Origin: Cyanobacteria bacterium FACHB-DQ100 | Lineage (GTDB): Bacteria; Cyanobacteriota; Cyanobacteriia; Leptolyngbyales; Leptolyngbyaceae | Direction: 5' to 3' | Length of the DNA: 64,000 nucleotides | Assembly: GCA_014695195.1 (NCBI GenBank) | Contig: JACJNW010000039.1 | Coordinates: forward strand, 124,001-188,000 | Shown here: in pieces, positions 1 through 64,000 of the stretch | Layout of the letters: each line of letters starts with the position of its first letter | How positions within the stretch are numbered: position 1 is the first letter of the stretch | Position numbers and translations under genes: made by a program | The notes under the pieces: generated by a model | What the model was told of the DNA's origin: nothing | What the model saw: the letters and a program-made list of their open reading frames with translations, nothing else | Database searches by the model: none

Positions 1-415
1 TCGGATCAAAGGCTTCGTCACCACGGGTGAGCGCCGCCTGCGGATCGCACAAACCTTGACCGATTCGCGTGAGCGCATCGTTAAGCAAGCAGGTGATCAA
101 CTGTTCCAAAAGCGTCCTGATGTTGTTTCTCCTGGTGGAAACGCATACGGCGAAGAAATGACCGCTACCTGTCTGCGTGACTTGGACTACTACCTGCGTC
201 TCGTAACCTACGGAATCGTTGCAGGTGATGTAACCCCGATCGAAGAAATCGGTATCGTCGGCGTGAGAGAAATGTACAACTCCTTGGGAACTCCGATTCC
301 TGCGGTTGCAGAAGGCATTCGCGCTATGAAGAACGTGGCTGCTTCGTTGCTCTCCTCGGATGATGCTTCCGAAGCTGGCGCTTACTTCGACTATGTAATC
401 GGTGCAATGCAGTAA
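1..415 (+). CDS. apcA: Allophycocyanin alpha subunit, 5'-truncated by window edge
   Basis: Alpha subunit of allophycocyanin, the core phycobiliprotein of the phycobilisome, carrying one phycocyanobilin and passing light energy to the photosystems. The reading frame is open from base 2 and ends at a TAA at 413-415, giving 137 visible residues. The family is about 161 residues, so roughly 24 N-terminal residues lie outside the window. The bilin-binding cysteine is in the segment [11 protein letters not shown], which also has the usual aspartates of the chromophore pocket. Internal TTG codons are not the real start because the conserved GERRLRIAQ stretch lies upstream of them. apcB follows after 62 bases, the standard apcAB order. 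Confidence 0.97.
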
Positions 416-477
416 TTGCTGCCTTGATCGATTTCCTCCTTGTTTAACTAGACCACGCGACTTACGGAACTTTAACC

Positions 478-963
478 ATGCAAGACGCAATTACCTCGGT
501 AATCAATACTTCTGACGTTCAAGGTAAGTACCTTGACTCTTCATCCCTCGAAAAGCTCAAAGGCTACTTCCAAACGGGTGAACTGCGCGTTCGTGCAGCG
601 ACCACCATCTCGGCTAACGCAGCAGCGATCGTCAAAGAAGCTGTCGCTAAGTCCTTGTTGTACTCGGACATCACCCGCCCCGGTGGAAACATGTACACCA
701 CCCGTCGTTATGCTGCTTGCATCCGCGACCTCGACTACTACCTCCGCTATGCAACCTACGCAATGTTGGCTGGAGATCCTTCGATCCTCGATGAGCGCGT
801 GCTCAACGGATTGAAAGAAACCTACAACAGCTTGGGTGTACCCATTGCTGCTACCGTTCAATCGATCCAAGCTATGAAAGAAGTCACGGCTGGATTGGTT
901 GGTTCTGACGCTGGTAAAGAAATGGGCGTTTACTTCGACTACATCAGCTCTGGTTTGAGCTAA
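478..963 (+). CDS. apcB: Allophycocyanin beta subunit
   Basis: Beta subunit of allophycocyanin; with ApcA it forms the (alpha-beta)3 discs of the phycobilisome core. The 161 residues match the family's length. The phycocyanobilin attachment cysteine is in [12 protein letters not shown], and the N-terminal [10 protein letters not shown] is typical of ApcB. The gene follows apcA by 62 bases and is certainly cotranscribed with it. A 291-base spacer separates it from apcC, which fits the common cyanobacterial pattern where the linker transcript is made in different amounts from the subunit transcript, although no clear terminator was found in that spacer. Confidence 0.98.
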
Positions 964-1254
964 CTCGCGAAAGGTTGAGAATGGAGTGATCTTCGTTCTT
1001 TAGCTTTCGGACTGGTTTGGAAGTCTGGAGTGAGTATTAAGTTGTTGAGGCGTATTTAAGCTTTTACGATTTAATGTTGACTCTTGGCTTCCAACCTTTT
1101 AAACAGAGGTTTTGTGAAACCGGCGATCGTTCCAATGTGTTAAGCCGCTATTTTTAGCTGAATTGGCGATCGACTCTTTTTGAGATTTTTCTAAACTCAA
1201 CTCTTGCAAGGCACTTTTTTTGCTGCGCCTTTCTTCATCTTTAGGAGAGATCCC

Positions 1255-1458
1255 ATGAGAATGTTCAAGATTACCGCTTGTGTTCCGAGCCAAACTCGGA
1301 TTCGCACACAGCGCGAACTGCAAAATACGTTCTTTACCAAGCTTGTCCCTTACGAGAACTGGTTCAAAGAACAGCAACGCATCCAAAAAATGGGTGGAAA
1401 GATTGTGAAGGTGGAACTGGCTACGGGTAAACAGGGCATGAATACAGGTCTGGCGTAA
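1255..1458 (+). CDS. apcC: Allophycocyanin core linker (7.8 kDa)
   Basis: Small core linker polypeptide LC7.8 that caps the allophycocyanin cylinders. From ATG 1255 the product is 67 residues, the usual length, starting MRMFKITACVPS and ending in KQGMNTGLA. A longer frame begins at 1204, but the ATG at 1255 is preceded by AGGAGA at 1243-1248 with ideal spacing and matches the family N-terminus, so 1255 is chosen. It is a CpcD-like domain protein. It closes the apcABC operon and is followed directly by a strong intrinsic terminator. Confidence 0.96.
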   Translation: MRMFKITACVPSQTRIRTQRELQNTFFTKLVPYENWFKEQQRIQKMGGKIVKVELATGKQGMNTGLA

Positions 1459-1495
1459 GCGAGTTCTGAATGTTTGCTAACTCTGAGCATTAGCG

Positions 1496-1518
1496 GGAGG
1501 TTTTAGACCTCCTTTTTT
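1496..1518 (+). terminator. Rho-independent terminator of the apc operon
   Basis: GGAGGT (1496-1501) pairs with ACCTCC (1507-1512) across a 5-base loop, followed at once by six T residues (1513-1518). It lies 38 bases after the apcC stop. Confidence 0.9.
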
Positions 1519-1590
1519 GTTGGTTGATCATAAGGTCATTTTCTACATTAATTGGAAGATCAAAGCAGAAATGTATACCCGCAATGGCTT

Positions 1591-2124
1591 ATGTCTACGA
1601 GTGACACAATAGCTGCTCTAGCTCTACTATTTTTCTTTAACTGTATCTGTGCTTACCCTGTATTTCCAGTTTCTACGAAGACGCGAGTAGTAAAGCTTAC
1701 TTTACTTAATTGGTTTTCAGAAAGTAATTCAAGTAGCGAAACAGTCTTGGTTCTACATTTAGCTTTTGCAAACTTGGGCAATCAGCCCAGTGTTTTGTTA
1801 AATGTTGGATTAGCCTTTGAAGGTAGCAGGAAGAACCGTGTACTACTTCCAGAGCAAGAAAATGAACGTAAACCGATGCTCTTGAAGCCTTCAGACATTC
1901 AGCCAGAAACCTATAAATTTGTGTGCCCAGAAAGTCTTTTTTCATTTGTTCTAGATCAGGATTCGAGGCGGCAGGAAATTAGACCGATTATCCGTTTTGA
2001 AATTCTTGATTCTACTGGAAAACACCATGAGAGAAACTTGTATGGTTGTATTGTTAAAGTTGAAAACTTCAAAGTGTGTGGTACATCATATTCACGATAT
2101 GCACAAGTAACATTACACTCGTAA
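1591..2124 (+). CDS. Hypothetical protein with hydrophobic N-terminus
   Basis: Not recognised. From ATG 1591 the product is 177 residues; a TTG 39 bases upstream is an alternative start. Residues about 7-22 (AALALLFFFNCICAYPVF) form a hydrophobic stretch that could be a signal peptide or membrane anchor. The remainder is polar and rich in predicted beta-forming segments, which suggests a small exported or membrane-tethered domain, but no catalytic motif is visible. Base composition is visibly more AT-rich than the flanking apc genes, and the neighbouring frames are small or broken, so this may be part of an acquired patch. Confidence 0.5.
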   Translation: MSTSDTIAALALLFFFNCICAYPVFPVSTKTRVVKLTLLNWFSESNSSSETVLVLHLAFANLGNQPSVLLNVGLAFEGSRKNRVLLPEQENERKPMLLKPSDIQPETYKFVCPESLFSFVLDQDSRRQEIRPIIRFEILDSTGKHHERNLYGCIVKVENFKVCGTSYSRYAQVTLHS

Positions 2125-2372
2125 GCCTACTAGAGAATAATTGTGGCACGATTACCAAAATACAGCTTTATGGAAGCAAAACAGAACAACTTTCTCGCAC
2201 TGATGCCGAAGCAATTTTAAAGCGTCTACCAGAGCGAATCCGATCGGCTCTGATCGCGCCATCGGAAGAAATTAGGTTTCCGATCAAAGCAGTGCTTGAG
2301 ATGGCGATCGCAAGTTTTTTAGACTTGGAGGCGTTAGGTTTTGCAGATTGCAAGCCGGGGCACGGTCAGTAA
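2076..2372 (+). CDS. Small conserved cyanobacterial protein, start uncertain
   Basis: The C-terminal part, from about residue 30 (YGSKTEQLSRTDAEAILKR) to the end (LGFADCKPGHGQ), reads like a small conserved cyanobacterial protein of unknown function. The N-terminal 25 residues overlap the preceding gene and look like read-in rather than protein. The conserved part would be expected to begin near base 2151, where the codon in phase is ATT (ITKIQLYGS) and not ATG, so the normal start may have been lost or an ATT start used. An HIP1 site at about 2303 lies inside the gene. Function unknown. Confidence 0.5.
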   Translation: MWYIIFTICTSNITLVSLLENNCGTITKIQLYGSKTEQLSRTDAEAILKRLPERIRSALIAPSEEIRFPIKAVLEMAIASFLDLEALGFADCKPGHGQ

Positions 2373-2450
2373 GTCATTATCTAAGCATGAATCACCATAC
2401 TGCTTGAAAACAATCCGTACAATAAAGGGGCGTTCTCTTTCTCATCAACT

Positions 2451-2645
2451 ATGAAGCGGATTGTTTTGATTGTGGGGTTTGAGTTGCTTAATGCGGGATT
2501 GTATGGGCAGGTGGCGGACTTGGCTCAGGCGCGGTGTCCGGAGTTGGACGTGCGGGTGTTTAGTGATCGTTCTAGATTCAATAGCAAAGTCGAAGACGTT
2601 GAAGTGTTGAGCGTTGAAAAGCGCTATTTGTTAAGCTATGTTTAG
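2451..2645 (+). pseudogene. Truncated N-terminal fragment of a BchH/CobN-like chelatase subunit
   Basis: The first 40 or so residues (MKRIVLIVGFELLNAGLYGQ, then VADLAQARCPELDVRVFSD) closely resemble the N-terminus of the large cyanobacterial magnesium/cobalt chelatase H-type subunit. That protein normally exceeds 1,200 residues. Here the similarity stops after FSDRS, the remaining 20 residues look unrelated, and a stop follows at residue 65. I read this as a 5' gene fragment left by a deletion or recombination event. The alternative is a genuine 64-residue protein, which seems less likely. Identification is from memory of the family. Confidence 0.5.
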
Positions 2646-2666
2646 ATCGATCGCAAAATTGCTTCT

Positions 2667-2831
2667 ATGACGAGCGAACTTCAACCCGAAAAGAACGAGC
2701 CACAAATCACGACTGAAGCAGAAACTGAGCAAGTATCCGAAAGCGATACGCTGCTCTGCCCCCACTGTAAACGCACGGCGACAAATGGAATTAAGTGCCA
2801 GGGAATCTGTGTCGCTGATAGTGATTATTAG
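2667..2831 (+). CDS. 54-residue four-cysteine (zinc-ribbon-like) small protein
   Basis: A short gene from ATG 2667 to TAG 2829-2831. The first 27 residues are acidic and polar. The rest carries CPHC (Cys31, Cys34) followed by C44 and C48 in TNGIKCQGICVADSDY, a pattern suited to binding one zinc ion. Similar tails occur in small hypothetical proteins of cyanobacteria, so this is probably a real conserved gene despite its size. The function is unknown. It follows the chelatase fragment by 21 bases on the same strand. Confidence 0.55.
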   Translation: MTSELQPEKNEPQITTEAETEQVSESDTLLCPHCKRTATNGIKCQGICVADSDY

Positions 2832-3148
2832 ACCGAGCTGTAAAGCGTGCTTCGGGCTGTTTGAGCCTTCCTCAACATGGCTAAAGCCTAATTTCTATTA
2901 AGACAGAAGCTTCTCGTTATTATCAGAAACTAATAGGCTTATTCAACTAACTTAACATTCTTTTTAAGCTCATCCATCTTAAAGAAGATGAGGGCGAGAT
3001 CGCCATATTCATATGATTTAGAACGCTGGAACTTCTACAGAGATGCTTAGTTTTAGCGTTTGATTTCTGTTCAAATTTTGCCCAATTCACCATTTACTCA
3101 ACGCAATACGATCGCGAATTCAAACCGCGATCGCAGGGTAATTCGCCT
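2832..3148. other. Intergenic region before the sugar importer
   Basis: 317 bases without a convincing gene. It contains an inverted repeat AAGCCTA (2884-2890) / TAGGCTT (2934-2940), which could form a weak hairpin, and an HIP1 site at about 3128. The promoter of the importer operon presumably lies here, but no clear -35/-10 pair was identified. Confidence 0.5.
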
Positions 3149-4459
3149 ATGCAACTCCTACAAGAATATCGCTATAAATTCGTGCAATATTGGCGACGAT
3201 CGCTCACATTTCGCATCGTTAGCTCCTTTGTTGCATTCGCCTTAACTGCGCTGCTGGTTGTTCTTCCTCTAAGAGCGCAGCAGCCTGTTATATTGTCAAT
3301 CTTGATTCCCGCTCCAGATGTGAAGCCGTTTCCACCTCTAATTGCAGAGTTTGAGCGGCAAAACCCAGGCATTAAGATCAATATTGTTGAAGGCCCGAAC
3401 TCTTCTAATTTAGTTGAGGATCTCTATTCCTCTGCATTCTTGCTTGGTGACTCGCCTTATGATCTCCTTAACATGGATATCACTTGGGTTCCCAAGTTCG
3501 CCGCAGCAGGATGGCTGCAAGATATGTCCGACATCTTGCCAGAGCCAGAGCTAGGAAAGTTCCTCAAGGGGGACATCGAAGGTGGACGGTATAAAGGTAA
3601 GCTTTATCGCTTGCCCTACCGGACGGATGTGGGAATGCTTTACTACCGATCGGACTTACTCCAGCAAGCCGGATTAAAGCCGCCGGAAACGTTCCAAGAT
3701 TTGATGCAAGCCTCGAAGGCGGTTCAATCGAAAGATGCAGCGCAGTGGGGCTATGTGTGGCAGGGTCGGCAGTATGAAGGACTATCGGCGATGTTCATCG
3801 AAGTTCTGCAAGGAAATGGGGGGTTTTGGATCAATCCTCAGACCAATGAAGTGGGACTCGATCGACCTGAAGCGATCGACACGGTGAAATTCCTGGTCAG
3901 CACAATCCAACAAGGGGTTTCACCGCCAGGAGTCAACACTTACATCGAAGAAGATGCACGACGGTTATTCCAAAATGGCAACACGCTATTTATGCGCAAT
4001 TGGCCCTACGCTTGGGATTTGCTGAACGGCAAAGATTCTCCGGTACGCGGCAAAGTTGGTATTAAGCCAATGATTCACGCGCCAGATGCACGCAGTGGAG
4101 CGTGCCAAGGCGGCTGGGGACTGGGAATTTCCAGCACCACCCGACACCCTCAAGAAGCCCGGAAAGCAGTGCAATTCTTCACCAGCCCAGAAGCTCAGAA
4201 GCAATTAGCGATCGCAGGTGCCTACTTACCGACGCGGCGTGAACTGTACAACGATCGAGAACTGCTTCAGCGCTACGAATACTTTCCAATGATTCTGAAA
4301 GTTCTGGAAAACCCGGCATTGCGTCCCCCGATCGCGCAATATGCCCAAACCTCAGACATTTTGCAACGCTACTTGAATGCAGCGCTGTCTCGGCAAATTT
4401 CACCCGAAGAAGCGATGCAATCGGCAGCACGAGAAACGCGATCGCTGTTAGGAGCTTAG
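3149..4459 (+). CDS. Carbohydrate ABC transporter, extracellular substrate-binding protein
   Basis: Family 1 extracellular solute-binding protein of a carbohydrate importer; it captures the sugar in the periplasm and delivers it to the two permeases encoded next. It is 436 residues. Residues about 22-41 are a hydrophobic export signal following a basic N-terminus, with a likely cleavage near RAQQ. The body has typical SBP features such as EFERQNPGIKINIV and YRLPYRTDVGMLYYRSDLL. The permease gene starts 3 bases after its stop. Gene order (binding protein, two permeases, ATPase) resembles the cyanobacterial GgtB-GgtC-GgtD/GgtA compatible-solute system, but substrate (glucosylglycerol, trehalose, sucrose or other) cannot be fixed from sequence. 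Confidence 0.9.
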   Translation: MQLLQEYRYKFVQYWRRSLTFRIVSSFVAFALTALLVVLPLRAQQPVILSILIPAPDVKPFPPLIAEFERQNPGIKINIVEGPNSSNLVEDLYSSAFLLGDSPYDLLNMDITWVPKFAAAGWLQDMSDILPEPELGKFLKGDIEGGRYKGKLYRLPYRTDVGMLYYRSDLLQQAGLKPPETFQDLMQASKAVQSKDAAQWGYVWQGRQYEGLSAMFIEVLQGNGGFWINPQTNEVGLDRPEAIDTVKFLVSTIQQGVSPPGVNTYIEEDARRLFQNGNTLFMRNWPYAWDLLNGKDSPVRGKVGIKPMIHAPDARSGACQGGWGLGISSTTRHPQEARKAVQFFTSPEAQKQLAIAGAYLPTRRELYNDRELLQRYEYFPMILKVLENPALRPPIAQYAQTSDILQRYLNAALSRQISPEEAMQSAARETRSLLGA

Positions 4460-4462
4460 CCG

Positions 4463-5368
4463 ATGAAAGACATCATTCGAGAACGAGAACGCCGCGCAGG
4501 GTGGTTCCTCACAATTCCCGCATTGGTCATCCTGGCGCTGGTGTTTGCTTACCCAATTTTGAGAGCGTTCTGGCAAAGTTTGTTCGCAATTAACTTGGGA
4601 ACTCAACTTAATCCACAGTTCGCAGGACTTTCTAACTTTGGTCGAATGGCGCAAGATGGGCGGTTTTGGCGCACGATGCTGAATTCAACCGTCTTTACGT
4701 TTGCCTCTGTATTCCTCGAATTGATTTTGGGGATGGGGATTGCCTTGGTGCTGAACCAGAAGTTTCGGGGACGGGGGACAGTTAGAACGATCGCGATTCT
4801 CCCTTGGGCATTGCCGACTGCGCTGATTGCACTGGGCTGGACTTGGATTTTTAACGACCAGTACGGCATTGTGAATGATATTCTGCTGCGCTTGGGACTT
4901 GTGAAAACGGGTGTGAACTGGCTCGGCGATCCAACCTTAGCCATGATTGCCGTGATTCTGGCAGATGTGTGGAAAACGACTCCGTTTATCAGCATCTTAT
5001 TATTAGCTGGATTACAGTCGATTTCAAATGATTTGTACGAAGCGCAAGCGATCGACGGAGCCAGCCCCTGGCAAAGCTTCCGGCAGATCACTCTGCCGCT
5101 ATTGATGCCGCAAGTTGTAATCGCGTTGTTATTCCGACTTGCACAATCGTTTGGCATCTTCGACTTGATCAGCGTGATGACTGGTGGTGGCCCAGGAGGT
5201 GCAACCGAAACTGTGTCGCTTTACATTTACTCAACTGTAATGCGGTATTTGGATTTCGGTTACGGTGCAGCGCTGGTGGTTGTGACGTTCTTACTGTTGG
5301 TGTTAGCCGTCGCGATCGCGTCGTACTTCCTCACTCGATCTAGAGCCAAAGCCGCAGGAGAAATCTAA
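4463..5368 (+). CDS. Sugar ABC transporter permease (MalF-like)
   Basis: Inner-membrane permease of the binding-protein-dependent carbohydrate importer. The 301 residues contain about six hydrophobic helices and the cytoplasmic EAA loop at about residues 193-215 (EAQAIDGASPWQSFRQI), which docks onto the ATPase. It is the first of the two permeases and pairs with the product of the next gene. It starts 3 bases after the binding-protein gene and ends 2 bases before the next start, so translation is likely coupled across the operon. Confidence 0.93.
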   Translation: MKDIIRERERRAGWFLTIPALVILALVFAYPILRAFWQSLFAINLGTQLNPQFAGLSNFGRMAQDGRFWRTMLNSTVFTFASVFLELILGMGIALVLNQKFRGRGTVRTIAILPWALPTALIALGWTWIFNDQYGIVNDILLRLGLVKTGVNWLGDPTLAMIAVILADVWKTTPFISILLLAGLQSISNDLYEAQAIDGASPWQSFRQITLPLLMPQVVIALLFRLAQSFGIFDLISVMTGGGPGGATETVSLYIYSTVMRYLDFGYGAALVVVTFLLLVLAVAIASYFLTRSRAKAAGEI

Positions 5369-5370
5369 CT

Positions 5371-6252
5371 ATGACCACTGTATTTCCAGAATCCGTTGAT
5401 CGTAGAGCGCCAAGCGGTGGAGCGAAGATTGGTCGCAAAATTATCTTGCCGATCGCGGTCGCGTTCACCGTTATCTTCTGCCTCGCCCCAATTTTGTGGC
5501 AGTTGTTGACTTCAGTGAAGGTCAACGCTGATATTGCGGCAATTCCGAACGTCTACTTTCCCACACGCTACACCCTGGATCACTATCGCGAACTGTTCCA
5601 GCGTCGCCCGTTTTTGAACTATATCTTCAATAGCGCGATCGTTTCTTTTGCTTCAACGATTTTGGCATTGGGCGTGGGTGCGCCTGCGGCTTATGCGTTG
5701 GCACGATTGAAGCTCCAGGGAGAACGTTGGATTCTCGCAACCATTTTGATTGTGACATTGTTTCCACCAATTCTATTGTTCTTTGGATTGTTAGAAATCG
5801 TTCGCTATCTCAACCTCGGTAATAACTATCTCGCGCTGATCATTCCTTACACTGCGATCAATTTACCGTTAACCATCTTGGTGATGCGGAGTTTCTTTCA
5901 GCAATTACCGAAAGATCTCGAAGATGCGGCCAGAGTTGATGGCTATAGCACTCCTCGAATGCTGCTCGAAGTGGTCTTACCGATGACAATTCCAGCATTG
6001 GTTACAACTGGAATTCTCACCTTCATTTCTGCGTGGAACGAATTCATCTTTGCGTTGACGTTTATCACTCGCGAAGACATGAAAACCGTTCCGGTTGCAG
6101 GTGCTCAACTCGGTGGTGCTTCCCCGTTTGAAATTCCGTTTGGCCCGATCGCAGCGGCTACGGTTCTCGGTACGATTCCGCTCGTGCTATTGGTGCTGTT
6201 CTTCCAGCGCCGCATTGTTCAAGGTCTGACTGCTGGAGCCGTTAAAGGATAA
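5371..6252 (+). CDS. Sugar ABC transporter permease (MalG-like)
   Basis: Second permease of the importer, 293 residues, with six predicted membrane helices and an EAA loop at about residues 188-212 (LEDAARVDGYSTPRMLLE). The conserved loop ending WNEFIFALTF is typical of MalG-type subunits. It forms the heterodimeric channel with the preceding permease. The ATPase gene follows 20 bases downstream. Confidence 0.93.
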   Translation: MTTVFPESVDRRAPSGGAKIGRKIILPIAVAFTVIFCLAPILWQLLTSVKVNADIAAIPNVYFPTRYTLDHYRELFQRRPFLNYIFNSAIVSFASTILALGVGAPAAYALARLKLQGERWILATILIVTLFPPILLFFGLLEIVRYLNLGNNYLALIIPYTAINLPLTILVMRSFFQQLPKDLEDAARVDGYSTPRMLLEVVLPMTIPALVTTGILTFISAWNEFIFALTFITREDMKTVPVAGAQLGGASPFEIPFGPIAAATVLGTIPLVLLVLFFQRRIVQGLTAGAVKG

Positions 6253-6272
6253 CTCTTATCACATCAAACATC

Positions 6273-7373
6273 ATGACTAAAAATCTACAACTCATTGATT
6301 TGAGAAAGGCTTACACTCCCAAGGTTGTTCCGGTCAAAAACATCAGTTTAGAAGTGAATCAAGGTGAATTTCTCACGCTGTTAGGCCCATCAGGCTGCGG
6401 GAAATCTACAATTTTGCGGCTGATTGCAGGACTCGAACAGCCCACCAGCGGACGAGTGATGATCAATGGTCACGATGTCAGCCGCTTGAGTCCGGGCGAT
6501 CGCAACATTGCAATGGTGTTTCAAAGCTATGCGCTGTATCCCCATATGTCGGTTTACGAGAACATTGCATCTGGGCTAAAACTGCGAAAAACGCCCCACG
6601 CTGAAGTCAAAGAGCGCATTCGGGAAGTTGCAGATTTTCTAGGCTTGCATGAATTAATGGATCGTAAACCCGGACAGTTATCTGGAGGTCAACGGCAACG
6701 GGTAGCAGTGGCGCGAACCTTAGTTCGTCGTCCTGATTTGTTCTTGCTGGATGAACCCCTCAGTAACTTAGATGCACTGTTGCGGGAACATGTCCGGGCA
6801 GAACTGAAACAACTCTTCGGATCGCAAAATGCGCCGATCGTTTATGTGACGCACGACCAAACCGAAGCGATGACGCTTTCGACTAAAGTTGCCGTGCTGA
6901 ACAATGGCTATCTGCAACAGTTCGATCGACCCGATGTAATTTACAGTCATCCTGCCAACGAATTTGTGGCAGGCTTTATTGGTAGTCCGCAAATGAACTT
7001 CTTGCGAGTTCCTTGCGACAATGGCAGCGCACTCGTTGGCAATACTCGGATTCCTACACCCCGTGGATATGCAGCGCGAGAAGTGGTGCTGGGCATTCGT
7101 CCGGAGCATGTACACCTGGCTCAAGGTCAAAATGAACCCGTTCTTAACGGCGAAGTCTTTCTGACTGAGAACCTAGGAATGCACGACTTAGTGAGTTGCC
7201 ACCTTCAGAGTGCGTCTGGTGAACCAATGAAGGTTCGGGCAATTCTGCCGGTGCATTCTGGGTTCAGCAATGGTAGCACTGTGCGATTGGCGTTCCCAGT
7301 TGAGCATATTCACTGGTTTGATGCCACCACAGGCGATCGTGTTTCTAGTAGCGAATCACGAGTCGCGGCATAG
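6273..7373 (+). CDS. Sugar ABC transporter ATP-binding protein (UgpC/MalK family)
   Basis: ATPase that powers the importer. In 366 residues it shows the Walker A motif GPSGCGKST (38-46), the ABC signature LSGGQ (136-140), Walker B LFLLDEP (156-162) and a switch histidine in VTHDQTEAM. Beyond residue 240 lies an MalK-type TOBE/OB regulatory domain containing GIRPEHVHL. It is the last gene of the four-gene operon; in some cyanobacteria the corresponding ATPase is encoded elsewhere and shared, so its presence here suggests a self-contained transporter. The next gene is convergent. Confidence 0.94.
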   Translation: MTKNLQLIDLRKAYTPKVVPVKNISLEVNQGEFLTLLGPSGCGKSTILRLIAGLEQPTSGRVMINGHDVSRLSPGDRNIAMVFQSYALYPHMSVYENIASGLKLRKTPHAEVKERIREVADFLGLHELMDRKPGQLSGGQRQRVAVARTLVRRPDLFLLDEPLSNLDALLREHVRAELKQLFGSQNAPIVYVTHDQTEAMTLSTKVAVLNNGYLQQFDRPDVIYSHPANEFVAGFIGSPQMNFLRVPCDNGSALVGNTRIPTPRGYAAREVVLGIRPEHVHLAQGQNEPVLNGEVFLTENLGMHDLVSCHLQSASGEPMKVRAILPVHSGFSNGSTVRLAFPVEHIHWFDATTGDRVSSSESRVAA

Positions 7374-7408
7374 TTACGCATCGTTACGCATCATTACAAG
7401 AGGTGCGA

Positions 7409-9205
7409 TCATAATTGAGATTGCACCTCAACCTGTCGAATTGGCAGCGTGACCACAAGTTCTGCACCCTGCAATGGAATTGATCGACATTTCAAACTGC
7501 CATGATGCTGCTGAGTCACAATCTGATAGCTCATGGCTAACCCCATTCCTGTGCCTTGACCGATCGGCTTAGTGGTAAAGAATGGGTCGAACATTCGAGC
7601 CTGCTCTGATTCGGCAATCCCCATGCCGTTATCAATAATCCGAATCTGGACTTGCTCGGCATCGACTTGCTCGGTGTAAATTTCGATCGTTGGCTGTGGA
7701 TGATGCACTAGCCATTGCGGGTTTTGAATTGCCACTTCTAGCGCATCGATCGCATTCGTAATAATTTGCAGAAACACCTGGTTCAACGAACCTGCAAAGC
7801 ATTCGATTCTGGGTAGCTCAGCGTAATTTCTTGTAACTTTAAGTTTGTATCCCTGATAGTCCTGATTTAAACGACTCTGCAAGATCGTCAGTGTACTTTC
7901 GATGCCATCGTGAATATTCACTCGCTTCAATGCCGCTTCGTCAAGCCGGGAAAACGTCCGCAACGATAAAACAATGTCTTGAATGCGTTCTGCACCCGTC
8001 TGCATCGAATTCAGCAGCTTATCTAAATCACTGGAAATAAACTCAAGGTCGATCGCTGCAATCTGTTCCTCAACTTCTGGATGCGGCTGCGGATAATGTT
8101 TTTGATAGAGATGAATTAAGTCAAAAATATCAGCGAAATAATCATTGGCGTGACACAGATTGCCATAGATAAAGCTAATGGGATTGTTAATTTCGTGAGC
8201 AATGCCTGCCACAAGCTGACCCAGCGAAGACATCTTCTCACTGTGAATAAGTTGCGTTTGAGTGCGTTTGAGGTCTTGCAGTGTGTTTTCGAGGTCGATC
8301 GCTTGCTGTCTTAGCTGTGCTTCCGATCGACGTAGTGCTTCTTCGTTGAGCTTGCCTTCGGTTATATTCAGAATGACCCCATCCCATAGCACTGATCCAT
8401 CCGCCTGTCGCTCTGGTCTAGACTGCTTCTGAATCCAAATTAGCCGACCAGATGGAGTAGTAAGCCGTCCTAACCAAGTACAAGGCTGAAGTGTGGCGGC
8501 TGAGTGCCAAATCGATCTCCAAAGCTCTACTTGATCATCAGGATGAACCTGATTCATGAGCAGATCGGAATTGCGATAAACTTGCTCCGGTTCTAGCTCA
8601 AACAACTCCTGTGAGTATGCGCTGATGTAGGGAAAACTGACTTTACCCTCCAGTGATAGTCGAAACTGATACAGCACCCCTGGAACATTCGCGGCAAGTC
8701 TTTGAAACCGGGCCTCACTGCGCTGTAGTGCGATTTGTGCATACTTACGAGCGCTAATATCGCGAACAATCACTAAAGCTTCCTGCTCATTGCAGCGCGT
8801 CACGCGCACTTCTTCATACTGCCACTGTCCATCGACTTCGAGTTCTTGTTCATAGACTTGCACTTCATTCGTGACGATCGCTCGCTCTACGTAAACCATA
8901 CGCTGGGCTGCCAGATGAGGCGGCAAAATTTCCCATAGAAACTTTCCTCGCCAGTCTACTCCTGCGCTAAATAGCCGAAACGCTACCGATTGCGGAACGT
9001 GAAAATCTAAACAAACTCCTGCTCGATTCAAGCGCAGCATGATATCTGGAATCGCTTCTAGCAAGAGTTGATAGCTGCGATCGTCTTGACTAGAAACGAG
9101 GTAATCCCGGTCGTTAATACGCATCACCAAATCTTTAACAGGATTTTTTACAAAGTTCCCGATTTTTGCATCTGTCCTACCGTGACCAGGAGTGCTGCAA
9201 ATCAC
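7409..9205 (-). CDS. PAS-domain sensor histidine kinase
   Basis: Soluble hybrid-free sensor kinase. Counting from the longest frame (598 residues, GTG start at 9205), there is a PAS-like region at 44-150, a second PAS/PAC region at 163-285, a coiled coil at 285-325, the phosphoacceptor His337 in GIAHEINNP, and a HATPase domain ending with DNGMGIAE and TGMGLAMSYQIV. ATG at 9124 (MRINDRDYLV) is a good alternative start because the preceding 27 residues look unconserved and neither start has a clear ribosome site. No membrane segment or receiver domain is present. A paralogous kinase lies at 43853-45202 with the same unusual insert after the H-box. No response regulator gene is adjacent. Confidence 0.88.
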   Translation of the reverse strand: MICSTPGHGRTDAKIGNFVKNPVKDLVMRINDRDYLVSSQDDRSYQLLLEAIPDIMLRLNRAGVCLDFHVPQSVAFRLFSAGVDWRGKFLWEILPPHLAAQRMVYVERAIVTNEVQVYEQELEVDGQWQYEEVRVTRCNEQEALVIVRDISARKYAQIALQRSEARFQRLAANVPGVLYQFRLSLEGKVSFPYISAYSQELFELEPEQVYRNSDLLMNQVHPDDQVELWRSIWHSAATLQPCTWLGRLTTPSGRLIWIQKQSRPERQADGSVLWDGVILNITEGKLNEEALRRSEAQLRQQAIDLENTLQDLKRTQTQLIHSEKMSSLGQLVAGIAHEINNPISFIYGNLCHANDYFADIFDLIHLYQKHYPQPHPEVEEQIAAIDLEFISSDLDKLLNSMQTGAERIQDIVLSLRTFSRLDEAALKRVNIHDGIESTLTILQSRLNQDYQGYKLKVTRNYAELPRIECFAGSLNQVFLQIITNAIDALEVAIQNPQWLVHHPQPTIEIYTEQVDAEQVQIRIIDNGMGIAESEQARMFDPFFTTKPIGQGTGMGLAMSYQIVTQQHHGSLKCRSIPLQGAELVVTLPIRQVEVQSQL

Positions 9206-9325
9206 ATTCAGTATGGTTTGCTAACGTGCGCCCATACATCGACAGAAGCGGACTTTGAACGATCGCTATATAATACGTTGCAAATTCTATTTTAATCTGC
9301 ACTGGTGTAAGAGGCATTTGAATTA

Positions 9326-12300
9326 ATGTTGCCAAATCAGAAATCGTCTGCGCTCGGTTTTGCCCTACTGCTGACCACGGTTGCAGCAGCAAAACCCCTC
9401 GAATCGATCATTGCCCCTCCAACGTTGGCTCAGACCGCACCGCCGACCTTTCCCCTTCCGTCTTCTGTCCCCTCTGGAACCACCGTGCAGATTGAGGGAT
9501 CAAGCAGCATGGCGACAACTAATCAAGCGCTGAAACAGCGATTTGAAAGTCAATTTTCGGGCAGCAAAATCAATCTCAACTATTCCGGGAGTGCGGTTGG
9601 ACTGCAAGCCCTCCGCGATGGCAGGGTTGACTTGGCCGCGATCGGGCGATCGTTGACGCAATCAGAGCGTGATCAGGGGCTGATTCCCGTTGCGGTCGGA
9701 CGCGGCAAGATTGCGCTGATCATTAGTCCAGACAATCCCTTTAGAGGCAGTATCACGGTACCGCAGTTTGTGAAAATTGTCCGGGGTGAAATTACGGACT
9801 GGTCGGAATTAGGCGGCACACCGGGACGGATTCGCTTTATCGATCGACCCGACCTGAGCGATACCCGTACTGCCTTTCGCAACTATGCCATCTTCATCGA
9901 CACACCCTATCAAGTTGGCTCTACCGCAACCCGGACGGGTGAAGATAGCACTCAAGCCGTGGCTCAGCAGCTCGGTAAAGATGGACTCAGCTTTGCACCT
10001 GCAAATCAAGTCTTAAACCAGGCAAATCTGCGGATTGTGCCGATGCACAACACCTTACCTACTGATCCGCGCTATCCCTTTTCACAGCCCTTTTACTACG
10101 TTCATAGAGCGAATCCCTCTCCGGGTGCAGCCGCATTCTTGGGCTACACGACTTCCAACTCAGGGGTAGAAGCCGCTCGTGCTGCTGAAACCGATCCGGC
10201 TTCGTTAGCCATCAACTCAGATGCAGTGCTGACGGCAGGAAGCGCCACCGCAGGCGCATTAAATGCGGGAGCCAGTGCTGGATCGTCTCCTGCCCCCGCA
10301 GGCTCACCCGTTGGCGCATCGTCTACGGTAGCACCGGGCACTTCTGGCACATCAGGCGCAACGGCTCTCAGTTCAACTCCCGGCATATCAGCATCTGACA
10401 CATCGACATCTGGCGCATCGGGTGCAGCGCCCCTCGCCACAAATCCAACTAACTCCGAAAATAATGATAGTGGTGTTCCGGGCTGGCTCTGGTGGCTGTT
10501 GCCGTTGGGGCTTGCCGCACTTTTGATCGGCTGGCTGCTGCGTCGTCGAACGCGAAGCGCGGCGCAAGCAACGACCCCTGCGGCAACAGAACTACCGCCC
10601 CCGCCTCGACCTGTCACTCCACCGCCCCCCCCGCCTCTGATGAATCCTTCAACTTCAGATGGCAGTCTGGCATCGCGTGCGGGTTCGGTGATTAATTCTG
10701 ATCGCGCCGCGATCGCAGAAGTTCAACCTCCCACAGTTTCTCCTGCTGCGGTTGGAGGAGCGGGGGCCGCTTCGGTGTCCGATCAAGCAGAGCCGACAGA
10801 ACCGCCTGAAGCCTCAGCAATTCCCGCAGAACCACCTGCCATCGTCGCTGAATCTCTTGAATCGATCGAGCCACCCGTGATTGCAGAATCGACTCCGGTT
10901 CCCGATCGCCCCTTGATTGAAATCCGTGAGATGCCAGCGGTCGACACCCCAACTTTGCACTCCGCTACGATTGAGCCCCCGGAAGCGCCCCCGGAAATTA
11001 ACTTGCCAACGGGAGCAATGCTTGGGGGAATGGCTGGACTTGGAGCCGTCGCCTTGATGCGTGAGGAATCGGATAACCTGCCTGAACCCGAACCACTCAC
11101 ATCTTTAGACGCGATCGAGCCGCTCGAAGGAGCCGAAGTCGCTCCGCTCGATCAGCCTGCGATCGAACTGAACCTTGATGATGCACCCAGTAGCGTCGAT
11201 GAACTAGCACCAGTCGCATTCGATGAATCCCTCACGTCTCTAGATACGATCGAACCGCTCGATGAGGTCGAAGATGCACCGCTCGACCTGCCTTCGATCA
11301 ACCTGGATCTCGATGACGCACCCACGGTAGACGAACTTCCGCTAATTTCAGCCCCTGATGTAGATTATGTGCAACTCGATTTAGATGCGGCTGTCCCTGA
11401 AGCGACGATCGTCGATCCGCTTGGAACGCTTGATTCTGAAAGTGTAATTCCGGGGCTTGCAGCATTCGGTGGAGCAGCAGCACTCTCAGGACTCGGAGCC
11501 ACTGAATCGACTGTAGGGAATGAGGCTGCGATCGTGGAAGCAACGACTCCTGAACCGGGAATTCCTCCGTCCGAACTTTCTGAAATCGATGCGGGAACGG
11601 ATCTCGAAATCGATGAATTCGAGACAATGGATACGAGCGCCGATGAGACCGATACGATCGCTGAAGAACCGTCTACGAGGGTTGGCGCAACTACCCTTGC
11701 GGCAGGCGGAATGGGACTTGCGGCAGGATTGGCAACCCGGAGCGATGCGGGTCAAACCGATGTCGAGGCAGCGCGATTTGATCTTGGACAAACGGATTTG
11801 TCTAGCGAAACGCTAGCCTCAGTCGATGAAGGCTTACCTGAATTACCCGATGGCTATGGAGAAAGCCGAATCGTGCTGATGCCCCGTGATCCGCAATGGG
11901 CGTATACGTACTGGGACATTCCCAACGAACACAAATCAGAACTGCGTAGCCAAGGTGGACAAACGCTCGTTTTACGTTTGGCTGATGTTAGCGATCTCGA
12001 TCTAACCCATCAAAGCCCGCATAACTTACAGCAATTTGAATGTGATGAACTCGCCCGCGATTGGTATCTCCCCATCCCGGTGAGCGATCGCGATTACCTG
12101 GTCGAAATCGGTTACGTTGCCGGAGACGGACGCTGGCTGATGCTGGCGCGATCGTTGCCTGTCCGAATTCCGCCCGTGTATCCGTCTACTTGGGAGTACG
12201 ATCAATTCGCAACCGTTCCTTGGGACAACAATTTGCGGGGTCAAACTCCCTTGACGCTGCCCTCACCTCTGGAGGAGCGCGATTTGGTGGTCGCCCCAAA

Positions 12301-12799
12301 TGCGATGTATGATCGGATATTCGATTTATCTCAAGGTGCAGAACTTCAGCGAATTGCAGGGTCGATTTTTGGCTCTATGCAGCAAGTTCCCGTCGATCGT
12401 TCGATCGGGTTTCCGTCTGGTGCAGGACTATTGCCCCCCACTGCTTCCGGGATTTCTGGAATGTCTGGGATTGGCATGTCTGGAGCCGGATTATTCTCGG
12501 GCAGTGCTATTCCGATTCGCCCCCGCCGATTCTGGCTGGTTGCCGACGCGGAACTGATTGTATATGGTGCAACGGAACCGGATGCGATCGTTACGATCGC
12601 AGGCGAAACGATTCCGCTCAATCCAGACGGAACCTTCCGATTCCAAATGTCGTTCCAAGATGGTTTAATCGATTATCCGATCTTGGCAGTGGCAAAAGAT
12701 GGAGAGCAAACGCGATCGATTCATCTGAAGTTCACCCGCGAGACACCAAGCCGAAACACCAACACCAAAGACGAAGCCATTGACGAATGGCAATCATAA
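9326..12799 (+). CDS. PstS-like periplasmic domain / membrane / DUF4912 fusion protein
   Basis: A 1,157-residue chimera. After an N-terminal export signal (1-36), residues about 50-280 form a phosphate-binding-protein-like domain with QIEGSSSMATTNQ and YSGSAVGLQALRDGRVDLAAIG-type features. A Ser/Ala/Gly-rich linker leads to one membrane helix at about 383-408 (WLWWLLPLGLAALLIGWLL) followed by Arg-rich residues, then a proline-rich and acidic region with a 45-residue tandem repeat and three Gly/Ala-rich hydrophobic patches. Residues about 840-960 are a DUF4912 domain (RIVLMPRDPQWAYTYWDIP). This places the PstS-like domain outside and DUF4912 in the cytoplasm, an arrangement suggesting a receptor rather than a transporter. 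The carbonic anhydrase gene starts 13 bases downstream. Confidence 0.85.
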   Translation: MLPNQKSSALGFALLLTTVAAAKPLESIIAPPTLAQTAPPTFPLPSSVPSGTTVQIEGSSSMATTNQALKQRFESQFSGSKINLNYSGSAVGLQALRDGRVDLAAIGRSLTQSERDQGLIPVAVGRGKIALIISPDNPFRGSITVPQFVKIVRGEITDWSELGGTPGRIRFIDRPDLSDTRTAFRNYAIFIDTPYQVGSTATRTGEDSTQAVAQQLGKDGLSFAPANQVLNQANLRIVPMHNTLPTDPRYPFSQPFYYVHRANPSPGAAAFLGYTTSNSGVEAARAAETDPASLAINSDAVLTAGSATAGALNAGASAGSSPAPAGSPVGASSTVAPGTSGTSGATALSSTPGISASDTSTSGASGAAPLATNPTNSENNDSGVPGWLWWLLPLGLAALLIGWLLRRRTRSAAQATTPAATELPPPPRPVTPPPPPPLMNPSTSDGSLASRAGSVINSDRAAIAEVQPPTVSPAAVGGAGAASVSDQAEPTEPPEASAIPAEPPAIVAESLESIEPPVIAESTPVPDRPLIEIREMPAVDTPTLHSATIEPPEAPPEINLPTGAMLGGMAGLGAVALMREESDNLPEPEPLTSLDAIEPLEGAEVAPLDQPAIELNLDDAPSSVDELAPVAFDESLTSLDTIEPLDEVEDAPLDLPSINLDLDDAPTVDELPLISAPDVDYVQLDLDAAVPEATIVDPLGTLDSESVIPGLAAFGGAAALSGLGATESTVGNEAAIVEATTPEPGIPPSELSEIDAGTDLEIDEFETMDTSADETDTIAEEPSTRVGATTLAAGGMGLAAGLATRSDAGQTDVEAARFDLGQTDLSSETLASVDEGLPELPDGYGESRIVLMPRDPQWAYTYWDIPNEHKSELRSQGGQTLVLRLADVSDLDLTHQSPHNLQQFECDELARDWYLPIPVSDRDYLVEIGYVAGDGRWLMLARSLPVRIPPVYPSTWEYDQFATVPWDNNLRGQTPLTLPSPLEERDLVVAPNAMYDRIFDLSQGAELQRIAGSIFGSMQQVPVDRSIGFPSGAGLLPPTASGISGMSGIGMSGAGLFSGSAIPIRPRRFWLVADAELIVYGATEPDAIVTIAGETIPLNPDGTFRFQMSFQDGLIDYPILAVAKDGEQTRSIHLKFTRETPSRNTNTKDEAIDEWQS
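11096..11365 (+). repeat. Two tandem 135-bp in-frame repeats inside the PstS/DUF4912 gene
   Basis: Residues starting LTSLDAIEPLEGAEVAPLD (first unit, from base 11096) are repeated as LTSLDTIEPLDEVEDAPLD (second unit, from base 11231). The period is 45 codons, and both units continue into an LNLDDAP/LDLDDAP segment. The units are acidic and probably disordered or form a repetitive spacer. Confidence 0.8.
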
Positions 12800-12812
12800 C
12801 TGGAAGGGAGCG

Positions 12813-13655
12813 ATGAAAAAGTTAATTCAAGGACACCGACAATTTCGAGAGAGTTACGTTCCGCGACACCTGGATCAGCTAGAAGAACTGTCGCACGGTC
12901 AAAAACCGCGTGTTCTATTTATTACCTGCTCTGACTCCCGCATTGATCCAAATTTGATTACTCAAGCGGATATCGGTGATCTGTTTATCATTCGCAATGC
13001 TGGAAATATTATTCCACCGTATGGCGCGGCGAACGGTGGAGAAGGGGCGGCGGTTGAATATGCGATTAATGCCCTGGATATTCAGCAAATTATTGTCTGT
13101 GGTCACTCTCACTGCGGCGCGATGAAGGGCTTGTTACAGCTTGGCAAGCTTGAAGAAGAAATGCCGCTGGTGTATGACTGGCTGAAGCATTCGGAAGCGA
13201 CGCGGCGATTGGTGAGAGAAAATTACAGCCAGTACAGCGGCGAACAACTGTTAGAGATTACGATCGCCGAAAACGTTCTCACCCAAATCGAGAATCTCAA
13301 AACCTATCCAGTTGTGCATTCGCGCTTGTACCAGCGCAAACTCGAAATCTTTGCCTGGGTTTATCACATTGAAACTGGGGAAGTTCTCGCGTTTGATCCG
13401 GAGACTCATGCGTATGTTCCGCCGCAAAGTCAGCTATCGCTCCGAGAGCGCGGTGAAGTGGCTCCCAAACAGTACGCAAAAACGAGCGCTCCGCCTGTTG
13501 CGTGTGAGTTAGTCCCGGATGTGCCTGCGGTTTCCAATGGAAACGGACGTTTGCCAGAGCCCGTCCGTGCTGAAGTGCCCATTGAGTCGATGCCTTGGCT
13601 GTCGCCGGAACAAGCCGATCGCATTTATCGCGGCTCAGCCGCTCGACGGCAGTAG
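12813..13655 (+). CDS. ccaA: Beta-class carbonic anhydrase (CcaA/IcfA type)
   Basis: Zinc enzyme that interconverts CO2 and bicarbonate; in beta-carboxysomes it supplies CO2 to Rubisco. From ATG 12813 it is 280 residues. Zinc ligands are Cys39 (in CSDSR, with the Asp41-Arg43 dyad), His98 and Cys101 (in CGHSHCG). The C-terminal extension beyond residue 200, as in carboxysomal CcaA, may contact CcmM. A longer frame starts at TTG 12780, but ATG 12813 has the purine-rich GGAAGGGAG just upstream and the family N-terminus MKKLIQGHRQF, so it is preferred. It lies 13 bases after the DUF4912 gene and is probably cotranscribed with it. Confidence 0.93.
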   Translation: MKKLIQGHRQFRESYVPRHLDQLEELSHGQKPRVLFITCSDSRIDPNLITQADIGDLFIIRNAGNIIPPYGAANGGEGAAVEYAINALDIQQIIVCGHSHCGAMKGLLQLGKLEEEMPLVYDWLKHSEATRRLVRENYSQYSGEQLLEITIAENVLTQIENLKTYPVVHSRLYQRKLEIFAWVYHIETGEVLAFDPETHAYVPPQSQLSLRERGEVAPKQYAKTSAPPVACELVPDVPAVSNGNGRLPEPVRAEVPIESMPWLSPEQADRIYRGSAARRQ

Positions 13656-13662
13656 AGGCTGA

Positions 13663-13703
13663 GAAAATCGCGATCGCTCTAAACGCTAAAGTTGGGGCGA
13701 TCG
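13663..13703. terminator. Possible bidirectional hairpin between convergent genes
   Basis: Two HIP1 octamers (GCGATCGC) flanked by A-rich and TTTCT arms lie between the convergent ccaA and the next gene. They can pair with each other and form a stem with a short bulge. The T tract is short, so this is only a possible terminator. Confidence 0.3.
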
Positions 13704-13713
13704 CTTTCTAGAG

Positions 13714-14214
13714 TTAACTCAACACGCTAGACCATCCGAGCGTTGACAGCATAATCAGATTGCTGCACCAAAATAAGCCTAAAATCCATAGCAGTACAGT
13801 CATTCCTTTGCGATTTACAGCATTCCCAGAGGCCTGACTGATGAGTTGTTGCGATCGCCAAAGTTGCCACAAGCGAAAGATAGTGTAAACCGTTCCGATC
13901 GCGACAACTAAACTCGGAAATCCAAGGCTGCTAAAAATCTGCTCGGTCAGAATTTGAATGATCAATGCAGACAGATAAAGCCCCAGAATTTTGCGGATTT
14001 GGGGATGTCTGAACCAGACTATCCAGGCAATGCCGGGAAGAATCACCCCCAGCGTGATTGCCAGCCAGATCCAAATTCCCATAAAACGACGTTCTGCATC
14101 GTTAAAGTGAATGGTTTGAGCGATCGGCACCGCTCGTATGCTGATGAGCCAACCAAGCGCGATCGTCAGCAGTGTGGCGAACAGCGCAAACGAAAAGACC
14201 GTTTTCCAGGACAT
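13714..14214 (-). CDS. Hypothetical four-helix membrane protein
   Basis: Not recognised. The 166-residue product has about four hydrophobic segments: residues 7-27, 46-68, 76-92/100-113 and 138-160, joined by short loops. It has no recognisable catalytic motif, signal peptide or cysteine cluster. It is transcribed convergently with ccaA and lies 56 bases downstream of the ureohydrolase gene on the same strand, so it could be the distal gene of that unit. Confidence 0.6.
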   Translation of the reverse strand: MSWKTVFSFALFATLLTIALGWLISIRAVPIAQTIHFNDAERRFMGIWIWLAITLGVILPGIAWIVWFRHPQIRKILGLYLSALIIQILTEQIFSSLGFPSLVVAIGTVYTIFRLWQLWRSQQLISQASGNAVNRKGMTVLLWILGLFWCSNLIMLSTLGWSSVLS

Positions 14215-14270
14215 ACAAGTGGAATGACACTGTACTGAATCAGACTAAGACTTAAAGATAACCTTTTCCT

Positions 14271-15296
14271 CTATTGCAAGGATGAATCCATTAGATTGCA
14301 CAGTTTGTAGAGAGTTCTGGCAGCAACATTTCCATCCCATTCAGCATTCCCAATTTCAACGACATCAAAGCCAATCACCTTACGTCCACTGTTAACGACT
14401 TCGCGGAACAAACAGAAAGCTTGCTCTAGCTCTAATCCACCGGGCACAGGTGTTCCAGTCATCGAGCAAAGCTTCGGATCAAAGCCATCGACATCGACGC
14501 TGATATAAACTTCTTGCGGCAGTTCTGCCACGATTTGCTGGCAAATTTGAAGCCAAGGCACACCCGCATACTGTTTCTGTTTCAGCATCGAATCATAGTA
14601 GGTTGAGATTCGACCGTTAGAGTCGCGAATTAGGTTTACTTCGTCTAAACAAACATCGCGAATTCCAACTTGAACAAGCTTAGTCATCTGTGGCAGTGTC
14701 AGCACGTTGTACATGATCGAGGCGTGCGAATACTCGAAGCCTTCGTAAGCCTGGCGCAAATCTGCATGAGCATCAATGTGCAGAATGCCAAAATTCTCGT
14801 GATGTTGGGCGATCGCTCTCAAGTACCCCAGCGGCACACTATGATCCCCACCCACGACTGCGACTCGTTTTCCTTGCTGAAGGGCGCGATCGCTCTGTTC
14901 AAATAACCATTGGTTCAGTGTTTCACCCGCTTGATTGATTGTTTCGAGTAACTGAGATAGTTCTGAATCTAGCTGTTCTCCAATAGATAAGCGATCGATA
15001 ATCTTCGCGGCATCCGCTCGGAGTCGATCGGAGCGATCGAGAATGGTTTGTGGAATCTCAGGCATAAAGATTCCTTGTTTCCACCCGTCTGGATTGTCAA
15101 AGTCATACAAATCAAGCTGCGACGAAGCGTTCAGCATTGCTGCTACACCTCGCGCAGTTCCGGCATTGTAAGAAACCGTCACTTCCCAGGGCACACCCAA
15201 CACAATTAATTTTGCCGAGTCATAGTCAAACGGCAAGCCAAACAATCGACCCATGACACCTATGCCACTAGGATCATAGTTCTGTAAATCTGTCAT
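14271..15296 (-). CDS. Ureohydrolase (agmatinase/arginase/guanidinase family)
   Basis: Binuclear-metal hydrolase of the arginase superfamily, cleaving a guanidino or amidino group to release urea or ammonia. The 341 residues carry all three metal-binding segments: GGDHS, DAHADLR and SVDVDGFDP. Cyanobacteria hold several paralogues including agmatinases (SpeB) and the nickel-dependent guanidine hydrolase GdmH, and I cannot assign the substrate. The loop between the second and third motifs (AYEGFEYSHASIMYN) differs from that of classical bacterial agmatinase. There is no accessory HypA/HypB-like gene next to it, which is often found beside guanidine hydrolase. leuS lies upstream on the same strand. 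Confidence 0.82.
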   Translation of the reverse strand: MTDLQNYDPSGIGVMGRLFGLPFDYDSAKLIVLGVPWEVTVSYNAGTARGVAAMLNASSQLDLYDFDNPDGWKQGIFMPEIPQTILDRSDRLRADAAKIIDRLSIGEQLDSELSQLLETINQAGETLNQWLFEQSDRALQQGKRVAVVGGDHSVPLGYLRAIAQHHENFGILHIDAHADLRQAYEGFEYSHASIMYNVLTLPQMTKLVQVGIRDVCLDEVNLIRDSNGRISTYYDSMLKQKQYAGVPWLQICQQIVAELPQEVYISVDVDGFDPKLCSMTGTPVPGGLELEQAFCLFREVVNSGRKVIGFDVVEIGNAEWDGNVAARTLYKLCNLMDSSLQ

Positions 15297-15363
15297 TTTT
15301 TAAGTTCCTATACAGTTTGAAGCGTTTTTCCAAAGGTTTGCGGTTCCGGTAAAGGTTCGCCTC

Positions 15364-17943
15364 CTACGCCACAACGAAGTTCACGAGCTTTCCTGGTACA
15401 ACAATTACCTTCTTAATCTCTTTGCCTTCGATGTAGCGTTTTGCAATCTCTGACTCTCGCGCAAATTGTTCTAATGCGGCTTTGTTGTCTGCGATCGCAG
15501 TTGCTGCCTCGATCGTTCCGCGTGTTTTGCCTAAGATTTGAATCACGATCGTTTTCTCATCGGCGATTAATGCACTTGGATCAACGATCGGGAAAGACTG
15601 CGTATGGATTGAGTCGGAATGTCCGATCGTGTGCCACAGTTCCTCAGCAATGTGTGGAGCAAACGGCGCTAACAATCGCAGCAATGTATCAATGCCTTCG
15701 GCATAAACTGGGGAATCTTTTTGAGCATCGCTTAAGGCATTGCTCAATTTCATCAGTTCAGAGACTGCCGTGTTGAATTGATAGTCACCCTGCAAATCTT
15801 CGGTGACTTCTTTGATTGCCGTGTGAATCGATCGACGCAAATCTTTCTCAGGTTTGGATAAATTGCCGTTGGTAGAGACGCGATTAATCGCTCTACCAAC
15901 GCCGGATTCCGTCACCAATCGCCATACCCGATTGAGGAATCGGAATTGCCCTTCAACGTCGGCATCTTCCCACTCCAAATCTTTCTCAGGCGGTGCTTTG
16001 AATAAGATAAACATCCGCGCCGTATCCGCCCCGTATTTGTCGACAACATCACCCGGAGCTACACCGTTGTACTTCGATTTCGACATTTTCTCGAACACAA
16101 CTTCTAGCTTTTCTCCGGTTGCTGGATCGATCGGATTGGTTGCATCTTTAATCTCAGCAGGAAGCACATACTTTCCAGTGGTTGGATTCTTGTAAGTTCT
16201 GCCCTGAACCATACCTTGAGTGAGTAGACGCTCGAAGGGTTCATCGAAGTTCAACAGACCCCGATCGCGCAATACCTTTGTAAAGAATCGAGAATACAGT
16301 AAATGTAAAATCGCGTGTTCAATTCCGCCCACGTACTGATCCACAGGCATCCAATCATTTGTGATCGCTCGATCGAATACTGCTTGATCATTGTTAGCAT
16401 CGGGATAGCGCAAGAAATACCACGACGAATCGATAAACGTATCCATCGTGTCGGTCTCGCGTTTTGCAGCAGTTCCACAACTCGGACAAGAAACATTCAG
16501 CCACGATTCTAACTGGGTTAACGGTGAGCCGCCTTTACCGGAGAACTCAACATTCTCAGGCAGTGCAACAGGTAAGTCAGAGTCGGGAACCGGAACTGCA
16601 CCACACTTCGGACAGTGAATGATCGGAATCGGTGCGCCCCAGTATCTTTGTCGTGAAATTAACCAATCCCTTAAGCGATAGTTCGAGGTACCTTTCCCTT
16701 TTTGCTTCGATTCAAGGAATGCGATCGCTGCTTCAACACTCTGACCTTTTCCTTTCCCTGCCGGAACACCATCCAACACACCAGAATTCACCATCACCCC
16801 TTCGCCCGGAAAGGCTTCGGTCATAGTTGCAGCATCTAAAGTTTGATCCGGGGGCTGAACGACGACTTTGATCGGTAAATCGAACTTTTTCGCAAACTCA
16901 AAATCTCGCTGATCATGCGCTGGAACTGCCATAATTGCACCTGTTCCATAGTCCATCAGCACATAATCTGCAATCCAAATCGGAATCTTCTGATCATTCA
17001 CGGGATTGATCGCAGAGCTGCCCGTCCAAACGCCCGTCTTTTCCTGACCTTCATCGGTACGATCGATATCACTTTTCGCTGCCGCCGCTTCTTGATACTG
17101 CTGAATTGCTTCTGCTTGTTCCGGAGTCGTCAACTTCTCGACTAAAGGATGCTCCGGCGACAACACCATGAACGATGCACCCCACAGCGTATCGGGACGA
17201 GTCGTAAACACAACAATTTCGTCACCTGCTTCTGTGGTGAAAATCACTTGTGCGCCTGTGGACTTGCCGATCCAATTTGCCTGCATTAACTTAACGCGAT
17301 CGGGCCATCCCTTCAGCTTGTCTAAATCCGTTAGCAATTGCTCTGCATAATCTGTGATCTTCAAAAACCACTGACGCAGCAACTTCCGTTCGACTTTCGC
17401 CCCCGATCGCCAAGACCGTCCATCGGCATCCACCTGCTCATTGGCTAATACAGTTTGATCGATCGGATCCCAATTCACCGTGGCTTCTTTCTGATACGCC
17501 AAACCTGCCTTAAAGAACTCTAAAAAGATCCATTGCGTCCAGCGATAGTAGTCTGGCGAACAGGTTGCTACTTCTTTTGTCCAATCAAACGAGATGCCCA
17601 ACTGCTTCAACTGGTCGCGCATCTGATCAATATTTTGATACGTCCATTTCGCGGGATGAACGCCGCGCTCGATCGCTGCATTTTCCGCAGGCAACCCGAA
17701 CGCATCCCAACCCATTGGATTCAGGACGCGATATCCTTGCATTCGTTTGAGTCGAGCGATCACATCGACGATCGTATACACCCGCACATGCCCCATGTGG
17801 AGATTGCCAGAGGGATACGGAAACATAGACAGCGCGTAAAACTTCGGCTTATCGCTCGTTTCAGGCGTTTGGGACAACTCGGCATCTGTCCAAGCTTGCT
17901 GCCATTTTGCTTCGATCTCTGTGGGGGTGTAACGGAACTCCAC
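15364..17943 (-). CDS. leuS: Leucine--tRNA ligase
   Basis: Class I aminoacyl-tRNA synthetase that charges tRNA-Leu. The 859 residues are full length. The HIGH-type motif is HMGH at 49-52 within [10 protein letters not shown], the KMSKS motif is present in [10 protein letters not shown], and an editing (CP1) domain with [12 protein letters not shown] lies between. Two zinc-type clusters ([13 protein letters not shown] and CPSCGTAAK) are visible, as in other bacterial enzymes. The C-terminus, [16 protein letters not shown], matches the family. Confidence 0.98.
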
Positions 17944-18020
17944 GAATCAACTCCTGAATACGAATATGGGGCAAAATTATCTGCTTACCCATTCTAGATG
18001 AGGAGATGTAGAGGTGTAGC

Positions 18021-18983
18021 TTATTTTGTCGGTGTGATTCTTCCTTCTCTGACCAGTGCTTGATAGAGCAAAGCGGCTGCATCTGCCCGTGTTGCCACTC
18101 GATTCGGTGTTAACTGCTGAGCGCTGGGGAATCCGGTCACTAGACCCGATTCAACGGCTGCTGCAACGCTGCCTTGTGCCCATTCCGGCAACTTGTTCAC
18201 GTCCTTGAACTTCGCTAAGGTCTGCGCTGGAGCGGTTGGCGGTTGCAGCTTCAGACCAGATGCTAAGGCTACTTGCAGTTGATAGAGTGGGATTTGCTGA
18301 TTCGGTCGAAACACGCCCTCAGAATAACCGCTCATAAAGCCTGTTTGAATGGCATCATCGATCGCGGATCTCGCCCAAAAATTCGCGGGGACATCTCGAA
18401 ACGCAATACCTCCCCGCTCTTTCGGCTTACCAAATGCCTTACCTAACAGTGCCGCAAACTGAGCGCGGCTAATCGGCTCATTCGGTTTGAACGTTCCATC
18501 CTGAAATCCACTCAAAATATTGCGGCGCGTGAGTTCTCCGATATAAGCACCTGCCCAAAAATCACTCGGTACATCCTTAAATCCTGTGATTGGCTTTGCA
18601 GCTTCGGGCGGTGTTGTGGGAGAGGGAACGAGGTTCGGCAGGTTGCTAGGACTCGGAGATGGAGCAGCGCCGATCGGAGCGACTGGAACAAAGGTTTGAG
18701 TGTTTGGCTGAGGAGTGCTGGTGGCTTCAGGTTGTGGAACAGGGGGCGCTTGGGGGTTGGGGGGCGTGGTGACGATCGCGCGATCGGGGTCGGGTGCGGG
18801 TGAAGCAAGGAGCGGAGAAGGTGCAGGCTGTGGAGAATTTGAAAGCAGCGAACCGATATCAAAGCCTGTTCCCGGTTGTCGAGTTGCCCAGAAAAAGATG
18901 CTTCCAATGCTGACGAAAGCAACAAACATGGCAATGAGTTCATCGGAAGTTAGGCGGCGGCGCGGATCTGGAGGTGAAGTCAT
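18021..18983 (-). CDS. Membrane-anchored S-layer-homology (SLH) domain protein
   Basis: From ATG 18983 the product is 320 residues: a short cytoplasmic N-terminus, one membrane helix at about residues 12-32 (ELIAMFVAFVSIGSIFFWA), a long Pro/Ser/Thr-rich linker to about residue 155, and three SLH motifs (for example FKDVPSDFWAGAYIGEL and FRDVPANFWARSAIDDA) to the end. SLH domains bind peptidoglycan-linked polymers, so the protein probably ties the inner membrane to the cell wall. A longer frame begins at 19112 inside the upstream gene, but ATG 18983 gives the sensible N-terminus (MTSPPDPRRRL). Confidence 0.85.
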   Translation of the reverse strand: MTSPPDPRRRLTSDELIAMFVAFVSIGSIFFWATRQPGTGFDIGSLLSNSPQPAPSPLLASPAPDPDRAIVTTPPNPQAPPVPQPEATSTPQPNTQTFVPVAPIGAAPSPSPSNLPNLVPSPTTPPEAAKPITGFKDVPSDFWAGAYIGELTRRNILSGFQDGTFKPNEPISRAQFAALLGKAFGKPKERGGIAFRDVPANFWARSAIDDAIQTGFMSGYSEGVFRPNQQIPLYQLQVALASGLKLQPPTAPAQTLAKFKDVNKLPEWAQGSVAAAVESGLVTGFPSAQQLTPNRVATRADAAALLYQALVREGRITPTK

Positions 18984-19068
18984 TTTATTAAAGCGTATGC
19001 TTTGATCAGAGTTTATTTCTCCAAATCCTAAAGCAATTTCGACGATCGCGCTATCAGACCCAGAGAAA

Positions 19069-20007
19069 TTAAGTTGTGAGCGATTTTGTGATGTTTCGGG
19101 GTCGATCAACATCTATCCCACGCAGGATTGCTAACTCATACGCCAAAAGTTGCAACGGCACAATGGTTAGAAAAGGCGTAAAGAGTTCGGGAATTGAAGC
19201 AGTTGGGATTTCAATCACAGGATTCTGATTCGCACGAATGCGATCAATGGTTTTTCTTGCAGTTTCTGGATGCAGCGCGATGGTGGGAATTTGCGGATCT
19301 AAAAGCGCGATCGGGCCGTGCAAAAATTCTCCGGCTGCGTATCCTTCTGCATGAGTGTAGGTAGCTTCTTTGAGTTTTAATGCGCCTTCGAGCGCGATCG
19401 CGGTGTTAATCCCGCTTCCAATCAAGATCAAGCTACGAGTGTCTTTCAGCCTTTGGGCAATTTGAGCGATCGTATTTTGTTTCAAAATTACTTCCATCTG
19501 TTGTGGAATTTGCCGAAGCCGTTCAAGCTGATCTTTCTGTTGCGCAGCTTCAAATGCAAGCTGATATAGAATCGTTAACTGTGCTGTAAATGTTTTGGTT
19601 GCTGCAACGCTCTTTTCTTCACCTGCGCTGGTATAAATCGTGTGGTCAACTTGCTTTGTAATCGTGCTATCAATTCCATTCGTAATTGCGATTCGTCTAG
19701 ATTGAACCGTTTGTAATGCTGCGATCGTATCTGCGGTTTCGCCGGATTGCGTGAGTGCGATCGTAACGGTATCCGGCGTTTCAATCAGTGGAGCAAACAG
19801 CGCTTCAGATGACGATCGCACTTGTGTTGGAATTTTCGCCACTTGCTCGAATAGAAATTGTCCGATTAAGCCCGCGTGTAAGCTAGTTCCACACGCAAGA
19901 ATATTAATGCGATCGACCTGCTCAAACGAAATTGACATTGAGCGATCGAGCAATTGCCGCATTACATCGGGTTGCTCGTGAATTTCTTTCAGCATGAAAT
20001 GAGTCAT
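19069..20007 (-). CDS. SIS-domain sugar-phosphate isomerase (GlmS isomerase half only)
   Basis: A 312-residue protein corresponding to the C-terminal isomerase half of glucosamine-6-phosphate synthase: two SIS domains with ACGTSLHAG, SGETADTIAAL, a GEEKSVAATKTF segment and the C-terminal RNITKSLT. The N-terminal glutaminase domain is absent. Such stand-alone forms can act as glucosamine-6-phosphate deaminase (NagB-II-like) or as ammonia-dependent isomerases; which applies here is unknown. The start codon overlaps the stop of the upstream HNH nuclease gene in an ATGA arrangement, so the two are translationally coupled. The N-terminal MTHFMLKEIHEQP is exactly where the family's isomerase domain begins, so this is not a frame-broken glmS. 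Confidence 0.85.
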   Translation of the reverse strand: MTHFMLKEIHEQPDVMRQLLDRSMSISFEQVDRINILACGTSLHAGLIGQFLFEQVAKIPTQVRSSSEALFAPLIETPDTVTIALTQSGETADTIAALQTVQSRRIAITNGIDSTITKQVDHTIYTSAGEEKSVAATKTFTAQLTILYQLAFEAAQQKDQLERLRQIPQQMEVILKQNTIAQIAQRLKDTRSLILIGSGINTAIALEGALKLKEATYTHAEGYAAGEFLHGPIALLDPQIPTIALHPETARKTIDRIRANQNPVIEIPTASIPELFTPFLTIVPLQLLAYELAILRGIDVDRPRNITKSLTT

Positions 20008-20276
20008 CGTTTTACGCTCACTTTACGATCGGGATTTTGTTTGCGTACCCAAGCGAGAAATTTCGCCATTTCGGGATTTGACTTCAATCGATCAACCGTG
20101 TTCAATTCTTCTGCCAGTCGGCGATTGTCGAATAAGACATGAATTTGGCGATGGCAAGCGGGGCAAATGTCGATCGTTTCACCCGGATCGAGTTTTTTGC
20201 GTTTGGTGTGTTGTCTCGGAACTAAATGATGTTCGGTGAGGATAGGAACATCACGATCGCAAAGCTGACAAGGCAT
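20004..20276 (-). CDS. Small HNH endonuclease-like protein
   Basis: From ATG 20276 the product is 90 residues. It has CQLC near the N-terminus, the HNH core HHLVPRQ, and the second zinc pair in CPACHRQIH, followed by a helical tail. This is the compact HNH nuclease seen in many cyanobacterial genomes; biological role unknown. The stop overlaps the start of the SIS-domain gene by four bases (ATGA). A longer frame starts at 20363, but ATG 20276 gives the family N-terminus MPCQLCDRDV. Confidence 0.8.
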   Translation of the reverse strand: MPCQLCDRDVPILTEHHLVPRQHTKRKKLDPGETIDICPACHRQIHVLFDNRRLAEELNTVDRLKSNPEMAKFLAWVRKQNPDRKVSVKR

Positions 20277-20341
20277 AGCTAGAAGAGTTGTCTTTCTTCC
20301 AGGGTAACGACAAGACTCTAAAGTTGTCGTGCTGATACATC

Positions 20342-20659
20342 CTAAAAATCTTCCAGTAACCATTCCGAAGCTCGATCGCCAAGCTCAATCGGTACACTCA
20401 CCGCTTTTCCCTGACGCGGACGTTCGCGAGTCTTCTCGACATAAGCGCGAAACTGCTCCGTCGCGCCCCAACCCGCCAAATACTCCGCTACCTGATCCAA
20501 ATGCTCTAAATATTCCGCCTCAGACAACGGAAACGACAACTGCTCCAGATACTTCCACATCACTTGAACAAAAAACTTCCCCCGCGTCCGCCTGACCTGA
20601 ATGTCATACGATCGCCCCCACTTATCTAAAAGAATTTGCCGAAGTTCTTGTCCCGTCAT
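20342..20659 (-). CDS. DUF3067 family protein
   Basis: A 105-residue protein of the DUF3067 family, which is found in cyanobacteria and plant plastids and has no established function. It begins MTGQELRQILLDKWGRSYD and contains the family's KFFVQVMWKYLEQ segment. It is soluble with no signal. It lies upstream of the HNH-SIS pair with 65 bases between its stop and the HNH start, so it may be the first gene of that unit. Confidence 0.8.
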   Translation of the reverse strand: MTGQELRQILLDKWGRSYDIQVRRTRGKFFVQVMWKYLEQLSFPLSEAEYLEHLDQVAEYLAGWGATEQFRAYVEKTRERPRQGKAVSVPIELGDRASEWLLEDF

Positions 20660-20737
20660 GATGGCGAAAACATAGGTTGTAACATTTCGTTAATTAATCC
20701 CACAGTCTCGTATCGCTAATGTGAATGTCAAGAAATG

Positions 20738-20743
20738 TATAAT
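20738..20743 (+). promoter_or_regulatory. Candidate -10 box of the petCA promoter
   Basis: A perfect TATAAT lies 180 bases upstream of the petC start. No good -35 hexamer is present at 16-18 bases, which is common for cyanobacterial promoters. If used, it gives a 5' leader of about 170 bases. Confidence 0.45.
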
Positions 20744-20922
20744 ACACCTTAGAAACGCTACACACTGCCGACTCTAAGGGATCTCCGGACATTCGCCCGA
20801 ATCAACTTGGAGCGTCGAAACGTAGCACTCTCCATGTAAATTGATTTAAACACAGGGCTTTCCAATCAGTTCTGCGCGAAATCTTTTGTCATCTCCCATT
20901 CGCAATCCCTAGAGAAGAAGTC

Positions 20923-21462
20923 ATGGCTCAATTATCTGAATCTTCTGATGTCCCAAGCATGGGTCGTCGCCAATTTATGAACGCCTTGATGTTTGGCTCT
21001 GAAGCGTTGGTGGCGCTCGGTGCTTTATATCCAGTCGTGAAGTATTTTATTCCGCCTTCATCGGGCGGCGCATCCGGGGGTGTCACGGCAAAAGACGCGC
21101 TCGGTAACGATATCGTTGTCAGCGAATACCTGAAATCGCATCCCGCCGGCGATCGCAATCTCGCTCAAGGGCTAAAAGGCGATCCAACCTATGTCGTGGT
21201 GACGAACGACAGCTCGATCGAGAACTATGGCATCAACGCCGTTTGTACTCACCTCGGCTGCGTTGTACCCTGGAACGCCAACGAAAACAAATTTATGTGT
21301 CCCTGCCACGGCTCGCAGTACGACAACACCGGAAAAGTTGTGCGCGGGCCTGCTCCGCTATCTCTGGCACTGGTTCACGCAAACGTCGAAAACGACAAGA
21401 TTTCGTTTACGCCCTGGACGGAAACTGACTTCCGTACAGGCGACGCTCCCTGGTGGACTTAA
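20923..21462 (+). CDS. petC: Cytochrome b6f complex Rieske iron-sulfur protein
   Basis: Rieske [2Fe-2S] subunit of the thylakoid cytochrome b6f complex, which accepts an electron from plastoquinol and passes it to cytochrome f. The 179 residues contain an N-terminal twin-arginine-like start (GRRQF) and membrane anchor (about 19-43), a glycine-rich hinge at 46-54, and the cluster motifs CTHLGC (Cys108, His110, Cys113) and CPCHGS (Cys126, Cys128, His129). It is followed 31 bases later by petA, the standard petCA operon. Confidence 0.98.
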
Positions 21463-21493
21463 TTTGAACCTTGCACAACAGAGTGGACTACAG

Positions 21494-22441
21494 ATGAGAA
21501 ATACTTTAAGAAAAGCGATCGTCACTTTAGCTGCGATCGCAACCCTACTCGCCGGAAGTTTTGCCCTGCCCCAAGCCGCTTCTGCGTACCCGATCTTCGC
21601 TCAACAACAATACGAAAATCCGCGTGAAGCCACGGGTCGGATCGTGTGTGCGAACTGTCACTTAGGCGCAAAACCGACGGAATTAGAACTTCCTCAATCA
21701 GTGCTGCCCGATACCGTATTTGAAGCGGTCGTAAAAATCCCTTACGACACCAGTGTCCAGCAGGTTCAAGGCGACGGCACTAAAGGGCCGTTGAATGTGG
21801 GTGCAGTGTTGATGCTGCCGGACGGCTTTAAGCTAGCTCCCGAAGACCGCATGACCGAAGAGCAGAAAGCAAAAGCGGAAGAACTCTATATCCAGCCGTA
21901 CAGCGATGCTCATCCGAACTGGTTGGTCGTCGGCCCGATTCCGGGTGAACAGTATCAAGAAATCGAGTTTCCGGTGCTGTCTCCTGATCCGAATGCTGAT
22001 AAATCCCTGCGCTTCGGAAAATATCCAGTTCAGGTGGGTGGCAACCGGGGACGCGGACAAGTCTATCCGACCGGACAAAAGAGCAACAACGCGGTTTATA
22101 ACGCTTCGGTTTCCGGTCAAATTAGCGCGATCGACAAGACCGAAGAAGGCGGCTACAACGTCCAAATCACTGAAGAGAATGGAACCGTTGTTACCGACGA
22201 GATTCCCGCAGGTCCTGACTTGCTTGTCGCTCAGGGTGACACGGTGAAAGCAGGCGATCCGTTGACCAATAACCCGAATGTGGGTGGATTTGGTCAAGTG
22301 GATAAAGAAATCGTGCTGCAAAGCCCCGATCGCGTGAAGGGACTGTTGGCGTTTTTTGCGATCGTCACGCTGACCCAAATCATGCTGGTGCTGAAGAAGA
22401 AACAAGTCGAGCGCGTTCAAGCTGCCGAAATGAATTTCTAA
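21494..22441 (+). CDS. petA: Cytochrome f (apocytochrome f)
   Basis: Haem-bearing subunit of cytochrome b6f that donates electrons to plastocyanin or cytochrome c6. From ATG 21494 the precursor is 315 residues, with a signal peptide ending at [15 protein letters not shown] (mature protein begins at Tyr, whose amino group is an axial haem ligand). The haem is attached at CANCH, and a C-terminal membrane helix ([18 protein letters not shown]) is followed by a short stromal tail. A longer frame starts at 21227 inside petC and is not used. A terminator follows. Confidence 0.97.
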
Positions 22442-22464
22442 CTTCACACGCTTCAAATTGAATC

Positions 22465-22495
22465 AACTGGGATGAATCATTCGTCCCAGTTTTTT
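22465..22495 (+). terminator. Rho-independent terminator of petCA
   Basis: AACTGGGA (22465-22472) pairs with TCCCAGTT (22484-22491), with the stem extended inward by a few pairs, followed by a run of T to 22495. Confidence 0.9.
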
Positions 22496-22505
22496 GTTGC
22501 AAAAA

Positions 22506-22527
22506 AAGACGCTCGATCGAGCGTCTT
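22506..22527 (-). terminator. Palindromic terminator of csbD
   Basis: A perfect 22-base palindrome, AAGACGCTCGA joined to TCGAGCGTCTT, lies 24 bases after the csbD stop. On the minus strand it is followed by seven consecutive T residues. Confidence 0.85.
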
Positions 22528-22551
22528 GGAGGTTATTGGGGTAGAGGTAAA

Positions 22552-22740
22552 CTATGCGCGATCAACCGCATCTTTAACGGAATCTTTCGCATCTTCAGCC
22601 GCGTGGCGAACGCCTGCTTCAGCTTGCTTTGCTTTACCTTCCATCTTGTCACCCGGATCTCCGGTCACGTTGCCCATAGCTTCTTGAGCTTTTCCTTCAA
22701 CGTTCTTAGCAGTAGCTTTAGCTTTATCTTCTAAACTCAT
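22552..22740 (-). CDS. CsbD-like stress protein
   Basis: A 62-residue CsbD family protein from ATG 22740. It is a highly charged helical protein with the family's KAKATAKNVEGKAQEAMGNV pattern and a glycine-aspartate pair (GNVTGDPGDKMEG). CsbD proteins are induced by general stress; the molecular role is unknown. A start three codons upstream is possible. It is transcribed convergently with petCA, and the two share a 50-base stretch holding both terminators. Confidence 0.85.
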   Translation of the reverse strand: MSLEDKAKATAKNVEGKAQEAMGNVTGDPGDKMEGKAKQAEAGVRHAAEDAKDSVKDAVDRA

Positions 22741-22960
22741 AATTTTCACCTAGCGTTTTAGATAGTTATTTCGTGGTATTGCTACCAACTGTGTCGAATT
22801 TAACCGTTTTGTCAGGTCGTTGTACTCTAACTGAAGGTTGAAGCACAAAAGGCAGCTTTACGCCCACAGATGGAGAGATCCGAATCTCGACCGCATTCCC
22901 CGCTACACCACTCCCCAAGGCAAAAACGTTAAAATCGAGGTAACTCTTTCTAAATCAGAA

Positions 22961-24964
22961 ATGGCAGAATTTAACATTCAAGCCCCGTTTGAGCCGAAGG
23001 GCGATCAACCGAGCGCGATCGCAGGTCTGGTTAAAAGTATTAATGCTGGCAATCAATTTCAAACGCTGCAAGGTGCGACCGGAACTGGAAAGACGCATAC
23101 GATCGCTCGTGTGATCGAAAAAGTAGGAAAGCCGACTCTATTACTGGCACACAACAAAACGCTGGCAGCCCAGCTTTGTAATGAGTTGCGCGAATTTTTC
23201 CCCCGCAATGCTGTTGAGTATTTCATCAGCTATTACGACTATTACCAGCCCGAAGCTTACATTCCGGTGAGTGATACTTACATCGAGAAAACAGCTTCGA
23301 TCAACGACGAGATTGATATGTTGCGGCACTCGGCAACGCGATCGTTGTTCGAGCGTCGGGATGTGATTGTGGTCGCTTCGATTAGCTGCATTTACGGATT
23401 GGGGATTGCATCGGAATATCTGAATGCGTCGATTCCGCTCCGAGTCGGGGAAGAAATTAATCAGCGACAGGTGTTACGCGATCTCGCTTCGGTGCAGTAT
23501 TCGCGGAACGATCTTGATCTCGGTCGCGGTAAGTTTCGGGTCAAAGGCGATGTGTTAGAAATTGGGCCTGCTTACGAAGATCGAATCATTCGCGTTGAGT
23601 TTTTTGGCGATGAGATTGATGCCATTCGCTATGTTGATCCGGTGACGGGTGCAACGCTGCAAAGTATGGAAGCGATTAATATCTATCCAGCACGTCACTT
23701 TGTCACACCCGAAGATCGATTACAGCAAGCTTGCGATGACATCGAGCTAGAGCTAAAACAGCGCTTGATCGAGCTTGAATCTCAAGGAAAGCTACTCGAA
23801 GCGCAGCGATTAGAGCAACGGACTCGCTATGATTTGGAAGTCTTGCGAGAAGTGGGTTTCTGTAATGGGGTTGAGAACTATTCGAGACATTTAGCCGGAC
23901 GTAAAGCAGGCGATCCACCAGAATGCTTAATTAATTACTTTCCAAAAGATTGGTTACTCGCGATCGACGAATCTCACGTCACGATTCCGCAAATTCGGGG
24001 AATGTACAACGGTGACCAAGCCCGTAAAAAAGTGCTAATCGAGCATGGTTTCCGTTTACCGAGCGCAGCCGACAACCGCCCACTTAAAGCCGAGGAATTC
24101 TGGGAAAGAGTCAACCAATGTGTGTTTATTTCTGCGACTCCGGGCGATTGGGAGCTAGAAATCTCAGAAGATCGCGTGGTTGAACAAGTGATTCGACCGA
24201 CAGGCGTTCTCGATCCGGAAGTGTTTGTGCGTCCGACTCAGGGACAAGTAGACGACTTGCTGCATGAGATTCAGACACGGGTTGAGAAGCGAGAACGAAC
24301 GCTGGTGACAACGCTCACAAAACGCATGGCGGAAGACTTGACCGAATACTTCCAAGAACGTGGCGTTCGGGTGCGGTATTTGCATTCGGAAATTAACTCG
24401 ATCGAGCGAATCGAAATCCTTCAAGAACTCCGAGAAGGCACATTCGATGTTCTAATCGGTGTGAACCTCCTGCGGGAAGGTTTGGACTTACCGGAAGTGT
24501 CGCTGGTGGCGATTCTGGATGCAGACAAAGAAGGATTCTTGAGAGCGAAGCGATCGCTAATTCAAACGATCGGACGAGCAGCGCGGCACGTCGAAGGCAA
24601 AGCGATTCTTTACGCGGATAATCTCACCGATAGTATGGAAGCAGCAATCAGCGAAACCGAGCGACGACGGGTGATTCAAATCGAATACAACGAGAAACAT
24701 GGCATTGTGCCAACGCCGATCGTCAAAAAGTCGAACAATGCGATTTTGGCGTTTCTCGAAGTGTCACGGCGGCTAAATTCGCAAGAGCTTGATCAAGCCT
24801 ATGAGCAAGCCGATGAGATTCCGTTAGAGAACATTCCCACGCTGATTACGCAGCTTGAAGCGCAGATGAAAGATGCCGCGAAGAAGATGGAATTCGAGGA
24901 AGCAGCGAAATATCGCGACAAGATCAAGCATTTGCGCGATAAGTTGCTAGGAAATCATAATTAG
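22961..24964 (+). CDS. uvrB: Excinuclease ABC subunit B
   Basis: Helicase-like damage-verification subunit of nucleotide excision repair, acting with UvrA and UvrC. From ATG 22961 the product is 667 residues (E. coli UvrB 673). The Walker A motif is [10 protein letters not shown], the beta-hairpin region has [16 protein letters not shown], Walker B is the DESH box in [11 protein letters not shown], and the C-terminal UvrB/UvrC-interaction domain contains [14 protein letters not shown] longer frame starts at 22838 in the intergenic region but lacks conservation. Confidence 0.97.
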
Positions 24965-24991
24965 TCGTTAGCTTCGTTCATTAATTCGGAC

Positions 24992-25033
24992 AGCCCGCTA
25001 AGTTCTCTATCCTGCAGAGTTTAGTGGGCTTTA
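24992..25033 (+). terminator. Hairpin terminator of uvrB
   Basis: AGCCCGCTAA (24992-25001) pairs with TTAGTGGGCT (25021-25030) with one G-T pair, followed by a short T tract. Confidence 0.7.
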
Positions 25034-25064
25034 AGCCATTGACAATGCAGCGAATCAAACTGCA

Positions 25065-25601
25065 TCAACTAAACCAAATTAATCCAGCCACGATCGCAAC
25101 CCCCGCCACCAACGCCACCCAAATAAACCCGTTGTCTTTGGTATTCACCTGGCTCAGATCCACCTCTTCCGGCACGATCGAGGGCTTTTTCTCCACCCGC
25201 TTACGAGGTGCTGTTGGTGCAAACTTCGATCGACCAAAATCTCGATCCGACTCGTTTTCCTCGATCGCCGCCAAATCTGGAATCTGCGTTAACCATTCGG
25301 GGCGCGTTTTCAGTCGCGGCGCTTCGAGAATATACAGTAATCGTTTTCCCTGCCTGCGCGTAGTTAAGTCCGGATGCTGACAGGCTTTGCGGCACAAAGT
25401 TAGCGCTTCAGTTCTTTGACCTGCCGCTTCGTAAGCGGTAACGAGCCAAATTTGCATTTCACCGCCCAGTTTTGAACCCGGTTCGACTAGAGCATTCGAT
25501 CGCTCTAAATACATTACCGCCTGCCGATAATCGCCCCGCTCAAACGCCGTTTTTCCGGCTTGATATTCTCGTACTGCAAGGTCACGCTGTTCTGTCGTCA
25601 T
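25065..25601 (-). CDS. TPR-like protein with C-terminal membrane anchor
   Basis: From ATG 25601 the product is 178 residues. The N-terminal half carries TPR-like helices (AVREYQAGKTAFERGDYRQA and LVTAYEAAGQRTEALTLCRK). A basic and acidic linker leads to a C-terminal membrane helix (WVALVAGVAIVAGLIWF), making it a tail-anchored protein. It is probably a scaffold on the cytoplasmic face of a membrane. The frame continues upstream to 25745, but MTTEQRDLAVREY is the likely start. Confidence 0.7.
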   Translation of the reverse strand: MTTEQRDLAVREYQAGKTAFERGDYRQAVMYLERSNALVEPGSKLGGEMQIWLVTAYEAAGQRTEALTLCRKACQHPDLTTRRQGKRLLYILEAPRLKTRPEWLTQIPDLAAIEENESDRDFGRSKFAPTAPRKRVEKKPSIVPEEVDLSQVNTKDNGFIWVALVAGVAIVAGLIWFS

Positions 25602-25647
25602 GCTGAAAAGATCAATACGCCTACTTTTTAGGGTATCGAAAATCAGT

Positions 25648-26115
25648 CTAGGTGTTCGACCCAGTTTCCGGGCCGGGTTGCAGTTCGGCGGGAAGGTCTG
25701 CATTCTCGACCGAAGCTCGAATCGCTTGCGGCTCTCCCCAAGCAACTTGCTCTAATAGGGTTCGTGCGGCTCCTAAGTTCTGCCCTTGAGCATCGAACAG
25801 TTCTGCCCAACCATCGTCGCCATCGGTGCTCACATTCACCGCAAAAATGTCTTGATTCTGAATCTTCTCTTTTGAAACGGAGACCGAACCCCAATCTGCT
25901 GATTCAACTTGGTCGAAATAGTAATCGTAGGCTTCTAAAACCGATCGTGGCAGCGACGATCGTACCGTTTCATCGCTTAAATCTATTGGCATCATAGAAC
26001 TGGCTTGAAGCGACTGAACGCCTGCTTCTTCAGCCTTATAGGTTGCGGCTCTTTTGTTCGCCCAAAGCTCTCGAATCGTTTCAGCTCGATCGCTCATCGT
26101 TTCATCCTGATTCAT
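25648..26115 (-). CDS. Conserved hypothetical protein
   Basis: Not recognised. The 155-residue product is acidic and soluble, beginning MNQDETMSDRAETIRELWANKRAATYKAEE (read as two segments around residue 15) with a helical N-terminus, then a mixed region containing VLEAYDYYFDQVESADWGSV and a C-terminal segment that reads DGWAELFDAQGQNLGAARTL. Nothing suggests catalysis. It is followed 46 bases later by the TPR protein on the same strand, so they may be cotranscribed. Confidence 0.6.
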   Translation of the reverse strand: MNQDETMSDRAETIRELWANKRAATYKAEEAGVQSLQASSMMPIDLSDETVRSSLPRSVLEAYDYYFDQVESADWGSVSVSKEKIQNQDIFAVNVSTDGDDGWAELFDAQGQNLGAARTLLEQVAWGEPQAIRASVENADLPAELQPGPETGSNT

Positions 26116-26128
26116 TCAGCAGCCTCAA

Positions 26129-26662
26129 TCATGCTAATAACTCATCCACAGAAACGCTAAATCCCTGCAATACTTTCTGAGTGGTTACAGTTTCGCCCAA
26201 CGTTTTTAGAACTTGACGGTCTGCTGTAATCACTAAAACATACTGACTTTCTGGAAACACAAGCCAGACTTCCTGACACTGAGACGCTAAGTATTCACGA
26301 ACTTTGGTAAAAACTTCTTCCGCCTCATCAGTCGGAGAAATAATTTCAGCGATCAGTAGAAAGCTGTGAGGCAGAACCTTGAAATTTCCATGTTGAGCCA
26401 CGAGCGCAGGTGAAAGGTAAGCAACATCCGGGCATCGGACTCTACCAACCGTTCGACAAGGCGTTTCCGTGTAGACTTCTCCTCCTTGCTGGCTAGATTC
26501 CTGATAGTTCCCCCAATACCGAGCGAGCCTAGCTTGAATTCGTCCTGTCTTTGCGCTCATCTCTTTCTTCTCGAATATCTGTCCGTCGATCCATTCGGCA
26601 TGGTCGATCGGGTTCTCTAAGAACACTTCGAGCGAAATTGAGGAAGCAGCGGCGATCGACAT
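26129..26662 (-). CDS. Uma2 family (DUF820) putative nuclease
   Basis: A 177-residue Uma2/DUF820 protein, a PD-(D/E)xK-fold family greatly expanded in cyanobacteria. Core residues are visible as the Asp of RCPDVAYLSP and the Glu of IAEIISPTDEAEEV. The N-terminus has the usual WIDGQIFEKKEMSAKTGRIQ. No activity has been established for most members. The gene is intact, in contrast to the broken relative at 48605-49153. Its stop lies 13 bases before the next downstream gene. Confidence 0.85.
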   Translation of the reverse strand: MSIAAASSISLEVFLENPIDHAEWIDGQIFEKKEMSAKTGRIQARLARYWGNYQESSQQGGEVYTETPCRTVGRVRCPDVAYLSPALVAQHGNFKVLPHSFLLIAEIISPTDEAEEVFTKVREYLASQCQEVWLVFPESQYVLVITADRQVLKTLGETVTTQKVLQGFSVSVDELLA

Positions 26663-26676
26663 CTTTCTTCTCCTGA

Positions 26677-27723
26677 TTAGCTAATCTCACTATCCCAGCT
26701 TGGATTGCGCTTGATCATGATTTCGCGCTTATCAAGCATCGTGATCAACGCAGGCAGATCTGGCGATGCTTTACGGGTCAGCCCTAATTCTGCAACCGCT
26801 TGATTACAAGTTTTACCCTCCGTCATGCGGTAGGCGATTTCTTCAATCTCTGCCCAGGTTAAGTCACTTTGCACAAACGCTTTAGCTATCACGTTCAGTA
26901 AACTTTCCCAACGGTTGCCCTCAGCCTTGGTCATCATCGTATGTGGAATGTTGAGGGCACGATCGAAGCAGTAGTACCAAGTCTTCGGTTGGCGCGGTAA
27001 AAGGTTTTCAACCAGGGTTTCGTGATCCGGATTGCTCACGGCGCGATCGGTTTCGGTGGAAATCACAAACATCGGCGGAGAAGCGGCAGTTCTCGATCGC
27101 TTCAACACCTCGCTGCCGATGTCGAGAAACACTCGCAGATCCGGAAACGTGAAGCCTTTGTAGCCGATCGGCTCTCCGGGTTCATCGGTCTGCCACTCAA
27201 AATAAGTGTTCAGCACTTTGACAAACAAATCGATGACTTTATTACTGCTGCTGAGATACGCCGCGAAGAGTAGAGCGCGATCGATTTGGCTGGCTTTTTC
27301 CAGTGCCAACCATGCCGCCAACGTTCCGCCGCCCGAAAGTCCACCGACCACAACTTCATTTCCGAAGCTCTGAGCATGGCGCAACCACGAGAGCGCAAAT
27401 TGCTTGTAAACCTCTGCATCTTCTGGCAACGGGGGCGGATTTTTCCCGTTCCAATCGCCTGCCCGACCATGCCCCGGCAAGCGTGGAATGATCACGTTAT
27501 AGCCTGCCTGATAAAACGCCCTGCCCATCGGCAGAAACTGATAAGGAGCCGCTGTAAACCCGTGAAAGAATAAACACACTTTCGGAGTCGGTGCAGAATG
27601 CAGCAAAAACTGCGATCGACATCCCTCATTCCGTACTGGAAGCCGATTTTCTTGCAGTCTCGTCTGTAAAGGCAGCGAATTAGCGGAAACAGAATAGCCG
27701 ATTTGGGTGAAAAAATTAGGCAT
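26677..27723 (-). CDS. Alpha/beta hydrolase with C-terminal extension
   Basis: A 348-residue alpha/beta hydrolase. The oxyanion-hole FHGFTAAP, the cap-region LPGHGRAG and the nucleophile elbow GGLSGGGT (Ser in GLSGG) are present; a late histidine in NIPHTMMTK is a candidate catalytic base. The substrate is unknown and an esterase or lipase-like role is possible. The last 60 residues, EIEEIAYRMTEGKTCNQAVAE onward, form an extra helical domain that could bind nucleic acid or a partner. It begins 14 bases upstream of the Uma2 gene on the same strand. Confidence 0.8.
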   Translation of the reverse strand: MPNFFTQIGYSVSANSLPLQTRLQENRLPVRNEGCRSQFLLHSAPTPKVCLFFHGFTAAPYQFLPMGRAFYQAGYNVIIPRLPGHGRAGDWNGKNPPPLPEDAEVYKQFALSWLRHAQSFGNEVVVGGLSGGGTLAAWLALEKASQIDRALLFAAYLSSSNKVIDLFVKVLNTYFEWQTDEPGEPIGYKGFTFPDLRVFLDIGSEVLKRSRTAASPPMFVISTETDRAVSNPDHETLVENLLPRQPKTWYYCFDRALNIPHTMMTKAEGNRWESLLNVIAKAFVQSDLTWAEIEEIAYRMTEGKTCNQAVAELGLTRKASPDLPALITMLDKREIMIKRNPSWDSEIS

Positions 27724-27764
27724 GGCAACAGACAGGCAAACGATCGATTCAAGAGTGCGCGTCT

Positions 27765-28658
27765 CTACATCATGAATTCTGAACCCACAATCATCGATCC
27801 AGTGCCTTCATCGGTGAAGATTTCGAGCAATAGCGAATGCGGCATCCGTCCATCGACAATGTGTGCCGCTTTCACCCCTTGTGCTAGCGATCGTACACAA
27901 CAATTCACCTTCGGAATCATTCCCCCCGAAACGACCCCTTCATCGATTAGTTTTCGTGCCTTCTGGATGTCGAGACGCGGAATCAGCGTAGACGGGTCTT
28001 TGTAGTCGCGCAGAATGCCTGCGGTATCGGTGAGCAAAATTAATTTCTCAGCGCCCAATGCTGCTGCAATCTCACCCGCAACCGTATCAGCATTAATGTT
28101 ATATGCTTGTCCGAATTCATCGGCTGACACACTCGAAACGACGGGAATATGACCATCTTTCACTAGCGTTTCGAGAATCTGAGGATTCACCCGTGTCACT
28201 TCTCCGACAAAGCCAATCCCTTCTTCGTCACTCGGACGCGCTTCAAACAGTCCGCCATCTTTGCCGCACAATCCTACAGCAGAACCCCCCGCTTGATTGA
28301 TCAGCGCCACAATTTCTTTGTTAACGCGACCAACTAACACCATTTCCACGACATCCATTGTGGGGGCATCGGTGACACGCAAGCCATTCTTGAACTGAGC
28401 TTCGATGCCTAATTTATCCAGCCATGAGTTGATCTCAGGCCCACCGCCATGTACCAGAATCGGACGCAGCCCCACACACGCCATAAACACTACATCGCGA
28501 ATCACTTTTTCTTTGAGGGTGCTGTCCTTCATTGCTGCACCGCCGTATTTCACCACGATCGTGCGGCCACTGAACTGCTGAATGTAGGGGAGGGCTTCGC
28601 TGAGAATACGGACACGAGTTTCTGCCGAGTTGTCGTGAGATTCGCTGGGGTTGAGCAT
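27765..28658 (-). CDS. argB: Acetylglutamate kinase
   Basis: Catalyses phosphorylation of N-acetylglutamate, the controlled step of arginine synthesis. From ATG 28658 the enzyme is 297 residues. Conserved segments include [22 protein letters not shown] and the C-terminal [10 protein letters not shown]. It has the N-terminal extension (about residues 1-20) typical of arginine-sensitive hexameric enzymes. In cyanobacteria ArgB is activated by binding PII, and this sequence fits that type, although the interaction is inferred. A frame start 7 codons upstream is less likely. Confidence 0.96.
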
Positions 28659-28762
28659 GGAACCAATCTTAAAGTGCAACTATTCTGATTTACGATCGCG
28701 TACTTTAACACCCGCAGATCGTGATCTAGATTACCTTTTGGTACAACTTAATCTTTTTTTGC

Positions 28763-30739
28763 TTAAAGCTGCCGCATGACTTGAGGCAAGAAGGCGGGCG
28801 GAAGTTGCGATAGGGCTTGGGTTTGTCCCTGAATTCCTTCTCGCTCATAGATAGCTTTAACGATTTGACTAAATTGCGCGATCGCACTCGATTGAAAGTC
28901 GGGATGAGTTCCCCAGCCTTGAGCGGCATAAACTTGATGCCGGAGTGCGTGGTGTAAAAACTTCGTGCGCTCTGCAAGCTCTAATTCACACTGGGTATCG
29001 ATCGCGGTTTGATAATAGGCAAGCCCGATATGGTGATGGGTGGCAGAAATGTCAAAGCTCAAAGGCGGCGCGTGATCGGTACTGGCAGCAGCAAGATATT
29101 GCACTGCACTGAGAGCTTCTTGATAGGCATCGATCGCGCACAGCAGGTAGATTGATCGCTCTTCGCTCTGCGTCGATTCTTGACTCGCAAGATGCCAGTA
29201 AGCCGTGCCGAGGTTATTTTGCGTAGCAGCATAAGCAAGCGGGGCAGCTTCAAGGGTGCGATAAATCAAAGCAACCCGATAGGCACCGATCGCTAACTGT
29301 AAAAACTCTTCTGCTTTTGCGAGTGCTTCTACCGCTTGTTCACAGCGCGATAGGTTCCAATACGCAGTGCCGAGATTGTTTTGCAGCATCGCATAATGAA
29401 GCGGTTCCTGCTCTGGTGTGTAGTAACGGAGCGCTTCGTTGTAGGCATCAACTGCAGATTGCAGATTGAGCATTGGGGATTGATGCTGCGCTAAGTTCCA
29501 AAATGCGGTGCCTAAGTTATTCTGGGTGGCAGCGTAGCGAGCGGGGTCAGTTTCAAACGATCGATACTGAATCGAAGCTTGATACGCCATGACTGCGGCT
29601 CGCAAATTCTCTTCCGGTGATTGCTGACTCGCTAGATCGCTGTACACAGAACCCAGATTATTCTGAATCATTGCGTAGGTTTGCGGCTGAATCTCCGGAC
29701 TCGTGCGATCGAGGGCAAACTGATACGCTTTCAGCGCTTTCTCCAAATTCGTAACCGCTGAACCACTGCCGCTTCGCGCTTTGATCCAGTACAAATTGGC
29801 AATGTCGTTGAGCAGGTCGGGCACTTCGTCCGATTTCATATCGACCAGCTTCAGCGCTTGCTCATAAGCGCGAATCACGATCGTTAAAGATTGAGCCGCA
29901 GGACGACTCGGATCGAGACGATCGCGATACCAGTCTCCGAGTTGGCGATACAGGGCTGCGATCGCGTCCGCAGACGATCGCGCTTGATGCAACTCTTCGA
30001 TCTGGTGCAGAATTCGCAGGGGTTCTGTATCAGGATGATTGGATTCTAGAACCTGAGCCAGTGCCGTTTGATCGTCGAGATCGATCGTCTGCATCACCGC
30101 TGCCAGCACAAAGTCTGTCAGATCAGAATCGAGCTTAAATTTGCGGTAGCCGTTCGATGTTCCGCTGGTGCTTGGCGGCGTGAGATTTTGCCCGAATGGA
30201 TCACCTTCAAACTCAAATAAACCCGTGTGCCACTGCCAGAATTCAGGTGCAGATTGTTGAATGGCTCGACACCAAGGGCGCGTGACCCACAAAACCAGAT
30301 TGAAGTCTAGCGTTGGGATTTGCTGAGCGATCGTCGAGAGCGAGTTCAAGAAGATGCGCTGAATATAAACAGATTGACGGGTTAAGCGATCGATGCCCGT
30401 CACTTGAACACTCAGCGTGCCGATTCTGGCTGCAGGCTGCTGCTGAATCTGTTCGAGAACATCAGGATTGTCTAAATTCAGCCCAAAACTGGTAAAGCAG
30501 GTCGTGCTACCGTTCTGGAGCGGGTCGGTTGTAATGTCCGCTTCAAGCTGAGCCGCAAACTGATTCCGCAGCGCGCTATCATCACAAACGGCAATCAAAA
30601 CCTGCCGACGCAGATTCAGACTCAACGCCAGCCGTAAGCGGACATAGATCTGTTGGTTCAGGGTTGATGAACCTGGAGAGATGATCTCAGTCACAGGAAT
30701 TTCTTGGGCGGAGTGACGATCGACAGCCGACATCAGCAT
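28763..30739 (-). CDS. Large TPR-repeat protein with NTPase-like N-terminus
   Basis: About 658 residues. The N-terminal 200 residues are not TPR; they contain a conserved-looking segment (LRRQVLIAVCDDSALRNQFA) and may be a degenerate nucleotide-binding or regulatory domain, without a Walker A motif. From about residue 230 there are at least six TPR units; several share YAxxQNNLGTAYWxLA (YAATQNNLGTAFWNLA, YAMLQNNLGTAYWNLS, YAATQNNLGTAYWHLA). ATG codons at 30739 and 30733 are both plausible starts. The function is unknown; TPR solenoids usually bind partner proteins. Confidence 0.75.
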   Translation of the reverse strand: MLMSAVDRHSAQEIPVTEIISPGSSTLNQQIYVRLRLALSLNLRRQVLIAVCDDSALRNQFAAQLEADITTDPLQNGSTTCFTSFGLNLDNPDVLEQIQQQPAARIGTLSVQVTGIDRLTRQSVYIQRIFLNSLSTIAQQIPTLDFNLVLWVTRPWCRAIQQSAPEFWQWHTGLFEFEGDPFGQNLTPPSTSGTSNGYRKFKLDSDLTDFVLAAVMQTIDLDDQTALAQVLESNHPDTEPLRILHQIEELHQARSSADAIAALYRQLGDWYRDRLDPSRPAAQSLTIVIRAYEQALKLVDMKSDEVPDLLNDIANLYWIKARSGSGSAVTNLEKALKAYQFALDRTSPEIQPQTYAMIQNNLGSVYSDLASQQSPEENLRAAVMAYQASIQYRSFETDPARYAATQNNLGTAFWNLAQHQSPMLNLQSAVDAYNEALRYYTPEQEPLHYAMLQNNLGTAYWNLSRCEQAVEALAKAEEFLQLAIGAYRVALIYRTLEAAPLAYAATQNNLGTAYWHLASQESTQSEERSIYLLCAIDAYQEALSAVQYLAAASTDHAPPLSFDISATHHHIGLAYYQTAIDTQCELELAERTKFLHHALRHQVYAAQGWGTHPDFQSSAIAQFSQIVKAIYEREGIQGQTQALSQLPPAFLPQVMRQL

Positions 30740-30858
30740 TATCAAAGAGCGCCTGTCAAGCGCAGTATAAACGAGATACTGATTTCTTCGTCGAGTTTGG
30801 GTGATGCTCAGGATAAAACTGAGGCGGATGCAAAGATAGAATTCCTCAAATCTTCACG

Positions 30859-30894
30859 AAAAAACCAGGTAACTCATTCGATCAAGCGACCTGG
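30859..30894 (-). terminator. Probable terminator of psb34
   Basis: On the minus strand CCAGGT and ACCTGG (plus-strand 30889-30894 and 30865-30870) form a 6-base-pair stem with an 18-base loop, followed by six T residues. It is 40 bases past the psb34 stop. Confidence 0.55.
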
Positions 30895-30933
30895 CTCATT
30901 CAGATTACTGTAACGCAAGCTTTTTCGACTGTC

Positions 30934-31104
30934 TTAGGAAACGGCGATCGCGACAGCCATCAAACCACCAATCAAAATCGCGCCGCCAATCGCCAGAAAG
31001 ATGTAGTTGCGCTTTTGGTTTTGGGTCGGCGGTTCTGCCTCGTACATCTTCGGCTCGATCGCAAAATTATTCAGCAAGCCACCCTCTTCCTTGACGTATC
31101 GCAT
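30934..31104 (-). CDS. psb34: Psb34-like photosystem II assembly protein (ssl1498 family)
   Basis: A 56-residue gene from ATG 31104 to a TAA at 30934-30936. The sequence has a polar N-terminus with EGGLLNNFAIEPKMY, then EPPTQNQKRNY, then one membrane helix (about 34-56, IFLAIGGAILIGGLMA). This layout matches the ssl1498/Psb34 family, a small light-harvesting-like protein that binds photosystem II assembly intermediates in the thylakoid. Identification rests on my memory of the family pattern and the expected length. It is single and not in an operon with a known photosystem gene here. Confidence 0.85.
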   Translation of the reverse strand: MRYVKEEGGLLNNFAIEPKMYEAEPPTQNQKRNYIFLAIGGAILIGGLMAVAIAVS

Positions 31105-31196
31105 GAGCAAATTTTCCCGTAGTGTTTTGTTAACTTTAACAAGCTGAGGGTAACTGCTCTCAATCTTAGGTATGAAAATTTAATATTTTGAGCGGC

Positions 31197-31652
31197 TCAT
31201 TCCTTCAGCGTTTTTAGCAGAGTGGTTGGACGAGCGGCTTGCACGTTGGTGTACAGGTGTGGGTAATGCACAAAAATATAGTGCTCGTATTCGTACCAGT
31301 GCATATCACTCTTTTCTTGGTTACACAGTTGACAAATCACCCACAAATTATGGAAATTCATCGATAACCAAGGATATTGAGCGCGTGGCAGTTTGTGATC
31401 GATCGTTTTGCCGCCTCTGGTATTGAATTTGCGATCGCAAATGGGACAGTACAGATCCGAGTGTTCGTGTACCCAGTCACGGCTTGCTTGAGTCGTGCCG
31501 CATTCGTAGTCGCCATTGATGTACCGCCAGTAGTCGAATTTGCAGTAATTTTCAAAATCCTGTGCAGTGAGCTTGTGATATCGCTTTTTACCTATTTTGT
31601 CTGCTTGCTTGAATAATGCTTCTAGATTTTGATCTTCCACAGCATTTCTCAC
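31197..31652 (-). CDS. HNH endonuclease family protein
   Basis: A 151-residue protein with the zinc-bound HNH core: CPICDRKFNTRGG, then TIDHKLPRAQYPW with the catalytic His, then NFHNLWVICQLCNQEKSDMH. The N-terminal 60 residues form a helical unit. The start is GTG at 31652, sharing its G with the stop of the upstream small gene (TAGTG), so translation is probably coupled. The neighbouring 68-residue gene is its only partner; no methylase is nearby. Whether it is a restriction enzyme, homing-type nuclease or repair enzyme is unknown. Confidence 0.8.
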   Translation of the reverse strand: MRNAVEDQNLEALFKQADKIGKKRYHKLTAQDFENYCKFDYWRYINGDYECGTTQASRDWVHEHSDLYCPICDRKFNTRGGKTIDHKLPRAQYPWLSMNFHNLWVICQLCNQEKSDMHWYEYEHYIFVHYPHLYTNVQAARPTTLLKTLKE

Positions 31653-31858
31653 TAGGATTTGAGAGTTTTATAGGTTTTCTGGTTTGACTTCCTGCGGGAT
31701 TTTTTTGAGAAGTCGATCGATTCAATTTCTGTATCTGGAAATTGTCGATCGATTTCGTCTGAAATTTCGTTTACGATTTCGGATAACTCTTGATTAAATG
31801 CTGCGATCTCTTGGGTGGTTTGATATTTATTGCCGATGCGATCGCACCCATCAAACAC
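31652..31858 (-). CDS. Small acidic helical protein upstream of HNH gene
   Basis: A 68-residue product from a GTG start at 31858, with helices around EIAAFNQELSEIVNEISDEI and a basic C-terminal tail (KKSRRKSNQKTYKTLKS). No homologue is recognised. Its stop codon overlaps the start of the HNH nuclease gene by one base, a coupling that suggests the two act together, for instance as partner or modulator. Its start lies a short distance downstream of the thiG terminator. Confidence 0.5.
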   Translation of the reverse strand: MFDGCDRIGNKYQTTQEIAAFNQELSEIVNEISDEIDRQFPDTEIESIDFSKKSRRKSNQKTYKTLKS

Positions 31859-31860
31859 AA

Positions 31861-31896
31861 AACCTGAGCCAAAGCACTATGTCTTCGACTCAGGTT
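31861..31896 (-). terminator. Probable terminator of thiG
   Basis: AACCTGAG (31861-31868) and CTCAGGTT (31889-31896) form an 8-base-pair stem. On the minus strand it lies 20 bases after the thiG stop and is followed by TTTTGTGTTT. Confidence 0.6.
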
Positions 31897-31915
31897 CATC
31901 TAAATCAAAAAGAAA

Positions 31916-32743
31916 TTAAGCGTTTATTCTGCCCGTCATGGGAGAACTGGCGCTCGCGTAGGCTTTCACCGGAATTCTGCCCGCTTGATATGCCAACCGT
32001 CCGGCAACCGTGGCAAGATTCATCGCCTGTGCCATTGCTGCGGGATTTGCGGCTTGTGCGATCGCGGTATTAATCAATAGCGCATCGGCTCCCATTTCCA
32101 TCGCTTGCGCCGCTTCGCTTGGTGTCCCGATTCCGGCATCGACGACCACCGGAATTTTCGCATTCTCGATAATGATTTGAATATTAGCGGTGTTGCGAAT
32201 GCCTTGACCAGAGCCGATCGGCGATCCTAACGGCATCACAGTGGCACATCCGGCTTCTTCGAGCCGCTTTGCCAAGAGTGGATCAGCATTGATGTAAGGG
32301 AGAACCGCAAAGCCTTCTTTTACCAACTGTTCAGCCGCTTCGAGAGTGCCGATCGGATCAGGCAAAAGATACTTCGTGTCGGGAATCACTTCGAGCTTGA
32401 CGAAATTATTGTCTTCTTGTCCCAAAAGCTTCGCCATTTCTCGCCCCAATCTTGCCACGCGGATTGCGTCTTCTGCGGTCTGACAGCCTGCGGTATTTGG
32501 CAACATCCAAATTTTGCTCCAGTCGATCGCTTCTGCGAGTCCTTCATGTCCCGGTGCATTCGTTTGCACTCGTCGGACTGCAACCGTGACGATTCCACAG
32601 CCACTCGCTGCAATACTCTGACGCATTTCATCAAAATTGCGATATTTTCCAGTGCCCGTCATCAGGCGAGAGTGGAATTTACGCCCCGCAATGATCAAAT
32701 CATCGTCTAAGGATTTTTCTAGGGGCTTGTCTAAAGTTTGCAT
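31916..32743 (-). CDS. thiG: Thiazole synthase
   Basis: Forms the thiazole phosphate of thiamin from 1-deoxy-D-xylulose 5-phosphate, dehydroglycine and ThiS thiocarboxylate. The 275-residue protein is a TIM barrel with [20 protein letters not shown], the active-site lysine of [15 protein letters not shown], and the phosphate-binding GSPIGSGQG and [11 protein letters not shown]. It is encoded separately from thiO, whereas many cyanobacteria fuse the two. ThiS is not in the immediate vicinity. Confidence 0.95.
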
Positions 32744-32888
32744 ATCTTGTCGCCTCGATCGCGTACTGGTTGCGGATTTTCATTATGCCGAAAATCGCAC
32801 CTCCCCAACCTTGAGAAATTGCGAATTCTACGCTAATGATTTTTCTCTTGGTCGATCGCGATTTGAATGTCCTGTATGTTTTGCATTT

Positions 32889-33932
32889 CTAATTGAATCG
32901 TGACCAATGAAACGGTTGGAGCCGAGAATCATTTCCAGTAAGAACGAATTGCGCGATCGCGCTTGCTGTCACCGGAGCCATTAAGATTCCGTTGCGATAA
33001 TGTCCGGTTGCAAGCGTTAAATTTGCATACGGACTTGAACCTAGTATTGGCAGTTCATCCGGTGTCGCCGGACGAAAACCATACCAAGTTTCTTCTAGTG
33101 TAAAGTGCTGAATCGGAGGATAAAGACGAATGGCATTGGAGAGTAATTGGTGAACACCGATCGCCGTATTTCCTGGCTGAAATCCCACATTCTCGCTGGT
33201 TGCACCGATCACAATTCGTCCATCCTGGCGCGGCACAATGTAAGATTCTTCGCCGAATAGAACTTTTTGGAGCGGTAAATTTTCGGGATGGGGAACCCGC
33301 ACCGATAGCATTTGTCCTTTTCGGGGAAACACCGGAATCGGTAATAGCTCCTGTGACCAGGCTCCGGTTGCCAGAATGTAGAGATCGGCTTTCCAACTGC
33401 CTTGATTGGTTTCGAGATGCGTAATATTTGAGTCCCCCGCAAACCGCTCAACGTGAATCCCCGTTCTGACTTCAATTCCTAATTCTTGTGCCGCCATCCA
33501 CAGCACTTTTGCTAACGCCCGATTATCCACTTGAGCATCTTCGGGAAACCAGTAGCCGCCGAGGACTTCATCACTTAGATCTGGCTGATGGGTGAGTAGA
33601 GTGCTGCGATCGAGCCAATTGCCCGCTTCAGAATACTCATATCGCGGCGCTAAAATCCCGCAGGCCCAATAGCCCGCATTTAAACCCGTGAGCGATTCTA
33701 ATTTGTGAATCCAATCCGGATAAAGAGCGCGGCTCTCCAAACACAGATCCAGCATTGGACTCGGTGGAATTTCTTCAGCTTGGGGTGCAAGCATTCCGGC
33801 GGCGGCGTGAGTTGCCGCTTCTGCAAAATCGCGACACAAAACCGTAACTGCCGCGCCGCGTGACTTTAGCTCGATCGCGATCGCAACTCCGATAATTCCT
33901 CCCCCAATCACTATAATCTCACGACAATTCAT
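32889..33932 (-). CDS. thiO: Glycine oxidase ThiO
   Basis: FAD-dependent oxidase that converts glycine to the dehydroglycine needed by ThiG. From ATG 33932 the enzyme is 347 residues. The dinucleotide-binding motif is VIGGGIIGVAIA near the N-terminus; other family segments are HAAAGMLAPQAE, RKGQMLSVR and ATGHYRNGILMAP. It is upstream of thiG on the same strand with a 145-base gap. Its ATG lies 5 bases after the TAA of the upstream gene, suggesting an operon; a TTG four codons upstream is the alternative start. Confidence 0.92.
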   Translation of the reverse strand: MNCREIIVIGGGIIGVAIAIELKSRGAAVTVLCRDFAEAATHAAAGMLAPQAEEIPPSPMLDLCLESRALYPDWIHKLESLTGLNAGYWACGILAPRYEYSEAGNWLDRSTLLTHQPDLSDEVLGGYWFPEDAQVDNRALAKVLWMAAQELGIEVRTGIHVERFAGDSNITHLETNQGSWKADLYILATGAWSQELLPIPVFPRKGQMLSVRVPHPENLPLQKVLFGEESYIVPRQDGRIVIGATSENVGFQPGNTAIGVHQLLSNAIRLYPPIQHFTLEETWYGFRPATPDELPILGSSPYANLTLATGHYRNGILMAPVTASAIAQFVLTGNDSRLQPFHWSRFN

Positions 33933-33937
33933 GGACG

Positions 33938-34318
33938 TTACCAAGCGCCTTGAACTACCGGAGGTACGGGTCGAGTTGAAGCTCCCGCAGGTAAACCAGA
34001 ACCCGTACCGTTACCAGAATTGTCGGCAACATTATCTGACCCTGAACCTGGAGTATTCAGATCTCCTGTTCCCGTGCTTGGATTCAACTCTGCAACACCA
34101 ACCCGCGATGCGTTGAAATCGTTAATCGGCAAACGATCGGGCGGAGTTTGGGCAAAGGCTTGATCCTGAGCCTGATTTTGATTGAGTTGATTGTTGGAAT
34201 TTGGATTCAATTGATTATTAGATTGATTGCCAGATGAGAAAGTCGCGGCTGCTCTAGCAATCAACAACAGAGCAAGCCCGATGAGTACAGCACCGGTGAG
34301 TCTTCCATTCTGATTCAT
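33938..34318 (-). CDS. Asn/Gln-rich low-complexity membrane protein
   Basis: Not recognised. A 126-residue product with a hydrophobic N-terminus at about residues 6-26 (RLTGAVLIGLALLLIARAAA) and a long low-complexity part rich in Asn, Gln, Gly and Ser, ending in a proline-rich tail. It is probably exported or anchored and disordered. Its stop is immediately upstream of thiO on the same strand, so they may be cotranscribed, although no functional link to thiamin is evident. Confidence 0.55.
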   Translation of the reverse strand: MNQNGRLTGAVLIGLALLLIARAAATFSSGNQSNNQLNPNSNNQLNQNQAQDQAFAQTPPDRLPINDFNASRVGVAELNPSTGTGDLNTPGSGSDNVADNSGNGTGSGLPAGASTRPVPPVVQGAW

Positions 34319-34395
34319 AATCGCTATCTCATAAAGTTCTCATGTTAAAAATCCCGATCGTGCCCGGAAAATAGCCTCCCGTAAAGTGTAGCTTT

Positions 34396-34734
34396 TTACG
34401 CTTCGGGTTTCCACTCGATCGCATCGGTCTGTCCCCAAAATCCCCCATATTTCGTGACGTGAACATCTCCTAAAACGCGCACTTGGCAGGCGAGACGGCG
34501 AGATTTTTCTGGATTGTGCGGTGGGAGGGAAAGTCTCGCGTTCTCGCGCCACTCCATCTCTGAGACGGCTCCCTCAATTTCGATCGCACAAGTGCCACAA
34601 GTGCCAATCCCGCGACAGTTAATCACGGTTGCGTTACCGTTATGCAAATTAATCCCATTTCTAATCAAAACTCGACGTAAATTTTCACCGAATTCACATT
34701 CGATCGTTTTTCCCTGAGCTGTAATCTCTGGCAT
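34396..34734 (-). CDS. [2Fe-2S] ferredoxin
   Basis: A 112-residue plant-type 2Fe-2S ferredoxin domain. The cluster ligands are visible as Cys in NCRGIGTCGTCAIEI and a further Cys in RRLACQVRV. The sequence is longer than the photosynthetic ferredoxin PetF by about 15 residues and ends in a Trp-rich tail. It is therefore a distinct ferredoxin-like protein of unknown partner. It lies 77 bases upstream of the hypothetical protein at 34318 on the same strand. Confidence 0.88.
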   Translation of the reverse strand: MPEITAQGKTIECEFGENLRRVLIRNGINLHNGNATVINCRGIGTCGTCAIEIEGAVSEMEWRENARLSLPPHNPEKSRRLACQVRVLGDVHVTKYGGFWGQTDAIEWKPEA

Positions 34735-34856
34735 TCCTCAACTCTCTATCATTACGATTTACAAACAACGATCGCCGCTATTCGCTGATCTCTTTCACAA
34801 TTAAGAGACTGTCTTCATTTCCTACAATAAAGCTTTACCACAGAGTCACTCGCATC

Positions 34857-36521
34857 ATGGCTCCTATTTTTTTGTCGATCTATGATACAACGCTACGAGA
34901 TGGCGCTCAGCGTGAAGGGATTTCGTTTTCTGTCGAAGATAAGATTCGCATCGCTCGTGAATTGGATCGCTTAGGGATTCCGTTCATCGAAGGCGGTTGG
35001 CCCGGAGCAAATCCCAAAGACGTGCAGTTCTTCTGGCATCTGAAAGAGCAACCCCTCAGCCAAGCCGAAATCGTTGCCTTTTGCTTCACTCGTCGTCCGG
35101 GCAAAACTGCCGCAACCGATCCGATGTTGCAACCGATTCTCGCTGCCGGAACCAAGTGGATCACGATCGTTGGAAAATCCTGGGATTTGCACGTGACTGA
35201 AGGACTGCAAACCACGCTCGATGAGAATTTGGCGATGATCGAAGACACGATCGCTTATCTTCGACAGCACGATCGCCGCATTATCTACGATGCCGAACAC
35301 TGGTTCGATGGCTACAAACATAATCCAGCATACGCGCTGAAGACCTTGCAAAGCGCGATCGCAGCAGGCGCAGAATGGATTACCCTGTGTGACACCAACG
35401 GCGGCACCCTACCGCACGAAATTGCTCAGACTCTGCGTGAAGTCAGAAGCGCGATCTCACCTGTAAACATTGGCATTCATACCCACAATGACTGTGAACT
35501 TGCAGTCGCAAACACGATCGCCGCAGTTAGTGCAGGCGCAACCCTGATCCAAGGCACAATCAACGGCTACGGGGAGCGCTGTGGCAATGCGAATCTTTGC
35601 TCTGTGATTCCAAATCTGCAACTGAAACTCGGTTATCAATGCTTACCGTCCGAGAAATTAGCGACCCTGACGCAAGTCAGCCGCATTGTCAGCGAAGTTG
35701 CTAACCTCGCACCCGATGATCATGCACCGTTCGTCGGATTGTCTGCATTTGCCCACAAAGGAGGACTCCACGTTTCAGCCGTGCAGCGCAATCCGATCAC
35801 CTATGAACAGATGTCGCCTGAGCTAGTGGGCAACAGTCGGCGGATTGTAATTTCCGAACAATCAGGAATCAGTAACATTCTGGCAAAAGCCCGATCGCTC
35901 GGCTTCAACCTCGACAAACACGATCCAACCTGTCGCCAAATTCTCGAATCGCTCAAACATCTTGAGCAAGATGGCTATCAGTTTGAAGCCGCAGAAGCGA
36001 GCTTTGAACTACTAATTCGAGAAGCCTTAGGAGAGAGAATGGCTCCCTTTGAAGTGCGAGGTTTTCAGGTGCATTACGACATGATGCCTGAATCCGCTCC
36101 CTCTCGCAGCTACTGCGGACGAGCGCGATCGCTTGCCACCGTGAAAGTAGCAATCCGAGGACAAGAAATTCTCGAAGCCGCAGAAGGCAATGGCCCAGTG
36201 TCAGCGTTAGATGCTGCCCTACGTAAAGCGTTAGTTAATCTCTATTCTGAGATCGATAGCTTTTATCTGACAGACTATAAGGTGAGAATTTTAGATGGAA
36301 CGGCTGGAACTTCAGCCAAAACCCGTGTGTTAGTCGAATCCAGTAATGGCATCGATCGCTGGGCAACGGTTGGAGTCTCCGGTAATATCTTAGAGGCATC
36401 CTACCAAGCAGTCGTCGAAAGCCTAGAATATGGGCTACTGCTGCGATACCGTCAACCCACTGTGCAGCACTCAAACATACGGAAAACCGACGCTGCACAT
36501 TGTCCTGATTCTGCATTATGA
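34857..36521 (+). CDS. cimA: Citramalate synthase
   Basis: Condenses pyruvate with acetyl-CoA to (R)-citramalate, the first step of a threonine-independent isoleucine route; homocitrate or isopropylmalate synthase-like paralogues share the fold. The 554-residue product has the HMGL-type catalytic barrel with DTTLRDGAQREG and GIHTHNDCELAVANT, and a C-terminal LeuA-type allosteric domain after about residue 390. The FTRRP and NGYGERCGNANL segments are typical of CimA. It is preceded by a gap containing its likely promoter. Confidence 0.9.
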   Translation: MAPIFLSIYDTTLRDGAQREGISFSVEDKIRIARELDRLGIPFIEGGWPGANPKDVQFFWHLKEQPLSQAEIVAFCFTRRPGKTAATDPMLQPILAAGTKWITIVGKSWDLHVTEGLQTTLDENLAMIEDTIAYLRQHDRRIIYDAEHWFDGYKHNPAYALKTLQSAIAAGAEWITLCDTNGGTLPHEIAQTLREVRSAISPVNIGIHTHNDCELAVANTIAAVSAGATLIQGTINGYGERCGNANLCSVIPNLQLKLGYQCLPSEKLATLTQVSRIVSEVANLAPDDHAPFVGLSAFAHKGGLHVSAVQRNPITYEQMSPELVGNSRRIVISEQSGISNILAKARSLGFNLDKHDPTCRQILESLKHLEQDGYQFEAAEASFELLIREALGERMAPFEVRGFQVHYDMMPESAPSRSYCGRARSLATVKVAIRGQEILEAAEGNGPVSALDAALRKALVNLYSEIDSFYLTDYKVRILDGTAGTSAKTRVLVESSNGIDRWATVGVSGNILEASYQAVVESLEYGLLLRYRQPTVQHSNIRKTDAAHCPDSAL

Positions 36522-36717
36522 TTTTGGATATAGTAAATGTTGCGATCGTCTTGTCATGAATTGAAAGAAATACGCTAACATTAGAAGCTGGAACAGCGAT
36601 GCACTCTCGGAAACAGACACTCCCAAGGTGAACTCTACACAGGGAAATGTCTTCTGGTTGCCCCCGCGAAACATTTGCACAATTCAATTTACTCAATTTA
36701 CAACTTAGCTTTGGTAG

Positions 36718-36945
36718 ATGAATGGTATGAACCTACAGGTCGCCCATCCAATGGAAAAATTGCAGCGTCAAGTTCAAAAATTAGTAGACTCGAAGCTGCT
36801 CAAGCCCACAGATAGTCTTTGGAAGATTGCGCTGCTCTACGGTGACGATTGGAGCTACTGGAAGCAAGAACTCGAAGCCTTTGAGTTTTCAATGAAAGAT
36901 CCCGTCAGCGAGCTGTTAGCCGTTGACAGTTGGGAAGAAGATTAA
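36718..36945 (+). CDS. Small conserved cyanobacterial hypothetical protein
   Basis: A 75-residue acidic protein with helical pattern and a Trp-containing centre (DSLWKIALLYGDDWSYWKQ), ending in VDSWEED. The start may be the ATG at 36718 or one of the two further in-frame ATGs at codons 4 and 12. It resembles small conserved proteins of cyanobacteria but I cannot assign a family. It stands alone, 196 bases after cimA. Confidence 0.6.
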   Translation: MNGMNLQVAHPMEKLQRQVQKLVDSKLLKPTDSLWKIALLYGDDWSYWKQELEAFEFSMKDPVSELLAVDSWEED

Positions 36946-37089
36946 GCCTCGATCGCTGTTCTATGCGATCTGTGATTGGGACTTCCTGAGCATCCAACGA
37001 GTTCAATTCATGGGGCACTCAGATAGGAGACTGATTCAAAAGGCAATCTTCCTGGCGGAAGAACCACGGGAAACACTGTCTACTTCAAG

Positions 37090-37633
37090 CTAGACCTGTT
37101 CTTTCAACCTTCTACCAAGGAAGATTGCTCCAAAACCAGTCAAGTACATTAAAAGACTATAAACGGCAGCAGGCACTGCCATATCAGGATTGTTCAGCAG
37201 TCCGGCAGTAATGGCGATCGCAAGCGTTCCGTTCTGAATGCCGACTTCGATCGCGATGCAAATCTGTTGCGCCAATGGCAGTCGAAATAGCTTTCCCGCA
37301 AAAAATCCGCCCAGCGTGGCGAACAGATTCAGCAGCACAACCCCGATTCCCACCTGCGCAATAAATCCCGGCAGCTTGCTGCCTTCGCGCACGAGCAGCA
37401 GCACGATAATCAATGCTAATAGACTGACCGCAAGGCGGCTCATTTGCTTTTCCAAACGGTTTGCAGTGCGGGGAAACCGGTGGCGAATTCCCATGCCGAT
37501 CGCAGTAGGCAACGGCTTTCGGGTCGCGAGTAATCCGCCGAAAATCTTCTGGAACTAGACTTAGCCCCATCCCTAACATGACAACACCCAGCGCTAGGGG
37601 TAACAAAACGGCAGTAAAAAGATTCGCTTCCAC
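37090..37633 (-). pseudogene. Bile acid:sodium symporter (BASS) family pseudogene
   Basis: The 5' part (GTG 37633) encodes MEANLFTAVLLPLALGVVML and continues to RRITRDPKAV, the N-terminus of a BASS/NTCP transporter. The frame then breaks at about 37510, and the 3' part, in another frame, resumes as LPTAIGMGIRHRFP through to VGIQNGTLAIAIT and LGRRLKEQV, the C-terminal third. About 100 residues that should lie between are missing. The junction sits in a short GTTG stretch shared by both sides, which fits an internal deletion followed by frame loss. The product cannot be a functional transporter. Confidence 0.75.
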
Positions 37634-37704
37634 GGGCGATCCTCCTAGCCTGCATGATCAATTTCAGGTCAAACTCGATCGAGCCTGCCTGATATTGCTT
37701 GTTA

Positions 37705-39510
37705 CTATCTCAACGGATCGAGATTAGGACGGACCTTAGCACGAATTGCGATCGCGCTCACATTATCGTGTCCGTTGTGTTGATTTGCCAAATCAATCAA
37801 GCGGCTGACGCTTTGATCCAGATTGCTTTGCGAACTGAGCATAGGTTCAATGTGACTCTGCGAATAGGCTTCTAGCAAGCTGTTATCGGTTAAGCCATCG
37901 GACGCAAGCAGCAGCACGGCATCTTCATTAATTTCAAAAAACTGCACATCAGGATTAACAAAATACTCATCACGCGGACCTAACGCTTGCGTCAGTTGAT
38001 AAGCATCCGGGCGACCATACGCAATCTCAGGATCGACTCCGCGCAAAATCTCGCGCTGCCCGACTTCATGATCCAGCGTGATTTGCTCCAGTCCCAATTT
38101 GCGAGTGTAGCGATACAGGCGACTATCGCCAACGTGTGCTACTGCCACTTCTGTATCGTGCAGCAATAACATCACCAGCGTCGTCCCCATTCTGCCACTG
38201 CCCGATCGCAGCCCTTCTTGGTTGACCGTGTAAATCGCTTTGTTTGCCTGCTGAATGGCGTTGCGAATCACTTCCGCAGACGGTAACTGTGCTGGATGCT
38301 TACCTTGATCGATGTCGCACCAATACTGTCGAAAGAAGGTTCGCAGCGCGTCTACTGCCATTTGACTTGCGACTTCTCCGCTCGCATGTCCGCCCATGCC
38401 GTCGCAGAGAATGTATACCCCCCGCGCCTGCACGATTCTGCTAACCGGGGTCTGCACCTTGTCGATCTGCGTATCAATCCCGAAACAATCTTCATTGTGG
38501 TCGCGCTGTCGTCCAATGTCAGTCCGTCCCGCATCTTCTAAGCTAAATAGCTGCATCGGCAGAACGATGGTTGGCATATCGTCCTGATCAGCGCTCGATT
38601 CACCGATGAGCGTCACGGGCATTTCTGAAGGTTCTGCGGTAGAAGAATCCTGGAGAAAATCTACGGGGGAGTGGGGGTCAGACATGATCTCAGAGTCAGT
38701 AAAGTCGGCTTGGGTATTGTGCGCGATCGCTTTGAGCCGCGATCGGAGGTGATCAAGAGTCAAAATCGATTCGGTCTGGAGATCGGCGATCAACTCATGT
38801 AAGGATGCCGACTGAGTTTGACGCAGTTGAGAGAGCAGGGTTTGCCAAAGTGTACCCAAATGTTTGAGGGTGGGCGCAGTTACGGACTCAGGGATCAGGT
38901 GTTCTAAACACAGCAGTTGGTCTTCATCGAGTCGCAGATTGTAAGGTTCTAATAGACTCTGGCACAGGTGATAGGGTTCCAAGGCTTCCCACAGGTCGAG
39001 CATTTCGTAGAACCAGTGGAGAATTTGGAGTGTGGGAACGCTGCGGCTGGTTTTGAAAAAGTTGCTCAGCATGGTGTAGTGCGATCGTTCTTCAAGAACC
39101 AGGATGTCTTGCGCTCCGTCCTGCCACGCATTGAAGAGCAACGGCAAGATCTGATTGAGGTAAGGCTCTAACTCCAGATAAGGCAAGGCGCTTGCTGGCG
39201 GCGTATCGATGATTGCAGGTTTGAGGGGGTTGCGATCGAGGACTTGCAGCAGGGGAGTAGGCGATTGCAGAATTTGATAGCGCTGTTCAGCATCGAGATA
39301 ATCGGCACTTGGCTGGAAGGGTTGGGACATCCACACCGATCGGATTGTGCCTGTGAAGGTCTTGCAGTTTGCACATTGATAGGCGCTCCAATCAACTTGC
39401 TTACCACAATTTGGATTTGGACAAGGCTTATCCACGAGCGAAGTGCCGCACACCTGACAAAACTTATGGTGTTCTGGATTCTCAAATTGGCATTGAGGGC
39501 AGACCAGCAT
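37705..39510 (-). CDS. PP2C-type serine/threonine phosphatase with zinc-ribbon N-terminus
   Basis: A 601-residue protein. Residues 1-52 hold two zinc-ribbon-like pairs (CPQCQFEN, CQVCG and CPNPNC, CANC). The central 250 residues are a helical unit with many Leu and Gln. From about residue 330 comes a PP2C (PPM) domain with the metal-binding segments RDHNEDCFG, CDGMGGHASGE, VGDSRLYRY, and LLLASDGLTDN followed by GHDNVSAIAIR. It would dephosphorylate Ser/Thr-phosphorylated proteins. It has no membrane segment. It is divergently oriented to gatB. Confidence 0.88.
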   Translation of the reverse strand: MLVCPQCQFENPEHHKFCQVCGTSLVDKPCPNPNCGKQVDWSAYQCANCKTFTGTIRSVWMSQPFQPSADYLDAEQRYQILQSPTPLLQVLDRNPLKPAIIDTPPASALPYLELEPYLNQILPLLFNAWQDGAQDILVLEERSHYTMLSNFFKTSRSVPTLQILHWFYEMLDLWEALEPYHLCQSLLEPYNLRLDEDQLLCLEHLIPESVTAPTLKHLGTLWQTLLSQLRQTQSASLHELIADLQTESILTLDHLRSRLKAIAHNTQADFTDSEIMSDPHSPVDFLQDSSTAEPSEMPVTLIGESSADQDDMPTIVLPMQLFSLEDAGRTDIGRQRDHNEDCFGIDTQIDKVQTPVSRIVQARGVYILCDGMGGHASGEVASQMAVDALRTFFRQYWCDIDQGKHPAQLPSAEVIRNAIQQANKAIYTVNQEGLRSGSGRMGTTLVMLLLHDTEVAVAHVGDSRLYRYTRKLGLEQITLDHEVGQREILRGVDPEIAYGRPDAYQLTQALGPRDEYFVNPDVQFFEINEDAVLLLASDGLTDNSLLEAYSQSHIEPMLSSQSNLDQSVSRLIDLANQHNGHDNVSAIAIRAKVRPNLDPLR

Positions 39511-39721
39511 TCACAATTCCTCAGTTCCCGATCGGGAAGGTTTTTTCAATCTGACGCAGATTTCGCAATGACGCTTCTCTGATGCTTCGCAATTTTAGCC
39601 GATCCTTTGAATTCTGTTTGATCAATAAGAAATGGTAGGTTATCTCTCCATCCTTTGAATTCCTAACTTCTACCTTACTCCTCTAAAATATATCTAGCTT
39701 TTTCACAGGCGTATTGTTTTC

Positions 39722-41230
39722 ATGACTACTGCTGCTCCTGCTAAAACTCAGTACGAAGCGATTATCGGACTGGAAACTCACTGTCAGTTGAACACTGAGA
39801 CGAAGATTTTTTCGGATAGCTCAACTCAGTTCACGAGCGATCCGAACGTTCATATCGATCCGGTTTGCATGGGAATGCCGGGGGTCTTGCCTGTTCTGAA
39901 TCAGAAAGTATTGGAATATGCGGTGAAGGCGGGACTTGCGCTTAATTGCCAAATTGCGCCCTACAGCAAGTTCGATCGCAAACAGTATTTCTATCCAGAC
40001 TTGCCGAAGAATTATCAAATTTCTCAGTATGATTTGCCGATCGCAGAACATGGCTGGCTGGAAATCGAAATTACCGACGATAAAGGGAAGCCGTTGCTCG
40101 ATGAAAACGGCAAAGCGAGAACGAAGCGCATCGGCATCACGCGCCTGCATATGGAAGAAGATGCCGGAAAACTGGTGCATGGAGGCAGCGATCGTTTAGC
40201 CGGATCAACTTACTCGCTGGTAGATTACAACCGCGCCGGGGTTCCTCTGTGTGAGATTGTGTCCGAACCGGATATGCGAACCGGACAAGAAGCTGCCGAA
40301 TATGCTCAAGAATTGCGCCGGATCATGTTGTATTTGGGTGTGAGCGACGGCAATATGCAGGAAGGATCGCTGCGCTGCGATGTCAACGTTTCGGTGCGCC
40401 CGGTGGGACAAGAAGAATTCGGCGTAAAAGTCGAAATCAAAAATATGAACTCGTTTAGCGCAATCCAAAAAGCGATCGACCACGAAATCGAGCGGCAAAT
40501 TGCGGCGATCGAGAACGGCGAGAAAATCGTGCAGGAAACACGTCTTTGGGAAGAGGGGTCACAACGCACGATTAGTATGCGGGTGAAAGAAGGATCGAGC
40601 GATTATCGCTACTTCCCTGAACCGGATTTAGGGCCGATCGAAGTGTCTTCTGAGCAATTAGAAGAATGGCGATCGCAGTTGCCCGAATTGCCGTACCAAA
40701 AGCGTCACCGCTACGAGGAAGAGTTGGGGCTTTCGGCTTACGATGCGCGAGTTCTTACAGACGATCGCGCCATTGCTGAATACTTTGAAGCGACGATCGT
40801 TGCGAAAGCCAACCCGAAACTGGCAGCGAACTGGATCATGGGTGATATCAGCGCTTATTTGAACAATTCGCGTAAGAGCATTACCGATCTTGCACTCAAG
40901 CCCGAAACGCTCGCCGAACTGATTGGACTAATCGAAGACGGCACGATCAGCAACAAAATCGGCAAAGATGTGCTGCCAGAATTGCTGGAGACGGGCGGAT
41001 CGGCAAAAGAACTGATTGAGAAGAAAGGCTTGATTCAGATCTCGGATGTGGGTGCGATCGAGGCAGCGATCGATGCCGTTCTTGCGGCGAATCCGAATGA
41101 ATTAGAGCAGTATCGCGGCGGTAAAACGAAGCTGCTTGGCTTCTTTGTAGGCAAGGTGATGAAGGAGACTGGAGGACGGGCAGACCCCAAACTCACCAAT
41201 CAATTGCTGGCGAAGAAGTTGAACGGTTAA
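39722..41230 (+). CDS. gatB: Aspartyl/glutamyl-tRNA amidotransferase subunit B
   Basis: Subunit B of GatCAB, which amidates Glu-tRNA-Gln (and Asp-tRNA-Asn). The 502 residues carry the cradle domain with [16 protein letters not shown] and [17 protein letters not shown], and the helical and YqeY-like tail domains at the C-terminus ([19 protein letters not shown]). Standalone gatB without neighbouring gatA or gatC is normal for cyanobacteria. A terminator follows. Confidence 0.97.
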
Positions 41231-41236
41231 AGAGGG

Positions 41237-41265
41237 GGGCTGGGCGATTTTGCTCAGCCCGTTTT
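41237..41265 (+). terminator. Rho-independent terminator of gatB
   Basis: GGGCTGGGC (41237-41245) pairs with GCTCAGCCC (41252-41260), then a T-rich tail GTTTTCT. It runs into the start region of the next gene. Confidence 0.8.
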
Positions 41266-41267
41266 CT

Positions 41268-41762
41268 ATGATCATGAAGGCTTCATTCTGGTTAATGCCG
41301 ATCGAGCGCGATCACAGCCTCTACCAATCCCTAATCACCAATCTCGCGCACCGCTACAACGCACCAATTTTTCAACCGCACGTCACCCTCTACAGTGGTG
41401 AGTGTGAGCGCGATCGAGTCTCCGAATTTCTCAAAAGCCAGTCCAGCTTCGAGATCAGGTTAGAAATCGATCGCATCCAATATTCTGAACAATTCACCAA
41501 AACGCTATTCATTCAGCTTGTTTCGACGCCCGAACTGAATCAACTCAGCGATGAGATTCAGCGATTTTTTGGCGGGTCGTATTCCCTTGATCCCCACTTG
41601 AGTTTGATTTACGCTCCTTTATCTGAAGCGGAGAAGCGATCTCTCGTTGAGCAAATCCAACTGAGCGATCGAGGGATTCGCTTCGATCGAATTTGCGCGA
41701 TCGAAACTCCGACCAAAACCCAAACCTGCGAAGATGTCGAGGCTTGGCGGAAAATTGATTAA
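41268..41762 (+). CDS. 2H phosphoesterase-like protein (cyclic phosphodiesterase / 2'-5' RNA ligase fold)
   Basis: About 164 residues from ATG 41268 (or ATG 41274). Two H-x-T/S motifs of the 2H family are visible: FQPHVTLYS and DPHLSLIYA. These are the two catalytic histidines of cyclic phosphodiesterases, RNA ligase T-like and LigT-like proteins that act on cyclic nucleotides or RNA ends. The substrate cannot be fixed. A longer frame starts inside the terminator hairpin at 41250, and the ATG positions after it are better. Confidence 0.75.
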   Translation: MIMKASFWLMPIERDHSLYQSLITNLAHRYNAPIFQPHVTLYSGECERDRVSEFLKSQSSFEIRLEIDRIQYSEQFTKTLFIQLVSTPELNQLSDEIQRFFGGSYSLDPHLSLIYAPLSEAEKRSLVEQIQLSDRGIRFDRICAIETPTKTQTCEDVEAWRKID

Positions 41763-42455
41763 TTACAAGCGCTTGCGGCGTGTACGCTTCGGCATGGAGA
41801 GATTGCGCGACGCATGAAAATCTTCCTGAACCTTGTGCGTCAAACGGCGAGAAACCTGGCGTACCACTTGGCGGAGAATGCGATCTCCCGTATTGCGAAC
41901 CAGCGAATCGGGAAGCGCATGAATAAATCGCGGAAACTGAATTGCCACCTGCAAATCAAGCTGCCATTGAATTTGAGTCATTCTTAGCGTAGGGTTGCTC
42001 TGGCTTGGATGCTCAATTAAATTCATCGCCGCTTGAAAATCAACCTCGTAGCCAAGCGGGGCTTCATTTGGAACGGGAACGGTTTCAATCCGGTAAATGC
42101 CTTCCTGCTGCGGCAGTAAATCCAACCCGATCTTCGGTTCAACATCATACCCGAATGCCCCGAAATGCCCGATAATCAGCGCATAGCTGTTTCGTCCGAT
42201 CGGCTCGACGTGCATTGGATGAGCACAGCGATGAAACCACTCCTGATGCACATCAAGATACCGCGCCACCGTTCGGGCATCGGCATTCATCTCCATTGAG
42301 TCGATAAAGCGGCTGGAAAAAATCATCGGCTCATGCAGCAGCATTTCAGTTCCGTGGGCAGGATGCGACGGCGCTCCACTTGCGCCTGCGGCATCGGTGG
42401 AACGGGTGAAGTTAGGATTAGCGAAGTCCGAAGAATCGGTTGGTTGCGATTGCAT
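41763..42455 (-). CDS. DUF1997 family protein
   Basis: A 230-residue protein of the DUF1997 family, conserved in cyanobacteria and plastids; function not established. The first 40 residues are low-complexity. The domain runs through SSRFIDSMEMNADARTVARY, NSYALIIGHFGAFGYDVEPK and a very basic C-terminal end (SMPKRTRRKRL). Its stop meets the stop of the convergent phosphodiesterase-like gene at 41762/41763. Confidence 0.8.
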   Translation of the reverse strand: MQSQPTDSSDFANPNFTRSTDAAGASGAPSHPAHGTEMLLHEPMIFSSRFIDSMEMNADARTVARYLDVHQEWFHRCAHPMHVEPIGRNSYALIIGHFGAFGYDVEPKIGLDLLPQQEGIYRIETVPVPNEAPLGYEVDFQAAMNLIEHPSQSNPTLRMTQIQWQLDLQVAIQFPRFIHALPDSLVRNTGDRILRQVVRQVSRRLTHKVQEDFHASRNLSMPKRTRRKRL

Positions 42456-42778
42456 TCACTCTCTTCCGGTTGCCGTTGGTCAAGGTCAAGGTTCCCTAAA
42501 GGATACAGATAGGCTTCAACTTCAGCATGAGGATTACTGAAAGTTCATTGAATCGATATGTCTCTCAAATGTCGCGGAAGTGGTCAGATCAAAACTTTGT
42601 ATTTCTATTTACAAAAGTTAAAAGTGCTTTCGTCTTGTATCTTACTGCGAGCGCCAAGAATCTGCAAAGGATCGCCAAAGATTTAGGACAAGTCGATCGT
42701 CAGCATTTCTTTCTTGCGCCCGATGTAAAGCAAAAAAGAACCAATGAAAACTGTAGAGATTCTGATTAGGGATGACGT
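42456..42778. other. Intergenic region with NtcA-like palindrome
   Basis: 323 bases between the divergent DUF1997 and SDR genes. It contains a perfect GTA-N8-TAC palindrome at 42599-42612 and a TATCTT at 42638-42643. A frame of 80 codons at 42527-42769 looks random and is not called. Confidence 0.4.
42599..42612. promoter_or_regulatory. Candidate NtcA-binding site (GTA-N8-TAC)
   Basis: The sequence GTATTTCTATTTAC fits the nitrogen regulator NtcA consensus and lies in the divergent region upstream of the SDR gene (start 42779) and the DUF1997 gene (start 42455). A -10-like TATCTT is 25 bases downstream. The motif has a high chance rate (about one in 4 kb), so this is tentative. Confidence 0.3.
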
Positions 42779-43438
42779 ATGAAAGCATTTGTAGCAGGTG
42801 CAACGGGCGAAACCGGACGACGAATTGTGCAGCAGTTAGTCGATCGTGGGATTGCGGTGCGAGCGTTGGTGCGAAATCTGGAAACGGCGCGATCGATTTT
42901 GCCGACTGAAGTAGAACTGGTTCAAGGAGATGTTTTACAGGGATCACAGTTGATCGGCGCAATGGGCGATTCTACGGTCGTTTTCTGTGCAACGGGGGCA
43001 AAACCGAGCTTTGACCCCACGCAGCCCTACAAGGTCGATTATGAAGGGACAAAAAATTTAGTCGATGCCGCAAAAGCAAAAGGAATCGAGCAGTTTGTTT
43101 TAGTAACTTCGCTTTGCACCTCGCAACTCTTTCATCCGTTGAATTTGTTCTGGCTGATTCTGGTGTGGAAAAAGCAGGCAGAGGAATATCTGCAAAAGAG
43201 CGGATTAACTTATACGATCGTTCGTCCCGGTGGATTAAAAAACGAAGAAAACGAGAACGCGATCGTCATGTCTTCTGCCGATACGCTTTCTGAAGGTAGT
43301 ATTCCGCGCATTAAGGTTGCTCAAGTTTGCGTTGAGTCCGTCTTTCAACCCAGCGCCCGCAATAAAATCGTTGAAATCGTCGCGAAACCAGAAGCCCCTC
43401 AGCAACCTTTCGAGACGCTCTTCACTGGAGTAGCTTGA
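42779..43438 (+). CDS. NAD(P)-binding SDR-type protein
   Basis: A 219-residue atypical short-chain dehydrogenase of the NmrA/Tic62-like kind. The NAD(P) motif is GATGETGRR at residues 8-16; other segments are VFCATGAKPSFDP and the YTIVRPGGL segment. The catalytic YxxxK is not in its classical form, so the protein may be a redox-sensing or electron-transfer factor rather than a dehydrogenase. It is cyanobacterial in character (Ycf39/Tic62-like). Confidence 0.82.
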   Translation: MKAFVAGATGETGRRIVQQLVDRGIAVRALVRNLETARSILPTEVELVQGDVLQGSQLIGAMGDSTVVFCATGAKPSFDPTQPYKVDYEGTKNLVDAAKAKGIEQFVLVTSLCTSQLFHPLNLFWLILVWKKQAEEYLQKSGLTYTIVRPGGLKNEENENAIVMSSADTLSEGSIPRIKVAQVCVESVFQPSARNKIVEIVAKPEAPQQPFETLFTGVA

Positions 43439-43493
43439 GCATCTAGCAGTGCAGTTGGGAAGACTGGGGTTAATTATTCTATCCCCAGCCTTT

Positions 43494-43856
43494 ATGTCAG
43501 CTCCATCCATTGAGCAACTTAAGCACGGCGACATACCGTTTGTTGCCGCGAACCAGTCTGGAATCATTGTCGAGATCAATGCTCATTTTGAAACAGTGTT
43601 CGGTTGGACTCCGGCGGAGATTATTGGCCAGCCTTTAAGCGTACTGCTCCCCGCTTTTTTTCGTGATGCTCACCATCTAGGGTTTGCCCGATTTTCTGCG
43701 ACTGGAAATTCAACGGTTCTAAATCATCCGCTCAATCTTAAAGCTGTTACCAAAGACGATCGCGAAATCGAATCCGAACACTTCATCATCGCAGAACGGC
43801 GGGGTGAGGAATGGCTATTCGCAGCAACTCTACGTCCACTTGAGCCGCGCTAATGC
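43494..43856 (+). CDS. Single PAS-domain protein
   Basis: From ATG 43494 the product is 119-120 residues, essentially a single PAS domain with a short N-terminus: VAANQSGIIVEINAHFETVF, GWTPAEIIGQPLSVLLP and an ending EEWLFAATLRPL. No output domain is present. Its stop overlaps the start of the next gene in a TAATG arrangement, so it is probably the dedicated sensor input for the kinase encoded next. Confidence 0.8.
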
Positions 43857-45202
43857 TCGATATAAATCCGTTGGTGAATCAACTGAGGGCAACGCTCAGC
43901 ACAATGGAAGTGGCTTTGGGCGCAGTTGAGGACTGCATTATTTGGATCGATGCTCAGGGACGGGTCAAATGGTGCAATGCTGCCTTTGATCGCTTCCTAA
44001 ACCGCCCGCATGTTTTGGTTGTCGGACTGACGCTGTGGGATCATTTGCCCTTAATCTTGGATGGACAAGTGATTCCCATTGAGAAGCATCCAGCAACGAT
44101 CGCGCTTTCCACTCGAACGAAGGGGAGACAGTGTTATGACTTCAAGCGTGAGCATGAAACTCTCATTCTGGAAATTACCTGGTCGTATGTGCATCTCGGG
44201 GAGATCGAAACAGAGTCGAATGCCGTTTTAGTGTTGCGAAACGTCACTAGGCAGGTACAAGCAGAGCGAAACTTGCACCAAGTTAATCAAACGTTAGAGC
44301 AGCAGGTCGAACAACGAACGCAGCAGCTCAGTGAGGCAAACGATCGCTTACGCTCAGAATCAACTCAACTGCAAGCTTTGCTGAAAGAACTGAGGCAAAC
44401 CCAAGCAGAACTGATTCAAGCGGAAAAGATGTCGAGTTTGGGGCAAATGGTGGCGGGCATTGCTCATGAAATCAATAACCCAGTGAGCTTTATTCATGGC
44501 AATCTCACATTTGTCGAAACGTATGCAGAAGATTTACTCAGGCTGCTGTCGGTTTACGAGCAACACTGCACAAATCCGCATCCTGACGTGCTTCATGTTG
44601 CGAAAGAGATTGACTTGGGGTTTCTCAAACTTGACTTTCTACAAATTGTGCAGTCGATGCAAGAGGGTACCGAGCGTATCCGGCAGATTGTGGTATCGCT
44701 TCGCAATTTCGCAAGGTTAGACGAGGCTGAGCTAAAGTCTGCGGTGGATTTGCATGACGGGTTAGAAAATACCTTGATGATTTTGCAGCACCGTTTGAAG
44801 AGTCATCCGCAGATCAAGGTGATTCGCAATTATGGGGAGTTACCTCTAATCGAGTGTTATGCGGGTCAACTGAATCAGGTCTTTTTGAATCTGTTATCAA
44901 ATGCGATCGATGCTCTAAGCTCAAACGCTGCCGCACCACAATTCATTCAGATTCAGACGACGAACATTGATGCAGATTGGGTACAAATTGAGATTTCAGA
45001 CACAGGGACAGGAATGAGCGAAGCGGTGCGATCGCAAATCTTCAATCCGTTTTTCACGACCAAACCCGTGGGTGAGGGAACGGGAATGGGATTAGCCATC
45101 AGCTATCAGATTGTCACCAAAAATCACGGCGGCAAGATTGAGTGTTTGCAGCTTGAATCTGGGACTAAGTTTGTGGTGCAGTTGCCTTGTTCTCAGACTT
45201 AA
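43853..45202 (+). CDS. PAS-domain sensor histidine kinase
   Basis: A 449-residue sensor kinase whose ATG overlaps the stop of the PAS protein. It has an N-terminal PAS-like region (20-135), a coiled coil (135-195) and the phosphoacceptor His205 in GIAHEINNPVSF, then a C-terminal HATPase with GTGMSEAVR and TGMGLAISYQIV. It shares with the kinase at 7409-9205 the same segment after the H-box (NP.SFI.GNL, then NPHPDV/QPHPEV and a 'R I R Q I V' stretch), so the two are paralogues of one kinase subfamily. It has no receiver domain and no adjacent response regulator. Confidence 0.87.
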   Translation: MLDINPLVNQLRATLSTMEVALGAVEDCIIWIDAQGRVKWCNAAFDRFLNRPHVLVVGLTLWDHLPLILDGQVIPIEKHPATIALSTRTKGRQCYDFKREHETLILEITWSYVHLGEIETESNAVLVLRNVTRQVQAERNLHQVNQTLEQQVEQRTQQLSEANDRLRSESTQLQALLKELRQTQAELIQAEKMSSLGQMVAGIAHEINNPVSFIHGNLTFVETYAEDLLRLLSVYEQHCTNPHPDVLHVAKEIDLGFLKLDFLQIVQSMQEGTERIRQIVVSLRNFARLDEAELKSAVDLHDGLENTLMILQHRLKSHPQIKVIRNYGELPLIECYAGQLNQVFLNLLSNAIDALSSNAAAPQFIQIQTTNIDADWVQIEISDTGTGMSEAVRSQIFNPFFTTKPVGEGTGMGLAISYQIVTKNHGGKIECLQLESGTKFVVQLPCSQT

Positions 45203-45549
45203 GGCAAGAAGCGATCGAGCGCGGCTTTGAGTTCTTCGATTTCAGCATCGATATTGCCTTCTTGAGCAGCACGCGCAACACACTGCGACAAATGCTCATC
45301 CAAAATCATCCGGGCAACTCGATCAAGTGCACCACGCACCGCAGCAACTTGGATCAACACATCTGGGCAGGGTCGATCGTCTTGTACCATCGTTTTGATC
45401 CCACGAATATGTCCTTCGATGCGGGAGAGGCGATTGATCACACGCCGCACAGATTCTTCACTATGAACGTGCGGATGAGTTGGATCATGCTCATGATGCT
45501 CGTGGTTCGGGAGTGGTTCAAGGTCGCGAGGTAAATCAGAAGTAGCCAT
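45199..45549 (-). CDS. InrS/CsoR-RcnR family metal-responsive repressor
   Basis: A 116-residue DUF156 protein. Metal ligand candidates Cys61, His86 and Cys90 and a His-rich N-terminus (residues 16-29 have seven His) match the cyanobacterial nickel sensor InrS. The tetrameric repressor releases DNA on binding Ni(II) and in Synechocystis controls the nickel exporter NrsD. No exporter gene is seen here; the divergent gene is the protease hhoA, so its target is uncertain. The stop overlaps the stop of the kinase gene (convergent). Confidence 0.88.
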   Translation of the reverse strand: MATSDLPRDLEPLPNHEHHEHDPTHPHVHSEESVRRVINRLSRIEGHIRGIKTMVQDDRPCPDVLIQVAAVRGALDRVARMILDEHLSQCVARAAQEGNIDAEIEELKAALDRFLP

Positions 45550-45710
45550 CGTGTGCGATCGTGCGAAGGGGTGCTACTGATTTTAGTGCTTTATCAGCTG
45601 AGGTGTGGAGAATGGTGTGAAATCTCTACCAAGCCGAGTTTTGTTTTCACCCGTAGGATAGGAATAATGGCTACACAAGTGGCTAGAGACAGTTTTACGG
45701 ATGATGACTT

Positions 45711-46868
45711 ATGCAACGCTTTCAGGTCTCAAATCAGTTCCGCCGACTTCAGTTTGCGATCGTCACGATTGCGATGTTATTTGGCTTGATCTCCTTTCCG
45801 CAGTTGGCTTCAGCAGAACCGACGATCGCGCAAGCTCCAAAAGCGATCGAGCGTGGGAGCTTTGTGGCAGAAGCGGTTCAGAAGGTGGGCGCGGCAGTGG
45901 TGAGAATCGATACGGAAAAAACGGTGACGCGACGGGCAGACCCAATGTTCGATGATCCAATGTTCCGGCGATTTTTTGGGGAGGATTTTTCGACCGTACC
46001 GCGATCGGAAACCTTGCGCGGTCAGGGATCAGGATTTGTGATCGACAAAAGCGGCATCATCTTGACGAATTCTCATGTGGTCAATGGTGCAGATAAAGTG
46101 ACGGTGACGCTAAAAGATGGGCGCGTGTTTGAAGGCAAGGTGCGCGGTTTTGATGAAGTGACAGATTTGGCGGTTGTCAAAGTTGACGGCAAAGATCTGC
46201 CGATTGCATCGCTGGCAGATTCCGATCAGGTACAGGTGGGCGACTGGGCGATCGCGGTTGGCAACCCGCTCGGGCTGGATAACACGGTGACGCTAGGAAT
46301 TGTGAGTACGCTGCATCGATCGAGCGCTCAAGTGGGTTTAAGCGATAAGCGCTTGGACTTTTTGCAGACGGATGCGGCGATCAATCCGGGGAATTCGGGT
46401 GGGCCGTTGTTAAACGATTGGGGTGAAGTGATCGGAATTAACACCGCAATTCGGGCAGATGCAATGGGAATTGGATTTGCGATTCCGATTAATAAAGCGA
46501 AGTTGATTAAAGATGCGTTAGCGCGGGGTGAAAAAATTCCACATCCGTATCTGGGCGTTCAGATGACGACTTTAACTCCTGAAATTGCGCGGCAAAACAA
46601 CACCGATCCGAATTCTGCGTTTGAAGTACCAGAAGTGAATGGTGTGATTGTGGTGCGAGTGTTGCCGAACTCGCCTGCTGCGATCGCGGGTATCCGTCGG
46701 GGAGATGTGATTACTTCGATCGATGATCGATCGATTACTAAGGCAGAACAGCTTCAAGAACTGGTGGAAAATACCAAGCTGGGTCAGACGTTAAAGATGC
46801 AGATTCAACGAAATGGACAGGTGCAACAGTTAGCGGTGAAGCCTGCGGAATTGCAGGATGCAAGCTAA
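45711..46868 (+). CDS. hhoA: HtrA/Deg-family serine protease (HhoA type)
   Basis: Periplasmic or thylakoid-lumen Deg protease. The 385 residues have an N-terminal signal (residues about 14-36, ending SAEPT), a trypsin-like domain with triad His122 (TNSHVV), Asp152 (TDLAVV) and Ser229 (GNSGGPL), and one PDZ domain at about 275-375. The single PDZ and Pro/acidic FFGEDF segment are typical of cyanobacterial HhoA/HhoB/HtrA. The promoter faces the divergent InrS-type gene. Confidence 0.93.
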
Positions 46869-47315
46869 GGGATTGTATTGGTCGATGAAGTCCAAGCTTT
46901 ATTCGGGAAGTAGATAGAAACATTCGGTGTAATGCTCTTTCAGAGGATGCGATCGATCGTTTTCCGTCTACTTCCCGATCTTGGCAGTTTGGGCTAAAGA
47001 CATTCTGCATCACTGCTCATTTTTGTCTCAAAGCCAAAAATGGGCATTCTGCTAAGAAACTAACCCCCAGAAGTCGCTTTAGCTAAGGAATGGATCGGAG
47101 TTGCACTCGACTCAACCACAAGAGTGGCTCCAAGTTGCTGGGCTTTGCGTTGGAGCTGTCGCAATGCCCGTTAATGCCAGCCTGAGAGCCATCAGCTAGT
47201 CCGCGTCATTGGCAGCACACTGCTCGCCGCAGGAGCGATCGTGGGTCTTATTCACGGGCGATTTTTGATGGTCTTGTCTCAAGCCAAATAAGGTGGAGAT
47301 TTCAAGCACTCCCAC
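46869..47315. other. Gene-poor spacer with inverted repeat and short coding remnants
   Basis: 447 bases without an intact gene. It contains the long inverted repeat at 46903-46978. On the minus strand, around 47165-47050, a short frame of about 34 codons (QLGATLVVESSATPIHSLA) has no good start and reads like the C-terminus of a protein. On the plus strand, about 47185-47291, a frame of 37 codons (VRVIGSTLLAAGAIVGLIHG) ends in a TAA and reads like another C-terminal remnant. Both may be gene fossils. Confidence 0.4.
46903..46978. repeat. 12-bp perfect inverted repeat, 76 bp overall
   Basis: TCGGGAAGTAGA (46903-46914) is repeated inverted as TCTACTTCCCGA (46967-46978). The arms extend imperfectly inward by a few more bases. 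It could be a hairpin terminator-like element of hhoA without T tract, or the remains of a small mobile element. Confidence 0.6.
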
Positions 47316-48272
47316 TCAACGTGCGATCGCTTCAGCTTGCTCAATCCGTCTCGGCACTTCATACGTCCAAAAATCTGAAGCGAGTTCAGTATTCGGAAAG
47401 ATAGCGCGGGCTTCAGCTAGAAGATCTTGAAGCTGAACTGGATTTCCGGGTGCGTATCTGGGGCTGAAGTGCGTCATGATCAGCGTTTTAACTTGTGCGA
47501 GTAAGGCAGTTTGCGCCGCCATTGTCGAGGTGGAATGCAGCCTTTGAAACGCCATTTCTGCGTCCTGATGGGCAAAGGTGGCTTCGTGAATCAGTACATC
47601 GGCATCTCGCGCCAAGTCGATCGCGCTTTCACAAAAGACGGTATCGGTACAGTAAGCTATTTTGCGACCGATCTCGGTTTCACCACAGAGGGTTTTGCCG
47701 TCGATCGTGCGTCCATCGGGTAATATGACGCTTTCTCCCCGCTTCAATTTTCCATAGAGAGGGCCAGACGGAATCCCTAATTCTTTCGCCAGTTCTGCCT
47801 TAAAGTGTCCTGGACGGTCTTTCTCAGCCACACGATACCCAAATGCGGGAACGCGATGCTTGAGCAAGCTGCAAGTGACCGTAAATTCTTCATCCTCAAA
47901 CACCAAACCGGGACTCACCGGATGAAACTTTACCGGATACGAGAAATGCGTCTGTGAGTAGCGCTTACAGGCTTTGAGATATTGGTCTAATTCAGGTGGG
48001 CCGTAAATATCGATTTGCTCTGGATTTCCCGCGAGTCCGCAGCTTGCCAGCAGCCCCATCAACCCGAAAATGTGATCGCCGTGAACGTGAGTCACAAAAA
48101 TTCGGCGTATTTGACTCACTCGTAAATCGCTTCGCAAGAATTGATGTTGCGTTCCTTCGCCACAGTCAAACAGCCACACTTCAGCGCGTTGCGGCAATCG
48201 AAGCGCGATCGCAGAAACATTGCGCGATCGAGTGGGAACCCCAGAACTTGTTCCCAAAAATGTGATCTGCAA
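47316..48272 (-). CDS. rnz: Ribonuclease Z
   Basis: Endonuclease that trims tRNA 3' ends. From a TTG start at 48272 it is 318 residues, beginning (M)QITFLGTSSGVPT, which is the family's N-terminus. The start is supported by AGGTGG (48285-48280) seven bases upstream. The metal motif is THVHGDHIFG; further ligands are in CTDTVF, IHEATF and MTHFSPRY. The frame extends further upstream to 48344, but that extension is unconserved. Confidence 0.93.
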   Translation of the reverse strand: MQITFLGTSSGVPTRSRNVSAIALRLPQRAEVWLFDCGEGTQHQFLRSDLRVSQIRRIFVTHVHGDHIFGLMGLLASCGLAGNPEQIDIYGPPELDQYLKACKRYSQTHFSYPVKFHPVSPGLVFEDEEFTVTCSLLKHRVPAFGYRVAEKDRPGHFKAELAKELGIPSGPLYGKLKRGESVILPDGRTIDGKTLCGETEIGRKIAYCTDTVFCESAIDLARDADVLIHEATFAHQDAEMAFQRLHSTSTMAAQTALLAQVKTLIMTHFSPRYAPGNPVQLQDLLAEARAIFPNTELASDFWTYEVPRRIEQAEAIAR

Positions 48273-48392
48273 AGTTAACCCACCTGAACTCAATACACTA
48301 CCTTCATACTGCCACAGGAATTTGCACGAGACCGAGCGGATCAATCAGAAATCTCAACCAAGTAGAATGAGTTCAAAGTCTGCGATGCTGTG

Positions 48393-48608
48393 ATGATGAA
48401 AGAATTTACGATCGGTGAAAAAGTCCGCCTTGTCTCTTTACCGCCCTATCTAAAAACGGCTGAGCCGATGCCGATGCTGCGTCCGGCGGATCTTTTGCAG
48501 GTTGGGGACGAAGGAACCGTTCTCGATCGACGACCCGGCGGATATTGGGGGGTTCGGTTTGGCAAGGGCGCATTCTTGCTAGACGATCAGTATCTAGAAT
48601 CAATCTAG
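48393..48608 (+). CDS. sipA: Regulatory protein SipA (NblS-interacting)
   Basis: A 70-71 residue SH3-like protein (DUF3148) that in Synechococcus binds the sensor kinase NblS and stimulates its signalling under high light and nutrient stress. Features are EFTIGEKVRLVSLPPYLKT, EPMPMLRPADLLQVGDEG and RRPGGYWGVRFGKGAFLLD. Starts at GTG 48390, ATG 48393 or ATG 48396 are possible. Its TAG stop overlaps the stop of the convergent broken Uma2 gene. Confidence 0.92.
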   Translation: MMKEFTIGEKVRLVSLPPYLKTAEPMPMLRPADLLQVGDEGTVLDRRPGGYWGVRFGKGAFLLDDQYLESI

Positions 48609-49153
48609 TTCACCGAAGCGGGCGCGATACTGCTGAAGGAGTCGTTCGATCTCTGCTTTTTGCTGTTCAGCTTGTTCTGCCCGTTGTCGCTCCTGTTCTG
48701 CTCGTTGGCTAACTGCTGACTGATTTCAGCGAACGAAAGAAAGCGATTTCCGTCTGGACGCTACAACTCTAATTCTTCTGCTAAGTTGAAGCGAATGCCC
48801 AGGCGAGGACTAATCCAGCCGTTCATTTCTTCGATGCTGTCGAGTCCGGTATCCGACCGGTGCCATCCACTCAGTTCAATGCGGTCGGGGTCGTAAATGT
48901 AATACTCTTCAACGCCGTAGCGATCGTAAAACAGCAGTTTGCGAGCGGTGCAAACGGTGTTGTTGCCTTCGATCGGATACCACAACAAGTCACCTGTAAC
49001 AAACACATTCGGCTCGTCTGCGAACAACCATTCTAGATTCTGTTCGATGACAACAATCCAGCGGAATTGCTTGGTATTATCTGCCACTGGCTTGCCATCG
49101 CTCGCCGGATAAAACACTTCAGAAGAAATCAGTGCTTGTTGCTGCGGTGTCAT
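48605..49153 (-). pseudogene. Degraded Uma2 (DUF820) family gene
   Basis: The 5' part encodes an Uma2 protein with FYPASDGKPVADNTKQF and DLLWYPIEGNNTVCTA, then jumps to RKLLFYDRYGVEEYYIYDPD. The segment with the catalytic Asp and Glu of the PD-(D/E)xK core is missing, an in-frame deletion of roughly 45 codons. An in-frame TAG follows LAEELEL. Past it the frame RPDGNRFLSFAEISQQLAN continues, and with a frameshift the typical charged tail (EQERQRAEQAEQQKAEIERL) runs to a stop at 48605-48607. Three lesions show that this gene is dead. The intact N-terminal 130-codon part could still be translated. Confidence 0.75.
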
Positions 49154-49221
49154 GCTGAACCTCCTGATTGCAACCGTTTCGCTTAATCTACCGTAGAACT
49201 ATTGAACTATTCTGTAAGAAC

Positions 49222-49254
49222 AAAAAATCCCGCTTCGGTTCAAGAAAGCGGGAT
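49222..49254 (-). terminator. Rho-independent terminator of thiC
   Basis: On the minus strand ATCCCGCTT and AAGCGGGAT (plus-strand 49246-49254 and 49227-49235) form a 9-base-pair stem followed by six T residues, 27 bases after the thiC stop. Confidence 0.9.
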
Positions 49255-49280
49255 GACAAATGAAGTGTCAGACGATCGGG

Positions 49281-50743
<1,463 letters not shown>

Positions 50744-50991
50744 CTTGATTGCTTATCGTATCAGGTTGACGACAAAAATTCTTAATTTGTACAGTTCGTT
50801 TCTCTATCGAAAAGATTGATGTCGAAGTGCGATCGATGGTAAAGCTAGCATTCGTTTGAGTTAAAGCATCTCTATCAATAGCTAGGTGAGTTTTCTTGAT
50901 CAAGATTCTATAAGTAGGCTAGGTGAGTTGTGGCTTGATGGCAATGCAGTAATGGGAGTCGCACTTTTTCGTCCATCGAGTTGCAAATGGA
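50744..50991. other. Intergenic region between thiC riboswitch and sucrose synthase gene
   Basis: About 250 bases with no gene. The thiC promoter must lie here on the minus strand and the sucrose synthase promoter on the plus strand; no clear -10/-35 pair was pinned down. Confidence 0.4.
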
Positions 50992-53433
50992 ATGAGTCAA
51001 ACTCTAGACGCTTGGTGGAACGTTCCTATGAATCAACTGATTACAGCAATTTTACAAAATCCCGAAGAAAAAGCAGCGCTTCAGCAGCTTGTGGATCGTT
51101 TGAGCCGATCGGAGCAGCGCTATTTCCTCAAAAACGAGATTCTCCAAGCCTTTTTTGAATATTGTCACGAAACGCAAAAGCCTGCTCATTTCTTACATTC
51201 TTCGCACATTGCACACTTGATTCAGTACAGCCACGAACTGTTATTGGAAAGCGATCGTATTTGGTTAGTCCTGCGTCCGTGGGTTGCCAGTCAACAGATT
51301 TGGGCGATCAATTCAGCCCTGACAGAATGCACCGAAATGCCTCCGAAAGAGATGCTGGAAGCTCGCGATCGATTTGTCGGTCATGCTCAACCAAATTTGT
51401 TTGAAATCGACGTTACGTCGTTTTATGAAGGCAGTCCGACGATCGATGATCCGCGCAACATTGGGCAAGGACTTGCTTTTCTCAATCGCTACTTATCCAG
51501 TCAAGTTTTAGACGATCGAGAGTATTGGTTTAATCTGTTATTCGATGTGTTGCATCGGCATGAGTACGAAGGCATTCAGCTATTGATCAATGATCGCATT
51601 CAGTCCGGTGAACATTTAGCGCAGCAGGTTCGACAAGCAATTCAAATTCTGCGATCGCGTCCTGCTGATGAACCCTATCAAAATATTCACCCAGAGTTAC
51701 AGCCGCTTGGATTTGAGCCAGGATGGGGCAACACCGCAGAACGAGCGCGCCAAACGTTGGAACTATTGGATCAGTTGATCATCATGCCACAGAGCGCGAT
51801 TTTAGAGGCATTTGTGGATCGATTCCCCTCAGTGTTTCGAGTCGTCTCCGTGTCGATTCATGGTTGGGTGGGACAAGAAGACTTAGGGCGACCGGAAACA
51901 TTGGGGCAAGTCGCTTATGTGTTGGATCAAGCCCGATCGCTCGATCGCCAATTGCAAGAGAACATTGAACTCACTGGGTTGAAGATGCTAAACATCCAGC
52001 CGCAGGTCATTGTCTTAACGCGATTGATTCCAAACTGTGAAGGAACTCACTGTGCATTGCCTTTAGAGAAGATTGATGGCACTGAAAATGCCTGGATTCT
52101 GCGGGTTCCGTTTCGGACATTTAACCCGAAAATTACTGATAATTGGATTTCTAAGTTTCAGATTTGGGGCTATTTGGAGAGCTATGCGATCGACGCTCAA
52201 GCTCAGTTACTCAAGCAACTTGGGGATAAACCAGATTTAATCATTGGTAACTATAGTGATGGAAATTTAGTTGCTTCACTCATGGCGCGGCAGCTTAAGG
52301 TAACGCATTGCAATATTGCTCACTCGCTCGAGAAGCCGAAGCATTTATTTAGTAATCTTTACTGGCAAGAATTAGAGCCGCAATATCATTTTTCGGCACA
52401 ATTCACCGCAGATTTGATCAGTATGAATGCGGCAGATTTTATTGTGACTTCCTCGTATCAAGAAATTGTCGGTTCTCCCGATACGTTTGGGCAGTACGAA
52501 TCCTACAAATGTTTCACAATGCCGCAGCTTTATCATGTGATCAACGGCATTGAACTGTTTAATCCGAAATTTAATCGAGTTCCGCCGGGAGTCGATGAGC
52601 GGGTGTTTTTCCCGTACACCGAAACGCGATCGCGCTTCTCCATTGATCGGGTTAATCACCTATTATTCGACGAGCAAGAAGACGCATACATCTTTGGCAA
52701 ACTCGCCGATCCACAGCGTCGTCCACTCCTCGCGGTTGCACCCCTAACGGCGGTGAAAAATTTATGTGGGCTAGTGGAATGCTTTGGGCGCAGCGATTTA
52801 CACCAGCGTTGTAATTTAATTCTCGTTACTAATAATCTTCATATTAGAGATGCCATTAATGATCATGAAGCCGAAGAGATCGAGAAGTTGCATCGATTAA
52901 TCGATCATTACCAATTGCACGAACACATTCGCTGGATTGGTAAACGCCTTTCCAATCCTGATCTCGGAGAAATGTATCGCTGCATTGCCGATCGTCAGGG
53001 AATTTTCGTTCACTTTGCTCGATTTGAAGCATTTGGTCGCGTATTGCTCGAAGCGATGATTTCTGGATTACCTGCATTTGTAACCGAGTTTGGGGGAACG
53101 ACTGAGATTATTGAAAACGACAAGTATGGAGTTTTGATTAACCCGACTGATCTCCAAGGCTCAGCGCGTAAGATCTTAGAGTTTCTCGATCGTGCAGACG
53201 CTGATCCAAATTATTGGCAGTCTATGTCAGATCGAAGTATCCAGCGGATTCATGATGAGTACAATTGGCAACATCACACGCAGCAACTTTTACTTCTAAC
53301 TAAACTTTATAGTTTCTGGAATTATGTCCATCGCGAAAGTCGAGAATCGCTGTTACACTATCTCGACGCTTTGTTCCACCTGATCTACAAACCTAGAGCC
53401 GAACTGATTCTGGAACAACACCAAAAACAATAA
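50992..53433 (+). CDS. Divergent sucrose synthase homologue
   Basis: A full-length 813-residue sucrose synthase family protein (GT4). The N-terminal regulatory half is conserved (EPGWGNTA, LLINDRIQSG). On the sucrose side, His290 (HGWVGQ) and His444 (NIAHSLEKPK) are kept, and the E-x7-E pair is present as Glu679 and Glu687. On the nucleotide side, however, the usual DTGGQVVYVLDQ is PETLGQVAYVLDQ (Leu304 for Gly), the usual MARLDRIKN is VAPLTAVKN (Pro584 in place of the phosphate-binding Arg, Lys589 kept), and the following FEAFGLT is FEAFGRV. It therefore may not use UDP as usual. An ATG at 51028 is an alternative start. The next gene begins 30 bases later. Confidence 0.85.
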   Translation: MSQTLDAWWNVPMNQLITAILQNPEEKAALQQLVDRLSRSEQRYFLKNEILQAFFEYCHETQKPAHFLHSSHIAHLIQYSHELLLESDRIWLVLRPWVASQQIWAINSALTECTEMPPKEMLEARDRFVGHAQPNLFEIDVTSFYEGSPTIDDPRNIGQGLAFLNRYLSSQVLDDREYWFNLLFDVLHRHEYEGIQLLINDRIQSGEHLAQQVRQAIQILRSRPADEPYQNIHPELQPLGFEPGWGNTAERARQTLELLDQLIIMPQSAILEAFVDRFPSVFRVVSVSIHGWVGQEDLGRPETLGQVAYVLDQARSLDRQLQENIELTGLKMLNIQPQVIVLTRLIPNCEGTHCALPLEKIDGTENAWILRVPFRTFNPKITDNWISKFQIWGYLESYAIDAQAQLLKQLGDKPDLIIGNYSDGNLVASLMARQLKVTHCNIAHSLEKPKHLFSNLYWQELEPQYHFSAQFTADLISMNAADFIVTSSYQEIVGSPDTFGQYESYKCFTMPQLYHVINGIELFNPKFNRVPPGVDERVFFPYTETRSRFSIDRVNHLLFDEQEDAYIFGKLADPQRRPLLAVAPLTAVKNLCGLVECFGRSDLHQRCNLILVTNNLHIRDAINDHEAEEIEKLHRLIDHYQLHEHIRWIGKRLSNPDLGEMYRCIADRQGIFVHFARFEAFGRVLLEAMISGLPAFVTEFGGTTEIIENDKYGVLINPTDLQGSARKILEFLDRADADPNYWQSMSDRSIQRIHDEYNWQHHTQQLLLLTKLYSFWNYVHRESRESLLHYLDALFHLIYKPRAELILEQHQKQ

Positions 53434-53463
53434 CCCCTGAACATTCTCGCGGAGTTTTGCCCC

Positions 53464-56382
53464 ATGACTCAGACCGATCGCTCCCCTTTGATTTATACCG
53501 ACTGGACAGTCATCGAAACTCAATTCGATCCAAAGCTGACTAACACCCGTGAAACGATTTTTACGATCGGCAATGGTTATCTTGGCACTCGCGGCAGCTT
53601 TGAGGAAGGATTTTCTCGCTCCCAACCGGCGACGCTGATTCATGGGGTGTATGACGATGTTCCGGTGGTTTACACCGAGCTTGTAAACTGTCCCGACTGG
53701 TTGCCATTGTTGATCATTGTGGATGGAGAGCGCTTTCGGCTCGATCAAGGTGAGATTCTGAGCTATGAGCGTCAGCTTGATGTCAAGCGAGCGGTGTTGA
53801 GTCGATCGATCAAGTGGCGCAGCCCAAGCGGGAAAACGATTTCACTACACTTTGAGCGGTTCGCAAGTCTGGCAGATGAGCATATTGTCGGGTTGCGCTG
53901 TCAGATTACCACGGAGCAAGACACCAACATTGAAGTCCAAGCCAGCATCAATGGTTATCCAGAGAACCAGGGCTTTAACCATTGGGAACAACTAGGACAA
54001 GGTAAAACAGAGCATGGAGTCTGGCTACAAGTCCGCACCCGCACTTCGCATATTGAACTTGCGATGGCTTCAAGTTTGTCGTTAGATGGTGCAGAAGGGA
54101 CAGTACAGACAACTAATGTTCCGGGCTATCCAACCTTAACTACAACCTTTGTGGCTCTGGGTGGAAAAACCATTACGATCGAAAACCTGATCACCATCTA
54201 CACTTCTCGCGACACCGAAGCTCCGGTGAAAGCTGCACAAACAAGGCTTGGTGCATTAACTAACTATCAAACCTTGTTTGATGCTCATGCCCAAAGTTGG
54301 GCAGAAGCTTGGCAACAAAGCGACATTGTCATCGAAGGCGATCTTCGCGCTCAGTTCGCTGTGCGCTACAACTTGTTCCAATTGCTCATTGCGGCGGCAC
54401 GACACAACGATCGTGTCAGCATCCCAGCAAAAACGCTTTCTGGATTTGGCTATCGCGGTCACGTCTTTTGGGACACTGAGATCTTTATTCTGCCGTTCTT
54501 CACCTTCACTCAGCCGCACCTAGCGCGAAATCTACTCAGCTATCGATATCACACGATCGAGGGCGCACGTCGTAAAGCTGCTTACTATGGCTACAAAGGT
54601 GCGATGTACGCTTGGGAAAGTGCAGATACCGGAGATGAAGTCACGCCTCGCTGGGCGCTTCCGAAAGATCCTTACGGTGAAGACATTCGGATTTGGTGTC
54701 GCGATCGTGAAATTCACATTAGCGCCGATATTGCCTACGCTGCATGGTACTACTGGCAAGCTACTAATGATGATGAATGGATGCGCGATTATGGCTGTGA
54801 GATCATCTTAGATACGGCTGTATTTTGGATGAGTCGAACTGAATGGAGTACGCAGCATGAACGCTTCGAAATCCGTGAGGTAATTGGTGCCGATGAATAT
54901 CACGAACACGTTGATAATAATGCGTTCACCAATCGCATGGCACAGTGGCATCTAGAAAAAGCAATTTATATCTATGATTGGTTGAATAAATGTTATCCCG
55001 ATCGCTTGGAAGACTTGTGCGATCGCTTAAAAATCACGCCAGAACGTCGATCGCGTTGGCAAGACATTGCTAACAATATGTGGATTCCTTATCATTCATC
55101 GGGATTGATCGAACAATGCGAAGGCTTCTTCAAGCTCAAAGATATCAATCTGCAAGACTATGAACCGCGCAGCAAATCAATGCAGGAGATTCTAGGAATT
55201 GCAGGTGCAGACAAAGCGCAAGTTCTCAAGCAGCCGGATGTATTGATGCTGCTGTATCTGATGCGGCAATCACAAGAGTTTCCTTACTCACAGGAATCTT
55301 TAGAAGCAAACTGGAACTACTACGCGCCTCGCACTGATATCACTTATGGATCATCCTTAGGCCCTGCCATTCATGCAATTCTGGCATCGGATCTCAACAA
55401 AACGATCGAAGCCTACGATCGCTTCATGCAAGCCGTATTAGTTGACCTCGAAGACACACGCGGCAATGCACATGACGGCATTCACGGTGCATCCGCAGGC
55501 GGCATCTGGCAAGCCGTTGTTCTCGGATTCGGCGGTATCCAATTTGGCGATGAACCCTTTGCCCATCCGCATCTCCCCCCTGGTTGGACGCGGCTCAAAT
55601 TCCGCCTACACTGGCGGGGCAAATGGCACGAATTCGATCTCAAAGCAGAACCCAAACCTTCTAAACCGATCATGACTTCTTCGATTCCTTCTTCCAACAT
55701 TCAAGGCGCAATCTTCGATCTCGATGGTGTCATTACCGACACGGCAGAATATCATTACCGCTCTTGGCAACGGCTTGCCGACGAAGAGGGGATTCCCTTC
55801 GATCGTCAGGCGAACGAAGCCCTGCGCGGTGTATCTCGGCGTGAATCTTTAATGAAAATCATCAGTGGTCGCTCTTTCAGCGAAGAACAAATTCAGCAAA
55901 TGATGGAGCGCAAAAATCAATACTATGTTGACTCTATCCAAGCCTTTTCACCCAATGATCTGCTACCGGGAGCGCTGAACTTACTGAAAGAATTGAAACA
56001 AGCAGGAATTAGAATTGCACTGGGATCAGGCAGTAAAAATGCGCGTCCGGTGCTGGAAAAACTTGGCATTGCTGACCAGTTTGACGCGATCGCAGATGGA
56101 TATAGTGTTGATCGAGCAAAACCCGCTCCGGATCTGTTCCTCTTTGCCGCAAAAGAACTCGGACTCCCTCCAGAACAATGCGTCGTGTTTGAAGATGCCG
56201 AAGCCGGAGTGGAAGCCGCTTTAGCTGGAAATATGTGGGCAGTGGGATTGGGCCCGGTTGAGCGCGTGGGTGAAGCCCATATCGCTCTCCCAAGCTTAGC
56301 AGAGGTACATTGGGCGGATTTACTCGCTCAGTTGCAGCAAATTGCAAAAGAAGGCGGTAGAAAAGCAGAATTAATTCGCTAG
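53464..56382 (+). CDS. Fused GH65 disaccharide phosphorylase / beta-phosphoglucomutase
   Basis: A 972-residue bifunctional protein. Residues 1-735 form a family GH65 phosphorylase (trehalose, kojibiose, nigerose or maltose), with catalytic acid Glu478 in GADEYHEHVDNN and the phosphate loop HGIHGASAGG. Residues about 745-965 form a beta-phosphoglucomutase of the HAD superfamily, with nucleophile Asp752 and acid/base Asp754 in IFDLDGVITD, and the downstream RAKPAPDLFL and FEDAEAGVEAA. Together they convert a disaccharide plus phosphate to glucose and beta-glucose-1-phosphate, then to glucose-6-phosphate. An internal ATG at 55672 begins the second domain. It follows the sucrose synthase by 30 bases, presumably in one operon. 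Confidence 0.9.
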   Translation: MTQTDRSPLIYTDWTVIETQFDPKLTNTRETIFTIGNGYLGTRGSFEEGFSRSQPATLIHGVYDDVPVVYTELVNCPDWLPLLIIVDGERFRLDQGEILSYERQLDVKRAVLSRSIKWRSPSGKTISLHFERFASLADEHIVGLRCQITTEQDTNIEVQASINGYPENQGFNHWEQLGQGKTEHGVWLQVRTRTSHIELAMASSLSLDGAEGTVQTTNVPGYPTLTTTFVALGGKTITIENLITIYTSRDTEAPVKAAQTRLGALTNYQTLFDAHAQSWAEAWQQSDIVIEGDLRAQFAVRYNLFQLLIAAARHNDRVSIPAKTLSGFGYRGHVFWDTEIFILPFFTFTQPHLARNLLSYRYHTIEGARRKAAYYGYKGAMYAWESADTGDEVTPRWALPKDPYGEDIRIWCRDREIHISADIAYAAWYYWQATNDDEWMRDYGCEIILDTAVFWMSRTEWSTQHERFEIREVIGADEYHEHVDNNAFTNRMAQWHLEKAIYIYDWLNKCYPDRLEDLCDRLKITPERRSRWQDIANNMWIPYHSSGLIEQCEGFFKLKDINLQDYEPRSKSMQEILGIAGADKAQVLKQPDVLMLLYLMRQSQEFPYSQESLEANWNYYAPRTDITYGSSLGPAIHAILASDLNKTIEAYDRFMQAVLVDLEDTRGNAHDGIHGASAGGIWQAVVLGFGGIQFGDEPFAHPHLPPGWTRLKFRLHWRGKWHEFDLKAEPKPSKPIMTSSIPSSNIQGAIFDLDGVITDTAEYHYRSWQRLADEEGIPFDRQANEALRGVSRRESLMKIISGRSFSEEQIQQMMERKNQYYVDSIQAFSPNDLLPGALNLLKELKQAGIRIALGSGSKNARPVLEKLGIADQFDAIADGYSVDRAKPAPDLFLFAAKELGLPPEQCVVFEDAEAGVEAALAGNMWAVGLGPVERVGEAHIALPSLAEVHWADLLAQLQQIAKEGGRKAELIR

Positions 56383-56453
56383 TTAGGTGTTCTAGCGATC
56401 GGAGATTTACTCTTTGATCGCTAGAACAATCTTTGCAAAGTTACATCAAGGCT

Positions 56454-57512
56454 TTAACACCCGTAGCCTGCACCCGTAAACACAGGTTTAAGCTGATTGC
56501 CCTGCAATTCATACACGCTGAAGTTAATTGCTTCATAGCCATTGTTCTGAATCAACACTTCCTGTTTGCCGTCGCCATTTGCATCGAGCGCGCCCAACAC
56601 TTCATAAGCGCGAGACACTTCACTCGTAGGAACAAAGTAAGGAACAACTTGACTTGCTAATATTTTTGGTTGTGGTGCAGTGTAGCCTAACCAAACATTG
56701 GCATAAATCGATTGTACAGTAGCACGATTTGAAGGCGTTACAGGTCTAACGGGTGCTTTTCGCAGTTTGCCGTAGACTTCGGGTTTGCCATCACGATCGA
56801 GATCAAACACTTGCATATCCATCAGCGCAACTGAACCTTGCACCGATTTTGCCTGCGGATTTTTAGCGATTTCGCGAGTGCCGATCTGAATCAGGTCTTT
56901 ACGGTATTGTTGTCTCTGAACAGGCGTTGAACGAACCGGAGTGACGGTAGATGGAACAGATTGTGCGGCAAGGGTAGAGCGCCAAGTCTCGTCAAACTCC
57001 TGACCGTTGAAGAAGCCGCTTAACTGTCTTTCACGATCGCGAGGAAGCTGATTGAACATTGTTTGTACATTAGATTGCCCAAGCAGTTTTCCTCGTCCGA
57101 TTAACAGCGACGAACAAGCAAACTGACTCACGCCTAAGCGATCGATACTAAATTTACCTAGTGAATTGCCCTGAGCATTCACAGCCGTAAAGGTTGGATT
57201 GCTGTTGAGGACACTCTTTGCAGCATTGCGTTTGACAATATCGGCTTCTTTGGCATCCTGCCGCATTTGAAGTGTGACATCGAGACTAGCATCACTGTAG
57301 CGACCATTCTTGTACTGAACGATCGGATAGATTTCGCCACGATACTGTTGATTTAGATTGTTGCGCTTAACAATGAATAGCCCAATCAGATTGTCTTGAC
57401 GCGGCGTTGGAGATTGAGCGATCGCAACAGAGCGCGATTCAGTACTTAAAAGCCCACAACTGCCCAACACTAAAGCAGTCCCGACTCCAGCGAAAAGCTT
57501 AAGATTAATCAT
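56454..57512 (-). CDS. Putative lipoprotein with FG-GAP-like repeats
   Basis: A 352-residue protein. The N-terminus has a lipobox-like VLGSCGLL at residues 15-22, suggesting an exported lipoprotein. Two Ca-binding or FG-GAP-like segments are visible (FDLDRDGKPEVYGKLR and ALDANGDGKQEVLIQNN). The central part is unrecognised. Its function is unknown; such proteins often act outside the cytoplasm. It is transcribed convergently with the GH65-PGM gene. Confidence 0.7.
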   Translation of the reverse strand: MINLKLFAGVGTALVLGSCGLLSTESRSVAIAQSPTPRQDNLIGLFIVKRNNLNQQYRGEIYPIVQYKNGRYSDASLDVTLQMRQDAKEADIVKRNAAKSVLNSNPTFTAVNAQGNSLGKFSIDRLGVSQFACSSLLIGRGKLLGQSNVQTMFNQLPRDRERQLSGFFNGQEFDETWRSTLAAQSVPSTVTPVRSTPVQRQQYRKDLIQIGTREIAKNPQAKSVQGSVALMDMQVFDLDRDGKPEVYGKLRKAPVRPVTPSNRATVQSIYANVWLGYTAPQPKILASQVVPYFVPTSEVSRAYEVLGALDANGDGKQEVLIQNNGYEAINFSVYELQGNQLKPVFTGAGYGC

Positions 57513-57784
57513 TTTTGTGAATCTATGGTGATGACTTCAGGAAGAGGAAATAGCGTTAGTGTGTGAATTTTGCAACTGGCTGTACATTCATCAACGCCAT
57601 GCGTAGAACTCTCAACTGCTTTGATGTGAATTGAGTTCTGCATCAACCTCCAGTACATAGATTCAGCGATCAAATCGTAAGTTCCGCAAAGCTTTTTCGG
57701 ACTCAGCAACCCAGCAATATCCTGCTCTGAAGTGAATCGCATTCTCAAAAGTCGATCCGATCCACTTCGAGAGGTGTGATCACG

Positions 57785-58225
57785 CTAGTTTTTGTTCAGC
57801 GAAAAGACAAAATTGCTGTTGGCGACTTGTCCTGACATTAAGGCTCCCTTGATTGTGCCGTTCAACATCAGCGAAGTATTGCCGCTGAATTTTTCAAGCT
57901 TCAGAGTCACTTTGCCGCCTGTTTGCGTACCGCTCAGCTTACCTTGTTGCAACACTCCATTTTCGCCTAAAACTTGCCATGTGCCTTGATAGCCCAATGC
58001 ACTGCTTTTGATTTGCAACCGCAAAGATGTGACCGCATCATCACCTTTGCTGTGGATTCCGCCTTGCCAAACCCCGATCGCAGATGCAGGCATTGTAAAG
58101 CTGTTGAGAGGCTGAACTGGGAACTGTCCTTGCTGTACTGTTTGCGCTTGTGTCGGTTGTAGGGCGATTCCAGTCGTTAAAGTGGTTGCGGTAAACAGTG
58201 CGATCAAGGTGTTGCGAGCGTTCAT
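57785..58225 (-). CDS. Small exported hypothetical protein
   Basis: From ATG 58225 the product is 146 residues, with a signal peptide MNARNTLIALFTATTLTTGI ending near QAQT. The start is supported by AGGAG a few bases upstream. The mature part is small, beta-rich and contains glycine-rich repeats (GKLSGTQTGGKVTLKLEKFS). No family recognised. A longer frame begins at 58315. It lies downstream of hisS. Confidence 0.65.
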   Translation of the reverse strand: MNARNTLIALFTATTLTTGIALQPTQAQTVQQGQFPVQPLNSFTMPASAIGVWQGGIHSKGDDAVTSLRLQIKSSALGYQGTWQVLGENGVLQQGKLSGTQTGGKVTLKLEKFSGNTSLMLNGTIKGALMSGQVANSNFVFSLNKN

Positions 58226-58338
58226 TTGATATCTCCTAAGGTTTGAGTTGTGAAGTGTAAAACGTTGTTGCGTTCTACACTTCACAAGTAGGGCGGAGAA
58301 GAAACCTTTATGCACACCCGCTCAGAAAAAATGCAAAA

Positions 58339-59619
58339 TTAAGCTCCCGATCGTTCTGCAAGTTGCTGCCGTAGTTGATCTGCGTTGTTCAGTAGCCCAG
58401 TCTGCGCGATCGCGCTTTGCTCTCCAGTTTTCAGCCATTTAAGCTGTACAGTTCCATTCTCTGCTTCAGCATCACCAAGAATCAAACAAGCCGCCGCCCC
58501 GGAACGATCGGCGCGTTTAAATTGTTTTCCGAACGCACTGCCGCTCATATCCAACTCGGTTGCAAATCCAATGCGCCGAAGCGATTGAGCCAGTTTTAAT
58601 GCCTGTGCTTCTGCTTTTTCACCCCGCGACACAATATAGAAGTCGATCGGACTTGCCTGAGTTTGCTGCATTTTCTGCAATAAAATCACAAGCCGTTCTA
58701 ATCCCATTGCCCAACCGACCGCAGGTGTATCCGCGCCGCCCAATTGCGCCACTAATCCGTCATATCGTCCGCCTGCACAAACGGTTGCTTGTGCTCCCAA
58801 ATCATCCGACTGAATCTCAAAAACGGTGTGTGTGTAATAGTCCAAGCCGCGAACTAATCGGGCATTGATATTGCAAGGAATTCCGAGATCTTGAAGCAAG
58901 GCTTGAACACGATCGAATCTCTGTTTCGACTCTGCACTTAAGTAATCTAAAATGCTCGGTGCATTTTCTAAAATTGCTTGCGTTTGTGCATCTTTGGAAT
59001 CAAGAATTCTCAGCGGATTTTTGGTCAAGCGAGTTTGAGAATCGGGATCGAGTTTGTCTTTGAATGGCGTAAGAAACTCAATCAATGCAGCGCGGTAATT
59101 TTGGCGATCGTCCGCATTTCCGATCGAGTTCAATTGCAGCGTGAGATTCTTTAACCCGATCGATTGCAGAATGTCCGTGGCGATCGCAATCACTTCCGCA
59201 TCGGCTCTCACATCCCCGCTTCCTAAAACCTCAACACCCAGTTGATGAAACTGCCGTTGCCGTCCTGCTTGGGGACGCTCGTATCGAAACATCGCTCCGG
59301 TATACCACAAGCGCTGCACGCCGCCTTGAGCCTGCATTCCGTGTTCGATGTACGATCGCACCACTCCCGCCGTTCCTTCCGGTCGCAGCGTAATCGAGCG
59401 ATCGCCCCGGTCTTTGAACGTATACATCTCTTTGCCGACCACATCAGTTGCCTCTCCGATGCCGCGCTCAAACAAATCGGTCTGCTCAAAAATTGGAGTG
59501 CGAATTTCTTGATAAGCCGCACGCGCCAGCGTTTCACGAGCGATCGCTTCAATTCGTTGCCAGTTGCCGATTTCTTCCGGCAAAATATCCCGCGTTCCGC
59601 GAGTCGCTTGAATACCCAT
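58339..59619 (-). CDS. hisS: Histidine--tRNA ligase
   Basis: Class II synthetase that charges tRNA-His. From ATG 59619 it is about 426 residues, starting MGIQATRGTRDILPEEIGNW. Conserved features include the motif-2 region TLRPEGTAGVVRSYIEHGM, and the histidine-specific LVRGLDYYTHTVFEI. The catalytic C-terminal part has GWAMGLERLVILLQ. A start five codons upstream (59634) is less likely. Confidence 0.97.
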   Translation of the reverse strand: MGIQATRGTRDILPEEIGNWQRIEAIARETLARAAYQEIRTPIFEQTDLFERGIGEATDVVGKEMYTFKDRGDRSITLRPEGTAGVVRSYIEHGMQAQGGVQRLWYTGAMFRYERPQAGRQRQFHQLGVEVLGSGDVRADAEVIAIATDILQSIGLKNLTLQLNSIGNADDRQNYRAALIEFLTPFKDKLDPDSQTRLTKNPLRILDSKDAQTQAILENAPSILDYLSAESKQRFDRVQALLQDLGIPCNINARLVRGLDYYTHTVFEIQSDDLGAQATVCAGGRYDGLVAQLGGADTPAVGWAMGLERLVILLQKMQQTQASPIDFYIVSRGEKAEAQALKLAQSLRRIGFATELDMSGSAFGKQFKRADRSGAAACLILGDAEAENGTVQLKWLKTGEQSAIAQTGLLNNADQLRQQLAERSGA

Positions 59620-59696
59620 GTCCCACAAAATCAAATTCGCTTACTCAGTCTACCGACAAAGTTAAGCATTATGGTTACGACCCCTGACAAATTCCG

Positions 59697-59807
59697 CTAA
59701 TAAGGGCTAGGTTCTCGATCGTGCATTACTTGCAAGATGAAAACGTCATTGTCACGAACAACATCGTAAAGACGATCGCCATATTGCCAAATCACGAGAT
59801 TGAACGT
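59697..59807 (-). pseudogene. C-terminal remnant of a RelE/ParE-like toxin
   Basis: A 36-codon open stretch on the minus strand reading NLVIWQYGDRLYDVVRDNDV then FILQVMHDREPSPY before a TAG. It looks like the C-terminal third of a RelE-type toxin. There is no start codon and the preceding codon is TAA. It is directly downstream of the attC-like element, which fits a partial second cassette. Assignment is by pattern only. Confidence 0.4.
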
Positions 59808-59828
59808 TTATCCCAATTCAATCTCAGG

Positions 59829-59928
59829 CTAAGCCAGCTAACGGTGAAGTTGTGCGGCGGCAGATAATCTCGGACTCCCACCACCAACCTCTGTTCCGCC
59901 CCCACCAACGCATTGTTGGGCTGCGCTG
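59829..59928 (-). repeat. attC-like imperfect inverted repeat 3' of the VapC gene
   Basis: Read on the minus strand, GCAGCCCAACAATGCGTTGG lies immediately after the vapC stop and its imperfect inverse, CCGCACAACTTCACCGTTAGC, lies about 70 bases on. The core has the RYYYAAC-like end (GCCCAAC) and a GTT-type end (GTTAGCT) of integron cassette attC sites, and the site sits at the 3' end of the gene, as in gene cassettes. It is not a perfect match to GTTRRRY. A dispersed cyanobacterial repeat is the alternative. Confidence 0.4.
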
Positions 59929-60312
59929 CTACATGACGTTGACTGAGTAGGCACAGATTGCTGTATCCACTGTCGCAATTGTTAAACCATTTTGTAAAGC
60001 TTGACAGATAAGCATTCTGTCAAATGGATCACGATGTAATAGTGGCAGTTTAGCCAGTTGAACCACACTAATTTCATCAAGGGCAAGACTGGCAATTTGA
60101 TGTAGATCGCGCTGTTTGGGTAAATACGTTTCGGGATGCTCCGGCAGAGGCAGCTTGCCCAACTGGTACTTGACAATTGCTTCCCAGACTGAGATTGCAC
60201 TCAGATAAACCTCATTGTCTGGATCACGAATTGCATCCCGAACATCTGTTAACAACTGGGTATCGCCACTAATGAACCATAGAAAGATGTGAGTATCTAG
60301 CAGAATCTTCAT
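59929..60312 (-). CDS. VapC-family PIN-domain toxin
   Basis: A 127-residue PIN-domain ribonuclease of the type II toxin-antitoxin kind. It begins MKILLDTHIFLWFISGD with the metal-binding Asp6 and contains WEAIVKYQLGKL and the later FDRMLICQALQNGLTIATVD segment (two conserved Asp). The enzyme cleaves RNA; the exact target is not predictable. Its start overlaps the stop of the Phd-like antitoxin by four bases (ATGA), and the attC-like repeat follows it. Confidence 0.9.
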   Translation of the reverse strand: MKILLDTHIFLWFISGDTQLLTDVRDAIRDPDNEVYLSAISVWEAIVKYQLGKLPLPEHPETYLPKQRDLHQIASLALDEISVVQLAKLPLLHRDPFDRMLICQALQNGLTIATVDTAICAYSVNVM

Positions 60313-60545
60313 TTGCCCTCGAATGCGCTGAGAAGATCTTCCGGCAAAGGAGCATCGAAATCATCTGGAACGATAAACTCACCTGCACATAAACCAAATG
60401 GTCTCAATTGTTTGCTACTGGTAATCGGTCTAAGTTCGGCAATAGGCTTGTCAGATCTAACAATGACAAGAGTTTCGCCTGCCTCTACCTGGTGAAGGTA
60501 CTTCAAGGGATCACGTTGAATTTCATCAATAGTTACATTCAGCAT
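60309..60545 (-). CDS. Phd/YefM-type antitoxin partner of VapC
   Basis: A 78-residue antitoxin from ATG 60545. The N-terminus MLNVTIDEIQRDPLKYLHQV and GETLVIVRSDKPIAELRPI are typical of Phd/YefM DNA-binding antitoxins; the C-terminal acidic part (PEDLLSAFEGK) should bind the PIN toxin. The start is supported by AGGTAGG a few bases upstream. A longer frame runs to 60605 but is not conserved. It is coupled to vapC. Confidence 0.88.
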   Translation of the reverse strand: MLNVTIDEIQRDPLKYLHQVEAGETLVIVRSDKPIAELRPITSSKQLRPFGLCAGEFIVPDDFDAPLPEDLLSAFEGK

Positions 60546-60601
60546 CAGCCTACCTCGGTGTAAATTTGATGGACAAACAAATCTCCAAAACATCAAAGAG
60601 T

Positions 60602-61123
60602 TCAAAGGCTCTCTAGGTAAAGAGTTTTGATCTGAAAGGCAACTTTTCTAGCTTGGGTTAGTGGAATGGGATAGCCAACTGTGTTGTACCCTCTATTGGG
60701 AACACTTCTCTTTTGAAGAGTTTTCTGTAATTCCCAAACTAGCACTCTCAGTTTTCCTGGCTTAAAGACAAGAATTTCTTGCTCTGGTATCAGGACGATC
60801 CAGTAATCCGCCTGAGAACTCCACCCCCATCCTGGAATCATCTCTTTGTCGTTCGAGATAGTTTCAAAAAAGAGATTGCCTGTCCGTTTAGCCACAAGGT
60901 CAAACTTATACTCGATCGTGATAACTGATCCATCTGACCGAGTGATAATTCTGTCTATCCCTGCTTGCTGGTACTTCATCTCGTTAGAGACATCAAGCAC
61001 TTTGTAGATAGGATATAACCACTGGTCTAAGAAGGTTTCTCCCTCTTGTCCAACTTTGCACTGAGTTTCAAAATCGTATGGTTTAGTTTGCATCGATTTG
61101 AGGGATGTAGAGTTGGATACCAT
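60602..61123 (-). CDS. PD-(D/E)xK nuclease-like protein (gene 3 of unknown operon)
   Basis: A 173-residue protein. A nuclease-type pattern is visible: GIDRIIT (Asp57), then ITIEYKF (Glu71, Lys73), then RTGNLFFE. This order, D ... ExK, is that of PD-(D/E)xK nucleases. The middle part GWSSQADYWIVLIPEQEILV looks like the core's last strand. ATG 61123 is chosen over 61093 because GAAGG lies just upstream. It overlaps the upstream gene by 41 bases, which indicates translation coupling. It resembles small phage-type nucleases by pattern, not by name. Confidence 0.7.
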   Translation of the reverse strand: MVSNSTSLKSMQTKPYDFETQCKVGQEGETFLDQWLYPIYKVLDVSNEMKYQQAGIDRIITRSDGSVITIEYKFDLVAKRTGNLFFETISNDKEMIPGWGWSSQADYWIVLIPEQEILVFKPGKLRVLVWELQKTLQKRSVPNRGYNTVGYPIPLTQARKVAFQIKTLYLESL

Positions 61124-61952
61124 CGCTACCTTCTCGTCGAATTGGAATGCCAGCCCACCGTGACACCCAATTCACCAATGCCCGCAAGGAACTGGCTCTG
61201 CGAGGATTGGTGGTTCCTCCACAATCACCGAAACTTACCAGAGAAATCACCTCTTGAATTAGTTCTTTAGTGAGTTCTTGATCGTCACGAGTTGTTTTCT
61301 CAATAATCATTTGAATTGGGTAGAACCCTAGCAATGCTTCTGCAAGAAGGCGTTCACGAGTTTCCTGATCATCGCTCTGGGCAATCCTTTTCCCTCGATC
61401 TGTTAAGACGTAAATGCTTGAAGACTTATTCTCGGTCGAACCTCGACTGGCAAGACCAATCTCCATCACGGGTCGTCCAAGGTAATCTCCTCTCCTAGCC
61501 AAATCTTTTTCTTTTTTGGCACCACTACCAAAAGCAACACCTAAAGATTTAGATGTGTTGGTTCCAGAATGAATTAGCGCAACAGTCTTAATGTACTTCT
61601 GTGGATCACCGATTTGAGGGATGTAAATGGGCTGTTGCTCGCCTCCACGCAGATCCTGATCTAGAGCAGTTTTCCAATCAATTAAGTGAGAAATCTGCTG
61701 GAACTCATAAAACCTGATTTCTTTTCTCGGAACATCAACAGCATAGGTAAGCTGGAAAGTTCTTCCCTTGAGTTCATAAACTAATCCCGAAACACCAGGC
61801 TTGATACCACAACAAGCCCCTTCAACTTCACCAGTCTGCTTGAGAATTTCTAGGACAGGCGCAAGTTCCTGCTCTACTGCCAGATCACAGAATGTACTTC
61901 TGTCAGAAAGTATCGTCTTAGTTTGAGAATCAAAATACGTAAACTTGAACAC
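61083..61952 (-). CDS. Unknown protein with RelE/HigB-like N-terminus and winged-helix C-terminus (gene 2 of unknown operon)
   Basis: About 289 residues from a GTG at 61952, chosen because GAGGAG lies nine bases upstream; a TTG at 61976 is the alternative (297 residues). Residues about 40-95 (VSGLVYELKGRTFQLTYAVD then RKEIRFYEF) resemble the beta-sheet of RelE/HigB toxins, an inference. Residues about 160-200 contain SSIYVLTDRGKRIAQSDD, a winged-helix-like wing. The C-terminal part (GGTTNPRRASSLRALVNWVS) could be another DNA-binding or restriction-associated domain. No catalytic residue is certain. It sits between a Phd-like gene and a nuclease-like gene. Confidence 0.6.
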   Translation of the reverse strand: MFKFTYFDSQTKTILSDRSTFCDLAVEQELAPVLEILKQTGEVEGACCGIKPGVSGLVYELKGRTFQLTYAVDVPRKEIRFYEFQQISHLIDWKTALDQDLRGGEQQPIYIPQIGDPQKYIKTVALIHSGTNTSKSLGVAFGSGAKKEKDLARRGDYLGRPVMEIGLASRGSTENKSSSIYVLTDRGKRIAQSDDQETRERLLAEALLGFYPIQMIIEKTTRDDQELTKELIQEVISLVSFGDCGGTTNPRRASSLRALVNWVSRWAGIPIRREGSDGIQLYIPQIDAN

Positions 61953-61979
61953 TTCAATTAACTCCTCATGCTGCAATAA

Positions 61980-62375
61980 CTAGACCTGAATCTCAGAAGG
62001 AACAAACAAAACTTTATCTGCGTCACCAATCAGTGGTAATGAAAGGTAATGCGTGAAGCGAGGCGATACAAATGCCACAACCCGCCTTTTATGAAACGTC
62101 AGATAGATACAATCTATTCCACCCAAAAGCCTCTCCCAGGATTCGGTTAGCTGATCACGAAACTCAGTGAGAGGAATCTCTTCACTGTTCTGAATACTAG
62201 GTTCTCCCTCTTCTGAATTGAGAGCATCAATATCTTGAAGTGGAAGCAAAAAGGCTGCAACTTCACCATAGTGAGTACATACAATCCGTAAGTTACCCGA
62301 CTGAACTTGCCGCCTAAGTTTTGGCAGCTTGACTCTTAATTCGGACATCGGGATTTGCTTAAAACTTTTGTTCAT
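61980..62375 (-). CDS. Double Phd-like antitoxin-type protein (gene 1 of unknown operon)
   Basis: About 131 residues from ATG 62375. Two halves align with each other: IPMSELRVKL...GNLRIVCT...VAAFLLPL and IPLTEFRDQL...GIDCIYLT...VVAFVSPR. Each half looks like a Phd/YefM domain, so the protein is an internally duplicated antitoxin-like protein. A frame to 62402 exists, but the predicted promoter ends downstream of that start, so ATG 62375 is used. Its stop is 3 bases from the TTG candidate start and 27 bases from the GTG candidate start of the next gene. Confidence 0.65.
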   Translation of the reverse strand: MNKSFKQIPMSELRVKLPKLRRQVQSGNLRIVCTHYGEVAAFLLPLQDIDALNSEEGEPSIQNSEEIPLTEFRDQLTESWERLLGGIDCIYLTFHKRRVVAFVSPRFTHYLSLPLIGDADKVLFVPSEIQV

Positions 62376-62400
62376 GTTTACTTGCCCTTCCCTACACCTC

Positions 62401-62429
62401 ATAATGGCAAATCATTTTGAAACTGTCAA
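62401..62429 (-). promoter_or_regulatory. Promoter of the three-gene operon
   Basis: On the minus strand TTGACA (62429-62424) is separated by 17 bases from CATTAT (62406-62401), a strong sigma-70-type pair. It lies directly upstream of ATG 62375, which carries GGGAAGGG upstream. Confidence 0.7.
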
Positions 62430-62731
62430 TAGTGTCTTACGTTTTTTACATTTTAAGTCTAAACCAGAGAATCAGCAAGGATTGTAGGGTATCTTGCTTT
62501 GCGTAGAATAGATGGTTTGCGCTAGATGGGTACTGCGTGCCAACCGAGAACACTCAGGTTGCTGCCCTCACCGATAACCTAAGCAGCTCAACTCTTTTTT
62601 AGACAGATTTGATCCGCCTTATTCTGTCTAACTCCTCTAATTCAGGGTTTCATACGGCTTTTCGTCTGGATAAAACTCTGAATCGGGATGATATGTAGAA
62701 TTTTGTCTGTATATCACTCCGAAATGGGCAG
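62430..62731. other. Intergenic region with inverted repeats
   Basis: About 300 bases without a gene. Three successive imperfect inverted repeats are listed separately. On the minus strand the amidohydrolase gene ends at 62732, so this region also contains its transcript end; no T-rich terminator was seen. Confidence 0.4.
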
Positions 62732-62749
62732 CTATGTAGACGAAATTCT
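62600..62749. repeat. Cluster of three imperfect inverted repeats
   Basis: TAGACAGA (62600-62607)/TCTGTCTA (62623-62630); TTCAGGGTTT (62641-62650)/AAACTCTGAA (62673-62682) with one mismatch; and AGAATTTTGTCT (62697-62708)/AGACGAAATTCT (62738-62749) with one mismatch. The last spans the end of the amidohydrolase gene. Confidence 0.6.
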
Positions 62750-64000
62750 GTTTTCAAGTAAATTATCCAACTCGGTATAGCTGGGTAAGGTCGTGTCGAT
62801 CGCTTTTCCGTTTCTCAACACAATCCGATCGTGCTGCGATCGCGACAATAACTCCCGATAATTCCGCCCCTTAAATAACACCAAATCCGTAGGCAAACCC
62901 ACTCCAATTCGTCCCACTTTCGGCAAATTCATTAAATCCGCAGGCGTAGAAGTTATTGCCTTTGCCCAATTCCCAAAGGGATGATCTAACTGAGCAATTT
63001 TCACCGATTGGCTAAACACTTCTAACGCATCGTGATCACCATACGCATGAAACGGATCGCGGCAATTATCTGAAGCAATCGCCACCGGAACTTCTGCTTG
63101 TTTCAACTCATGTAATAATGTGACTCCGCGCCATCTTGGAGTTTTTCCGGGTCGTCTTCCTTGTAGGTAAAGATTGCACATCGGGAGACTAACAATCCCG
63201 ATTCCAGCTTCTTTTACGAGTGCGATCGTTCTATCTGCCTCGGTATCTTCTTGAACTGCCAAACTACAACAATGACCGCAAACAACTTTGCCCTGATATT
63301 CATGTCGAATTGCGGCTTCTGCGACTCGACGTAAGGTATCTGAGTTTGGATCATCGTTCTCATCCGCGTGAAAATCTAAATTCAAGTTCCGTTCTTTCGC
63401 GAGTGAAAAGACGCGATCGATCTGTTGATCAATCTCAGGATTAATGAACGTCACTCCGCCTAAAACTCCAGCAGATTCTGCGACTAAATCTGCAAGTTTT
63501 TCTCCTTCAGGTGTTAGAAAATAATCTAATGAAACCAGACAAACGCCTTGTAAAATAATTCGATCTGCCCATTTCTGCCGCAACTCTCGAAACACTTCAA
63601 AACTGATCGTGCCTTGTTTACCTGCTGAATCTAAATGTGTCCGAATCGCTTTCGTCCCATGAGCATAGCTACACTTCAGACCAAACTCCATGCGACGATA
63701 CACATCTTCCGCATCCCAATTCTTCTCCGAATCTGCGCGGACTGTCGCGAGTGCGCTCTCAAAGGTTCCATCTGGATTTGCTGCCCGATTCCAAATATGT
63801 CCCTTGTCTAAATGCGTATGCAAATCTACAAAACACGCCCAAACCATTCCACCCTGCAAATCGATCGACGCAACCCCAGCATTGCTCTGAGTTCCCGTAG
63901 GAACGATCGCAGCAATCACACCCTCAACAATCTCTAAATCGACGTTTAGCAACTGATCTGATGCCTTCTGCGTCGTCCACAGTTCCTCACCCACCAGCAA
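62732..64000 (-). CDS. Cytosine-deaminase-like amidohydrolase, 5'-truncated by window edge
   Basis: Amidohydrolase of the CodA type, which deaminates cytosine or a related base or pterin. About 422 residues are visible; the frame is open through the right edge and the true start is probably outside the window. Metal ligands appear as HTHLDKGH, HADENDD, CGHCCSLA and SDNCRDPF, the usual His/His...His...Asp set. Cytosine deaminase is the likeliest reading, but related amidohydrolases cannot be excluded. Confidence 0.85.
   Translation of the reverse strand: MLVGEELWTTQKASDQLLNVDLEIVEGVIAAIVPTGTQSNAGVASIDLQGGMVWACFVDLHTHLDKGHIWNRAANPDGTFESALATVRADSEKNWDAEDVYRRMEFGLKCSYAHGTKAIRTHLDSAGKQGTISFEVFRELRQKWADRIILQGVCLVSLDYFLTPEGEKLADLVAESAGVLGGVTFINPEIDQQIDRVFSLAKERNLNLDFHADENDDPNSDTLRRVAEAAIRHEYQGKVVCGHCCSLAVQEDTEADRTIALVKEAGIGIVSLPMCNLYLQGRRPGKTPRWRGVTLLHELKQAEVPVAIASDNCRDPFHAYGDHDALEVFSQSVKIAQLDHPFGNWAKAITSTPADLMNLPKVGRIGVGLPTDLVLFKGRNYRELLSRSQHDRIVLRNGKAIDTTLPSYTELDNLLENRISST

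Follow-up and report, generated by a model that had tools for sequence, protein, structure and literature searches.

Three adjacent genes of the cyanobacterium FACHB-DQ100, here termed A, B, and C, constitute a conserved and horizontally scattered operon in which a duplicated Phd/YefM-like protein, a RelE-fold protein with a large DNA-recognition-like extension, and a PD-(D/E)xK nuclease are encoded together. Tentatively, the operon may specify a restriction-like DNA nuclease that is held in check by a regulator of the toxin-antitoxin type, a proposal whose mechanism is inferred but which builds on protein folds, domain sharing, catalytic residues, synteny, co-divergence, and purifying selection, all established by computation. 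The operon was studied within a stretch of 64,000 nucleotides, referred to throughout as the window.

The original prediction placed the three genes on one strand, and all of them do lie inside positions 60602-62375, where the minus strand reads A-B-C (Table 1). The promoter that it described is likewise present, about 26 bp ahead of the ATG of gene A. Promoter-like sites as such are not enriched in the region (8 found against 6.9 expected from shuffles), yet this TTGACA-N17-CATTAT promoter is conserved across eight orthologous loci despite the unremarkable count. Directly upstream of its -35 box stands ATGTAAAAAACGTAA, and 14 of 21 loci have a ATGTAAAA motif in the 160 bases ahead of gene A, against a chance expectation of 0-8% per locus; among the 14 is a viral contig that encodes an A-like protein of just 43% identity. 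Sites of the ATGTAAAAAACGTAA/ATGTAAAA type are thus proposed, from sequence, as a candidate operator bound by A. The start of gene B that relatives conserve is the GTG at 61952 behind a GAGGAG ribosome-binding site and not the TTG upstream of it. Similarly, the 41-base overlap of B and C described earlier holds if C is read from the upstream ATG at 61123, but the start conserved in relatives, the ATG at 61093, shortens it to 11 bases. Overlaps of at least 4 bases between B and C are also seen in L037 and in other A-B-C loci.

Table 1. Features of the A-B-C operon and its neighbourhood, in window coordinates
Feature	Coordinates	Strand	Description
Gene A	61980..62375	-	Proposed antitoxin and repressor of 131 aa; two Phd/YefM-like domains in tandem, at residues ~4-45 and ~64-106
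Gene B	61083..61952	-	Proposed DNA-recognition subunit of 289 aa, read from GTG; RelE/YoeB fold over residues 1-88
Gene B, residues ~104-286		-	Winged-helix DNA-recognition-like domain (DUF7226)
Gene C	60602..61093	-	163 aa; conserved ATG; PD-(D/E)xK nuclease, D47, E61, K63; proposed cleaving subunit
Gene C, longer reading	start 61123	-	173 aa; upstream in-frame ATG
Operon promoter TTGACA-17-CATTAT	62401..62429	-	From sequence; kept in eight orthologous loci
Candidate operator ATGTAAAAAACGTAA	62437..62451	-	Directly upstream of the -35 box; conserved among orthologous loci
GAGGAG ribosome-binding site of gene B	61962..61967	-	Read from sequence
B-C overlap, 11 bases	61083..61093	-	End of B over conserved start of C
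VapBC pair	Phd-like 60545-60309, PIN 60312-59929		

Recurrence of the gene order elsewhere had been named as a check, and A-B-C stands in 14 cyanobacterial loci: ten from the search with A, the window itself, and G306 (L003), G143 (L004), and G438 (L029). The search with A returned 17 genome loci, all of them cyanobacterial, and B, intact or broken, adjoins A in every one. C follows directly downstream in 10 of these 17 and is missing from that position in 7, and consequently is not essential to A-B. Loci were collected by a contig scan seeded with A, since neither B nor C, as initially aligned, offered a stretch well enough conserved for the purpose, and loci of B or C that have no recognisable A are under-sampled in these counts. 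When B was the query it was recovered from 6 of 386 genomes, with A adjacent in all six and C in four. The three proteins have diverged in concert, with pairwise distances that correlate at r 0.91-0.98 (0 of 2000 permutations as high), and dN/dS ratios of 0.03-0.29 for A, B, and C indicate purifying selection. Neither B nor C has relatives among the viral contigs searched, and B has no match in phage records.

Decay and substitution within the operon take several forms. B is broken in two of the 14 A-B-C loci (L035, L029), and is damaged while A remains intact in L032, L035, L045, and L029. In Thermosynechococcaceae MS004 (L033:5423-6391, the same locus as L002), C has been lost through a deletion that also joined B, in frame, to the C-terminal end of VapB, the product of the neighbouring antitoxin gene. 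Three Nostoc loci (L023:5759-7093, L045:5003-6379, and L046:6475-7809) carry, after A-B and in place of C, two conserved genes of about 297 and 143 residues whose function is unknown.

The first protein had been predicted to contain a duplicated Phd-like domain, and its halves do align with each other beyond chance (z 4.9; none of 1000 shuffles as good). The same comparison exceeds its shuffles in four of five relatives tested (0-1 of 1000) and is weak in the fifth (27 of 1000), and profile-profile comparison of the two halves gives P 1.4e-5. Against the Pfam Phd/YefM family (PF02604) the first half scores 26.2 bits, under the 29.8 cut-off, and the profile of the A family matches the RelB1 antitoxin of M. 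tuberculosis (chain 9g12_C, E 0.0068). A is the best conserved of the three proteins, with a mean identity of 0.62, and B the least, with 0.43. Each of the 17 loci that the search with A retrieved pairs a Phd/YefM-type gene with a RelE-fold neighbour, as in type II toxin-antitoxin systems, and Phd-type antitoxins are among the known partners of RelE toxins (PMC2701414). A-like proteins are also encoded on IMG/VR viral contigs (L047:4965-5402 and L048/L049:4998-5363), where they show 54% and 43% identity in the aligned portion and are preceded by the ATGTAAAA motif, with neither B nor C detected alongside; these could be phage-borne mimics of the antitoxin.

For the second protein, an AlphaFold2 model built from 15 sequences (pLDDT 82.6) and structure comparison bear out the RelE/HigB-like N-terminus that had been suspected. 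Residues 1-88 adopt the RelE/YoeB fold, with a strand, helices, and four strands in the RelE order, and match structures of RelE, YoeB, HigB, and ParE, among them 1wmi (RelE) and 4fxe, with Z 10.3 and 9.9 across some 80 residues, and 9g12_B (Z 9.3). The last of these is the toxin of M. tuberculosis RelBE1, the very complex whose antitoxin the A profile matches, and this correspondence between A and RelB1 (9g12_C) and between the N-terminal domain of B and 9g12_B was counted in favour of an A-B pairing. The active site is another matter. At the position of the YR arginine shared by six aligned cyanobacterial RelE/ParE relatives, B carries a variable Q, K, E, N, or F, a comparison that depends on a weak sequence alignment (P 0.06) to relatives picked by their YR motif and that concerns an aligned position, not a structural superposition. 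Elsewhere in residues 1-92, too, no basic residue is conserved, and the only near-invariant polar or glycine positions in the domain are E29, G41, and Y70, so that by sequence the RelE-fold domain appears catalytically bare. Because the RelE-type arginine, which alignment can check, is not kept, a ribosome-dependent RNase toxin is doubtful, and the toxin-antitoxin module extended by a nuclease that the original prediction suggested is unsupported as it was stated. ParE-type toxins likewise do without the basic residues that RelE-type RNases conserve for catalysis (PMC11980606), and B might therefore still be toxic.

The C-terminal part of B points in a different direction. The winged-helix C-terminus that had been proposed is seen in the AlphaFold2 model, in which residues 104-286 form winged-helix-type domains. 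These match Nt.BspD6I (Z 7.8, 149 aligned), FokI (Z 7.3, 166 aligned), and SspB (Z 7.2, 172 aligned), all middling values in the range of 7-8 where a shared arrangement alone can explain the match. Sequence adds support of its own, for the same part of B belongs to Pfam DUF7226 (PF23871; 33.6 bits against a cut-off of 27), a domain that also forms the C-terminus of DUF6996-DUF6997 proteins, putative restriction enzymes of about 430 residues that carry an EID...EAK nuclease-like motif in the same chain. In several cyanobacteria (L056-L066), genes for D12 (Dam-type) methylases overlap or adjoin the genes for these DUF6996-DUF6997-DUF7226 proteins, and the pairs are putative, as yet unnamed type II restriction-modification systems. 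A third architecture, at L028, joins DUF7226 to DUF6575 beside a methylase-like gene; functional selection has recovered anti-phage systems whose domains include DUF6575 (PMC9519451). Crinalium has a B-like gene without an A, and the gene that comes after it encodes a Dam-family methylase. Sequence searches of the B and C profiles against solved structures gave no meaningful match, and no paper on DUF7226 was found in the open-access literature. From fold similarity and the shared domain, the C-terminal part of B may recognise a DNA sequence or modification state. Given that DUF7226 is shared with Dam-linked putative restriction enzymes and that the fold resembles recognition domains, the likely business end of the operon is the B-C pair and not the toxin domain of B.

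The third protein had been read as a nuclease from a D...ExK pattern, and D47...E61-x-K63 is invariant in nine divergent relatives. Its AlphaFold2 model (pLDDT 78.1) has the expected PD-(D/E)xK fold and matches nuclease structures, best of all I-Ssp6803I (2ost, Z 9.5, 120 residues aligned), with NhoI at Z 9.0, Eco15I at Z about 9, and Hjc and RecU at Z about 8. C has no obvious recognition domain of its own and would be a cutting subunit that B recruits. C-like genes also occur in other cyanobacteria where A and B are absent, and C-like folds are common in phages, among them Phormidium phage Pf-WMP3 and Anabaena phage A-4L; tblastn with C against phage records gave only a weak match, to Thermus phage phiFa, and among PHROGs the only match was phrog_13596, a family of unknown function. 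In Microcoleus FACHB-1515 (L044:6313-6732), a PDDEXK_11 nuclease (111 bits) takes the place of C after A-B; as the two nucleases are unrelated, it seems to be the nuclease activity that counts there.

How these parts might work together can be outlined. A, as a covalent pair of Phd/YefM domains, would bind the ATGTAAAA-type operator and so repress the operon, and would also dock on the RelE-fold domain of B much as YefM docks on YoeB. With its C-terminal domain, B would then read DNA sequence or modification state, and C, recruited by B, would cut the DNA. R.BspD6I offers a precedent for a recognition subunit that acts with a separate small nuclease subunit (PMC6261011). In the resident cell, A could keep the nuclease quiet, or an orphan Dam-type methylase of the host could shield host sites. 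It is more doubtful, though worth entertaining, that the B-C nuclease dispenses with a methylase of its own and is controlled by A together with a catalytically bare RelE-fold domain that serves as an on-off switch. Motif scans found no methylase gene within about 5 kb of A in 18 loci and none in the final 20 kb of the window, and self-protection is accordingly unexplained if the operon is restriction-like; A may provide it, or else the one orphan D12 methylase encoded some 90 kb distant on this contig may do so. Also counted against a restriction-like function were the middling Z of 7-8, the lack of a sequence match of B or C to any solved structure, the seven A-B loci with no C downstream, the B without A in Crinalium, and the inconsistency of defence genes in the flanks.

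Other explanations account for parts of the evidence. Were the operon an ordinary type II toxin-antitoxin system, B would be the toxin by virtue of its RelE-fold domain (an RNase or a ParE-like gyrase inhibitor), A its antitoxin, and C an accessory or passenger. The fold itself, with Z up to 10.3, and the Phd-type antitoxin gene upstream of it fit such a system; the repeated decay of B beside an intact A in the four loci named above is what a costly toxin would leave behind, and two sister genomes hold another toxin-antitoxin-like pair at the same site. That account is nonetheless rather unlikely, as the RelE-domain consensus of B is without the YR arginine of the six aligned relatives, B carries a 180-residue DNA-recognition-like domain that single-domain toxins lack, and C is present in 14 loci with its catalytic residues invariant.

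An improbable alternative is that the operon spreads for its own sake, with C a homing-type endonuclease like I-Ssp6803I and with A and B doing no more than regulating or aiming it. I-Ssp6803I is indeed the best structural match of C, C-like folds are frequent in phages, and the distribution is patchy (B in 6 of 386 genomes, A in one of eight of the genus), but the insertion sites are intergenic and differ between genomes, neither an intron nor an intein was found, nor any clean empty site showing target duplication, and flanking repeats are clear only in L038 (about 450 bp) and weak in L040 and L046. No easier to credit is a regulatory unit that neither cuts nor kills, in which A and B form a DNA-binding complex, the RelE fold serves as a docking surface, and C is a repair enzyme of the Hjc/RecU kind. 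The Z of about 8 for C against Hjc and RecU and the apparently bare RelE-like domain of B would suit that arrangement; the patchy presence of the operon, unlike that of housekeeping repair genes, the PDDEXK_11 protein that stands in for C, and the DUF7226 domain held in common with methylase-linked putative restriction enzymes would not. The restriction-like nuclease under toxin-antitoxin-type control, for its part, is the proposal carried forward below.

The genomic setting of the operon is probably one of turnover. The adjoining Phd/VapC pair that had been noted is real (PIN 48.8 bits), and the stretch without HIP1 sites is there as described, at 3.3 kb; it is only the fourth longest such gap in the window, however, so it is not remarkable, and HIP1 scarcity was rejected as a sign of foreign DNA. 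G+C is lower in the region (0.43 against 0.49), a difference that speaks weakly for DNA transfer. Within the host genus, A is found in one of eight genomes and the neighbouring cytosine deaminase gene in all eight. In two sister genomes (L101, L102), the interval between hisS and the cytosine deaminase gene is occupied by another pair, with products of about 96 and 108 residues, toxin-antitoxin-like in look, and when window positions 59634-62732 were compared with both, 59690-59792 still matched part of that pair. Since the sister genomes carry one pair there and the window carries VapBC and A-B-C, the interval is probably a site at which such modules turn over. Recurrence in defence islands, another of the checks that had been named, was not borne out: 70 flanking proteins from 13 loci, compared with PADLOC and Pfam, revealed no consistent defence neighbour in the listed families. 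The flanks of those loci consist mostly of housekeeping genes and other toxin-antitoxin genes (VapC, DUF5615/DUF433), and their matches to PADLOC and Pfam are scattered singles, several of them to housekeeping or intron genes. In Dolichospermum circinale, a direct repeat of about 450 bases flanks the operon (L038:4314-4765 and 6893-7324); it corresponds to the 5' end of a gene resembling that of isoleucyl-tRNA synthetase, its copies share 96-98% identity where they align without gaps, and it may be a trace of insertion or an assembly artefact.

Should the proposed control of a restriction-like nuclease prove true, toxin-antitoxin and restriction systems, usually treated as separate classes, would be physically merged in one operon, and a restriction-like enzyme could draw its self-protection from an antitoxin and not from a methylase. 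An old toxin fold would have become a switch that turns DNA cleavage on and off. A first function would be gained for those DUF7226 proteins that include a RelE-fold domain, and cyanobacteria would offer a simple system for tests. More broadly, this would amount to a new kind of controlled DNA-cutting defence.

The combination of genes, which the original prediction called unfamiliar, appears indeed to be so: A, B, and C have no match in PADLOC-DB 2.0.0 up to an E of 10, no paper that describes the gene set was found in the open-access literature (weak evidence of absence), and a survey of RelE/ParE proteins (PMC11980606) mentions neither "winged", nor a winged-helix fusion, nor cyanobacteria. 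Several known systems are nevertheless akin to parts of it. With YefM-YoeB and RelBE it shares a Phd/YefM-type first gene, a RelE/YoeB fold in the second protein, and a short operon with its own promoter; it differs from them in the two tandem Phd-like domains of A, in the third, nuclease gene, and in a B that has a large DNA-recognition-like extra domain and lacks the conserved RelE-type arginine. The ptuXYZ operon (Gerdes 2025, PMC11980606) similarly has three genes, couples a RelE-superfamily domain with a putative nuclease, and is proposed to act in defence, but it encodes a P-loop ATPase and a DUF262 protein and has no Phd-like gene, no DUF7226, and no described PD-(D/E)xK protein (PMC11980606). 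I-Ssp6803I resembles C in structure (Z 9.5), whereas C has no detectable sequence match to it and lies in an operon, not an intron.

Among restriction enzymes, the nearest likeness is to R.BspD6I, a heterodimer of a large recognition and nicking subunit with a small nuclease subunit (PMC6261011): the C-terminal domain of B resembles, at a middling score, the recognition part of Nt.BspD6I (Z 7.8), and a separate small PD-(D/E)xK protein is encoded downstream. In B, however, a RelE-fold domain occupies the place of the nuclease domain, there is no sequence match, and A-B-C has no linked methylase and begins with a Phd-like gene. The DUF6996-DUF6997-DUF7226 proteins share with B the DUF7226 C-terminal domain and its pairing with a PD-(D/E)xK-like motif, but hold the nuclease motif and DUF7226 in one chain, beside a methylase, with no Phd-like gene and no recognised RelE fold. 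A-B-C thus possesses the RelE-class fold and gene arrangement of toxin-antitoxin systems without the catalytic residue that can be checked, and the nuclease of restriction systems without a linked methylase, and is for that reason filed under neither class. Combining the two kinds, toxin-antitoxin and restriction, it can be called an unnamed three-gene unit.
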